DNA from: Candidatus Peregrinibacteria bacterium
GTDB lineage: Bacteria; Patescibacteriota; Gracilibacteria; UBA1369; LOWO2-01-FULL-3
DNA: 39,355 bases
Direction of reading: 5' to 3'
Assembly: GCA_030592015.1 (NCBI GenBank)
Contig: JAUUZY010000007.1
Span: 1-39,355, forward strand
The notes below the pieces were generated by a model. That model was not told the origin of the DNA, made no database searches, and saw only the letters and a list, made by a program, of their open reading frames with translations. The translations under genes were made by a program, and so were the position numbers. Within the stretch, counting starts at the first letter, position 1. Every line of letters begins with the position of its first letter. This document shows, piece after piece, positions 1 through 39,355 of this stretch.

Positions 1-179
1 AAATATTCCATATACGAATCTGCAAAATCTCGTGCTTCGTAATAATTATTTGTATTTCTTACATTTTCAAAAGCATCGATTACTGTCATTTGTACTATGG
101 CTCCAAAAATACTTAAAAGTACGAAAATCCCTAGAGCTACGATAGTTATGAAGCCATCCTGATTCTTTATATTTATCAT
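1..179 (-). CDS. GspK/PilX-like minor pseudopilin, N-terminal part (runs off the left edge)
   Basis: The minus strand from the ATG at 179 stays open to the window edge (59 full codons). It reads MINIKNQDG, then FITIVALGIFVLLSIFGAIV, then a polar region with Asn-, Tyr- and Glu-rich stretches. That is a short basic leader ending in Gly, followed by one hydrophobic helix, the type IV prepilin/pseudopilin layout. Mature residue 5 is Val, not the usual Glu; within this superfamily loss of Glu5 is typical of GspK/PilX-type subunits. Three Glu5-bearing pseudopilins (GspH/I/J-like) start at 3198 on the opposite strand, so this may be the fourth member of an H-I-J-K set. A terminator (263-298) separates it from the upstream minus-strand genes. 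No SD is visible. The C-terminal domain lies outside the window, so the subfamily is inferred. Confidence 0.7.
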   Translation of the reverse strand, partial: MINIKNQDGFITIVALGIFVLLSIFGAIVQMTVIDAFENVRNTNNYYEARDFADSYMEY

Positions 180-262
180 TTTTCGAGTGAGTAATTTGTC
201 TTAATTATTCTATCACAATTTTTTTATTAGCCAAAAATTCTATATATGAATTTACAATGCAA

Positions 263-298
263 AAAAGGCGGAGACCATAACTTAAGTCTCCGCCTTTT
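263..298. terminator. Rho-independent terminator, usable in both directions
   Basis: A perfect 13-bp inverted repeat (263-275 with 286-298) has a GC-rich core GGCGGAGAC/GTCTCCGCC, a 10-nt loop, and A/T tracts at both ends. On the minus strand it follows the stop of the gene at 336-1952 and would end the two-gene transcript before the pseudopilin gene at 179. Confidence 0.85.
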
Positions 299-335
299 GT
301 TTAATCAATCAACCAGCAATGCCCCGCTGTTTCAG

Positions 336-1952
336 TCAGGGTGGCACTACATATGTGTGTACATTTTCAATTCCTCCACATCGATCTACCGTCCAAATAG
401 AAGCAGACTCCAGACTATCCTTGAACAAGCAATATTCGACATCCATATTTGCCTCCGTGACAATATACTCATTAAAAGGATTAGTCGGGGGAATGTAGCT
501 CCTCAGCTTGCACCTATCCTCATTTACAGAATTGAGGTTTAGCGTGCTAAAAATAAGTCCGTCCGCGTCCTTGACCTTGTATCTAAAATCCAAGAGATGA
601 TCATCAAAGTCATAGTCCAGCTCCAAGACCTCACCTGTGGCGGCGTTGTAGCAAGGGTGGAAATCAGTAAAGGCTACGTAATTAAAAGTGATTTCCTCGG
701 ATTCCTCTGGGTTACCACACTGATCCACCGCCCATACCTTGAAGAAGTGGGTGCCATAGTTCGATCCAAGGCAAGCCTCAAGATCCATGACCATGACGTA
801 AGGTTCAAATTCCTGCCCCTTCAGAAGAGGATAGAAACGGACCCTACACGGATGGCTCTCCTCCACACCAGCCGTAACGTCATCGACTGTGAGAGTGAAT
901 TGCTTAATCCCATCGCTGTCCTTCACAAGCGGTACAACGACAAGACTCTTGTTAAAGTCCTCATTAGGTCGCGGTGGGTGCGCAATTTGGATCACAGAGG
1001 AGAAGCTGTCCCCCTCTGTAGTGCTACGATCTTCATCATTACAATCACCAACATTGTGGCCATTCATTTCGTAGCCGGGAACATTAGCGAAGGTGAGATC
1101 ACCATCAATATCTTCGCAGTATCCACCGCCATGGGCGTTTGCAACAGAATTTGGCTCTTGAATTGTCCACATTCCACCTGTAGGCGCACAGATGCGGTGT
1201 TGGAGCGTGTATGGGTCTGGTTCAATGTAGTTTTCGCAGCCATCAAACCCCAGCATCGGAGGAAACCCTAGCAGGTGAGGACAGTCGACGGTGATATCAT
1301 CGAATAAACCGATACCGTCAAGTTCACAGGTGTTTGGAATAATAGTCATATTAACCTGAGTATGTCCCCAATTAGCTGCAGGTATATCACATTCTGGTCG
1401 CTTGGCTGTATCTACAAGATCGAGCGCGTATCTCACACCATACATTTCTCCCAGTTTAAATTGCATAGTGTTAGTTGTGCCAACCGAGAAGTTGGCAAAT
1501 TCATCTTCAATTTCACCCCCCAAGTACTCATAGTTTACGGCTCTCTTGGCCCACTCATTATCAATACCAGGGTCACATTGACCTACTAGAATCTTCTGAG
1601 CCTCCTCCTTGGAATAGTCAAAGAAGTAATTCCAGACATCTACATATCCCACAAAATTATCAAATCGAACAGCAGGATCCTTTTTATCTTCATCCCTTCC
1701 GCCGATTGGCTGTGCAAAGCACTTTTCTGGATCAGTTCGAATGATGATTTCAAATTCAACGGCGTCACCAGGCTCACATCCGGTAGGATCACCTGTATCA
1801 TTCCATTGAAAGTAAAAAACGATAGATGGACTCTTTCCTTCATAGCCCCTTTTTATCTCAACCTTAGCAAAATCAGGCACGCGACAGGCAAAGGCATCAG
1901 AGATACCAATGAAGCTGACCAATAAGATCAGCAAGATTTGTAATGGTTTCAT
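336..1952 (-). CDS. Exported protein with MopE-like metal-binding motif and two Ig-like repeats; unknown function
   Basis: 538 residues with a clear signal peptide (hydrophobic LQILLILLVSFIGISDA, cleavage near AFA-C). I do not recognise the whole protein. Residues about 275-320 contain CEDIDGD, a spacer, then GDCNDED, matching the Asp/Cys pattern of the MopE-type putative metal-binding motif. The C-terminal third holds two similar units (about residues 340-425 and 445-538), each with an acidic DxDG near its start and ending in W-x-VD-x-CG (WAVDQCGNPE, WTVDRCGGIE), the look of secreted Ig-like/HYR-type domains. Many cysteines suggest disulfides outside the cytoplasm. The start is fixed by AGGAG at 1961-1965, 8 nt before the ATG. 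It follows the lipoprotein gene by 23 bp, probably as one operon ending at 263-298. G+C is visibly higher than in neighbouring genes. Confidence 0.8.
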   Translation of the reverse strand: MKPLQILLILLVSFIGISDAFACRVPDFAKVEIKRGYEGKSPSIVFYFQWNDTGDPTGCEPGDAVEFEIIIRTDPEKCFAQPIGGRDEDKKDPAVRFDNFVGYVDVWNYFFDYSKEEAQKILVGQCDPGIDNEWAKRAVNYEYLGGEIEDEFANFSVGTTNTMQFKLGEMYGVRYALDLVDTAKRPECDIPAANWGHTQVNMTIIPNTCELDGIGLFDDITVDCPHLLGFPPMLGFDGCENYIEPDPYTLQHRICAPTGGMWTIQEPNSVANAHGGGYCEDIDGDLTFANVPGYEMNGHNVGDCNDEDRSTTEGDSFSSVIQIAHPPRPNEDFNKSLVVVPLVKDSDGIKQFTLTVDDVTAGVEESHPCRVRFYPLLKGQEFEPYVMVMDLEACLGSNYGTHFFKVWAVDQCGNPEESEEITFNYVAFTDFHPCYNAATGEVLELDYDFDDHLLDFRYKVKDADGLIFSTLNLNSVNEDRCKLRSYIPPTNPFNEYIVTEANMDVEYCLFKDSLESASIWTVDRCGGIENVHTYVVPP

Positions 1953-1960
1953 GCTCTTTT

Positions 1961-1965
1961 CTCCT
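1961..1965 (-). promoter_or_regulatory. Shine-Dalgarno site of the 336-1952 gene
   Basis: Minus-strand AGGAG lies 8 nt before the ATG at 1952. It is noted because clear SD sites are nearly absent from the rest of the window. Confidence 0.75.
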
Positions 1966-1975
1966 ATTTTCTCTG

Positions 1976-2947
1976 CTATGGCTTTGTAGCACTGGGATGG
2001 TTAGATCTTCCGACAAGCTCTACGACTTCGGGATTAGACTCCCATAGATCATAGAAATCAATCGGATGTCCAGATACTCGTATGTACTCGACAAGAATTC
2101 TGTCGTCAATACCAAGTGCAACTGCGGAGTTAATACGCATGTCACACTTGAAATCACTGTCTTTCGCATCCTCTATCAACAATGCTTCAAGGGTTTCTTT
2201 CGACGGTGTACTGTCCGTGTGAAGCCCCATCATGCAAAAACCTCCATCTGCAGTAACCCTCATATTGATCTGGACTACCTTCAGCCCACTCCAATCCTTA
2301 AAGAGCTCGTAGAGCTGACTTGGAGTCTGATCCTCGTGAAAAAGTACAGCGAGCTCAACCGGCGCATCGGGCCGGTCCAAGAGCTCCGCCTTGAGATAGT
2401 TCATGTAGAGTTCATAGCCGTTTGAGTCATCCCTGACGAAGGCTTTAGCCGCTTTGACTGTAACCTTCAGGGCCGTTCCAATTTTTCCCATAGCAGTGGC
2501 CGAAATGGTATGGTTACCGGTACCGACCTTGTCATGTGGAACAAATGTGACGATCGATTTGGTGTTCGCGTCAAACTCCTTCTGTTTAACAAATGGTACG
2601 TCATCGATGGTCACAACGGCGGAACCTGGTGACTTGTCATAGGTAGACTCTGTAAATATGCAGACTCCATCGTCTCCATAATTTTCGAAGTCGACAGACT
2701 TGGTTGCAGGCTTTCCCTCCTCTCGCTCGATCAGGATTGGTGGGGCAATCGGAGGATCCTCGACCACGCCACACTCACCGTATGGGTTGGTCGAGTTGTT
2801 GACGGTGTTGTTGTTGTCGTCGGTGTTGTTGTCGGTGACAGTGTTGTTTCGGCTACTCAAATCATTACTTTCGCAGCCTATAAAGGTCAGCGATGAAATT
2901 AGCAGACAAGCAAGCACAACTGATTTTCTCGTTTTTTTCCACCTCAT
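1976..2947 (-). CDS. Lipoprotein with Asn/Asp/Thr-rich linker and Ig-like domain; unknown function
   Basis: 323 residues from the ATG at 2947. That start is chosen over an upstream extension because AAGGAG (2953-2958) sits 5 nt before it and the product then begins with a textbook lipoprotein signal: MRWKKTRK, a hydrophobic stretch, and lipobox FIGC near residue 24. A low-complexity N/D/T linker follows (about residues 28-55), typical of surface lipoproteins. Residues about 75-165 form a beta-rich segment (ending ISATAMGKIGTALKVTVKA) resembling an Ig-like extracellular domain. The C-terminal half (from about 170) is unrecognised. It is probably co-transcribed with the downstream exported protein (23 bp gap). 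G+C is high: 36 of 60 bases at 2341-2400 are G or C. Codon use, SD strength and linker style differ from the resident genes, so acquisition from another lineage is plausible. Confidence 0.8.
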   Translation of the reverse strand: MRWKKTRKSVVLACLLISSLTFIGCESNDLSSRNNTVTDNNTDDNNNTVNNSTNPYGECGVVEDPPIAPPILIEREEGKPATKSVDFENYGDDGVCIFTESTYDKSPGSAVVTIDDVPFVKQKEFDANTKSIVTFVPHDKVGTGNHTISATAMGKIGTALKVTVKAAKAFVRDDSNGYELYMNYLKAELLDRPDAPVELAVLFHEDQTPSQLYELFKDWSGLKVVQINMRVTADGGFCMMGLHTDSTPSKETLEALLIEDAKDSDFKCDMRINSAVALGIDDRILVEYIRVSGHPIDFYDLWESNPEVVELVGRSNHPSATKP

Positions 2948-2952
2948 GGTAA

Positions 2953-2958
2953 CTCCTT
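2953..2958 (-). promoter_or_regulatory. Shine-Dalgarno site that decides the lipoprotein start
   Basis: Minus-strand AAGGAG lies 5 nt before the ATG at 2947. It supports the internal start that places the lipoprotein signal peptide at the N-terminus. Confidence 0.8.
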
Positions 2959-3161
2959 GGTTAGGTGTTAAATGTACACTTTCTGACCTTCCCAGCACAT
3001 CAAGTTTAATTGAAACCTGCATACTAGTACAATCAGAAAAAATTAACTGATTGTCAAAGATCGATGGCCCTAAATTACAGGACAGGTCCTGTCTCAGTAA
3101 GTTTTACAAGCCAAATGTCAGTATTTTGTCACAAAATACAAAAACTAAAGTTAAAAAAGTG

Positions 3162-3191
3162 TTGGACCAATTTTGTGCAGACTTATATAAT
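3162..3191 (+). promoter_or_regulatory. Promoter of the pseudopilin operon, leaderless arrangement
   Basis: A perfect -10 TATAAT (3186-3191) lies only 6 nt before the ATG at 3198, so transcription would start at or next to the start codon. The -35 candidate TTGGAC (3162-3167, 18-nt spacer) is weak. No SD is present. Confidence 0.65.
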
Positions 3192-3197
3192 GAAAAT

Positions 3198-3800
3198 ATG
3201 ACTCATTCTAATATACGAAAAAAAGGATTCACTTTGGTTGAAGTTCTTGTCATTCTTGCACTGCTTGCAATACTTGGCATTGTGGCTCTTTCAACCTATA
3301 TAAACTCCACGAAAACTTTTACATATTTTTCCAACTTGCATGCTATTACTTCCACAATTCGCTCTGCTCGTTCCTTGGCGATAACAAATGCGAGCCTTGG
3401 TTACAAGGAGCCAGATCGGTATTTTGCTGAGGTAAGAGAACTTTCTGCGAATTATGAAGTTGAATTGTTTGCGGATACAGGAGACACACCTTTTGTAAAG
3501 GATGGAACTGACGATGGTGCTGTGCTTGATAAGAGCTTTTTCTTCCCTAAAGACGCCTATGTGATTAATGTGACTGACTCATCAAACAGTCCCCTAACGC
3601 TTCCACTCACTGTGTTTTATGAAAGAGGAAGTGGAGAGTTTAATGCCTTTGATACGAATGGTATTATCTCAAAGAACTTTGATAAATATATAACTCTGGA
3701 ATTCAGACAAATTGAAGCTGATGGTATATCTAGATTTATACAAATTTTCCAGGTATCCGGACTGCCCGAAGAATGTAAACAAAACCCTTGTGTCGATTAA
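3198..3800 (+). CDS. Type IV pseudopilin, GspH/FimT-like
   Basis: 200 residues from the ATG at 3198. A longer in-frame reading exists upstream, but only this start gives a normal prepilin leader: MTHSNIRKKG, cleaved before FTLVEVLVILALLAILGIVA, with Glu at mature position 5. The long hydrophobic helix is followed by a soluble domain that includes IRSARSLAITNAS, a stretch resembling the GspH/FimT region with basic and small residues after the helix. It is the first gene of a tight three-gene set; the next gene overlaps its end. The product would be processed by a prepilin peptidase and join a pilus or type II secretion-like filament tip in the membrane. Assignment to the H type is inference from gene order and the post-helix motif. 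The promoter directly abuts the ATG. Confidence 0.85.
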   Translation: MTHSNIRKKGFTLVEVLVILALLAILGIVALSTYINSTKTFTYFSNLHAITSTIRSARSLAITNASLGYKEPDRYFAEVRELSANYEVELFADTGDTPFVKDGTDDGAVLDKSFFFPKDAYVINVTDSSNSPLTLPLTVFYERGSGEFNAFDTNGIISKNFDKYITLEFRQIEADGISRFIQIFQVSGLPEECKQNPCVD

Positions 3801-4359
3801 AAAACAAAAATCAGGAATTATTTTGACTGAAACCTTAGTATCCCTTGCGATGCTAATTACTGCCACTCTTGTGCTTAGTACTATTATTACTAATGCTGTT
3901 TCCACTACAAAGCTTTCGAGAGACTATATGCTTGGGCAAAACCTTGCGACCGAGGGTGTTGAGGCTGTAAAAAACAGACGTAATACTAACTGGCTTCTCT
4001 TTACTGACCCTAACGACTGGCTATATCTGAGTGCTGCTCATAGTTCCCAAGTTATTGCAGATACGAATTACATTACTAAATTGGAAAATGATAAATGGAT
4101 TTTGTATGAAGATCCTTTTCAAGGGGATCTGGATTTGGACAATTACAATCCTGCAATGGAGGCTTACCGACTTTGTATACTTAATGGTGCATATGAACCC
4201 GGACCATGTACAGGGACAGAATCTGCTTTTTACCGTAGTATGAAAGCAATTAGTCTTGATCCTGGTGTGAGCGCTGTTTTTCAAGTGAAAGTGGAATGGA
4301 GAGATGGAGCAAGGACTCGCGATATTATTCGAAAATTTACCCTACATAATTTTATTTAA
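3790..4359 (+). CDS. Type IV pseudopilin, GspI/PilV-like (GTG start)
   Basis: 189 residues if translation starts at GTG 3790, which overlaps the previous gene by 11 bp. An ATG at 3712 is in frame but would put about 36 residues before the cleavage Gly. The chosen start gives leader VSIKKQKSG, then IILTETLVSLAMLITATLVL with Glu at mature position 5. After the helix comes RDYMLGQNLATEGVEAVKNRR, which matches the post-helix region of GspI/PilV-type minor pilins (an A-x-EG-x-E-x-xKN pattern). The remaining soluble domain is short and has a pair of cysteines (CILNGAYEPGPC). It overlaps the next gene by one base (TAATG), so the three are translationally coupled. The start codon is the main uncertainty. 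Confidence 0.8.
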   Translation: MSIKKQKSGIILTETLVSLAMLITATLVLSTIITNAVSTTKLSRDYMLGQNLATEGVEAVKNRRNTNWLLFTDPNDWLYLSAAHSSQVIADTNYITKLENDKWILYEDPFQGDLDLDNYNPAMEAYRLCILNGAYEPGPCTGTESAFYRSMKAISLDPGVSAVFQVKVEWRDGARTRDIIRKFTLHNFI

Positions 4360-5498
4360 TGTCATTTTTGAAAGGAAAAAAAGGTATGACTTTGGTGGAG
4401 TTGCTTGTGGCTACAAGTCTTTTCTCTATCATTGCTATAGTTTCTGCCTCAATATTGATTGATGTTGTACAGTTGGAAAAAAAGAGTTCGATTCAGAATG
4501 CATTTTATGAAGATATGAGGATAATTTTGCAGCAAATCACTAATGAGATACAGGCAGGAACCGTGGATTACGAGGAATACTATAGTATAAATGTACTGGG
4601 AAGTACTTTTTACGGAATAAATTACGGGGTCTATGGAAGTAGATTTTATGATCCCGGAAGAAGTCTAGATGGTAACCCCACAAACAATCCTGAAGATCTT
4701 GGAGTGGAATGTTCCTATCCGACGCTTAATATCCCTCCTGATACTATAGAGGACTGCGAAGTCATCTACACTCTTTCCACCGATTTGAATACTGGACAGA
4801 ACCCTTTTGATTACCCTGGGAGTCAGGAAACTTATTCAAATGCCTTTTGTGATACTCCACATACTTCCGGCTGCTTGGTCCCTGAAGCTAATGAGCTTTA
4901 TCTGATTGATAGTACCGGAACAAAGAAGACAATTCTTGGTAGAAAGAAAGTTGGAAGCAGTGATCATGCTATTGGAATTGTTAGAATGGAGGGCCTGGAT
5001 ATTGATCAGAATGGACTTGTTGATAGTTTTAGATGTACAGATGATTTCACCTGCTACTCTAGTGCAGCTGAAATTGCTACTGCAATTAAGCTGCCATTTA
5101 TTGTTGATGCTGATAGTGTTAGGGAGAATGACATAACTTTGCCACAAAAATTTGACTTGGATATGGCTTTTGACCCCAATAATACTCAGTTCATACCTAT
5201 AACTCCCCTTTCCATTAATATTAAAGAACTGACTTTTGTTATTAATCCTATAGAGGACCCATATAAGGCTTTTGCTGAAGCAGATATGCAGAACCATCCG
5301 TCTGTAACGATCATTATGACTGCCGCCTTGTCTGAAAAGACAGAAGACAGCTATCCCGGTGACTTTAAAGACATAACCATTCAGACTACCGTGACGGCAG
5401 GTGTGCTTGGAAATATTGTTTCCTACCCACCTTCAAATGACACCACTTGGATTCAAGACATAAACCCTTCGCCGCCCGTTTCCGTTCCTGTTCCTTAA
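4359..5498 (+). CDS. Type IV pseudopilin, GspJ/PilW-like
   Basis: 379 residues. Leader MSFLKGKKG is cleaved before MTLVELLVATSLFSIIAIVS, with Glu at mature position 5. The soluble domain is large (about 350 residues), which is long for this group. It starts with the helix continuation LIDVVQLEKKSSIQNAFYEDMRIILQQITNEIQAG, typical of GspJ/PilW. Several short Asp/Asn-rich stretches (DIDQNGLVD, FDLDMAFDPNN) and cysteines suggest a calcium-stabilised, disulfide-bearing extracellular domain; this is inference. The C-terminus is Pro-rich (PSPPVSVPVP). It is the third gene of the overlapping H-I-J-like set. It ends 2 bp before the convergent rsmI gene, with no terminator between them. Confidence 0.85.
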   Translation: MSFLKGKKGMTLVELLVATSLFSIIAIVSASILIDVVQLEKKSSIQNAFYEDMRIILQQITNEIQAGTVDYEEYYSINVLGSTFYGINYGVYGSRFYDPGRSLDGNPTNNPEDLGVECSYPTLNIPPDTIEDCEVIYTLSTDLNTGQNPFDYPGSQETYSNAFCDTPHTSGCLVPEANELYLIDSTGTKKTILGRKKVGSSDHAIGIVRMEGLDIDQNGLVDSFRCTDDFTCYSSAAEIATAIKLPFIVDADSVRENDITLPQKFDLDMAFDPNNTQFIPITPLSINIKELTFVINPIEDPYKAFAEADMQNHPSVTIIMTAALSEKTEDSYPGDFKDITIQTTVTAGVLGNIVSYPPSNDTTWIQDINPSPPVSVPVP

Positions 5499-5499
5499 A

Positions 5500-6150
5500 T
5501 CAGACCACGAGAACAAATTCCCCTTTCGGCTTTTTCTTTGTGAAGTGTTCTATAGCTTCGGAGATTTTTATCCTGAGAGCTTCTTCGTAGATTTTTGTAA
5601 GTTCGCGACATATTGCTATCTCTCTGTCGCCGAAATGCTCCAAGAGGTCGTTTAATGTCCTCAGTATTCTGTGTGGGGATTCGAATATTACTATGCTGCG
5701 TTTTTCTTCGGTGAGGGATTTTAGAAGGGTTTGTCGTCCTTTTTTTACCGGTATAAACCCAAGGTATAGAAATTGATTCATTGGCTTTCCGCTTATGACC
5801 AGTGCAGCGAGTAATGCGGATGCTCCCGGGATTGGGGAGATTTGTATATCCTCCTCGATTGCTCGTTGTATTAGTCTGTATGCTGGGTCGGAAATGCCCG
5901 GAGTGCCTGCGTCGGAAACTAATGCAACGTCCTTCCCCTCTTTTAGGATATCTATTATTTTTTCCAGCTTATTATGGCTGCTGTATGAATGATAGCTGAG
6001 CAATGTCCCTTCGATTTCATATTTATTCAGAAGAATTTTTGTATGTCGTGTGTCTTCTGCGGCGATGTAGTCCACTTCTTTTAGAATGCGGATTGCTCGG
6101 AGTGTTATGTCTTCCAGATTCCCGATTGGTGTTGAAACTATGTAGAGCAT
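5500..6150 (-). CDS. rsmI: 16S rRNA 2'-O-ribose C1402 methyltransferase RsmI (short form)
   Basis: RsmI methylates the 2'-OH of C1402 in 16S rRNA with SAM, fine-tuning the ribosomal P site. The family signatures are all visible: STPIGNLEDITLRA at the N-terminus, AAEDTRHTKILL, the SAM-pocket loop LVSDAGTPGISDPAYRL (residues about 80-97), PIPGASALLAAL, GFIPVKKGRQ and ESPHRIL. The protein ends at residue 216 (GEFVLVV), so the extra C-terminal domain found in longer homologues of about 280 residues is missing; the catalytic tetrapyrrole-methylase-like fold is complete. The start is 3 bp past the tsaB stop, so it is the last gene of the 10105-5500 operon. Confidence 0.95.
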   Translation of the reverse strand: MLYIVSTPIGNLEDITLRAIRILKEVDYIAAEDTRHTKILLNKYEIEGTLLSYHSYSSHNKLEKIIDILKEGKDVALVSDAGTPGISDPAYRLIQRAIEEDIQISPIPGASALLAALVISGKPMNQFLYLGFIPVKKGRQTLLKSLTEEKRSIVIFESPHRILRTLNDLLEHFGDREIAICRELTKIYEEALRIKISEAIEHFTKKKPKGEFVLVV

Positions 6151-6152
6151 GA

Positions 6153-6794
6153 TTATTTGTTAAATAGACTTTTTTTGCTTTTTGAAATTGATGGAGCTTT
6201 TACATATAGGGGTGTCACCATTTTTTGATTCTTTAATTCTTTGCTGCTTAGAATATGACTAGTCACTTCTCCGAATGTCTTTTCTATATCAATAAATTCG
6301 CTGTCCCCTATCTTTTCCTTTTGATCCTCTCTTATGTCGCCGAAAACTTTTTTCACCTTCAATGTCTCAGCTAATTCATCGATATTTACTATCTCAGTAT
6401 TTTCCCCCGATCTATTCAGATAAACTCCCTTTGATCCTGCAAATATCAAAACTGCGGCATCGTCTCTATCCCCATCATATGCTGACCAGCAATATCCAAA
6501 AGTATCTATCGCCTTTAGCGGACAATCGTTCAAATATGCCAATGTGTTTGCAACTGTGACTCCCACTCGTAGCCCTGTGAAAGAGCCAGGACCTCGTACC
6601 ACAAAAACTTCTTCTATATCAGAGAATGACCTATCAGCCAGTAGAGCGTCTATTTCCGGCATCAGTTTTTCTGCCTCGTCATTCGCGCTTTGCCAAGACT
6701 TCTCTCCCAGAATACTTATCTCCCCATCAGAATCTTTCTGCAAAAGAGCGATCGCAGTCTTTGATGAGGCAGTGTTAATTGCCAATATAATCAT
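6153..6794 (-). CDS. tsaB: tRNA threonylcarbamoyladenosine biosynthesis protein TsaB
   Basis: TsaB is the pseudo-kinase/protease partner of TsaD in making t6A37 on ANN-decoding tRNAs. At 213 residues it has the usual length. The ASKHA-type N-terminus MIILAINTASSKTAIALL and the highly conserved VVRGPGSFTGLRVGVTVANTLAY (residues about 64-86) identify it. The C-terminal third is diverged, as is usual in the family. Its ATG overlaps the stop of the upstream amidase-SpoIID gene by one base, and rsmI follows 3 bp after it, so all three should be co-transcribed. TsaD is not in the window. Confidence 0.93.
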   Translation of the reverse strand: MIILAINTASSKTAIALLQKDSDGEISILGEKSWQSANDEAEKLMPEIDALLADRSFSDIEEVFVVRGPGSFTGLRVGVTVANTLAYLNDCPLKAIDTFGYCWSAYDGDRDDAAVLIFAGSKGVYLNRSGENTEIVNIDELAETLKVKKVFGDIREDQKEKIGDSEFIDIEKTFGEVTSHILSSKELKNQKMVTPLYVKAPSISKSKKSLFNK

Positions 6795-9700
6795 TAGTAC
6801 ATTTTAGTTACTTCCGTTCCGGAGTAATAGTACTTTAAAATTGAAATATATCCATATCCACTTTTAGCCATGCCCTTTGCACCACATCCACTCATTCCCA
6901 CTCCATGTCCCAAAAAGACTGTTCCATCGCAGAATCCATCATTCACACTAATCAAATATGGCGCGTCCCAGTTCCAGACATCTTTGGCGCTTTTGGTTGC
7001 GACTCCATCACTTTGATTGAAGTATGGTGTTTTTATTAGGGTTCCTTTGTATGTAACTACCTGTCCATCTGTTGCCTCCACTGCTGATGCAACGTTTGGT
7101 GATCTTTTTTCCAGCCCGTATCCAATGTATTTTTGGCTAGCCTCCGGATCGTCATTTAGATGATATGGTTTTCCTGGAAATTTGCTGGCTATATCCATGT
7201 AATATTTTGCATAGCTTCTTGCAGCCGTCATTACCGCTTTTATTTTTTCCGGTTCTTCTGAATTTGACACTTCTCCAATCCCCTTTAGATATGCTTCCAA
7301 TGGTAGCTCATTTATTACTATCAATTCTGAGTCCACATAATTCACTTCCAACGTTCCCCTATATTGATTGTCATTTAAATCAGGATTCCAGCCCGGTGGA
7401 TTTATGTAATTGTCTATTTCCATGATTATTCCACTGCTCGGTATAAATCGAATCGGAGAACTTTTCAGATATGTTTTCCCGTTTGCTGTGAGCTGATATT
7501 TTCCATTTGTATAAGATACTTTTCCAATACTTCCGCTGCTGAGAGTTGTGATTCTTTCAGTTCCACTATATGCAGTGAATGACCCATTTGCTGTGATTTG
7601 TGGATTTCCCACAAAACCCAATCGAATTCTAATATCCCCTTCTTCTCCTGTTGCCGCTTGCACTACCGTATCTGTAACTGTGGGCTTTATAGTTGTGGTA
7701 GATGCCTTTATCGGTTCCAAACCCGTATTCTCGATCACATTGTAATAAAAATATATTGGTCGCGGATAAAGATGATTTCCATCGATTTTTGGTCGAACCA
7801 TCATGGCTTTACGTTCTATATCCTCGTTTTCATCAACCTCAACTACGAAACTAATCGTCCCCACTTCTCCCGGCTCCACTTCCTCACTTGCCAATCTAGC
7901 ACTTGTAACCTTCAGGTCTTGCTCTCTCAAAAAGACTAAGTCCATATCCTCTTTTCTCCATGTTGCCTTCCCCAGGTTTCTGATTTTTATCCAAATCACA
8001 TATTTCTCCCCTTGCTTCCATTTATTTGCTGAAGTCCATGATACGACTTCTGATGCATATAGATCCCCAAATACTGTTGTCTCAAAATACATTCCACTAT
8101 CCTCCATCCAGGTTTGTCCTTCAACTACAGGGGTAAAGTATTCCTTATAGTATCCGGCCTTGGTCGGAGCTTTTAGATTCATTCTGAATGTTCCAATTTC
8201 CCCCGGTCTAACTTCGTCTTCTTCCAACCCTCCCAGTCTTGTAGTCCCTGGTGGTAAAAATCTGGTAAATCTATCTCTTTCATGGTCAGTTCCCAGCACC
8301 ACAGTATTATCTCCTGATTTTCTCCAGATAGAATTTCCTGAGTTTCTTAGTTTTACCCATAAACTTAGATCAGTTCCTCCATCAATACCTGACGGCGGAT
8401 ATTCCATATCCACAAATTCATACTTAAAGTTATTTTGTTGAACGCTTATAGGCAATACCTTGTAGTCGTCTATTTTCTTTGTTCCGTTAACTATCGGTGC
8501 AATATCCATATTTACCAATTTGCTATTTGACCCCGCTTTGATTTTGAAATTAAAAGTTGCGACCGCTCCCGGCTTCACAAGCGATTCATTCATTGTTGCC
8601 AGTACCACTTCTCCAGATCCCGGAAAAGAAATCACCCCATTGAATTCAGGATTAGTGTTTACCACTATGAACGTCTCACTATTCCAATCCACCTTTCCTA
8701 TGTTTTCCATTTCTATTTTCACATCCACGATTTCGGATGGTGTCATCTCAACATAAAAAATATCAGACATATCTATGTAGTCATAATCCTTTACAAATCT
8801 AGGCTTAGCTTCTTGCATCCTTGCTGCAGCTAACTTCCGAATAACCGGTATTTTCGCATAAAGATGTGCTCCCGGACATGTAGTACTCATTATATCTTTG
8901 TGGGCAAATATATTAGCCATATTTTTTCCTCTGAAGATGGAATACCCTTCCGGATTGAATCCATGGATTCTTGCTTTCTGAGCGATAAGTGTACTTATAG
9001 ACGATATAACTTTCTCCGGAACTTCATTCTGTTCATAATTACCTAGGACGGCTATTCCGATTGATCCGTTATTTCCCGGACCTGCATGAGCCCCTATCAC
9101 TCCTTCGCCTCCATATCTCCCCTCATAAACTTTCCCGTTCTTGTCTATAATGTAGTTATAACCTATATCTCCCCATCCCTTTGTTACAGAGTGGTAATAA
9201 TAGATGTCGCGAATTGCCTGAGATGGATTATCCAGCTCCTTTGTTGTAGCTGTATGATGAATAATCACTTTTTTAACCTTTTGTGGGTACTGAAGTGGCC
9301 ATACGTATTTTTTCCCATATTTATCAGCTTCAACTACCTTTGAAAGTACCAGTTCCTCCTTGAACTGCTCATAGAAATCGTCTCCCAGAGTTATAAGTAT
9401 CGCTTCGGCATCATTGTTTGCAAGGTAACGGTAGGATTCATTTGCACCCCATGTGCTACGACTTGTTATGTTTGAATTTGAGGATGTTAGTGCCAAATAT
9501 GTTGGCATAGAGCTTAGGGGGGCGGATGAATACTGAGGAGTCGGTGTTGGTACTATAGTTAAGCTTTTTTCAGCTCTTATAAATGTCCACTCCGGATTGT
9601 TTACTATTGGTGCTGACACCCCATCTCCATACATTATGTACTTATATTTCATTGCATTGGCAGGATTACTTGATGCCATTGCGTATTTTTCTTTCTTGTT

Positions 9701-10105
9701 TTCGTATTCCGATTCCACCTCTTCTTCCATGTCCAACCACTCTGACCACTGTCCATCAACTTTGAATTGAACTTCCGCTTCTATCTTTGTTCCCGGTGGC
9801 AGAACTTCCTGCCAACTTCCCCCCACAGATGTAAACTCAAAGTCCGCTTCATGTTCGGCTGAAATGAATACCTCCATAGTCTTGTATGGAGCGATTATCA
9901 TCGGCTGGAATGCAAGTTGTCGCGATTGCATACTGATTGAAGATTCTATGTGAAATGTTTCACTTTCTGTTGAGTATGGACTCTCCATAGAAGCAATACC
10001 AAAAATAACCAACAGCAGTAGGCTTATACTACCCAGTAAAATTGAAGCTATGCTGATTGTTGCTCTTTTGAATAAATCCATCATTGTTTTAAACGTATTT
10101 TTCAT
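6794..10105 (-). CDS. Giant peptidoglycan hydrolase: PGRP-type amidase, three Ig-like repeats and SpoIID/LytB domain
   Basis: 1103 residues, membrane-anchored or exported: one hydrophobic segment (about residues 15-38, ATISIASILLGSISLLLLVI). A beta-rich region follows, then an amidase_2/PGRP domain (about 275-420) with zinc-ligand candidates in IIHHTATT and AHKDIMSTTCPG and the conserved DIGYNYIIDKNGKVYEGR. Three repeats resembling N_BRCA1-type Ig-like domains come next (from about 438, 565 and 695), each with IxNxGxxxW and a PGE(I/V)GT motif. The SpoIID domain (about 815-1103) has INELPLEAYLKGIGEVS with the expected catalytic Glu, AARSYAKYYM, and GHGVGMSGCGAKGMA near the end. Known roles: PGRP amidases cut stem peptides from MurNAc, and SpoIID is a lytic transglycosylase for the denuded glycan. 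It heads an operon with tsaB and rsmI. The exact start is uncertain (ATGs at 10105, 10084 and 10081). Confidence 0.9.
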   Translation of the reverse strand: MKNTFKTMMDLFKRATISIASILLGSISLLLLVIFGIASMESPYSTESETFHIESSISMQSRQLAFQPMIIAPYKTMEVFISAEHEADFEFTSVGGSWQEVLPPGTKIEAEVQFKVDGQWSEWLDMEEEVESEYENKKEKYAMASSNPANAMKYKYIMYGDGVSAPIVNNPEWTFIRAEKSLTIVPTPTPQYSSAPLSSMPTYLALTSSNSNITSRSTWGANESYRYLANNDAEAILITLGDDFYEQFKEELVLSKVVEADKYGKKYVWPLQYPQKVKKVIIHHTATTKELDNPSQAIRDIYYYHSVTKGWGDIGYNYIIDKNGKVYEGRYGGEGVIGAHAGPGNNGSIGIAVLGNYEQNEVPEKVISSISTLIAQKARIHGFNPEGYSIFRGKNMANIFAHKDIMSTTCPGAHLYAKIPVIRKLAAARMQEAKPRFVKDYDYIDMSDIFYVEMTPSEIVDVKIEMENIGKVDWNSETFIVVNTNPEFNGVISFPGSGEVVLATMNESLVKPGAVATFNFKIKAGSNSKLVNMDIAPIVNGTKKIDDYKVLPISVQQNNFKYEFVDMEYPPSGIDGGTDLSLWVKLRNSGNSIWRKSGDNTVVLGTDHERDRFTRFLPPGTTRLGGLEEDEVRPGEIGTFRMNLKAPTKAGYYKEYFTPVVEGQTWMEDSGMYFETTVFGDLYASEVVSWTSANKWKQGEKYVIWIKIRNLGKATWRKEDMDLVFLREQDLKVTSARLASEEVEPGEVGTISFVVEVDENEDIERKAMMVRPKIDGNHLYPRPIYFYYNVIENTGLEPIKASTTTIKPTVTDTVVQAATGEEGDIRIRLGFVGNPQITANGSFTAYSGTERITTLSSGSIGKVSYTNGKYQLTANGKTYLKSSPIRFIPSSGIIMEIDNYINPPGWNPDLNDNQYRGTLEVNYVDSELIVINELPLEAYLKGIGEVSNSEEPEKIKAVMTAARSYAKYYMDIASKFPGKPYHLNDDPEASQKYIGYGLEKRSPNVASAVEATDGQVVTYKGTLIKTPYFNQSDGVATKSAKDVWNWDAPYLISVNDGFCDGTVFLGHGVGMSGCGAKGMAKSGYGYISILKYYYSGTEVTKMY

Positions 10106-10108
10106 ATA

Positions 10109-10137
10109 ATTGTATCATTTTTTATTGATTGGTTCAA
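10109..10137 (-). promoter_or_regulatory. Promoter of the amidase-SpoIID / tsaB / rsmI operon
   Basis: Minus-strand TTGAAC (10132-10137), a 17-nt spacer and TACAAT (10109-10114) preceded by TGA (extended -10). The -10 ends 3 nt before the ATG at 10105. Transcription would therefore begin at or just inside that codon, which makes the in-frame ATGs at 10084/10081 real alternatives. Confidence 0.6.
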
Positions 10138-10237
10138 TTGTTTACCTTTACAACAAATCACATTTTGGATATAGTCTTTTTTGCTTAAGGGCTATTTTCA
10201 ATATATTCGGTGCGGGAGCTAATTTGCAATATCTTTT

Positions 10238-11509
10238 ATGGAAGTTTCTTACAATCTGCGTTATACAAAATCGACCTTCTCGAATAGGCTACTAATCGAT
10301 AAAGAAGGAGAAATCATTATTTATGCGAAGGGGTTCCGCCTAAAGGGTAAGGGTGCCAATGATAAAGGTGAACTTTTGAATTTCTCTGAGATAAAGGAGT
10401 TTTATCACAGGGATGAGAAGATCTTTTTTGTGACCTTTTCAAAGGAAAAGTACGTTCTTTCCGATTCCGGAACGCTTTTTGATCAGATGCTTATCGATTT
10501 CTATAAATCCAGGAATGAATTTTTGATGGATGCCCTGTTTATGAAAGGTGGAAAACTTAAGGCTGAGTTTGAAGGACACTTTGAGCGTCTTAGTAAGTTT
10601 TCTAAGCCAATAAATAAGGGTAGGGCAAAGTTACGACTATATGAGAATAGTTTGCTTGTTATTCCTGCTACTCAAGATGCTTTTGCTATCAATTACAACT
10701 TTGTGAATTTTCATGAATTCGATGATATGGAGTATCAACTGAAAATAGTGATGGATGACGGTGTAACTGTTTTCTTTTCACAATTGGGTAATGATTTTGA
10801 GTTTTTTGAGGAAAAGATGAACACACTACTTGGTGGTATGTATGGAGCTGTTGTTAATGGGGTCTTGAAGGAGGTTTTTCCAGAATATCATGCTACTACA
10901 CTTTTGAAATTGGCTAGTGTCATGAAGGCTGGAAAATCAGTTTGTTTGAAGGATATTATAAAGATGGATCAAGAATTGGCGACTTCTGTAGATAATTTTA
11001 TTTTTGAAGATGAGAATTTGAAGGATAATTTCCAATTCTTAAGGGATAAGGTGGATGAATATGATCTTCATTTTGGCATTGCCAAAGATGAGACTGTGGA
11101 GAATGGTTTTATCAGATGGTTTATGATTTCCTTGGTTGAGGAAAACCTTGTTGGTTTTTCTATTCTTCCAAGATGGGAAAGTGGTGGAGATAGTGAAGAC
11201 GGTGATAAGCCGAAAGTGCCTTCTGAAATGTATTTCTATAGGATCATTATGGAAAAAGGAAATCCTGCAGACAAGGCTGCTGACAAGATCAAAGAGATCG
11301 AGCAAGCTCTTGTACTGCTTAAGTTTGCAAAGGATCCTTGCTATATGGATAAGCGGGAACTTCGCCATTCGCCTTATCAATATGCTATTCGAAAAATGCC
11401 TTTCCTCCGAATTTTGCGAAAATCTTTTGTTGGGAAAATTCGTGCTAGTGAAAAAAGCGAGTGGAAGAAGCAGTTTGCAAAAATTGCCAAGTCTTCTAAA
11501 TTGAAGTGA
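10238..11509 (+). CDS. Unknown cytoplasmic protein with two PH-like beta domains
   Basis: 423 residues; I do not recognise the family. There is no signal peptide or membrane segment. Residues 1-95 read as a run of short beta strands followed by a helix (RLLIDKEGEIIIYAKGF, LLNFSEIKEFYHRDEKIFFVTF, then LFDQMLIDFYKSRNEFLM). Residues about 120-205 repeat that pattern (AKLRLYENSLLVIPATQ, FVNFHEFDDMEYQLKIVMDDG, then FEFFEEKMNTLLGGM). This strand-strand-helix order is what bacterial PH/GRAM-like domains look like, so two tandem PH-like folds are inferred. The rest is mostly helical, with a conserved-looking C-terminal basic tail (KQFAKIAKSSKLK). It is a single-gene unit between the divergent operon at 10105 and trxA. 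Confidence 0.75.
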   Translation: MEVSYNLRYTKSTFSNRLLIDKEGEIIIYAKGFRLKGKGANDKGELLNFSEIKEFYHRDEKIFFVTFSKEKYVLSDSGTLFDQMLIDFYKSRNEFLMDALFMKGGKLKAEFEGHFERLSKFSKPINKGRAKLRLYENSLLVIPATQDAFAINYNFVNFHEFDDMEYQLKIVMDDGVTVFFSQLGNDFEFFEEKMNTLLGGMYGAVVNGVLKEVFPEYHATTLLKLASVMKAGKSVCLKDIIKMDQELATSVDNFIFEDENLKDNFQFLRDKVDEYDLHFGIAKDETVENGFIRWFMISLVEENLVGFSILPRWESGGDSEDGDKPKVPSEMYFYRIIMEKGNPADKAADKIKEIEQALVLLKFAKDPCYMDKRELRHSPYQYAIRKMPFLRILRKSFVGKIRASEKSEWKKQFAKIAKSSKLK

Positions 11510-11582
11510 TTATTATCACGGTGACTTTTCTTAAAAAATTAGTTAGAATTTTTCTGCAATTAAAATTTAATCCAATACTATT

Positions 11583-11897
11583 ATGGCTGAACATAATTTT
11601 ACAGATGACAACTTCGACGAAGAAGTACTCAAATCAAAACTCCCTGTACTAGTTGATTTCTTTGCTGAATGGTGCGGTCCATGCAAAATGATGGGACCTG
11701 TTATCGATGAGCTTGCCAGAGAATATGATGGGAAATGGAAGATTGGAAAATGTGATGTTGATGCAAGTGGAGCAACTGCTCAAAAATACGGAGTTCAAAG
11801 TATTCCTACATTAATTGTTTTCAAAGACGGTAAAGAAGTTGATAGAATGATGGGATTCCAAAGTAAAGATGTACTTATGAAGAAATTGGAGGCTTAA
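11583..11897 (+). CDS. trxA: Thioredoxin
   Basis: Small cytoplasmic disulfide reductase of 104 residues, the normal length. It contains the active site FFAEWCGPCKMMGP (residues 25-38) and the cis-Pro loop VQSIPTLIVFKDGKEVDRMMGF with the expected Pro. The C-terminal helix is FQSKDVLMKKLEA. The stop overlaps the convergent rnhA stop by 4 bp. A thioredoxin reductase is not in the window, but three other thioredoxin-fold proteins are (12843, 17066, 21738). Confidence 0.95.
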   Translation: MAEHNFTDDNFDEEVLKSKLPVLVDFFAEWCGPCKMMGPVIDELAREYDGKWKIGKCDVDASGATAQKYGVQSIPTLIVFKDGKEVDRMMGFQSKDVLMKKLEA

Positions 11898-12328
11898 GCT
11901 TTCTCCTTCATTTTTGTAGCTGCGGTGAAGGCTATGATGTCTGCCCTATTGTTGTACTTGTTTGTATGGTGCGCTTTTACCCAGTTCCAAGTTATGTTGA
12001 GCCAAGCTCTTAGTTTGTCTATTTCTGCCCAAAGATCTGTGTTTGCCTTTTTCTTCCATCCTTTGTTTATGGTTTGAATTATCAAATTTGAGTCGCTGTA
12101 AATTTCTATTTTCAGATCCTGAAGATCATCCTGCTTGAATTCTTTGTGCAACCATTTTAGAGATTTTATAACGGCCATCATTTCCATCCTATTGTTTGTT
12201 GTATCCGGTTCTCCTCCTGAAAGTTCCACATTCTTGTCATCGTACATAATGATTGACCCCCAGCCTCCCGGTCCAGGATTTCCGATGCAACTACCGTCCG
12301 TATAAATTGTTATTGTTTTGTTTTTCAC
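11894..12328 (-). CDS. rnhA: Ribonuclease HI
   Basis: Degrades the RNA strand of RNA-DNA hybrids. 144 residues, near the usual size. The catalytic carboxylates can be placed: Asp in IYTDGSCIGNPGPGGWG, Glu in NNRMEMMAVI, Asp in EIYSDSNLIIQTI and Asp in NNRADIIAF. The handle-region helix GWKKKANTDLWAEI and the loop VKAHHTN (usual form GH-x-G) are present. The start is GTG at 12328, supported by a -10 box ending 7 nt upstream; no SD is visible. Convergent with trxA and divergent from rlmH. Confidence 0.95.
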   Translation of the reverse strand: MKNKTITIYTDGSCIGNPGPGGWGSIIMYDDKNVELSGGEPDTTNNRMEMMAVIKSLKWLHKEFKQDDLQDLKIEIYSDSNLIIQTINKGWKKKANTDLWAEIDKLRAWLNITWNWVKAHHTNKYNNRADIIAFTAATKMKEKA

Positions 12329-12335
12329 GAACTTG

Positions 12336-12345
12336 ATATTATCAT
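12336..12345. promoter_or_regulatory. Overlapping back-to-back -10 boxes for rnhA and rlmH
   Basis: Minus strand: TAATAT (12336-12341) preceded by TGA, then 7 nt to the rnhA GTG. Plus strand: TATCAT (12340-12345), then 6 nt to the rlmH ATG. The two -10 hexamers share two base pairs inside the near-palindrome TGATATTATCATA. Both mRNAs would be leaderless and both genes would compete for one RNA polymerase site. Confidence 0.6.
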
Positions 12346-12351
12346 AGCGTT

Positions 12352-12822
12352 ATGAGAATTCAAATTATTCAAATCGGAAAGACCAAGGATAGCTATATGG
12401 AGGAAGGATTGCGCGAATATCTAAAGCGCTTGAAGCCTTTTGCGAGTTTGGAAATTACGACCTTGAAGGAGGTCAGTCCATCGAAGACATTTCCTGTATC
12501 AAGATGTATAGAGGAGGAAGGTAGGCAGATTTTGAAAAATGTTTCTGAGGATGCCTATGTTATTGCCTTGGATGAAAAAGGGAAGGAGTTTGGGTCTGTA
12601 GATTTTGCAGGGCTGCTTAAGGGGAAGTTTGATGTTGGGACACGAATTGTTTTCGTAATTGGTGGTGCATTTGGTCTTCTGGGCGAAGTGAAGGAAAGAG
12701 CTGATCTGATTTTGTCTATGTCGAAAATGACTTTCACGCATCAAATGGTTCGCTTGTTTTTGCTTGAACAGATTTATCGCAGCGTTTGTATTATTCGTGG
12801 AAAGGAGTATCATATCGCTTAG
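12352..12822 (+). CDS. rlmH: 23S rRNA (pseudouridine1915-N3)-methyltransferase RlmH
   Basis: SPOUT-class SAM methyltransferase acting on pseudouridine 1915 of 23S rRNA in assembled ribosomes. At 156 residues it matches the family length. Visible signatures: MRIQIIQIGKTKDSYMEEGLREYLKRL at the N-terminus, ALDEKGKEFGSVDFA, the SAM-binding knot FVIGGAFGL, and the C-terminal MTFTHQMVRLFLLEQIYRSVCIIRGKEYH. The start is leaderless by inference (see 12336-12345). The glutaredoxin gene follows after 20 bp. Confidence 0.96.
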   Translation: MRIQIIQIGKTKDSYMEEGLREYLKRLKPFASLEITTLKEVSPSKTFPVSRCIEEEGRQILKNVSEDAYVIALDEKGKEFGSVDFAGLLKGKFDVGTRIVFVIGGAFGLLGEVKERADLILSMSKMTFTHQMVRLFLLEQIYRSVCIIRGKEYHIA

Positions 12823-12842
12823 AAATTTTTAACAAAAAAACG

Positions 12843-13097
12843 ATGGCAAACGTTGTACTTTACACAAAAATAGAGTGTCCATTTTCCAAGGATTGTAAAA
12901 AAATGCTTGAAGAGAAGGGTGTTGAATATCATGAAATAACTATTGATGACGACCCTGCTATGATGCAGGAAATGCAGACTAAGTCCGGTCGGAAAGATAC
13001 ACCGCAGGTTTTTATAAATGGAAGTCATATTGGAAGTTTTGATGACTTAAAAGCGCTTGATAGTGTTGGAAAGCTAAGTGAGATGCTAAATATTTAG
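12843..13097 (+). CDS. Glutaredoxin-like protein with CPFS (monothiol) motif
   Basis: 84 residues from the ATG at 12843; the reading frame extends upstream into rlmH, but this start gives the canonical MANVVLYTKIECPFSKDCKKML. The usual CPxC active site is CPFS, so the resolving cysteine is absent, although a further Cys lies four residues on. The TPQVFINGSHIGSFDDLKALDSVGKL segment carries the cis-Pro and the glutathione-site GSFDD typical of glutaredoxins. It probably reduces protein disulfides or mixed thiols in the cytoplasm. It is followed after 3 bp by the MEMO-CapA gene, so co-transcription is likely. Confidence 0.9.
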   Translation: MANVVLYTKIECPFSKDCKKMLEEKGVEYHEITIDDDPAMMQEMQTKSGRKDTPQVFINGSHIGSFDDLKALDSVGKLSEMLNI

Positions 13098-13100
13098 GAA

Positions 13101-14945
13101 ATGAATAAACTTGTCTACGCCATAGGTCTGATAGCCGCTATCTTTGTTTTGGTGAATGTGAATGATGGGAATATTGGAAGTAATGATGTTTTCCAGGCTA
13201 TTTCTGTGCCTGTAGTAGAGGAAACTATTGAATCTGAGTTGGACGATAAAATAGAGAGACCTGAACAGGGAAAGGCTGATGGATATTTTAGTAAATCTAA
13301 TATTGAGCAGTCTATTGTTGATAATGCATATCAACTGCTTGCAGATGTGGAGGGGTTTGATTCTGAATTGGGAGGGGCTGTTATCCCATATGATCTGGGA
13401 GCGCCTGAACTGATTGCGGAATTTTTCCTAAACTTGCAGGCGAGTCAGGAGGTGGATATATTTGTTGTTATCGGGGGGAATCATAGACTGAGGGGGCGAA
13501 ATAATATTTCTATTTCCCCATATGGATTTCAGACTCCATATGGAAATTTGGAGCCTGAACTGGATCTGATCTACCAAATGATTGATGATTTGGACCTTGG
13601 AAATTCTTATACGGCGTTTCGTGAGGAGGAATCCATACTGAATATTGTGCCGTTTTTGAAAATGTCGTTTCCCGATGCGAGGATAGTGCCGATTGCGATA
13701 AAGGATTTTACTAAGGAGGAGGACCTTGAGGTCTTGGCGGATTATTTGGCGGATTTGAATATTGATAATATGCTTGTTCTCGCTCCGACTGAGTTTAGTC
13801 AGGGGGTTGGCGAGAGGGCTGATAGATTTCATGATGAATTGAGTATTAGTGTGCTTGAGACTTTGGATAAGTCAGGTCTTGATCAGCTTGATAGTGAAAG
13901 TACGGCAAATCTCTATGTCCTGTTTGATTATTTGCAAAAGATTGGATGGGAGGAGGCTAGAGTTAATCGTGATTTAGCTTTTGTCCCTTTTTATGAAGGG
14001 AGCGCTGTTGGAGACAGAGATCTGACTATTTTGGCGTTTGGGGATATGATGTTGAGTCGGCATGTAAGGGTGCTTATGGATATTCATGGGCTTGATTATG
14101 TTTTTAGGAATATTAGAGGAGAGGATAATGCTTTTTTTGAAGGAGCTGACATCGTCTTTGCAAATTTGGAGGGACCGATCAAGGGGAACGGGACGAAGGG
14201 TGGAGAGTCATTGAGCTTTTCTTTTAATGAGGATGTTGCGCCTCTGCTCAAGTGGCATGGTTTCAATTTGCTTTCCATATCGAACAATCATGCGGTCGAT
14301 CAAGGATGGGACGGGCGAGACACAACGATTGCGGCATTGGAAACAGAGGGGATTGGTTGGTGTGGACATCCTAGTGAAGCTGACCCTGAGAGCGTTTATT
14401 ATGGAAAAGTTGGTGATAAGGATTTTGCCTTTTTGTGCTTTCAGGATGTGACTTACAAGCTGGATGATGATGCGGCGGTAGCGTTGATAAAGTCTGTGAG
14501 ACCGAATGTGGATTATCTGGTGGTTTCTGTTCATTGGGGAGTTGAATACAAACATAGGCCTCATGGTGGTCTGCAGATAGATCCTGCGCATGCGTTTATA
14601 GATGCAGGTGCTGATTTTATTATCGGTCATCACCCACATGTTGTTCAGAGTTTTGAAATTTATAATGATAAGATGATTTTTTATTCATTGGGGAATTTTG
14701 TATTTGATCAATATTGGTCTGTAGCGACTCAGGAGGAACTGGCTATTGGAATTGTTTTGGATGATTCGGATGAAGATTCTCGATTGAAAACCAAGGTCTA
14801 TTTGTTCCCAATGAAAAGCGAACGTGCTCAGTCACGACTAATGTCGGAGGTAGAATATGATCGTTGGATTGAGGAGTTTATTTCTTATGGTGACTATAGC
14901 GAGAAAATGAAAACTCAGATTAGAAATGGTGTTGTAGTGTGGTAA
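13101..14945 (+). CDS. MEMO-like domain fused to CapA/PgsA-like metallophosphoesterase, membrane-anchored
   Basis: 614 residues. The N-terminal hydrophobic anchor is LVYAIGLIAAIFVLVNV. Residues about 90-298 resemble the MEMO1/AmmeMemoRadiSam-B family: VVIGGNHRLRG, QTPYGNLEPE, EEESILNIVPFLKMSFPDARIVPIAI and LAPTEFSQG. Two of the usual metal-site positions are changed: the family PHAGY is PYDLG, and SDxSH is TEFSQ; only the GNH histidine (128) remains. Residues about 307-560 are a complete CapA/PGA_cap domain with FGDMMLSR, FANLEGPIKG, SISNNHAVDQG, SVHWGVEYKHRP, IGHHPHVVQSFE and FYSLGNFVFD. CapA proteins act outside the membrane in poly-gamma-glutamate or other capsule synthesis. The following SanA-like gene (10 bp gap) is also an envelope protein. 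Confidence 0.88.
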   Translation: MNKLVYAIGLIAAIFVLVNVNDGNIGSNDVFQAISVPVVEETIESELDDKIERPEQGKADGYFSKSNIEQSIVDNAYQLLADVEGFDSELGGAVIPYDLGAPELIAEFFLNLQASQEVDIFVVIGGNHRLRGRNNISISPYGFQTPYGNLEPELDLIYQMIDDLDLGNSYTAFREEESILNIVPFLKMSFPDARIVPIAIKDFTKEEDLEVLADYLADLNIDNMLVLAPTEFSQGVGERADRFHDELSISVLETLDKSGLDQLDSESTANLYVLFDYLQKIGWEEARVNRDLAFVPFYEGSAVGDRDLTILAFGDMMLSRHVRVLMDIHGLDYVFRNIRGEDNAFFEGADIVFANLEGPIKGNGTKGGESLSFSFNEDVAPLLKWHGFNLLSISNNHAVDQGWDGRDTTIAALETEGIGWCGHPSEADPESVYYGKVGDKDFAFLCFQDVTYKLDDDAAVALIKSVRPNVDYLVVSVHWGVEYKHRPHGGLQIDPAHAFIDAGADFIIGHHPHVVQSFEIYNDKMIFYSLGNFVFDQYWSVATQEELAIGIVLDDSDEDSRLKTKVYLFPMKSERAQSRLMSEVEYDRWIEEFISYGDYSEKMKTQIRNGVVVW

Positions 14946-14954
14946 TCTTCGAAC

Positions 14955-15608
14955 ATGAAAATTTTAAAGAAACATTGGAAAAAATTAATAGTGGCTTTTC
15001 TTGTACTCTCTCTACTTGGTGTTTTGGCTATGATTATTCCCGTTCTTCTTGTAAATAGTTATGAGAAAAATATTTATCGTAGCTTAGGTGAGGTGGAGAA
15101 TGTTGACCTGGCTATAGTTTTTGGTGCCGGTGTGAAAAACAACGGTGATCCTTCAGATGCTCTCAAAGACAGATTGATTACAGTTGCTGAAATTTATGAT
15201 GCCGGTCTTATTAATAAGATTCTTGTGTCAGGGGACAACCGATTTAAATATTACAATGAACCTGAGGCGATGCGTGACTACTTGGTAAACGTGGAAAATA
15301 TTCCAAGTGAAGATATTGTCCTGGACTATGCTGGGAGACGAACTTTTGATACCTGTATTCGTGCTAAGGAAATTTTTCAGATAGACGAGGCTTTACTTGT
15401 AACTCAGGAGTACCATTTGCCTAGAGCTTTATTTACCTGCAACTCTCTTGGAGTGGTAAGTAATGGTTTTCCTGCGACAAGACAGAGCTATGTTTTTGCC
15501 GGCTACTACGGACTCCGGGAAGTAGCGGCTGTGTATAAAGCTTTTATCGATGTGTATATTTGGGAACCTTCCTACCTGGGAGGGCAAGTGGAGACGATTG
15601 AATTTTAA
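14955..15608 (+). CDS. SanA/YdcF-like DUF218 membrane protein
   Basis: 217 residues with one N-terminal transmembrane helix (LIVAFLVLSLLGVLAMIIPVLLV) and an extracytoplasmic DUF218 domain: DLAIVFGAGVKNNGDPSDAL, LINKILVSGDN, EPEAMRDYL, EDIVLDYAGRRTFDTCIRAKEIF and LLVTQEYHLPRALFTCNSLGV. SanA/ElyC-type proteins affect envelope permeability and peptidoglycan or lipid-carrier metabolism in other bacteria; the biochemical reaction is not settled. It follows the MEMO-CapA gene by 9 bp and is probably in the same transcript. The next gene has its own promoter. Confidence 0.9.
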   Translation: MKILKKHWKKLIVAFLVLSLLGVLAMIIPVLLVNSYEKNIYRSLGEVENVDLAIVFGAGVKNNGDPSDALKDRLITVAEIYDAGLINKILVSGDNRFKYYNEPEAMRDYLVNVENIPSEDIVLDYAGRRTFDTCIRAKEIFQIDEALLVTQEYHLPRALFTCNSLGVVSNGFPATRQSYVFAGYYGLREVAAVYKAFIDVYIWEPSYLGGQVETIEF

Positions 15609-15625
15609 GTTCAAAGTGTTATAAT
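15598..15625 (+). promoter_or_regulatory. Promoter of the beta-CASP nuclease gene
   Basis: TTGAAT (15598-15603), a 16-nt spacer and TATAAT (15620-15625), with a TG one base upstream of the -10. The predicted leader to the ATG at 15663 is about 30 nt, without an SD. Confidence 0.7.
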
Positions 15626-15662
15626 TCTGCTCGTTAAACTTATTCTTCTCAAACTCATTCAT

Positions 15663-17069
15663 ATGAAAATTACATTTGCTGGGGCGTCTGGTGGTGAGGT
15701 TACTGGTTCAAAACACGTAATCACTTTTAATGGCAAAAATATTCTTCTTGATTGCGGAATGTTTCAGGGTCGTAGGAAAGAGGCCGATATAAAGAACAGG
15801 GAATTTAAATTTGACCCCAAAGAAATTGATGCTGTGATTCTTTCACATGCACATATTGATCATAGTGGACTTCTGCCTGTGCTTGTAAAACAGGGTTTTA
15901 ATGGTCCGATTTATTGTACACATGCTACCCGCGATCTCTGTAACTATATGCTTGCAGATAGTGCATTCATACAGGAGCGTGAAATCGAATGGCTAAAGAA
16001 AAAGAAAAAGAAAATTGGACAGGCTGTTCCTGAGCCTTTATATACCATCAAAGAAGCTGAGGCTGCTTTGAACCTCTTTCATGGTGTTGCTTATGAGCAA
16101 AGTTTTATTGTTGAGGATGGAATAGTTGCGTCGTTCTATGATGCCGGACATATTTTGGGGTCCTCATTGGTTCATTTGATTCTTTATGATAAAAAGAAGA
16201 AAAAACATACAAAGCTTTGCTTCACTGGAGATCTTGGACGTAGAGGTCTACCTATATTGAGAGATCCACAGGCTATACCTGAGACTGACATTCTTATAAC
16301 TGAAACTACATACGGAAACAGACTTCATGCGGCTCTTAATACAGTAGAGGAGGATTTAGCTGTTATTGTGAATAAAGTGGCTGAGCAGGGAGGTAAGCTT
16401 ATAATTCCTTCTTTTGCTTTGGAGAGAGCTCAGGAGATTGTTTATTACCTGAACATTCTTCATAAGAAGAAAAAAATTCCAAAAATTCCTGTTTATGTAG
16501 ATAGTCCACTAGCTGGGAATGTAACTGAGGTTTTCCGTTCGCATCCTGAATGTTTTGATAAGGATGTTTATGATGATTTTGTTACCGAAGGCAAGAGTCC
16601 TTTTGATTTCTGTGACCTTCGCTACACAAGAAGTGTGGATGACTCCAAGGCCCTGGCTACAAAAACCGGTCCTATGATTATCATTTCCGCTTCAGGAATG
16701 TGTGAGCATGGTAGGATTTTGCATCACCTGAAGAATAATATCGAAGGCAGCAAGAATATGGTTTTGATAGTTGGTTATCAGGCTGCACATACTAATGGAA
16801 GGAAACTTGTAGAGGGAGTTAAACAGATTAATATCTTTGGTGAATCCTACAAGGTAAATGCCGGTGTGTATGTTATGGATGCTTTCTCTGCGCATGCAGA
16901 TAGAAGTGACCTTCTTGAATACATTGATAGAATTGATGATCTAAAAAAGATTTTCCTTGTGCATGGTGAGACAAAGCAGCTGAATGCTTTTTCCGTAGCA
17001 CTCAAGGATAATGGCTATGATGATGTCTACTTACCTGAATATGGAGAACAAGTAGAGGTGAATATCTAG
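15663..17069 (+). CDS. Metallo-beta-lactamase / beta-CASP ribonuclease-like protein
   Basis: 468 residues, the usual length of bacterial Ysh1/CPSF-like beta-CASP nucleases that cut RNA using two zinc ions. Metal motifs in order: ILLDCGMFQGRR, VILSHAHIDHSGLLP (HxHxDH), ASFYDAGHILGSSLV, LCFTGDLGRRGLP and ITETTYGNR. The beta-CASP insert includes IIPSFALERAQEIVYYL and IISASGMCEHGRILHHL. The RNA-specificity C-terminus has DAFSAHADRSDLLEYI and FLVHGETKQ. This is not RNase J, which is longer and has other motifs. The target RNA is unknown. The stop overlaps the convergent gene at 17066 by 4 bp. Confidence 0.93.
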   Translation: MKITFAGASGGEVTGSKHVITFNGKNILLDCGMFQGRRKEADIKNREFKFDPKEIDAVILSHAHIDHSGLLPVLVKQGFNGPIYCTHATRDLCNYMLADSAFIQEREIEWLKKKKKKIGQAVPEPLYTIKEAEAALNLFHGVAYEQSFIVEDGIVASFYDAGHILGSSLVHLILYDKKKKKHTKLCFTGDLGRRGLPILRDPQAIPETDILITETTYGNRLHAALNTVEEDLAVIVNKVAEQGGKLIIPSFALERAQEIVYYLNILHKKKKIPKIPVYVDSPLAGNVTEVFRSHPECFDKDVYDDFVTEGKSPFDFCDLRYTRSVDDSKALATKTGPMIIISASGMCEHGRILHHLKNNIEGSKNMVLIVGYQAAHTNGRKLVEGVKQINIFGESYKVNAGVYVMDAFSAHADRSDLLEYIDRIDDLKKIFLVHGETKQLNAFSVALKDNGYDDVYLPEYGEQVEVNI

Positions 17070-17560
17070 CGTTTTAGCTTCTTTACAGTGTGGAGAATTT
17101 TTAGGTACATACTCAAACCTATCAGTATTACTATTATCCCTATCTTCTTTTCAGTGCTTAGTGAGTTGTCTTCTTCCTCTGAGCTATTGTTTATAATCTC
17201 GTTCAATGAGTTTGAGTCTTCTTCTGTAAGTTCAATATCTTCCTTTTCTGGATTCTCATCGTCAAGATAAGCTATTATGTCTGACTTTCCGTCGACAAGC
17301 ATCTCTCCATCTATAATTAGTGGAACTCTGTCTCCTGTATAACCCAATTCCTTTGTAAGCCGATCATATAGGTCTTTATTCTCTTTGTTGTTGTAGACTT
17401 CGTAGCTTTTGATATCCAATTCATTTTGCTCAATAAATTCTACCACCTCCTCACAATGACGACATCCTTCTCCTAGAAAAAGCATTATCTCCGCATTAGC
17501 TGTGCTAATTGAAAATAAGCTTATAAGAAGCCCGATGATGGCAAATTTTATATATCTCAT
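17066..17560 (-). CDS. Exported, C-terminally membrane-anchored thioredoxin-like protein (CRHC)
   Basis: 164 residues. A signal peptide (IGLLISLFSISTANA) is followed by EIMLFLGEGCRHCEEVVEFIEQNEL with a CxxC redox pair. The fold then continues with VPLIIDGEMLVDGKSDIIAYL, the cis-Pro region of glutaredoxin/thioredoxin-like folds. An acidic spacer leads to a C-terminal transmembrane helix (IGIIVILIGLSMYLKIL) with a basic cytoplasmic tail. It probably acts on thiols outside the membrane; the partner is unknown. Its ATG overlaps the stop of the antiporter gene (ATGA), so the two are translationally coupled. A link between the redox protein and the transporter is possible but unproven. Confidence 0.82.
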   Translation of the reverse strand: MRYIKFAIIGLLISLFSISTANAEIMLFLGEGCRHCEEVVEFIEQNELDIKSYEVYNNKENKDLYDRLTKELGYTGDRVPLIIDGEMLVDGKSDIIAYLDDENPEKEDIELTEEDSNSLNEIINNSSEEEDNSLSTEKKIGIIVILIGLSMYLKILHTVKKLKR

Positions 17561-18717
17561 GTTCCGTATTCAAGGTGTAGTCTTTTCTTTATTACTCTTA
17601 CCCCAAGTATTGCGAATAATGTACTGGCAAATGCAATTGTTATTAATATTGAAAATACTGTTTCATCAATAATTCCCACCTGAAGTCCGATCGAGGCAAT
17701 GATCAAATCCACAGCTCCCCTACTGTTCATTACCAACCCTATTAAAATAGATTTTCCTGCTTTAATTTTTTGTAAATATGCTCCCACACTTGATCCAATG
17801 AATTTTCCGAAAAATGCTATCAAAAACAATGTGATGAGTAACCACGGTTCACCTATCAGTCCACTGAAGTCCAGTGAAAATGCTAAAGTTGCAAAAAATA
17901 TTGGCCCTAGGAAGCTGTAGCTCAGTCCATAAACTCTATCCTCAATTTTATCAAATACTTTTTTGTCCACTACCTCTTCAGATATGAACAACCCAGCTAG
18001 GAAGGCTCCTATTATTAAATGCAGCCCTATTAATTCAGCGATCAATCCCAAAGTTAATGCGACTATTAGGGTAAGCGTGAATCCTTTGTCTTTGTAGAAA
18101 TTTCCTGTGTGGTTTCTGAGCTTGTGTCCTCCTATTATTACTACCCCAAAGAATAAGGTTACTTTTAGTATCATTATTGCGAATTGTGCGAAATCGAATA
18201 CTCCTGTTTCTACCAGTGTGAGTATTATAGAAAATGCTACCAACAATACGATGTCGCTGATAACTGCTGACGCTAGAACTGTATCTGCCACCCTTGTGTT
18301 TCTGATCTTGCAGTCTTTCAATATTCGAACTGAAACTGCAATAGCTGTAGCGGATATACCGGTTGCTATGAAAAGTGACTCATATAGTGTAAATCCAAAT
18401 GCCTCAGCTGCCATTGTCCCGAGAACGAATGGTATAACTAATCCCAATGCAGCTATTCCAAAAGATTTTTTTGATGCTTTGAACAGCTTGTTTGCATCCG
18501 ATTCAAGTCCTGTGTGTAGCATTAGGAAAAATACTCCCAGCTCTGCGAGGCTTATTATCAATTCACTGTGTGGATCTATCACATTGAAAATTAATGGACC
18601 AACGATTATTCCTCCAAGAAGTTCACCAAAAATCACAGGCAAAGAAAGTGCTCGGAAGATCTTTCCCGCCACCCAAACTACCACCATCAGTATCAGCAAA
18701 CTTTCAATTCCTTCCAT
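17557..18717 (-). CDS. Cation:proton antiporter, CPA2 family (KefB/GerN-like membrane domain)
   Basis: 386 residues, essentially all membrane domain (about 12 helices). Typical CPA2 features: SLPVIFGELLGGIIVGP near the N-terminus, ELGVFFLMLHTGLESD, ATGISATAIAVSVRIL, ADTVLASAVISDIVLLVAFSIIL with the conserved Asp pair region, LHLIIGAFLAGLFISEEV, and GLVMNSRGAVDLIIASIGLQVGI. No TrkA-N/RCK domain follows, so it is the short Na+/H+ or K+/H+ form. The start lies about 50 nt past a strong terminator that ends the RNA at 18767-19166, so that RNA could be a long regulatory leader for this gene. Downstream it overlaps the exported thioredoxin-like gene. Confidence 0.93.
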   Translation of the reverse strand: MEGIESLLILMVVVWVAGKIFRALSLPVIFGELLGGIIVGPLIFNVIDPHSELIISLAELGVFFLMLHTGLESDANKLFKASKKSFGIAALGLVIPFVLGTMAAEAFGFTLYESLFIATGISATAIAVSVRILKDCKIRNTRVADTVLASAVISDIVLLVAFSIILTLVETGVFDFAQFAIMILKVTLFFGVVIIGGHKLRNHTGNFYKDKGFTLTLIVALTLGLIAELIGLHLIIGAFLAGLFISEEVVDKKVFDKIEDRVYGLSYSFLGPIFFATLAFSLDFSGLIGEPWLLITLFLIAFFGKFIGSSVGAYLQKIKAGKSILIGLVMNSRGAVDLIIASIGLQVGIIDETVFSILITIAFASTLFAILGVRVIKKRLHLEYGT

Positions 18718-18766
18718 TTTCTAAAATTAAGTGCTTAGCTATTGTATCAGGAATTTTGAAAGAAGC

Positions 18767-18809
18767 AAAAAAGCCATGTTACAAGATATATTATGTAACA
18801 TGGCTTTTT
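18767..18809. terminator. Perfect 16-bp terminator hairpin
   Basis: 18767-18782 is exactly complementary to 18794-18809 (core AGCCATGTTACA), with an 11-nt A/T loop and A/T tracts on both sides. On the minus strand it ends the structured RNA about 50 nt before the antiporter ATG. Confidence 0.9.
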
Positions 18810-19166
18810 AAATAGTGCTACCCTAAGAAAACATCTTAACACAGACTCTAGTCCGAGGACTAAGGGCATAAATGACTCTTCTTGCATCAGTAAAGAAACA
18901 AGGACGAAGTAGAGTTTTAAGGCTCAGCTTCTTTAAAGAAGGGATTTATATCATTTTTCGGTAGATATGGCACAACCCATATGGGAAGAAAAATGCTTTT
19001 AGTGACAGGTCTTGCAATCTGAAACTAATGCGAGTTGCTGTCTGAGTAAACAGACAAGACATTTCCCCAGAGGGGGCTGCACTTAGTGGGTAAGCACAGC
19101 CCTCTTCGGGGAAAGTAATTTAAACTGTTTTTGAATGATCTTTTGTTTTTGTTTTTCTCTTTCAAC
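18767..19166 (-). ncRNA. Candidate structured non-coding RNA, about 400 nt, family not recognised
   Basis: The 497-bp gap between two minus-strand genes has no convincing protein gene but holds a complete transcription unit: a near-consensus promoter (19173-19201), then about 400 nt, then a perfect terminator (18767-18809). Visible helices: 19109-19115 (TTTCCCC on the RNA strand) pairing with 19063-19069 (GGGGAAA), enclosing AGAGGGCTG against CAGCCCCCTCT; TGTCTG against CAGACA just after it; CTTCT-TTAA-AGAAG near 18930; ACTCT/AGAGT with CTTG/CAAG near 18880-18917; and TAGTC-CTCG-GACTA near 18850-18865. I looked for tmRNA (T-arm TTCGA, ALAA tag), RNase P (GAGGAAAGTC, ACAGAA) and SRP RNA signatures on both strands and found none. 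It could be an independent RNA or an attenuator-type leader of the antiporter at 18717. Confidence 0.6.
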
Positions 19167-19172
19167 ATATAT

Positions 19173-19201
19173 ATAATACCACGTCGCCATTTCAATGTCA
19201 A
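19173..19201 (-). promoter_or_regulatory. Near-consensus sigma70 promoter of the structured RNA
   Basis: Minus-strand TTGACA (19196-19201), exactly 17 nt, then TATTAT (19173-19178). It starts 8 bp beyond the stop of the SLH-M23 gene. It is among the best-matched promoters I see in the window, which suits an abundant RNA. Confidence 0.85.
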
Positions 19202-19209
19202 CCCCTTAG

Positions 19210-20529
19210 TTAGAAAATTTCCTTCTCCCACTGTGCTGTATCAACTACGACATTCCCTACAAATTGTGTGTAGTGTAAATGTGAGCCTATAGCCAAGCCT
19301 GTGTCTCCCATAAGTCCTATCGTTTCACCTTTGTCGATGTATTGCCCTTTCTCAACAAGTGTTTCTGATAAATGCAGATACATTGTGAAGACGTTCTGTC
19401 CATGGTCAAGTACCACTATATATCCATATGATGCCGTGTCGCCTGCGTACGTCACCTTTCCATTGGCTGGCGCCCATATTAGTGTTCCCTCAATATCTGC
19501 ATAGTCATATCCAAAATGTGAGCCCACATAAGTTCCATTTATATTTAACTTGTCTCCGAAGCCTAAAGTTACTCTGCCTTTTGTAGGTATTATGAATTCT
19601 CCCTCCCATAGCTGTTCTGTGATTGGATCTGATTTTGCTTCATTTATTATTGTCCATGTTGCATCTAGTAGCTCATCTCCAAATAAATTGTATGTGCTCT
19701 CCGGCAATGAAAATGTTTTTGTGTGGTAAGTTCTTGCCCCAACATTAATCTCTATATTTTCCCTCTCAAGACCGCCCTCTCCCTTGTCTATATCCAATGT
19801 TAGAATTTTCGTTCCTGGAGTTATTGTTCTATTTATTCCTACAAGCCCCCTGAAATACTCTATTTCTCCCAAATCAGTGAATTCCTCGGGCTGTGCCGCA
19901 CGCTGGACCACTATCTCAGCCTCTGAAACATTTATTTCTCTGTCCGGTCTCATCAATCCATCCGGATAGCCCTTGAAGAGCTCTGCCTGAATTGCCCTAT
20001 TCATATGTGAATAAAATACATGGTCGGAAGGCAAGTCTGCGAACCCCATCTTTGTATACTCCAGTGTTCTTTCCGGATCAAATGCTTCAACTAAAATTTT
20101 TGCAATCTGCCCACGTGTTATAGTTGTGTCAGGGCGAAATAGTCCATCATCATATCCATTTACCAGCCCCATTGCAGCCGCTTTCATTACCGTTTCGTGA
20201 TGAGGATTATCCTCAGGAACATCCAGAAAGGCAAAAGTCTCTTCTGTCTCAGGTTCTTCGAATTCATGATTTGCAAACATTAGCTCCAAAAAATCTGCTC
20301 TGGAAATTGAATCATCAAATTTTGCTCTTTCAGAAATCTCGAAAAACAATATCTCTTCCCCTTCAAAATCCCCCTCAATACTCTTGATGCTTCCTTTTGG
20401 TATTTTGATCTCCACTGTATATCCCGGAATTGTGTCCCGTGCTTCAAATGGTGCCAATGCAAAAGTACCTGGCGCTGATGCTAAAAGTATTATTAGGGTA
20501 GTTATTGTGAATGATGCAATTTTTTTCAT
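19210..20529 (-). CDS. SLH-domain M23 (LytM) peptidoglycan peptidase
   Basis: 439 residues, exported (MKKIASFTITTLIILLASAPGTFA). Residues about 75-205 hold SLH repeats: FAFLDVPEDNPHHETVMKAA with NGYDDGLFRPDTTITRGQIAKILVEAF, and FADLPSDHVFYSHMNRAI with KGYPDGLMRPDREINVSEAEI; a partial one precedes them. SLH domains bind cell-wall polymers and tether proteins to the S-layer or wall. The C-terminal 130 residues are an M23 endopeptidase with all expected zinc ligands: SHFGYDYAD (HxxxD), WAPANGKVTYAGD, GQNVFTMYLHLS and GSHLHYTQF (HxH). It cleaves peptide cross-bridges. It lies 8 bp behind the YibE/F gene, so co-transcription from 21694 is likely. Confidence 0.93.
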   Translation of the reverse strand: MKKIASFTITTLIILLASAPGTFALAPFEARDTIPGYTVEIKIPKGSIKSIEGDFEGEEILFFEISERAKFDDSISRADFLELMFANHEFEEPETEETFAFLDVPEDNPHHETVMKAAAMGLVNGYDDGLFRPDTTITRGQIAKILVEAFDPERTLEYTKMGFADLPSDHVFYSHMNRAIQAELFKGYPDGLMRPDREINVSEAEIVVQRAAQPEEFTDLGEIEYFRGLVGINRTITPGTKILTLDIDKGEGGLERENIEINVGARTYHTKTFSLPESTYNLFGDELLDATWTIINEAKSDPITEQLWEGEFIIPTKGRVTLGFGDKLNINGTYVGSHFGYDYADIEGTLIWAPANGKVTYAGDTASYGYIVVLDHGQNVFTMYLHLSETLVEKGQYIDKGETIGLMGDTGLAIGSHLHYTQFVGNVVVDTAQWEKEIF

Positions 20530-20537
20530 AAAGTGAA

Positions 20538-21656
20538 TTAGGTAGTGATAGCGGTTTTCTTGCTTTTTGAAACTATGAATGCTGCTAGTAATGTTGTGAT
20601 AGGTACAGCCAAAATCAGGCTGATGCTTCCTACAAATGTTCTTATGATTTCCTCTGCAATGAATTCATAATTAATTATATCCATAAAGTTTTGAGACCTA
20701 TCCAGGAATAACAATAAAAGAGGCAAGGATGCCCCTGTGTATACCAAAATCAGTGTATTAATCATTGAAGATATGTGATCTCTTCCAACTCTCATTGATC
20801 TCCTGTACAGCTCGCCAAATGACATTTTCTTATTAGCTATCTTGAGCTGCTCAACTATTGCAGCTTGTGCAATTGTTATATCATCCAAAATACCCAAAAT
20901 ACTTATAATCATTCCCGCCAAAACCAAACCTTTGAAATTAATATTCTGAGCTGTTCCAAGTTTTAAGAATGTTGTCTCCTCTGATGCAAGTCCTGTTAGG
21001 TTCCCAATATCTGCAAAAACTGTTGCAAGTATTCCTGCAATGACCAATGTTATCATCGTTCCCACCACAGCAATTGTGGTCTTTCTGTTTGCTCCGTGAG
21101 AAAAATAAAATGTTAGTGGAATTATAAATATTGCTCCAAATATGGCTGCCAAAACCGGATCTGTACCATTCAATATCATCGGAAGTATCAATTTGAAAAT
21201 AATTACAAATGACAAAAACATTCCTACTAACGCACCTAGTCCCTGCAATCCAGTTATAAAGAGCACTAATAAAATGAATATCATGAACACCCATAGCAGT
21301 GCAGTACTACGAACATAGTCAGCTATATAAAAGATATCTTGCCCTTTTATATGTGTCACTACAACCTTGTCCCCCGCCTCAAAAACCCTATGCGACACTC
21401 TATTACTTTCATCATTATCAATGATTATTTTTTCCCCTTCCAGGCTCCCCTTTATAAACTCAAGCTCAAGAGTCTGAATGAAAATCTCATCTTCAGTCAC
21501 TTGCTCACCGAGAACTTCTATAATCTCGGCATGTAGAGTTTCCTGTTGTTCATTGTTTTCCTGCATTTCTCCCGGTCCAGTCGAGAACAAAAGTCCAAGT
21601 ACAAAAATTACTGCAATTATCGAAAAGGCTATCAGTGATTTTTTATTTTTTTTCAT
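20538..21656 (-). CDS. YibE/F-family multi-pass membrane protein
   Basis: 372 residues from the ATG at 21656; the frame extends upstream only with a TTG. An N-terminal anchor (LIAFSIIAVIFVLGLLFS) is followed by an extracytoplasmic beta-rich domain (about residues 40-115: HAEIIEVLGEQVT, IKGSLEGEKIII, FEAGDKVVV). About seven further helices carry the YibE/F hallmarks: LLWVFMIFILLVLFITGLQGLGALVGM, ILDDITIAQAAIVEQLK and GRDHISSMINTLILVYTGASLPLLLLF. The family is widespread in Gram-positives and CPR; the substrate is not known. It is the first gene of an operon with the SLH-M23 peptidase, which hints at an envelope role. Confidence 0.9.
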   Translation of the reverse strand: MKKNKKSLIAFSIIAVIFVLGLLFSTGPGEMQENNEQQETLHAEIIEVLGEQVTEDEIFIQTLELEFIKGSLEGEKIIIDNDESNRVSHRVFEAGDKVVVTHIKGQDIFYIADYVRSTALLWVFMIFILLVLFITGLQGLGALVGMFLSFVIIFKLILPMILNGTDPVLAAIFGAIFIIPLTFYFSHGANRKTTIAVVGTMITLVIAGILATVFADIGNLTGLASEETTFLKLGTAQNINFKGLVLAGMIISILGILDDITIAQAAIVEQLKIANKKMSFGELYRRSMRVGRDHISSMINTLILVYTGASLPLLLLFLDRSQNFMDIINYEFIAEEIIRTFVGSISLILAVPITTLLAAFIVSKSKKTAITT

Positions 21657-21688
21657 AGGATTGTTGTAAACATTCAAAAAGTGGCTCG

Positions 21689-21715
21689 ATTATAGCATAG
21701 CTAATCTGCTAAAAT
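21689..21715. promoter_or_regulatory. Divergent extended -10 promoters
   Basis: Minus strand: TGC-TATAAT (-10 at 21689-21694), about 26 nt of leader to the YibE/F ATG. Plus strand: TGC-TAAAAT (-10 at 21710-21715), about 16 nt of leader to the ATG at 21738. Both have the extended TGN element; neither has a clear -35 or an SD. Confidence 0.55.
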
Positions 21716-21737
21716 CTTTAAGAATCTAATTACGTTT

Positions 21738-22103
21738 ATGAAAAGTTTGGTGTTTGCCTACAATGCGGATGATGGCCTGTTTAGTATGGTTAGCGATTAT
21801 ATTCATAAGATCGTTTCTCCGAGTACTTATGCCTGTAATCTCTGCAAAATAACGTATTCAAAGTCTGGTGGCATGAATAGGCAGTGGAAAAAATATATTG
21901 AAGGTTTGACGATTGATATTGAGTTTGTGCATAGGAATGAGCTTGCTGACAAATATGAAATAACTGAGGTCCCTCTTCCTGCAGTTTATCTGAAAGATGG
22001 AGATTACTTGAGCCTTTTGATTGAAACCGAGGCTATTGATGCTTGCAAATCAGTTAGTGAACTGATAAAAATTGTTAATGAAAAAATAAAACTTAACTTT
22101 TAA
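21738..22103 (+). CDS. Small conserved hypothetical protein, probably thioredoxin-like
   Basis: 121 residues, soluble. It resembles a widespread small family with the pattern MKxLVFxYNADxGLF...HKIxSPxTYxCNLCxITY. Here it reads MKSLVFAYNADDGLFSMVSDYIHKIVSPSTYACNLCKITYSKSGG. The Cys pair CNLC (residues 33-36) and the later EVPLPAVYLKDG (cis-Pro-like) suggest a thioredoxin-fold protein, but this is inference and the function is unknown. It lies 6 bp before a ZIP transporter gene and is likely co-transcribed, which could mean a metal- or thiol-related role. Confidence 0.75.
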   Translation: MKSLVFAYNADDGLFSMVSDYIHKIVSPSTYACNLCKITYSKSGGMNRQWKKYIEGLTIDIEFVHRNELADKYEITEVPLPAVYLKDGDYLSLLIETEAIDACKSVSELIKIVNEKIKLNF

Positions 22104-22109
22104 ACTTTT

Positions 22110-22859
22110 ATGTTTGATATTTGGATATATTCGTTGGGAAGTGTGCTTGTTATAAGTTTGACATCGCTTATTGGTGTTTTTGCTCTTGCCGTTAAGACGG
22201 AAAAGTTGAAGCATTTTCTGATATACATGATTAGTTTTTCTGCAGGTGCTCTTTTCGGAGGTGCCTTTCTTCATCTCCTTCCTGAAATTGTTGAGGAAAC
22301 TGGATTTACTACATATATATCGCTCTTCTTTCTTTCAGGTATCGCCTTTTCTTTTATTGCTGAAAAGGTTATTCATTGGCGTCACTGCCATCATCCCATT
22401 ACAAAAGATCATGTTCACCCTTTTGCCATTATGAATTTGTTTGGTGACGGTGTTCACAATTTGATTGATGGTCTTATTATAGGAGCGGCCTATATGGTAA
22501 GTCTTCCTATAGGTTTTGCTACCTCTATTGCGGTTTTTCTACATGAAATTCCTCAAGAGATTGGGGATTTTGGAGTACTTTTGCATGGTGGATTTTCAAA
22601 GAAAAAGGCTCTCTTTCTTAATTTCTTAATTTCACTTACTGCTGTTCTAGGTGTAGTTCTTGCCCTTCTTTTGGGTAGATATGTTGAGAATCTTACCGTT
22701 TTTCTTCTACCTTTTGCTGCTGGAACTTTTACTTATATTGCAGGATCCGATTTGATTCCCGAGCTTCATAAAGATTTTGAAATTAAGAAGTCTCTTCTTC
22801 AATTTTCTATGTTTGTGCTTGGAATTGCCCTGATGCTTCTTCTATTGCTTATGGGGTAA
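22110..22859 (+). CDS. ZIP-family divalent metal transporter (copy 1)
   Basis: 249 residues with about eight membrane helices. The two metal-site helices are diagnostic: FGDGVHNLIDGLIIGAA (HNxxDG) and VFLHEIPQEIGDFGVLLHGG (HEIPQExGD). A His-rich cytoplasmic loop, HWRHCHHPITKDHVHP, lies between helices 3 and 4. ZIP proteins bring Zn2+, Fe2+ or Mn2+ into the cytoplasm; the exact ion cannot be read off. A paralogue with the same architecture sits at 33175-33921 in the tRNA-linked region. Confidence 0.95.
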   Translation: MFDIWIYSLGSVLVISLTSLIGVFALAVKTEKLKHFLIYMISFSAGALFGGAFLHLLPEIVEETGFTTYISLFFLSGIAFSFIAEKVIHWRHCHHPITKDHVHPFAIMNLFGDGVHNLIDGLIIGAAYMVSLPIGFATSIAVFLHEIPQEIGDFGVLLHGGFSKKKALFLNFLISLTAVLGVVLALLLGRYVENLTVFLLPFAAGTFTYIAGSDLIPELHKDFEIKKSLLQFSMFVLGIALMLLLLLMG

Positions 22860-22896
22860 ACTTATGGCATACTCTCGGCTATTATAAGTTTATTTT

Positions 22897-23322
22897 ATGA
22901 AACGTAAAGTTATTAAGCTCAATTCTGACGGCGTAAAAAATTTAGGTGAAGATGTGACGGTGTTGGTTGTTGATGATGAAGAAATTTCTAGAAAAGTGCT
23001 TGCTAGAATGGTGCAAAGATTGGGGCTTGATCTGTTGCAAGCGGTCAATGGACAAGAGGCTCTTGATACAATCAACGGTATACAAGAAGAGACAAGGCTT
23101 CTTATAGTTACAGATATTGTTATGCCGATAAAGTCCGGTCCTGATTTCGTAGCTAGATTGAGAGGCTCTGATAGTCCCCATAGCTCTGCTCCGGTTTTGT
23201 TTACTTCAGGATACCCGGATGGGCACGAGAATATTGCTAATGAGGAAAATTTTCTTGAAAAACCATATAATTTCAAGGAGTTTTGTAAGGCTCTTCAACC
23301 CATTCTCCAACTTTTGACATAA
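22897..23322 (+). CDS. Single-domain response regulator (receiver)
   Basis: 141 residues: about 20 extra N-terminal residues, then one REC domain with no output domain. Key residues: VLVVDDEEISRKVL (acidic pair), LLIVTDIVMPIKSGPDF (phospho-acceptor Asp), PVLFTSGYPDG (switch Ser/Thr) and NFLEKPYNFKEF (Lys-Pro). It should relay phosphate or act by protein contact, as CheY does. No histidine kinase is in the window. The HD-GYP gene follows on the same strand, and a cyclase gene lies beyond, so it may signal to cyclic-di-GMP enzymes; that link is inference. Confidence 0.92.
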   Translation: MKRKVIKLNSDGVKNLGEDVTVLVVDDEEISRKVLARMVQRLGLDLLQAVNGQEALDTINGIQEETRLLIVTDIVMPIKSGPDFVARLRGSDSPHSSAPVLFTSGYPDGHENIANEENFLEKPYNFKEFCKALQPILQLLT

Positions 23323-23459
23323 AGATAAGTGCATGTCTTCTAGTGCATAGACTCATAAGCAGTCAACAGGAAAGGGCTGTAAAGGACTAATAAATTTTTT
23401 GTTTTTTGCTATCATGCTTTTCAGACGTGGGGGCAACCGTTTACTTTTAATATATTTAT

Positions 23460-24278
23460 ATGTCTGCTGGAGCTCTAGAGCTATGGTCCCCGAATACTGA
23501 TAATGTAGAAGCGGCGAAAAGTTTACTTTTTGAACTGCGAAGCGGGGCGTTTGAGGCTCATAATCTGCCAGAGCATGAAGACTTGGGGCTTGATGATCTC
23601 TCTGTCTCTAGTGAGGCTTCTCTCTCTGATATAATTAGGGGTAAGATTGATTGGATTTTGGAAGGAGACTTGGAGTTAGGCGAGTTGCTGATTACTGAGG
23701 CGCGTATTGTGGAAGCTATTTCGGCTGAAATTAGTAAGAATGATGCCCCTCTTGCTGCTCATCAGGGAAGAGTTGCAGGGATAGCTGGAAATATTGTGCG
23801 ACAAGCAGGGGGTAGTGAAAAGGAAATTGAAGAGACTGAGAATGGAGCGGTGCTCCATGATCTTGGCAAGCTTTATGTCCCTAAACATATCCGCAATAAA
23901 GAAGGTAGGTTCACGAAGGAAGAATATAGAGCTATGCAGGAGCATCCAGGTTTGGGTGCTGACAAATTAGATCCAGTTATTTGCGGTATTATTTTGAAGA
24001 TTGTTAGGGGACATCATGAAAATCTTGATGGAAGCGGATATCCTGAGGGGCTACGTGGGAAGGAAATAAGTTTCGGCGCAATGGCTACAAGCATTGCTGA
24101 TAGATATGACGCTATGACGAACAGAAAACATAATGTTGGTCGCGAAAAGAGCGGCAGGCTAACGCATGCGGCTGCCGTGCAGGAGATAGTTTCTAGAAGT
24201 GGCTCTCACTTTGACCCTGAACTTGTGAGAGCATTCCAATTTGTAGCTGCGAGGATGGCACCTCTTCAACTTTTTTAG
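23460..24278 (+). CDS. HD-GYP domain cyclic-di-GMP phosphodiesterase
   Basis: 272 residues. The N-terminal ~90 residues are acidic and unrecognised. The HD-GYP domain (about 95-265) has all metal and substrate motifs: AAHQGRVAGIAG, NGAVLHDLGKLYVPKHI, MQEHPGLGADKL, VRGHHENLDGSGYPEGLRGKEI and ATSIADRYDAMTNRKH. Such enzymes hydrolyse c-di-GMP to pGpG/GMP. A TGC-extended -10 (TATCAT, near 23409-23414) lies about 45 nt upstream. The stop overlaps the convergent GGDEF gene by 4 bp, so the opposing enzymes for one messenger are neighbours. Confidence 0.94.
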   Translation: MSAGALELWSPNTDNVEAAKSLLFELRSGAFEAHNLPEHEDLGLDDLSVSSEASLSDIIRGKIDWILEGDLELGELLITEARIVEAISAEISKNDAPLAAHQGRVAGIAGNIVRQAGGSEKEIEETENGAVLHDLGKLYVPKHIRNKEGRFTKEEYRAMQEHPGLGADKLDPVICGIILKIVRGHHENLDGSGYPEGLRGKEISFGAMATSIADRYDAMTNRKHNVGREKSGRLTHAAAVQEIVSRSGSHFDPELVRAFQFVAARMAPLQLF

Positions 24279-26899
24279 GATTGTATTTCTTCTTTCACGG
24301 GCCGTCTCTCTAAGGCATCATGCTGCCCACTAACAATTTCGCCGAATAGTTTTGCTCTTTGCGCTAGTTCAAATGACTCCCTCTCCTTTTCCTTTGCTTT
24401 CCTCCTCCTTTCTTTTTCTCCTCGTGTGTTTGCGAAGTAATCCTTAATGTTCTTTATCGTTTCTCGTGCGCTGTCAAGCTGGTTGAACTGTCCTGTCCTC
24501 CTACTTGCAGGCTTCCCTCCCATATTCTTCGCCTTCTTATTTTTATATAGTGCTCGATCAGCTTTTTTGGTCAACTCAACACTTTCTCTCTCAAAGTCCT
24601 CGTCCTCAAATTTGATCTCAACTTCCATCCTTTTCTTGGCATCAAACCTAAGGTACTCCTGAACGTAGTTATCAAGATTGTCCTCATAGTACTTCGCATA
24701 GTACTGTGTATAGTACTTCGCACAGTACTCCTCAAAGTTCTCTTCACCGTCAATCTCAAAGCCCTCTTCACAATTGCCCCTAAAGTACTCCTCAATGAAC
24801 TTTTTAACGTAGCCCTCAAGTATCACTCGAAGACGTTCCTCAAGGTACTTCGTATAGTACTCATCAAACTTATTCTCCACATTCTCATTCTTAGACTCAG
24901 CCTCAGCTTTAGCTTTAGCCTTAGCCCAAGACTCAATCTCAGTTATAACTGCATACTCAGCCTCAATCTCAGCACTGATCCTTGCTTCGGCTTGAGGTCT
25001 GGCCCAAATCTCAGCCTTGGCCCAGATCTCAGCCTCAACCTTAGCTTCAACTTTAGTCTTAGCTTCAGCTTTAGGTTTAGCCCAAGCCTCAGCCCTAGGG
25101 TAGGCTGTATGGTATCCCAATGTCATTGTAAGTTCCATGGATTCATCAAAATCTTCTTCCTCTATATGTATTCTTACTCTTCCTCCTGGTTCTAGGGCTT
25201 CTTTTAATGCTTTTTCTACTTCTTGGGGTAAATGATCAGCCAAATATGAAACTACATTCTCCTTACATTGTATCAGGATGATCGTAAATTCATCTCCTCC
25301 AAATCGACATACAATATCTCCCTCGCGGGTATTATCCTTCAATACCTCGGCTACTATTTTTAGAACCTCATTTGCAGCAACGTGTCCGAATGTATCATTA
25401 ACCGATTTAAACTTATCCATATCAATCATCATTTGTGTCATAGGTAAATCTGCGCGCTTTGCATTTGCAATGTGCCCGGGCGACACGTCGGATAAATGTC
25501 CATAGTTGAAAAGGCCTGTTAGTTTATCTTTGGTGGCTGCTTCTTCGGCTATTCCTGTTTGCTCCTCAGCTATTCTTCTTTGCTCCTCAGCTATTCTTCT
25601 TTGCTCATCGGCTATTCTTCTTGCCTCATCAGCTTCCTTTGTTGCTTTTTCAGCTATTCTTCTTTGCTCCTCAGCTATTCTTCTTTGCTCATCGGCTATC
25701 CTCCTCTGCTCCTCAGCTTCTTCTTTTGCCGCTTTATGCTCCGCAGTTTCTTGCTTAAGTTTCTTTTGGATTCCGATTAGTTTGGTAAGATTTTTTGTGT
25801 ATATTATTATCTTTCTGTCTGCATCAGGATAATCAGAATCGCTGGGTAGTAGGACAACTGTTTGTTCATAGTATTTTGTTGATTGTTCCCCTTCTTCTCC
25901 CTCCTGGCTCATTGTTTCAACTTCAATTAGACGATCCTTCACTTCTACACCTTCCCGTATCATTGTTTCAACCACCATATCTATCTTTTCGAAAATTATA
26001 ATCCCTTCTGGAGAAGAGATTCCTTCTAGGTATGGATATTCCTTATGTGCTGCAGGATTAGTGTCTGTTATCCTATACTCTCCCTTACCATTGAAACGAA
26101 GTTTAATTATTGGTCCTGGATTATTTCTCTTATATTCACCTTGAGCTACCAGTTTTGTGACCTCAAATGAATAAGTTCTTACAATATCGCCTTGTCTCAC
26201 AATTATCACATCGAATACTCTTATCTCCCCGCTCAGATCCTTTACCCTTATTCTTCCATCAACTGCTTCCTCCTCCTCCCCAAGTTGCTGAAGCATTTCT
26301 TTGTGTTTTTTTGTATTCTCAATATAGACCCCTTCGCTGGCTAGTTTCTCCGCTACTTTGTTTTCGTATATTATTTTTCCTCCTTTGCTCGCCACTACAC
26401 TTTGGCTAAGATTGTAATCTGCCATCCCACTCTTTGCCAATTCTTCATCAGTTAATTTGTTAAAATAAAATATGAATGCATCTTTTTCATTACGAAATTT
26501 TCCAAGCTCCAATCTTACCTTCCATGTAATTCCATTTATGTCCATTAATTCGGCTCCAGTTACGCCATCCAGCCCTTTCTCTAGAAATTCACTTTCAAAT
26601 CTGGCTGCATCATCTGGATTAAATTTTTCTCCTAAGTTTCCTCCAATTTCAACTCCTAATTCTTCTATTGCTGCTTTGTTTGCCCGAACAATTTCTTCAG
26701 CGACATTAACGGCAACTATTGGGTATTTTGAGTTTTCAGTATGCTTGTCAAAATCGATTGGAGGTTCTGGATTCACTGACCGTTTTACAACCCTTTTCCC
26801 CAAATTAATTCTTCCAAGTTGTTCTCCAAGAGGCCTTCTTCTTGCTCCTGAAGAATTCCTCTCTATCCTTTTCATATGACTTGGGCTGCTACCTGACAT
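24275..26899 (-). CDS. PAS-coiled-coil-GGDEF diguanylate cyclase with a large insertion in the catalytic domain
   Basis: 874 residues, no membrane segments. Three PAS-like regions (about 55-155, 158-265 and 270-390) are followed by a signalling helix of seven-residue RRIAxEQ repeats (about 395-450). The GGDEF domain starts at DKLTGLFNYGHL. It has MMIDMDKFKSVNDTFGH, an intact inhibitory site REGD, then FGGDEF (about 532-537), so it should make c-di-GMP and be product-inhibited. After the strand LTMTLGYHTAYPR (about 600) the domain is interrupted by about 165 low-complexity residues rich in Ala/Glu/Lys/Trp and later Tyr/Glu. It then resumes with VELTKKADRALYKNKKAKN (about 770-790), the normal final helix. 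A basic/acidic tail follows. It is opposed by the HD-GYP gene, tail to tail. Confidence 0.9.
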   Translation of the reverse strand: MSGSSPSHMKRIERNSSGARRRPLGEQLGRINLGKRVVKRSVNPEPPIDFDKHTENSKYPIVAVNVAEEIVRANKAAIEELGVEIGGNLGEKFNPDDAARFESEFLEKGLDGVTGAELMDINGITWKVRLELGKFRNEKDAFIFYFNKLTDEELAKSGMADYNLSQSVVASKGGKIIYENKVAEKLASEGVYIENTKKHKEMLQQLGEEEEAVDGRIRVKDLSGEIRVFDVIIVRQGDIVRTYSFEVTKLVAQGEYKRNNPGPIIKLRFNGKGEYRITDTNPAAHKEYPYLEGISSPEGIIIFEKIDMVVETMIREGVEVKDRLIEVETMSQEGEEGEQSTKYYEQTVVLLPSDSDYPDADRKIIIYTKNLTKLIGIQKKLKQETAEHKAAKEEAEEQRRIADEQRRIAEEQRRIAEKATKEADEARRIADEQRRIAEEQRRIAEEQTGIAEEAATKDKLTGLFNYGHLSDVSPGHIANAKRADLPMTQMMIDMDKFKSVNDTFGHVAANEVLKIVAEVLKDNTREGDIVCRFGGDEFTIILIQCKENVVSYLADHLPQEVEKALKEALEPGGRVRIHIEEEDFDESMELTMTLGYHTAYPRAEAWAKPKAEAKTKVEAKVEAEIWAKAEIWARPQAEARISAEIEAEYAVITEIESWAKAKAKAEAESKNENVENKFDEYYTKYLEERLRVILEGYVKKFIEEYFRGNCEEGFEIDGEENFEEYCAKYYTQYYAKYYEDNLDNYVQEYLRFDAKKRMEVEIKFEDEDFERESVELTKKADRALYKNKKAKNMGGKPASRRTGQFNQLDSARETIKNIKDYFANTRGEKERRRKAKEKERESFELAQRAKLFGEIVSGQHDALERRPVKEEIQS
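24593..25090 (-). other. Low-complexity insertion inside the GGDEF domain
   Basis: In-frame segment of about 165 codons between the GGDEF strand at about residue 600 and the ADRALY helix at about 770. The DNA shows runs of near-repeats such as GCCTCAGC/GCCTTAGCC (25080-24890) and then GTACTTCGCATAGTACT variants (24690-24730 and again near 24840). The first part encodes A/E/K/W-rich sequence (WAKAEIWARPQAEAR), the second Y/E-rich sequence (EEYCAKYYTQYYAKYYE). Confidence 0.75.
25548..25715 (-). repeat. Eight tandem 21-bp units encoding the signalling coiled coil
   Basis: Eight consecutive 21-bp units; units 2, 3, 6 and 7 are nearly identical and unit 5 has diverged. Each encodes one heptad (RRIAEEQ type), so unit gain or loss would change the PAS-to-GGDEF linker by exactly two helical turns without a frameshift. 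Confidence 0.85.
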
Positions 26900-27007
26900 T
26901 GTCGCTATACTTATATATTATAATTCTCCCCCTAAATTGAAAAACCTGTAGAATGGAGATTAAAATTATCATGACATTTCTACATGCGTCAAATTTTGTG
27001 AGTTGAC

Positions 27008-27880
27008 CTAAAAGATGTTTAGAATTGATGCCATAATTTGTTCGTGTCCCCCCATATTTACGTATGCTCTAGTTAAAGATATTAGAGCCATGATTGAGAA
27101 TACAGATGCCAGTACGTGATTGAAATGCTGTCTCTTTAATTTATGGGCTACAACCACACCAACTCTTGCACCTATCATTACTGCAGGTATCGCAAATACA
27201 AGTATGCTTGCTACCTCCACAAAATCAAATCCTCCAGAGAATTTTTTGAAATATAAAAAGTTGAATAGAGAAATAAAGACATCAGTCACTGCCACCATAA
27301 ATACAGTTGTTCCGGCTGCAAATGTCACAGGATATTTGTTTTTTATCAGAAGATAATAGTTATTGCTTTCACCAATTCCCACTCCAATGGCACCTGCAAA
27401 GAAACCTCCGATTGTGCTAGAGATTCCACCCAGTTTCTTGTTTTCCAATTTTGCATCTTTTGACCCCCTCGTTTTTATTTTCTTTTTTCCATTGCTGTAG
27501 TTCATGTAGGCGAGAGCAATACAAACCATACTTATTATTACGATTAATGCATCTGAAGGTAATATTTTTGAAACGTATGCACCTAATACACCTAATGGGA
27601 TTGTGAACATTAATAGGAAGGCAGCCTGCTTATATCTGATTTTTTTACGTTTTGAGTATCCGTAGACTCCTGAGCCAAATCCAAAAAGTTCTATAAATAT
27701 TGCACATGATATAGCAACAGATGGCTCTACTTTATATACTAGCAATAGAACGGGAGCCCAGAATATTGCCCCATCCACCCCTGTACTCATCGCTGTGGTT
27801 GCTATAATCAAACCAAAGAAGAATACTCCCCAATAGGTTGCGAAATCTATTTGTGATACTATCGAAATTATTGTCTCCAC
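27008..27880 (-). CDS. TauE/SafE (TSUP) family permease
   Basis: 290 residues with about eight membrane helices in two half-repeats. Family features: GLIIATTAMSTGVDGAIFWAPVLLLVY after the first helix, SCAIFIELFGFGSGVYGYSKRKKIRYKQ, FTIPLGVLGAYVSKILP, and the second-half counterpart ISSTIGGFFAGAIGVGIGESNNYYL with AAGTTVFMVAVTD. TSUP proteins move sulfite, sulfonates or other small anions; the substrate here is unknown. The start is GTG at 27880, without an SD. It has a good own promoter (27926-27954). Confidence 0.9.
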   Translation of the reverse strand: METIISIVSQIDFATYWGVFFFGLIIATTAMSTGVDGAIFWAPVLLLVYKVEPSVAISCAIFIELFGFGSGVYGYSKRKKIRYKQAAFLLMFTIPLGVLGAYVSKILPSDALIVIISMVCIALAYMNYSNGKKKIKTRGSKDAKLENKKLGGISSTIGGFFAGAIGVGIGESNNYYLLIKNKYPVTFAAGTTVFMVAVTDVFISLFNFLYFKKFSGGFDFVEVASILVFAIPAVMIGARVGVVVAHKLKRQHFNHVLASVFSIMALISLTRAYVNMGGHEQIMASILNIF

Positions 27881-27925
27881 TTTTTTATTTTTGTTAGTTG
27901 ACCCCTTTTGTTTTCTGTTTTGTAT

Positions 27926-27954
27926 ATTATGACATATATTTCAGAGGGTGTCAA
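27926..27954 (-). promoter_or_regulatory. Promoter of the TauE/SafE permease gene
   Basis: Minus-strand TTGACA (27949-27954), 17-nt spacer, CATAAT (27926-27931). The leader to the GTG at 27880 is about 40 nt. Confidence 0.75.
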
Positions 27955-28067
27955 TAAACCCTGAGCAGAGTCCACCCTTTGTTTTTGTCTTATTTCAGGG
28001 CAAAACCTTAAATGTTGAGCTATTTTTGTTTTTCCTTTATATTTTGTGTGAAATTTAACCTTATTTT

Positions 28068-28451
28068 ATGCGAAAATTAGTGGTTTTGTACCTGTTTTTC
28101 ATGGTTTTTATGAGCGGTTGTTCGCTTATAACCGAGCACAATGGCGATTCTCTCTGTGAAGGATCTTTGAGTGAATGTGAGGGAAAAGTAGTTCAATTTG
28201 AGGCAAAATTTGCCGATGAGGTCTTTCAGCACATGATTGACACTGAATTACCCTATGAAAGGATGTTTTATGCTGATTCTGATAGATTTGGACAGTTGGT
28301 TGTTTATTCTAATGTTGTGACTGATGAGTGTGATGGAATGATTCTGACGGGGACTGTGATAAAGATAGAGGGACAGACTAAGCGGCCTGGCAGTGATGAA
28401 CTTTATGCTGAGCGCCAGCTTATAGCTGAAGATATTGTGTGTATGCCTTGA
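28068..28451 (+). CDS. Small lipoprotein, possibly OB-fold-like; unknown function
   Basis: 127 residues. The signal peptide MRKLVVLYLFFMVFMSGC ends in a good lipobox (FMSGC, Cys18). The mature part is beta-rich: CEGKVVQFEAKFADEVFQHMI, GQLVVYSNVVT, CDGMILTGTVIKIEGQTK and ERQLIAEDIVC. A GKVVxFxAK strand near the start and GMILTGTVIKIEG near the end give the look of a small OB-fold (tRNA_anti-like) domain, which is inference. Four cysteines outside the lipobox may form disulfides. The stop codon is embedded in the -35 box of the next gene's promoter. Confidence 0.75.
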   Translation: MRKLVVLYLFFMVFMSGCSLITEHNGDSLCEGSLSECEGKVVQFEAKFADEVFQHMIDTELPYERMFYADSDRFGQLVVYSNVVTDECDGMILTGTVIKIEGQTKRPGSDELYAERQLIAEDIVCMP

Positions 28452-28476
28452 CATGTTTCGCATGTAGTGTTATAAA
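28448..28476 (+). promoter_or_regulatory. Promoter of the repeated-domain gene pair
   Basis: TTGACA (28448-28453, overlapping the upstream TGA stop), 17-nt spacer, TATAAA (28471-28476). The predicted leader to the ATG at 28506 is about 23 nt. Confidence 0.8.
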
Positions 28477-28505
28477 TATGGGCCTATTTGTTAGTTTCTG
28501 ATTTT

Positions 28506-29882
28506 ATGGGTTTAGACGGTAAAAATGATGGCAGGATAGATGGAGATCCTGAGGTGAATGCTGATTCTCCTGGCACTCATGCTGGAGCGCATGATGACTC
28601 TGATACTATAAATGACTTGGTTGAACTTGGTTTTACTCCTGAACTCATGGCTGCCTTAGAACAAGATGAAACTGAGGATCTTGAGCCGGAAAGTGCATTT
28701 AAGAGGTTTTTCCATAAACTTATTGAAAGTACTAATGATTATGTTGGAAGAATTGCTGCAAAAGTACTATTTGAACATGGTGATTGGGCAATGCTCCCAG
28801 ATGATGGAGCAGGGCAAAAGCTTCTTTTTGACGAGCTTCAGTCTACTTTTCTATCTGAGCATGGAATAGCCTGCATAAAAGATGAAAGTAATTTTCGAGA
28901 TGTATTGGAAGGAGTTTCCACTGCTTCAGAGCTATTTAATGCGTTGCGACTCTCAGATATGCAACATGGCTTATTGAATCCAAAGAGACTTGTTATTATG
29001 CGAAAATATGCTAATTGGGAGAACGGAGTGGAACACCCTGGCAAAGAACCATGGGTTAAACCGGAGCGAGCTGACTTCATTGCTCAATTGGAAAAAGATC
29101 TTGATGACCTTGGCTATCGTTTTTTTGTAACTATGACCCCAGCTTCTGATCCCAATACTCAATTGTCTGAATTGTTTGAGAGGAAATGTGGAAAATTGTT
29201 TCTCGCAATTTATGATGAAGGAACGGAGATTGAGGAAATTGATGATAACGTTGCTATGGGGCTCTCTGTTATTTTCGACAAGCTTATAGAAATTGATGAA
29301 GAGAGATTTGGACCTATTATTTTTGGAAGTCCAAGTAGATCTATCTCATTTGAAGCAGAAGGAGAGGGACGCAAATTTAGAATGATAACTAAATCCAAGA
29401 AAGGTTTGGATTCTATACGAAAAATGCTGCTTGATGCCTACGGTGTGGCGATAGTTATTAATGAGGAAGAAACAATGAAGGCCATATCTTCTGCAACGAG
29501 TGTTACTGAATTATTAGGTGTTTTATCTGATCCTGATCTTGGTGGCGGCTTAACTTCTCTTCGATTGGATATTATTGATAGATATCTTGAAGACGGTGAA
29601 TATTCCCCTGCTCAGATTGAAAAGGATTCTTGCAACCTGGGCTACGCACATTTTTTCGCTACCGATTCTTCTTCTACTGAAGGTTCGCCTTTATCAGGCC
29701 TTGTTGTTAAGAAATGGAAAGAGTTATTTGAAGCTGTGATGAATAAGGTTGATGATGCATTTGAGGAAGCTGCTGACCTCTGTGGGGGAGTTTCTGACCT
29801 CTGTATGGAAGAAGAATCTCCTGAAGAAGCTCCTTCTTTTTGGGATAGAGCTTGGGGAAAAATGACTGCTATTCTTAAATAA
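28506..29882 (+). CDS. Unknown protein with two copies of a novel ~120-residue helical domain
   Basis: 458 residues from the ATG at 28506 (an upstream TTG is in frame but lies in the leader). No signal peptide or membrane segment; acidic. I do not recognise the family. After an acidic N-terminus the protein contains two related units, about residues 106-236 and 302-414. Both show the same order of features: an F/M-x-x-x-[IL] helix with xSxxxELxxxL (VSTASELFNAL; ATSVTELLGVL), an xRLxIIxxY helix (KRLVIMRKY; LRLDIIDRY), then LGYxxFFxT (LGYRFFVTM; LGYAHFFAT) and a closing KxxxLFxA (RKCGKLFLA; KKWKELFEA). The next gene carries a third copy. It lies in one transcript with that gene (10 bp gap). Confidence 0.75.
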   Translation: MGLDGKNDGRIDGDPEVNADSPGTHAGAHDDSDTINDLVELGFTPELMAALEQDETEDLEPESAFKRFFHKLIESTNDYVGRIAAKVLFEHGDWAMLPDDGAGQKLLFDELQSTFLSEHGIACIKDESNFRDVLEGVSTASELFNALRLSDMQHGLLNPKRLVIMRKYANWENGVEHPGKEPWVKPERADFIAQLEKDLDDLGYRFFVTMTPASDPNTQLSELFERKCGKLFLAIYDEGTEIEEIDDNVAMGLSVIFDKLIEIDEERFGPIIFGSPSRSISFEAEGEGRKFRMITKSKKGLDSIRKMLLDAYGVAIVINEEETMKAISSATSVTELLGVLSDPDLGGGLTSLRLDIIDRYLEDGEYSPAQIEKDSCNLGYAHFFATDSSSTEGSPLSGLVVKKWKELFEAVMNKVDDAFEEAADLCGGVSDLCMEEESPEEAPSFWDRAWGKMTAILK

Positions 29883-29892
29883 CTAAATCTTT

Positions 29893-30414
29893 ATGAGTAA
29901 ATGTGAAGCCGAGGCTTTCCTCACTAGAATGGATAACAGTACGGACAATGATGTACGCAATCTTTCAGTAGAATTAAGAGAAGAGCTTAGGCTCGATCCT
30001 GAAATAGGCGATGCAATGAATCATATCTACGTGCGACTTATGAGTGAGTGCAATGTCGATATCCCAACTGTTGGTGATGAAGCTGAATTTAGAAATTTTT
30101 TAGATAGCGTAGAAACTGTTCAGGACTTGCTTGATGGCATAATGACTAAATACCCTTACCTTGTTGACCAAACTCAAGTAAATGACATTAGATTTCAAAC
30201 TCTTCTAAGGTACAACTCTATGAAGATCTCCTCTTTAAAGGATCTTAGTCTGGAGGATTTTCTGCTGCAAGCTAAAGAGGATTCTCGTGTTTTTAAATAT
30301 GGTGCTTTTTCTGTTGATGATCCGTTTTCTGAGGAAAACAGGAAAATGGTTCAGTTTTTTATTGCCAAGTGCAAAGAGCTGTTTTTAGCTTCAAGGCCTG
30401 ACTTGGCTGACTAA
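29893..30414 (+). CDS. Unknown protein with a third copy of the same helical domain
   Basis: 173 residues, soluble. Residues about 38-166 align by eye with the two units of the preceding protein: EAEFRNFLDSVETVQDLLDGI, then DIRFQTLLRYNS, FKYGAFSVDDPFSE, and the closing IAKCKELFLASRP (compare RKCGKLFLAIYD). The short N-terminus (CEAEAFLTRMDNSTDNDVRNLS) is different. Placement right behind the two-unit gene suggests tandem duplication followed by division into two genes. The function is unknown; the helical composition would suit a protein-binding scaffold, but nothing catalytic is visible. Confidence 0.72.
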   Translation: MSKCEAEAFLTRMDNSTDNDVRNLSVELREELRLDPEIGDAMNHIYVRLMSECNVDIPTVGDEAEFRNFLDSVETVQDLLDGIMTKYPYLVDQTQVNDIRFQTLLRYNSMKISSLKDLSLEDFLLQAKEDSRVFKYGAFSVDDPFSEENRKMVQFFIAKCKELFLASRPDLAD

Positions 30415-30457
30415 TATGTTATTATGCGCAAGCTTTTAGTAGCTTAACAATTTTTTT

Positions 30458-31534
30458 ATGAAAACTTTTATTAGATTTGCGATTTTGCTCGTGCTTTTTG
30501 TGAGTTTTTCTTGGTCAGTGCTGGCGTTTTCCGACCTGCCTGAGAGCGATTCTCATTATCATTCTCTGAGTTATTTGGAGTTTGAGGGGGTGATCAATGG
30601 GTTTGATGATGGGACTGTGAGGCCGAATGATTTGATTAATCGGGCTGAGCTGGTGAAGATTTTGGTTGAAGGTTATGTTGGTGAGGAGCCTTCTTTGGAT
30701 GATTTTAGTGATTGTTTTCCCGATGTGACAGATGAGTGGTTTGCTCCCTATGTTTGTTATGCGCTTGAGGAGGAATGGATAGATGGTTATCCGGATGGAA
30801 ATTTCAAACCTTCACAGTCTGTGAATAAGGTGGAGGCTTTGAAGATTATTGTGAATGCTTTTGAGCTACCGGTGGGATCTGCTTCGGATGGTCTTTTCAA
30901 TGATACCGATAGCAGTGATTGGTATGCGCCTTTCTTGCAAGTGGCTGTGGATAAGAATCTGATCGAGGAGAGTCAAGGATCGTATTTTGATCCGACTTAT
31001 ACGAGGACGAGGGGGGAAGTTTCTGAGATGGTTGCTAGAATTATGCAGATTCAATATATGGATGACCCTGCTTATAATGATTTGATAAAGGCGGAGTTTC
31101 AGACCTTTTTGTTGCTGCATAAACTGCGTGAGAAGAATGGTGTTACTGAGAGACTGACTTTGAATCCTATTTTGACTCAGACTGCGAGATTGCATGCGAA
31201 AGATATGGCGGAAGTTATTGGTGACATGTCTCATGAGAGTTCTGAGGGGAGGCAGTCATATGATCGTATAAAGGCAGAGCTGCCGGATGATTTTCCTGGA
31301 CGAACTGGAGAGAATTTGGGGAGAGGAATGGGGCAGTCTTTTCAGGCGATTTCCAATGTACACTACAATATTTTCATGCCTGAATCAGACGATTGGTGTA
31401 ATCATAGGACTACCCTACTGAGTACTTGCCTGCCGTTTACTGAAGTGGGAATCGGTGTGTATTCAAAAGACGGTTTCACGTATTTTGTAGAGGATTTTAT
31501 TAGTACTGAGTATTCGGATGTGCTGATTGACTAG
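30458..31534 (+). CDS. Surface protein: signal peptide, three SLH domains, CAP/SCP domain
   Basis: 358 residues. The signal peptide FIRFAILLVLFVSFSWSVLA is followed by three SLH repeats (about residues 22-190): FSDLPESDSHYHSL with NGFDDGTVRPNDLINRAELVKILVE; FPDVTDEWFAPYVCYA with DGYPDGNFKPSQSVNKVEALKIIV; and FNDTDSSDWYAPFLQVAV with YFDPTYTRTRGEVSEMVA. Residues about 205-355 form a CAP (SCP/PR-1-like) domain: LLLHKLREKNGV, LTQTARLHAKDMAEV, DMSHESSEGRQSYDRI, GENLGRG and FTEVGIGVYSKDGFTYFVEDFI. SLH domains tether it to the wall; CAP-domain function in bacteria is unsettled. Together with the SLH-M23 protein at 19210 it suggests an SLH-bound surface layer in this organism. Confidence 0.93.
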   Translation: MKTFIRFAILLVLFVSFSWSVLAFSDLPESDSHYHSLSYLEFEGVINGFDDGTVRPNDLINRAELVKILVEGYVGEEPSLDDFSDCFPDVTDEWFAPYVCYALEEEWIDGYPDGNFKPSQSVNKVEALKIIVNAFELPVGSASDGLFNDTDSSDWYAPFLQVAVDKNLIEESQGSYFDPTYTRTRGEVSEMVARIMQIQYMDDPAYNDLIKAEFQTFLLLHKLREKNGVTERLTLNPILTQTARLHAKDMAEVIGDMSHESSEGRQSYDRIKAELPDDFPGRTGENLGRGMGQSFQAISNVHYNIFMPESDDWCNHRTTLLSTCLPFTEVGIGVYSKDGFTYFVEDFISTEYSDVLID

Positions 31535-31569
31535 ACAAAGTCAGAGGACAGGGGTTGAAGTAGTGTGCA

Positions 31570-32550
31570 TCATCTATTCTCAAAAAACCCAGAATTTGGT
31601 CCAGTTTGTCTTCTTGGCTCTTGCTCCTCTTTGGCCCTAAATAGAGGTCTTACTCCTAGGTCTTCTTTTGTTGAGTTTCCAGCTATCAATTCCATGTGAG
31701 TCCCCGAGTTTCCCCCTTCCCTTGCCACTATCCATGGATCTCTATGAACAACTGGTCTTTGGCCATCTGATCCTTTACCTGCAAGCCATGATTTCCTCCA
31801 GGTATTTTCCTCAGACATAGACGCAACAAACTCTCTTTGAGCGCAAAGTTGCTGCATTTCATCACCCATTTCGATCCTATTGTCATCTGTAACCGTTACA
31901 GGGAACATTTCAAATTGTTTGTTTGCTAGCATTCTCTCTATTTGCATATAGTTGTACCCACAGTAAATCGGCTCTGATTCCTTGCTAGTAAACAGGAGAT
32001 TCCCTTCCCTATCTATACCGAAAAGTATACCTCCTCCAGGAAGGCTTGCTGCTGTATCCACTAAACTCCCATTATTTGCTAGAAGTATCGAACTTGCTTT
32101 CTCCCAAATTTCCTCTAGTATTTTATTTTTTTCCTGCCTAGGCAATCGCCTAAATTCATCCCAAGTGTACTCTTTTTGCATTCTTAGTCTTATTTTTTTA
32201 GGCAGTTTTTTAAAGTGATTTTCAAAACGAGGAATAGGATGTTGCTCGAAATCAATGATAAATCCCCCGTCATATAAGCCACCACTTGGATCTTTAAATT
32301 GCTTCGGATCGTTTTTTATTTTGACCGTTCTGCCTGTTGCTATAAGTGCTGGCATTGCTCCTTTAATAAGCTCACTTTCAGGTCTCTTTTTCCCCAGTTC
32401 TGCCAGAGGTCTAGGATTCCCATTCACAAGTGCCTCTACCAGAGCTATTCTCAGTTCTTCGCTTATACTACTCACAGCGTCAACAATTCGTGATTCTCTT
32501 CTGCTAATACTCCCCTTGTGGGGTCCTCTATGTCCTTTTTCAATTCCCAT
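31570..32550 (-). CDS. Unknown soluble protein
   Basis: 326 residues, no signal peptide or membrane helices; not recognised. The N-terminal half is helical and basic (SISEELRIALVEALVNGNPRPLAELGKKRP; FKKLPKKIRLRMQKEYTWDEFRRL). The C-terminal half has SLVDTAASLPGGGILFGIDREGNLLFTSKESEP, then an M-x-x-FPVTV segment and REFVASMSEENTWRKSWLAG. That order (GG-x-G, acidic turn, phenylalanine strand, S-W-x-W-like region) weakly recalls DUF4256-type proteins, but I would not assign it. It is a single gene, convergent with the SLH-CAP gene (35 bp) and directly upstream of the tRNA-linked region. Confidence 0.65.
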   Translation of the reverse strand: MGIEKGHRGPHKGSISRRESRIVDAVSSISEELRIALVEALVNGNPRPLAELGKKRPESELIKGAMPALIATGRTVKIKNDPKQFKDPSGGLYDGGFIIDFEQHPIPRFENHFKKLPKKIRLRMQKEYTWDEFRRLPRQEKNKILEEIWEKASSILLANNGSLVDTAASLPGGGILFGIDREGNLLFTSKESEPIYCGYNYMQIERMLANKQFEMFPVTVTDDNRIEMGDEMQQLCAQREFVASMSEENTWRKSWLAGKGSDGQRPVVHRDPWIVAREGGNSGTHMELIAGNSTKEDLGVRPLFRAKEEQEPRRQTGPNSGFFENR

Positions 32551-32742
32551 CTTTTATTTTCTATATTTATTATAAATGCATCGTAAACGGTTGACATAAT
32601 CTTTTCAAGAATTGTGGCTGGTGTGGTTTTCATTATTATTTCAGAAATATACATTTTGATTTAGAAAACTCTTGCAATTTTGCCTGAAAAAAGTAAAATC
32701 TCGGGTGCACATATATGTGCTTTTTAAAATCTTTGAAAACCA

Positions 32743-32814
<72 letters not shown>

Positions 32815-32817
<3 letters not shown>

Positions 32818-32942
32818 GAAACAATATGCATGGGCATATTTCAATTCATCTACAGATATTCTTTCGAACGGCTACGACCATGTAGCCTTTTCTCAAGAAT
32901 TCTTTGTTTCAGCGAAATCTGCTCCATGCATATTGCTTCTGG
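32815..32942. repeat. 128-bp imperfect palindrome abutting the tRNA 3' end
   Basis: The left arm CCAGAAACAATATGCATGG (32815-32833, beginning with the tRNA CCA) and right arm CCATGCATATTGCTTCTGG (32924-32942) are inverted copies with one mismatch (a G-U pair in RNA). Inside is GGCTAC-gaccat-GTAGCC (32870-32887) followed by TTTT, which could terminate tRNA transcription. The unit could be a MITE-like element or a processing hairpin. Confidence 0.75.
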
Positions 32943-32970
32943 CTCTTGGATGTTGGAGTGAGAAGCCGTA

Positions 32971-33059
32971 GGGTTCGATCCCCGTTGCTTAAGCATGCGA
33001 TGAATGCGTTAGCATGAATCGGATGATTAAGTACGACGGAGTGCACCCGCTCCATTAAA
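32971..33059 (+). repeat. Partial tRNA-Gly 3'-end copy split by a 58-bp insert (module boundary 1)
   Basis: 32971-32985 is identical to the tRNA T-arm 32792-32806, and 33044-33054 is identical to the acceptor end 32807-32817. Between them lies a 58-bp insert (32986-33043) absent from the real tRNA. The insert can fold: GCTTAA (32987-32992) with TTAAGT (33027-33032) and CGAT (32998) with ATCG (33018). The end GTGCACCCGCTCCATTAAA (33041-33059) recurs exactly at 34107-34125. Confidence 0.85.
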
Positions 33060-33065
33060 ACGTGA

Positions 33066-33088
33066 CAGGCATTAGCCTGGCATTTTTT
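33066..33088 (+). terminator. Short terminator-like hairpin
   Basis: CAGGC (33066-33070), loop ATTA, GCCTG (33075-33079), and after GCA a run of six T. It lies between the first tRNA-end repeat and the second ZIP gene. Confidence 0.5.
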
Positions 33089-33159
33089 GTTAAAGGGAAT
33101 GGCTGGAGTGAATCCTTATATAGAATTTTCTCGAGGAATTTAAATGTTAAGTAAAACTG

Positions 33160-33168
33160 TGGTAAATT
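33160..33168 (+). promoter_or_regulatory. Extended -10 promoter of the second ZIP gene, leaderless
   Basis: TGG-TAAATT (-10 at 33163-33168) ends 6 nt before the ATG at 33175; there is no SD and no clear -35. Confidence 0.5.
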
Positions 33169-33174
33169 AAAGAT

Positions 33175-33921
33175 ATGACTCTAGCGTTAATCATACTATT
33201 TAGTCTCTTAGGAAGTGTAGGTGCTATTATTACAGCATCTGTTTTCCTTTTATTTAAGGAAAAAATACAAAAAGTCCTTATCCCTTGCCTAGTTTCCTTT
33301 GCCACAGGGACTTTACTTACTGCCGCTTTATTAGGATTGATACCACATGCTTTGGAACATATTACTCCTTTCCAAACCCTATTTACGGTATTAACGGGAA
33401 TTATTCTTTTCTTCCTTCTTGAAAAAATCGTAATTTGGAGACATTGCCATCACTCAAAATGTATTGAAGTTCATAAGAATACGGCACCAATGATCCTTAT
33501 TGGAGATGCATTCCATAATTTTATAGACGGAGTTGTTATTGCGGCAAGTTTTTTAATATCTATCCCATTGGGAATAGCGGTAAGCCTGTCAGTAATCGCA
33601 CATGAAATCCCGCAGGAAGTAGGAGATTTTGGAATATTACTCCATAGTGGCTATTCAAAAAAGAAAGCGTTAATATGGAATACTATTTCTAGTGCCACCA
33701 CTTTGCCAGCAGCAATAATAGCCTATTTTGCTTTGGAAAAAATCCACAATATCATCCCCTATGTCATGGCGATTTCAGCAGCAAGTTTTCTGTATATCGC
33801 GTTAGCGGATCTTTATCCAGAACTTCATCGAAAAACAGGAATTAAGCATAGCATTATACAAATTGTTCTAATGCTAGCAGGCATTGGAACAATGCTTGTT
33901 GTTTTGCAATTTCATCCGTAA
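33175..33921 (+). CDS. ZIP-family divalent metal transporter (copy 2, in the tRNA-linked region)
   Basis: 248 residues, about eight membrane helices, same architecture as the protein at 22110. Diagnostic helices: IGDAFHNFIDGVVIAASF (HNxxDG) and VIAHEIPQEVGDFGILLHSGYSKKKAL. The metal-binding loop is WRHCHHSKCIEVHKN. It differs from copy 1 at many positions, so the two are old paralogues or one was acquired. It is bracketed by tRNA-Gly 3'-end repeats (33041-33059 and 34107-34125), as expected for cargo of a tRNA-targeted element. The exact ion is unknown. Confidence 0.94.
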   Translation: MTLALIILFSLLGSVGAIITASVFLLFKEKIQKVLIPCLVSFATGTLLTAALLGLIPHALEHITPFQTLFTVLTGIILFFLLEKIVIWRHCHHSKCIEVHKNTAPMILIGDAFHNFIDGVVIAASFLISIPLGIAVSLSVIAHEIPQEVGDFGILLHSGYSKKKALIWNTISSATTLPAAIIAYFALEKIHNIIPYVMAISAASFLYIALADLYPELHRKTGIKHSIIQIVLMLAGIGTMLVVLQFHP

Positions 33922-34106
33922 GAGTAGATTGTCGGGGATCGATAGATCCGCGTTGCTTGATAGCGCGATGAATGAAGTGAATCGGACTAGCAAGTACGCA
34001 GAGTGTGCTAGAATATGTGATAATGACTAGGCTAGACTGATTGAATATGTAGATATGGTATGTAAAGTGCGAAGTGAACCGGATAAGAACGATGTAGCGC
34101 AGCGTA
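33922..34106 (+). repeat. Degenerate second copy of the tRNA-end insert element
   Basis: No gene here. Bases 33945-34005 align with 32975-33040: GATCC-GCGTTGCTT, GCGATGAATG, GAATCGGA and AAGTACG are shared in order. The stem is kept with one compensating change: A-T at 32991/33028 becomes G-C at 33959/33991, and a TAG/CTA extension is added (33961-33963 with 33987-33989). The rest (34006-34106) has another weakly similar segment (GTGCGAAGTGAACCGGAT, from 34068) before the next tRNA-end repeat. Confidence 0.65.
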
Positions 34107-34125
34107 GTGCACCCGCTCCATTAAA
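34107..34125 (+). repeat. tRNA-Gly 3'-end direct repeat (module boundary 2)
   Basis: GTGCACCCGCTCCATTAAA is identical to 33041-33059 and contains the last 11 bases of the tRNA with CCA. The TTA at 34121-34123 doubles as the minus-strand TAA stop of the amidohydrolase gene. Confidence 0.88.
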
Positions 34126-34861
34126 TTTTATTCGCCACTTCTTCAACAAGTTGCTCCATCAAGCCGTTAAGCTTTTTTACCTTCTTCTCATCACAAGCTA
34201 ATGTCTTTTCGTTTAAAAACAATGATCGATTGAATTCTATTTGAATGCCGGGGAATGTTCTTCTATGACAGTGGAATCCTAAAATATATTTTCCTCGATA
34301 TGGAGTGTTTATGGCCACACTAAATCCATGGGATTCAAAAAAAGTCTTTATAAAATTAGTTTGTTTCTTAGTACAACTAGTGTAATCGCGGTTTCCTAAG
34401 CACAGATCAGGTCTTTTCTCTCCCGCATCTTTCAATGATTTAGGTCCAATGGACCACATTGAATGACCATCAATAAAAAACTTGGCACCCGTCTTTTTGA
34501 TAGAGTCCTCTATGTCGTCATGGAATGTGTCATGATATTTCACGATTCTATCACGAATAGCCTCAATATCCGGTGGAGATTTATAAATCACTTTGCCGTC
34601 AGGTGTAGTTCTTACAACAACTCCATCAGCTTGTAACCTACATTCAGTTTCAATATCATCAGAGGCTCGATTTACATCAACGATTAGTCTTGAAATTTTT
34701 GCCTTCAATACATGGGCATTTTTTACGCTATAAATTTCGCTAGTATATAAATCTGCATGATTTCTGATGTCACGATCACTTATAATCATGTTTTTTCTGA
34801 TGATTTTAGGAACAAAAACAGATGCGTGTGGTATGGAAACAATGACAGGATATTTTTTCAT
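34121..34861 (-). CDS. N-formylglutamate amidohydrolase-like metal-dependent hydrolase (copy 1)
   Basis: 246 residues, cytoplasmic. It matches the FGase (HutG-type) family: VSIPHASVFVP at the N-terminus, NHADLYTSEIYSV, SRLIVDVNRASDD, AKFFIDGHSMWSIGP (metal-site His) and FPGIQIEFNRSLFL near the end. Classical members free glutamate from N-formylglutamate in histidine breakdown, but no other hut gene is near. Its neighbours are an ATP-grasp ligase and a second FGase-like protein, so removing an acyl or amino-acid group from a peptide or ligase product is more likely; that is inference. Its stop codon lies inside the tRNA-end repeat. Divergent from the ligase with 53 bp between starts. Confidence 0.9.
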   Translation of the reverse strand: MKKYPVIVSIPHASVFVPKIIRKNMIISDRDIRNHADLYTSEIYSVKNAHVLKAKISRLIVDVNRASDDIETECRLQADGVVVRTTPDGKVIYKSPPDIEAIRDRIVKYHDTFHDDIEDSIKKTGAKFFIDGHSMWSIGPKSLKDAGEKRPDLCLGNRDYTSCTKKQTNFIKTFFESHGFSVAINTPYRGKYILGFHCHRRTFPGIQIEFNRSLFLNEKTLACDEKKVKKLNGLMEQLVEEVANKI

Positions 34862-34878
34862 TCTAAAAATTTAAACGA

Positions 34879-34907
34879 TTGAAACATGTCTATATTCTAG
34901 ATATATT
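34879..34907 (+). promoter_or_regulatory. Promoter of the ATP-grasp gene; decides a leaderless start
   Basis: TTGAAA (34879-34884), exactly 17 nt, TATATT (34902-34907), then 7 nt to the ATG at 34915. A longer reading from TTG 34879 would start inside this -35 box, so 34915 is preferred. Confidence 0.75.
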
Positions 34908-34914
34908 GAAAGCA

Positions 34915-35772
34915 ATGAACAATCCAAAAATTATAATAATCGGATCGGACTTTAAATGGGAGGAAGAAAAACTTCTATCAGAATATTCTACATCTGAATT
35001 CATATTGTTAGGTGATCTTAATATAGAAATGGGCGAAAAAACTCGTTTTATGAGAAATGGAGTCGATCTTTTTGACTCTTTTAATGGCGACGAAAAATTC
35101 ATTATTCGCCGTTCTCGTGGGAATTTTGAAAAACTTGTAGCATTCGTGGAAATTCTCAAAAAAAGAGGGTATGTATTTACAGATTCTTTTCAGTCTATTT
35201 CTACAAATCTCAATAAAGAAATATTTTTAGCCACCATTGAATCCAAAATATTTCCTCATCCAAGCCACTCAATAATAGTCCAAATGGGTGAGAAATTATC
35301 AAATATAAAGCTAGAATTCCCTTTGATTTCTAAGCCAGTGACAGGCCGACATGGTGAGGGAATTGTAATTCATGAAAATTTGGAATCACTGGAAATGGAG
35401 TTGAAAAGCGCGCAAGAGAACTTAATAATCCAAAAGTATTTAGATATTGAATCTGAATATAGAATTTTCGTAGTTGGAAATGTTGCACTTGGAGTTGTTA
35501 AGAAAAAAGTAGCTCCAGGGAAAAAAATAGCTAATTATGCTGCTGGTTCAAGTTTCCATTCTGTGGATCTAGCTAAAAAATATTTAGATGAGGCTGTGAA
35601 CTTGTGTAAAATCCAGGAAATAGATATTGGGGGTGTGGATGTAGTAAAAACTAAGGAGGGTAAATATTTCATTCTTGAAATCAATAGATGCCCTGAATTC
35701 AAAGCTTTTTCTCAGGCAACTGAAGTTAATGTCTCAAAAAATATTATAGATTTTATTATACAAAAATCATGA
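34915..35772 (+). CDS. RimK-like ATP-grasp ligase
   Basis: 285 residues from the leaderless ATG at 34915. An N-terminal pre-grasp region (MNNPKIIIIGSDFKWEEEKLL to about residue 95) is followed by the ATP-grasp core. FPLISKPVTGRHGEGIVIH carries the ATP-binding Lys and Gly-rich loop; LIIQKYLDIESEYRIFVVGNVALGVVKKK and IGGVDVVKTKEGKYFILEINRCPEF carry the Mg2+-binding E-x-N. This order fits the RimK/LysX/CofF group, which joins an amino acid (often Glu) to a carboxylate through an acyl-phosphate. The substrate is unknown. It overlaps the next amidohydrolase gene by 4 bp (ATGA), so ligase and hydrolase are made together. Confidence 0.88.
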   Translation: MNNPKIIIIGSDFKWEEEKLLSEYSTSEFILLGDLNIEMGEKTRFMRNGVDLFDSFNGDEKFIIRRSRGNFEKLVAFVEILKKRGYVFTDSFQSISTNLNKEIFLATIESKIFPHPSHSIIVQMGEKLSNIKLEFPLISKPVTGRHGEGIVIHENLESLEMELKSAQENLIIQKYLDIESEYRIFVVGNVALGVVKKKVAPGKKIANYAAGSSFHSVDLAKKYLDEAVNLCKIQEIDIGGVDVVKTKEGKYFILEINRCPEFKAFSQATEVNVSKNIIDFIIQKS

Positions 35773-36557
35773 AAAAGCACCCAGTAATCATTTCAGTTCC
35801 ACATTCTGTTAGTGAGATTGCTAAAAAGTTTAGAGATAGGTTAGCCCTTTCAGATTTTGAAATATGGCAAATGTCTGATCCCTACACAGAGGAAACGTGC
35901 ATTTACCCTCAAGCACACGCGATCCGTAAGGCTAAGGCCCATAGAATATTAGGAGATCTAAATAGAGATAGAGACTCTAAAGATATGTTTAGAAAAAATG
36001 ATTTTTATGGTCGAAAAATTTGGAAAGATGAGAAAGAATTATCGGATAAAGAGAAAGAAGAGAATCTAGAACAATTTTGGGATCCATTTCGAAATGATAT
36101 TAGAAAAAGTTTTAAAGAATTGAACGATAGTGGATTCAAAAAAATCCTGTTTATTGATCATCATAACACTGCAATAGATCATCCTGCCAATAAAGGACAA
36201 TATTTGCCACCAATAAATTTAGGTAATTATGGGAATAGTAAGGGAGAGCTTGAGAAAACTCCTATTTCCTCTTCCCCTGAAATCATTACTGCATTTCAGA
36301 AATTCATCGCTGAAGAGTTACCAGAACTAACTGTTGAAATGAATATGGTCTACAAGGGAAGTTCCTTAGTGAGATTTGTTCGAGACGAGATAAAACCTGA
36401 ATTTCCAGATTGTGAAATTCACGCCATCCACCTAGAGTACAATCTCAATTTCATCTTTAATCCTCTATCGAAGAAGGTGGACGAAACCGCAAAAAAGAGA
36501 TTGCACGAAGGGATAAACAGTGGAATATCTTCACTTGTAGAAAATTATTTTCTATAG
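35769..36557 (+). CDS. N-formylglutamate amidohydrolase-like hydrolase, divergent (copy 2)
   Basis: 262 residues. The same family landmarks as copy 1 appear in order but altered: IISVPHSVSEIAKKF, MSDPYTEETCIY, HRILGDLNRDRDS, KILFIDHHNTAIDH (in place of FIDGHSMW) and IHAIHLEYNLNFIF. A charged insertion (KDEKELSDKEKEENLEQF) is specific to this copy. The hydrolytic core looks intact, but the changed DHH region suggests another substrate. It is co-translated with the ATP-grasp ligase. Together with copy 1 it forms a hydrolase-ligase-hydrolase cluster. A low-G+C, possibly transferred unit is consistent with its position beside the tRNA-end repeats. Confidence 0.85.
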   Translation: MKKHPVIISVPHSVSEIAKKFRDRLALSDFEIWQMSDPYTEETCIYPQAHAIRKAKAHRILGDLNRDRDSKDMFRKNDFYGRKIWKDEKELSDKEKEENLEQFWDPFRNDIRKSFKELNDSGFKKILFIDHHNTAIDHPANKGQYLPPINLGNYGNSKGELEKTPISSSPEIITAFQKFIAEELPELTVEMNMVYKGSSLVRFVRDEIKPEFPDCEIHAIHLEYNLNFIFNPLSKKVDETAKKRLHEGINSGISSLVENYFL

Positions 36558-36676
36558 CCCCAAGCCCACCCCCCCTGTTAATCAAAAAGCTTCGATTAAC
36601 TTCCTGCCAGGAGCTACATTGAAAAAACAGTGGCCACGGAGTGCTTGAGGGGGGTTCTTGTGGTATAATCACAGTC
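36558..36676. other. Intergenic segment with hairpin and C/G tracts
   Basis: Contains GTTAATC (36577-36583) paired with GATTAAC (36594-36600), a C7 run (36569-36575) and a G6 run (36649-36654) that could pair, and ACGGAGTGC (36636-36644), which matches 9 bases next to the tRNA-end repeat at 33035-33043. No complete repeat copy is present. Confidence 0.4.
36661..36669 (+). promoter_or_regulatory. Extended -10 promoter of the MFS gene, leaderless
   Basis: TGG-TATAAT (-10 at 36664-36669) ends 7 nt before the ATG at 36677, with no SD. It supports 36677 rather than the in-frame upstream ATG at 36641. Confidence 0.65.
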
Positions 36677-37852
36677 ATGGATACAAAAAAAGACATGCAA
36701 AGCAATATCTGGAAGCTTTATTTAATTAGCTTCTTTGGTGGTGTCATGTTTTTTATTCCAATTCTGGTTCCATTTTTGATGGATTTTGGTTTCAGTATGC
36801 ATCAGATTTTTCTGGCAGAAGCTACATTTGCAATTACATTAGTTATTCTGGAAGTGCCATCAGGTTATTTTGCGGATAGATATGGTCGCAAGATTTCTAT
36901 AGTGCTTGGTGCTCTATTACATATATTTGGTTTTGCTCTGTATGCGGGTTTTCAGAACTTTTGGCAATTTGTCTTGGCAAATATAATCATTGGAATGGGA
37001 GTTGCTTTTATTTCAGGTGCGGACAGTGCTCTGATTTATGAGAGCCTCGAACAAATTAATCAGAAGAAAAGATATAAAAAAGTTCAGGGGAATAATTTTG
37101 CGATTAGCAGGTTAGCTTCTGTTGCTTCAACATTAATAGGTGCATGGTTATTCACTTTGGCACCTCGCTTGCCGTTTTATTTGAGCGTAGTTCCATTTAT
37201 TTTCATTTTCTTTGTTACCCTGACTCTACATGAAACAAAGGTGCATCATGAAATCCATGAAGGATGGGGACATTTCAGAGAGATAATTAAAGATAGTCTT
37301 TTTTCGAACAAGAAGCTCCGGAACTTCTTGCTCTTTACGAGCATTGGGGCCTTTTTCACAATAGGATTTTTTATGAACGAGGCTTATATGAGTTTTATTG
37401 AACTACCACTAATATACTTTGGTGTAGTAATAGCCCTAATGAATATCGCATCCGGCTTGGCGGCGAAATATGCTGAAAATATTGAAAATTATATAGGTAA
37501 GCCAATGTCCCTCATGGCAATGGTTTTTCTACCAGCCATTGCGTGGATGGGAATGGCGCTCTTTAATAGTTTCTGGGTTCTTCCCTTATTGATTTTGAGC
37601 AGCCTTTTGTGGGGATTTAGTTCTCCCATTTTCTCCGAGTTTATTCACGAAATGACAACTAAAGATAGGCGAGCAACAGTCATATCAATAAGTGGCCTAC
37701 TTACACGCTTGGTATTCACACTTGTTGCACCACTAATTGGATACATAACCGATGTGTTTTCTGTGCAAGAAGCTTTATTGCTAGGGGCAGTAATCTTGGT
37801 AGTTAGTGGATCTATTTCTATCTTGAGTTTGAAGAAGGTGAAGGTTATTTAG
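36677..37852 (+). CDS. Major facilitator superfamily (MFS) transporter
   Basis: 391 residues from the ATG at 36677, about 12 membrane helices. MFS motif A is clear in loop 2-3: GYFADRYGRKISIVLGALL. The helix-4/5 region has NIIIGMGVAFISGADSALIYESL, and the central cytoplasmic loop is charged (HETKVHHEIHEGWGHFREIIKDSLFSNKKLR). It resembles bacterial drug or metabolite exporters of the MFS_1 type; the substrate cannot be deduced. The stop overlaps the convergent gene at 37845 by 8 bp. Confidence 0.92.
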   Translation: MDTKKDMQSNIWKLYLISFFGGVMFFIPILVPFLMDFGFSMHQIFLAEATFAITLVILEVPSGYFADRYGRKISIVLGALLHIFGFALYAGFQNFWQFVLANIIIGMGVAFISGADSALIYESLEQINQKKRYKKVQGNNFAISRLASVASTLIGAWLFTLAPRLPFYLSVVPFIFIFFVTLTLHETKVHHEIHEGWGHFREIIKDSLFSNKKLRNFLLFTSIGAFFTIGFFMNEAYMSFIELPLIYFGVVIALMNIASGLAAKYAENIENYIGKPMSLMAMVFLPAIAWMGMALFNSFWVLPLLILSSLLWGFSSPIFSEFIHEMTTKDRRATVISISGLLTRLVFTLVAPLIGYITDVFSVQEALLLGAVILVVSGSISILSLKKVKVI

Positions 37853-38753
37853 TCTCTCCACATATTTTTTCTAGTATTTCTAAATTTATTGAGGCCTCTA
37901 CGCCATTTACTCTTCCAAGCTTATTTAGTTCTCTTAGCATTTTTTGCCCGAGCTTGCTTCCATTTTTCACAATAAGTGCAAAATCCTCTAATCCTTCTGC
38001 ATTGTTTTCGGATAAGCATATTGTGCAATTTTCATCTGCAAGAATACTTTTCCACTCTTCCACTCTCCATTCTTTCCACTTTGGTGCAATAAAAACTATC
38101 CCGTTTTCGTTTAATAGTTTTAGTGTTTCTTCAATAGGTGGAGTCTCGGAATTAAAAATACTTCTATTCATATATGCAAAATCATACTTCCCCCATATTT
38201 CTGACTCTTTTTTAAAATCCTGTGGGAAATCCCCTATGTATTGGTGATCAACAAATGGACGCTGAGTTGTTCTCACCTCCAGAACTTTGTCCCTTATTTT
38301 TTGTTCTAGTTCTAATACGTCGTTTAGTTCAACCTCATACCCTTCTTCTTCTGAAATGAACTTTCTAACTAATCCTTTCGTCTCGCTGCAGAGCTGAGGA
38401 ACAGATTTTTTTAGTCCTATGTATGGATTAATTGGGGTGAGGCTAAAGGCGTTTAGTTCAACATTAGCATTCTCGAATTCCGCTAATTTTCTCATTTGGA
38501 GAATGGCATTCCCTGCGCCTGGACCTACTTCGTTAGCATGAATTGTCTCTCCATCGGACAGTCTAAGCATTTCTTCAAATATAATTTGTGCTCCCCTTTC
38601 CAATGGACGAGTGTTTGATTCTAGTAGCTGCCCCTTTTCAGGTAAGTGGGTATGAAAATCGCTAGGTCCATAGGGTTTCGACTTTGGATCTAAAAATTGT
38701 ATTTGGCCATTTTTTTCAGCTTGATCGATTCCTTCTAAATATTCTGACTCCAT
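37845..38753 (-). CDS. Probable SAM-dependent methyltransferase-like protein
   Basis: 302 residues, soluble, weakly recognised. Residues about 68-95 read IHANEVGPGAGNAILQMRKLAEFENANVELNAFSLTP, matching Rossmann-fold methyltransferase motif I (E-x-GPG-x-G) and the following acidic strand. Later KYDFAYMNRSIFNSETPPIEETLKLLNENGIVFIAP resembles motifs IV-V (D-x-x, then the LLNENG turn). The N-terminal 60 residues and the C-terminal 60 are unlike common families. The substrate is unknown. It is the only gene on this strand here; the start ATG at 38753 has no SD and an A/T-rich upstream region. Confidence 0.6.
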   Translation of the reverse strand: MESEYLEGIDQAEKNGQIQFLDPKSKPYGPSDFHTHLPEKGQLLESNTRPLERGAQIIFEEMLRLSDGETIHANEVGPGAGNAILQMRKLAEFENANVELNAFSLTPINPYIGLKKSVPQLCSETKGLVRKFISEEEGYEVELNDVLELEQKIRDKVLEVRTTQRPFVDHQYIGDFPQDFKKESEIWGKYDFAYMNRSIFNSETPPIEETLKLLNENGIVFIAPKWKEWRVEEWKSILADENCTICLSENNAEGLEDFALIVKNGSKLGQKMLRELNKLGRVNGVEASINLEILEKICGETK

Positions 38754-38836
38754 TTTGATCTGTTTAATAATCTGTTTATTATCTCATAAAGTGAGACAGA
38801 TGTACATTCTGGCTTATGAAATGCCATTCTGTAGTA

Positions 38837-38845
38837 TGCTAGAAT
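38837..38845 (+). promoter_or_regulatory. Extended -10 promoter of the last gene, leaderless
   Basis: TGC-TAGAAT (-10 at 38840-38845) ends 6 nt before the ATG at 38852; no SD and no good -35. Confidence 0.6.
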
Positions 38846-38851
38846 GCGCAC

Positions 38852-39355
38852 ATGAACAAAGTCTGCAAAATTTCCGGCAAAGAGTTTGAAGTTTCAGATA
38901 AAGAGATTGCTCTTTGCGAGGCGCTTGGAGTGCCTTTGCCGAGCCTGTCGCCCGAAGAAACATTACGCAAGCTAGCTGCTAGCAGAAACGAATGGACTCT
39001 ATATAAAAGAAAATGTGACGCAAGTGGTGACACCATCATAAGCGCTTATCCAGCAGATTCTCAATTTAAAGTATATAAGAACGAATTTTGGTGGAGCGAT
39101 GGATGGAATGCTCTGGATTACGGTCGTGACTACGACTTCAGTAGACCATTTTTTGAACAGTACGCTGAACTTCAAAACCTTGTTCCTAGGGAAGGAACTT
39201 CAGTATTTCGAAGTGAGAATTGTGACTATAATGGTCATACACGTGAATCCCGAAATTGCTACCTCAATGGTCTGGCATACCGCTGTGAAGACATTTACTA
39301 TTCATACTGGATGACGAACGACAAAGATTGCATCGATTGCTATCTCCTCAAAAAT
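38852..39355 (+). CDS. CPR-type Cys/aromatic-rich protein, N-terminal 168 residues (runs off the right edge)
   Basis: Open from the ATG at 38852 to the end of the window. It belongs to a family I recall mainly from Patescibacteria, recognised by SRNEWTLYKRKCDASGDTII, YPADSQFKVYKNEFWWSD, WNALDYGRDYDFSRPFFEQY, then repeating Asn/Cys/Tyr units (NCDYNGHTRESRNCYL, YRCEDIYYSYW, DCIDCYLLKN). Family members as I remember them begin with a zinc-ribbon (CxxCxxxF ... P-x-LCPDCR). Here only the first Cys is kept (VCKISGKEF, then LPSLSPEETLRK), so the N-terminal metal site seems lost, while the C-rich repeats remain. Function is unknown. The repeats may bind metal or form a beta-solenoid. The C-terminus lies outside the window. 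Confidence 0.8.
   Translation, partial: MNKVCKISGKEFEVSDKEIALCEALGVPLPSLSPEETLRKLAASRNEWTLYKRKCDASGDTIISAYPADSQFKVYKNEFWWSDGWNALDYGRDYDFSRPFFEQYAELQNLVPREGTSVFRSENCDYNGHTRESRNCYLNGLAYRCEDIYYSYWMTNDKDCIDCYLLKN

Follow-up and report, generated by a model that had tools for sequence, protein, structure and literature searches.

A RimK-like ligase gene flanked by two N-formylglutamate amidohydrolase-family genes in a Candidatus Peregrinibacteria genome: a candidate amide make-and-break cassette

The window analyzed in the present study, a stretch of 39,355 nucleotides, is the entire contig C57 of a 1.2-Mb draft genome of a Candidatus Peregrinibacteria bacterium (75 contigs, approximately 90% complete). 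It carries a gene for an ATP-grasp ligase (LIG) between two genes for hydrolases of the N-formylglutamate amidohydrolase (FGase) family (H1 and H2), which are the only FGases found in this genome. The features of the locus are as follows.

34121-34861, minus strand: H1, FGase-family metallo-amidohydrolase of the ligase-associated clade (PF05013, 157 bits)
34862-34914: intergenic stretch separating the divergent H1 and ligase genes (53 bp)
34915-35772, plus strand: LIG, RimK-like ATP-grasp amide ligase (PF08443 RimK, 76.3 bits)
35769-36557, plus strand: H2, metallo-amidohydrolase of the FGase family, from a second clade with an HNT motif (PF05013, 77.7 bits)

The ligase ATG at 34915 lies 53 bp from the start of H1, an alternative in-frame TTG at 34879 would leave 17 bp, and the ligase and H2 genes overlap by 4 bp; the gene positions and spacing in an earlier note on this DNA match the sequence. 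The intergenic stretch contains one promoter-like match on the plus strand (34879-34907), and promoter-like matches across 34862-34914 were not in excess over those in shuffled sequences. The named relatives of the ligase belong to Candidatus Peregrinibacteria, Candidatus Peribacteria, and Patescibacteria, which agrees with the genome having been described as CPR-like from its sequence.

Regarding the surroundings of the trio, an exact 19-bp repeat, GTGCACCCGCTCCATTAAA, occurs at 33041-33059 and 34107-34125 in two intergenic stretches, for which the chance expectation is 0, and contig C25 also matches part of the second of these stretches. Two genes for ZIP-family metal transporters are present on the contig, one adjoining H1 (33175-33921) and the other at 22110-22859; the ZIP transporter was considered as a partner and rejected because it was not conserved alongside the trio. 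Two open reading frames on the minus strand, 37845-38753 (302 aa) and 31570-32550 (326 aa), had no Pfam family above the cut-off, and a PADLOC search for anti-phage defence systems matched no family.

Both hydrolases exceeded the PF05013 cut-off of 28.9 bits and are placed by the tree in two distinct FGase clades, that of H2 comprising 15 members with support of 100/100, in line with the earlier proposal that two different FGase-like enzymes flank the ligase. Structure prediction, which had been suggested as a check, returned the FGase fold in both cases: the AF2 models of H1 (pLDDT 86) and H2 (pLDDT 89) matched the solved FGases 2q7s (E 3.9e-17 for H1) and 2odf. More distant matches were to N-acetylmuramoyl-L-alanine amidases, with further matches of H1 to aspartoacylase and of H2 to metallocarboxypeptidases. 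When 80 FGases were aligned, the residues H12, R58, D62, R65, H133, and E209 (H1 numbering) were kept in both window hydrolases and in 96-100% of the rows, the two His being present in 80/80 and the Glu and Arg residues in nearly all. Judging from these residues and the predicted fold, both enzymes look catalytically competent. The motif DGHSMW of H1 is replaced in H2 by DHHNTA, a change that had been read as a sign of split specificity. The change is real, but it is not specific to this locus: the site carries S in 24/24 H1-clade rows and N in 15/15 H2-clade rows, and a second site in the same alignment also splits the clades (H110 versus W104). Since the HNT motif is found throughout the H2 clade, the motif difference is, on alignment evidence, older than the present locus, and specificity probably differs between the two clades.

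The ligase scored above the PF08443 cut-off (76.3 versus 21 bits) and below those of TIGR00768, the RimK family alpha-L-glutamate ligases (98.6 versus 143.4 bits), PRK10446, the S6-glutamate ligase (44.2 versus 331 bits), and TIGR04356 of the GAK system (30.8 versus 300 bits). Its profile matched Escherichia coli RimK (5zct/4iwx) at 1e-19 and LysX more weakly, and its nearest characterized relatives by profile included LysX, MptN, and RimK. The ATP/Mg residues D242, E255, and N257 and a GRHG loop were invariant in all seven LIG members aligned, which also have an NRCPEF motif in common, and the enzyme probably joins an amino acid to an acceptor through an amide bond. The tail of ribosomal protein S6 was considered as a target, and no S6 gene was found in the approximately 90% complete draft genome. 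LIG was detected at more than 180 bits in 10 of the 353 genomes of the class, and a contig scan for ligase loci with one short peptide pattern gave at least seven loci. Since no further genome with LIG appeared in a sample of 380 genomes of the phylum, the family looks restricted to this class. In genome G044 (contig C39, L109:5335-7963), three RimK-like ATP-grasp ligases, one of which belongs to LIG, are arranged in tandem with no FGase near them, and in G124 and G131 (L112:1113-3464 and L110:4506-7617) LIG is divergent to an ATP-grasp_4 gene resembling L-amino acid ligases.

Across the class, FGases of the H1 clade are present in approximately 41 of the 353 genomes and occur together with LIG in six, against approximately 1.2 expected (hypergeometric p 2.6e-4). 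In all six, which span families f1, f5, f19, f20, f22, and f24, the two genes are adjacent, such that an FGase stands beside an ATP-grasp ligase in the window and in five relatives. The divergent layout of the window genome (G000) is repeated in G033, from another family of the same order, where H1 and the start of LIG occupy one contig end and the remainder of LIG with H2 a second, that is, the window layout split over two ends that we infer belong together. In the other genomes, LIG is followed by H1 with a 4-bp overlap (G113) or a 9-bp gap (G124), H1 precedes LIG (G296), or a MATCAP fragment at a contig end is followed by LIG, an FGase of a third clade that overlaps LIG by 4 bp, and then H1 (G116). 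Four of the ten LIG genomes have no adjacent FGase, including two in which the locus is cut by a contig end (G055 and G193). The link between H1 and LIG is real and goes beyond chance, because it recurs in every class genome with both families; the ligase-hydrolase part of the earlier expectation, that the three families are neighbors in relatives, is therefore borne out.

The two-hydrolase layout fared less well as a general feature. It has a counterpart in G033 only and an analogue, built with a different pair, in G116, and the H2 clade is usually found away from the ligase: its members adjoin LIG in G000 and G033 only, and 13 of the 15 are ligase-free. As far as these genomes indicate, the two-hydrolase design is narrow, with G116 representing an independent version that uses another clade.

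LIG is not the only ligase found beside H1-clade genes. In six genomes, the neighbor is a GCS2 gene, on the same strand in G015 and G063 and divergent, as for H1 and LIG in the window, in G307, G308, G333, and G342; GCS2 was called by Pfam for proteins of the G015/G063 type, and these served to build the profile by which the remaining four were called. An ATP-grasp_4 gene adjoins the H1-clade gene in G138, and MATCAP and ATP-grasp_4 genes accompany it in G098. Since the clade adjoins RimK-like LIG, GCS2, ATP-grasp_4, or MATCAP genes, H1 appears to be a hydrolase whose partner amide ligase can be exchanged. The strongest evidence that the hydrolase acts on ligase products is that different ligase families take turns beside a single hydrolase clade. 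Against this stands the absence of a ligase beside H1 in approximately 27 of the 41 H1-clade genomes, mostly in one of two contexts, DUF1361/acylphosphatase or MscS-like. As separate observations, G333 carries a pair of H1-like FGases together with a GCS2-like ligase and a MATCAP-fusion protein within approximately 6 kb (C7:1-10000, L206), contig C56 of the window genome encodes a 794-aa protein with an N-terminal ATPgrasp_ST domain and a C-terminal MATCAP carboxypeptidase domain (L155:1531-3915), and 242 of the 353 genomes of the class have MATCAP matches, many of which lie in frames approximately 800 aa long.

Considering these findings, we lean towards regarding the locus as a modular cassette that makes and breaks amides. 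Like ATP-grasp enzymes in general, LIG would activate a carboxylate as an acyl phosphate and couple it to an amino acid, with glutamate or another acidic residue as the most likely choice. H1, a predicted metal-dependent exo-amidohydrolase, would then cleave the amide made by LIG, with the product being reset or salvaged, and H2, which would be co-translated with the ligase and differ in specificity, may trim the same or a related product. An acidic amino acid is favored because the FGase family takes its name from an N-acyl amino acid that is acidic and because of what is known of the relatives of the ligase. RimK relatives add glutamate (PMC10092738). The pairing of the ligase with one hydrolase in relatives suggests that tagging or salvage runs as a reversible cycle, for which there were already suspected examples elsewhere among bacteria.

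FGase genes are usually named for N-formylglutamate and histidine breakdown, and H1 and H2 share the Pfam family and fold of HutG. Nevertheless, a classical catabolic role is highly improbable: H1 (85.1 bits) and H2 (47.7 bits) scored far under the cut-off of the HutG equivalog TIGR02017 (278.75 bits), no histidase (PF00221) matched in the approximately 90% complete genome, and no hut genes were found near the trio. The earlier note had doubted this role from the lack of nearby hut genes and had named clustering with true HutG as a result that would overturn its view; HutG from a genuine hut operon fell outside both clades, albeit on a long branch. That the genes are neighbors by chance could be argued from the draft state of the genome and from the flanking ZIP, MFS, and 302-aa genes, whose conservation with the trio was not seen in relatives. 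This is nearly negligible as an explanation, and for H1 and LIG it is ruled out by an adjacency that recurs in six genomes of six families; chance would be a candidate explanation for H2 alone. H1 and the ligase may be the working pair, and H2 an unrelated amidohydrolase co-transcribed by happenstance, as the mostly ligase-free H2 clade would lead one to expect. We give this a sizeable minority share of our belief. Against it, the overlap of ligase stop and H2 start has been kept in G000 and G033 despite divergence of the proteins to approximately 68-71% identity, and in G116 a different FGase independently overlaps the ligase in the same way.

Within the cassette explanation, the data choose neither a protein nor a small molecule as the acceptor. 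With a probability that we place slightly short of even, and that overlaps with that of the cassette itself because it concerns only the choice of acceptor, the ligase makes a dipeptide, an N-acyl amino acid, or a cofactor's glutamyl side chain, which the hydrolases then salvage or trim, and no protein is tagged. The small-molecule or carrier ligases LysX and MptN stand beside RimK among the nearest profile relatives, and the partner ligases GCS2 and ATP-grasp_4 come from families best known for small molecules, whereas the presence of a MATCAP peptidase as partner in G116 and G098 gives a hint of a tail on a peptide or protein. A reversible cycle of protein tagging in which one enzyme writes and two enzymes from separate FGase clades, with split specificity, erase, in a layout that arose independently in G000/G033 (HNT clade) and G116 (third clade) in genomes of approximately 1 Mb, is conceivable but rather unlikely.

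The cassette would offer a concrete and testable pair of reactions in a group whose members are mainly known through metagenomes. One FGase clade tracks RimK-like, ATP-grasp_4, and GCS2 ligases, which argues that these hydrolases undo ligase products, and the histidine breakdown pathway from which the family takes its name is seemingly absent from this reduced genome. The N-formylglutamate deformylase HutG shares its fold and catalytic residues with H1 and H2, whereas the window hydrolases lie below the equivalog cut-off and have no hut pathway. Literature text searches for N-formylglutamate together with ATP-grasp yielded no paper. Systems of this kind are not new, contrary to the first impression: FGase, ATP-grasp, and MATCAP genes are clustered in relatives of the window genome and in an operon on a plasmid of the rhizobial Shinella zoogloeoides (NZ_CP132312.1), in the order FGase, MATCAP/DUF1704 ('QEGLA'), and glutathione-synthase-like ATP-grasp. 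Because of this operon, the family combination is known in annotated genomes, and the window differs by its ligase family, the lack of MATCAP, and the presence of two hydrolases. The tight linkage of an FGase with an ATP-grasp ligase is common to both, but the Shinella ligase is of the GSH-S type and that of the window RimK-like, the only MATCAP match of the window genome is on contig C56 (MATCAP is next to LIG in the relative G116), and the single Shinella FGase has no more than a distant similarity to H1 or H2. Iyer, Abhiman, Burroughs, and Aravind reportedly predicted in 2009 amidoligase tagging sets in which ATP-grasp or GCS2 ligases occur with peptidases or amidohydrolases, and the pairing of an amide ligase with a hydrolase is common to these and the window; to our knowledge, none of them combines LIG with a pair of FGases from different clades. 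In Pseudomonas, RimK is a RimK-fold ligase encoded with a hydrolase, RimB, that trims its product (PMC10092738). RimB is a protease unrelated to the FGase-family hydrolases of the window, and the window ligase, unlike RimK, falls below the RimK subfamily cut-off; nevertheless, both loci encode a RimK-fold ligase together with a hydrolase, a role in trimming that H1 and H2 may fill here.
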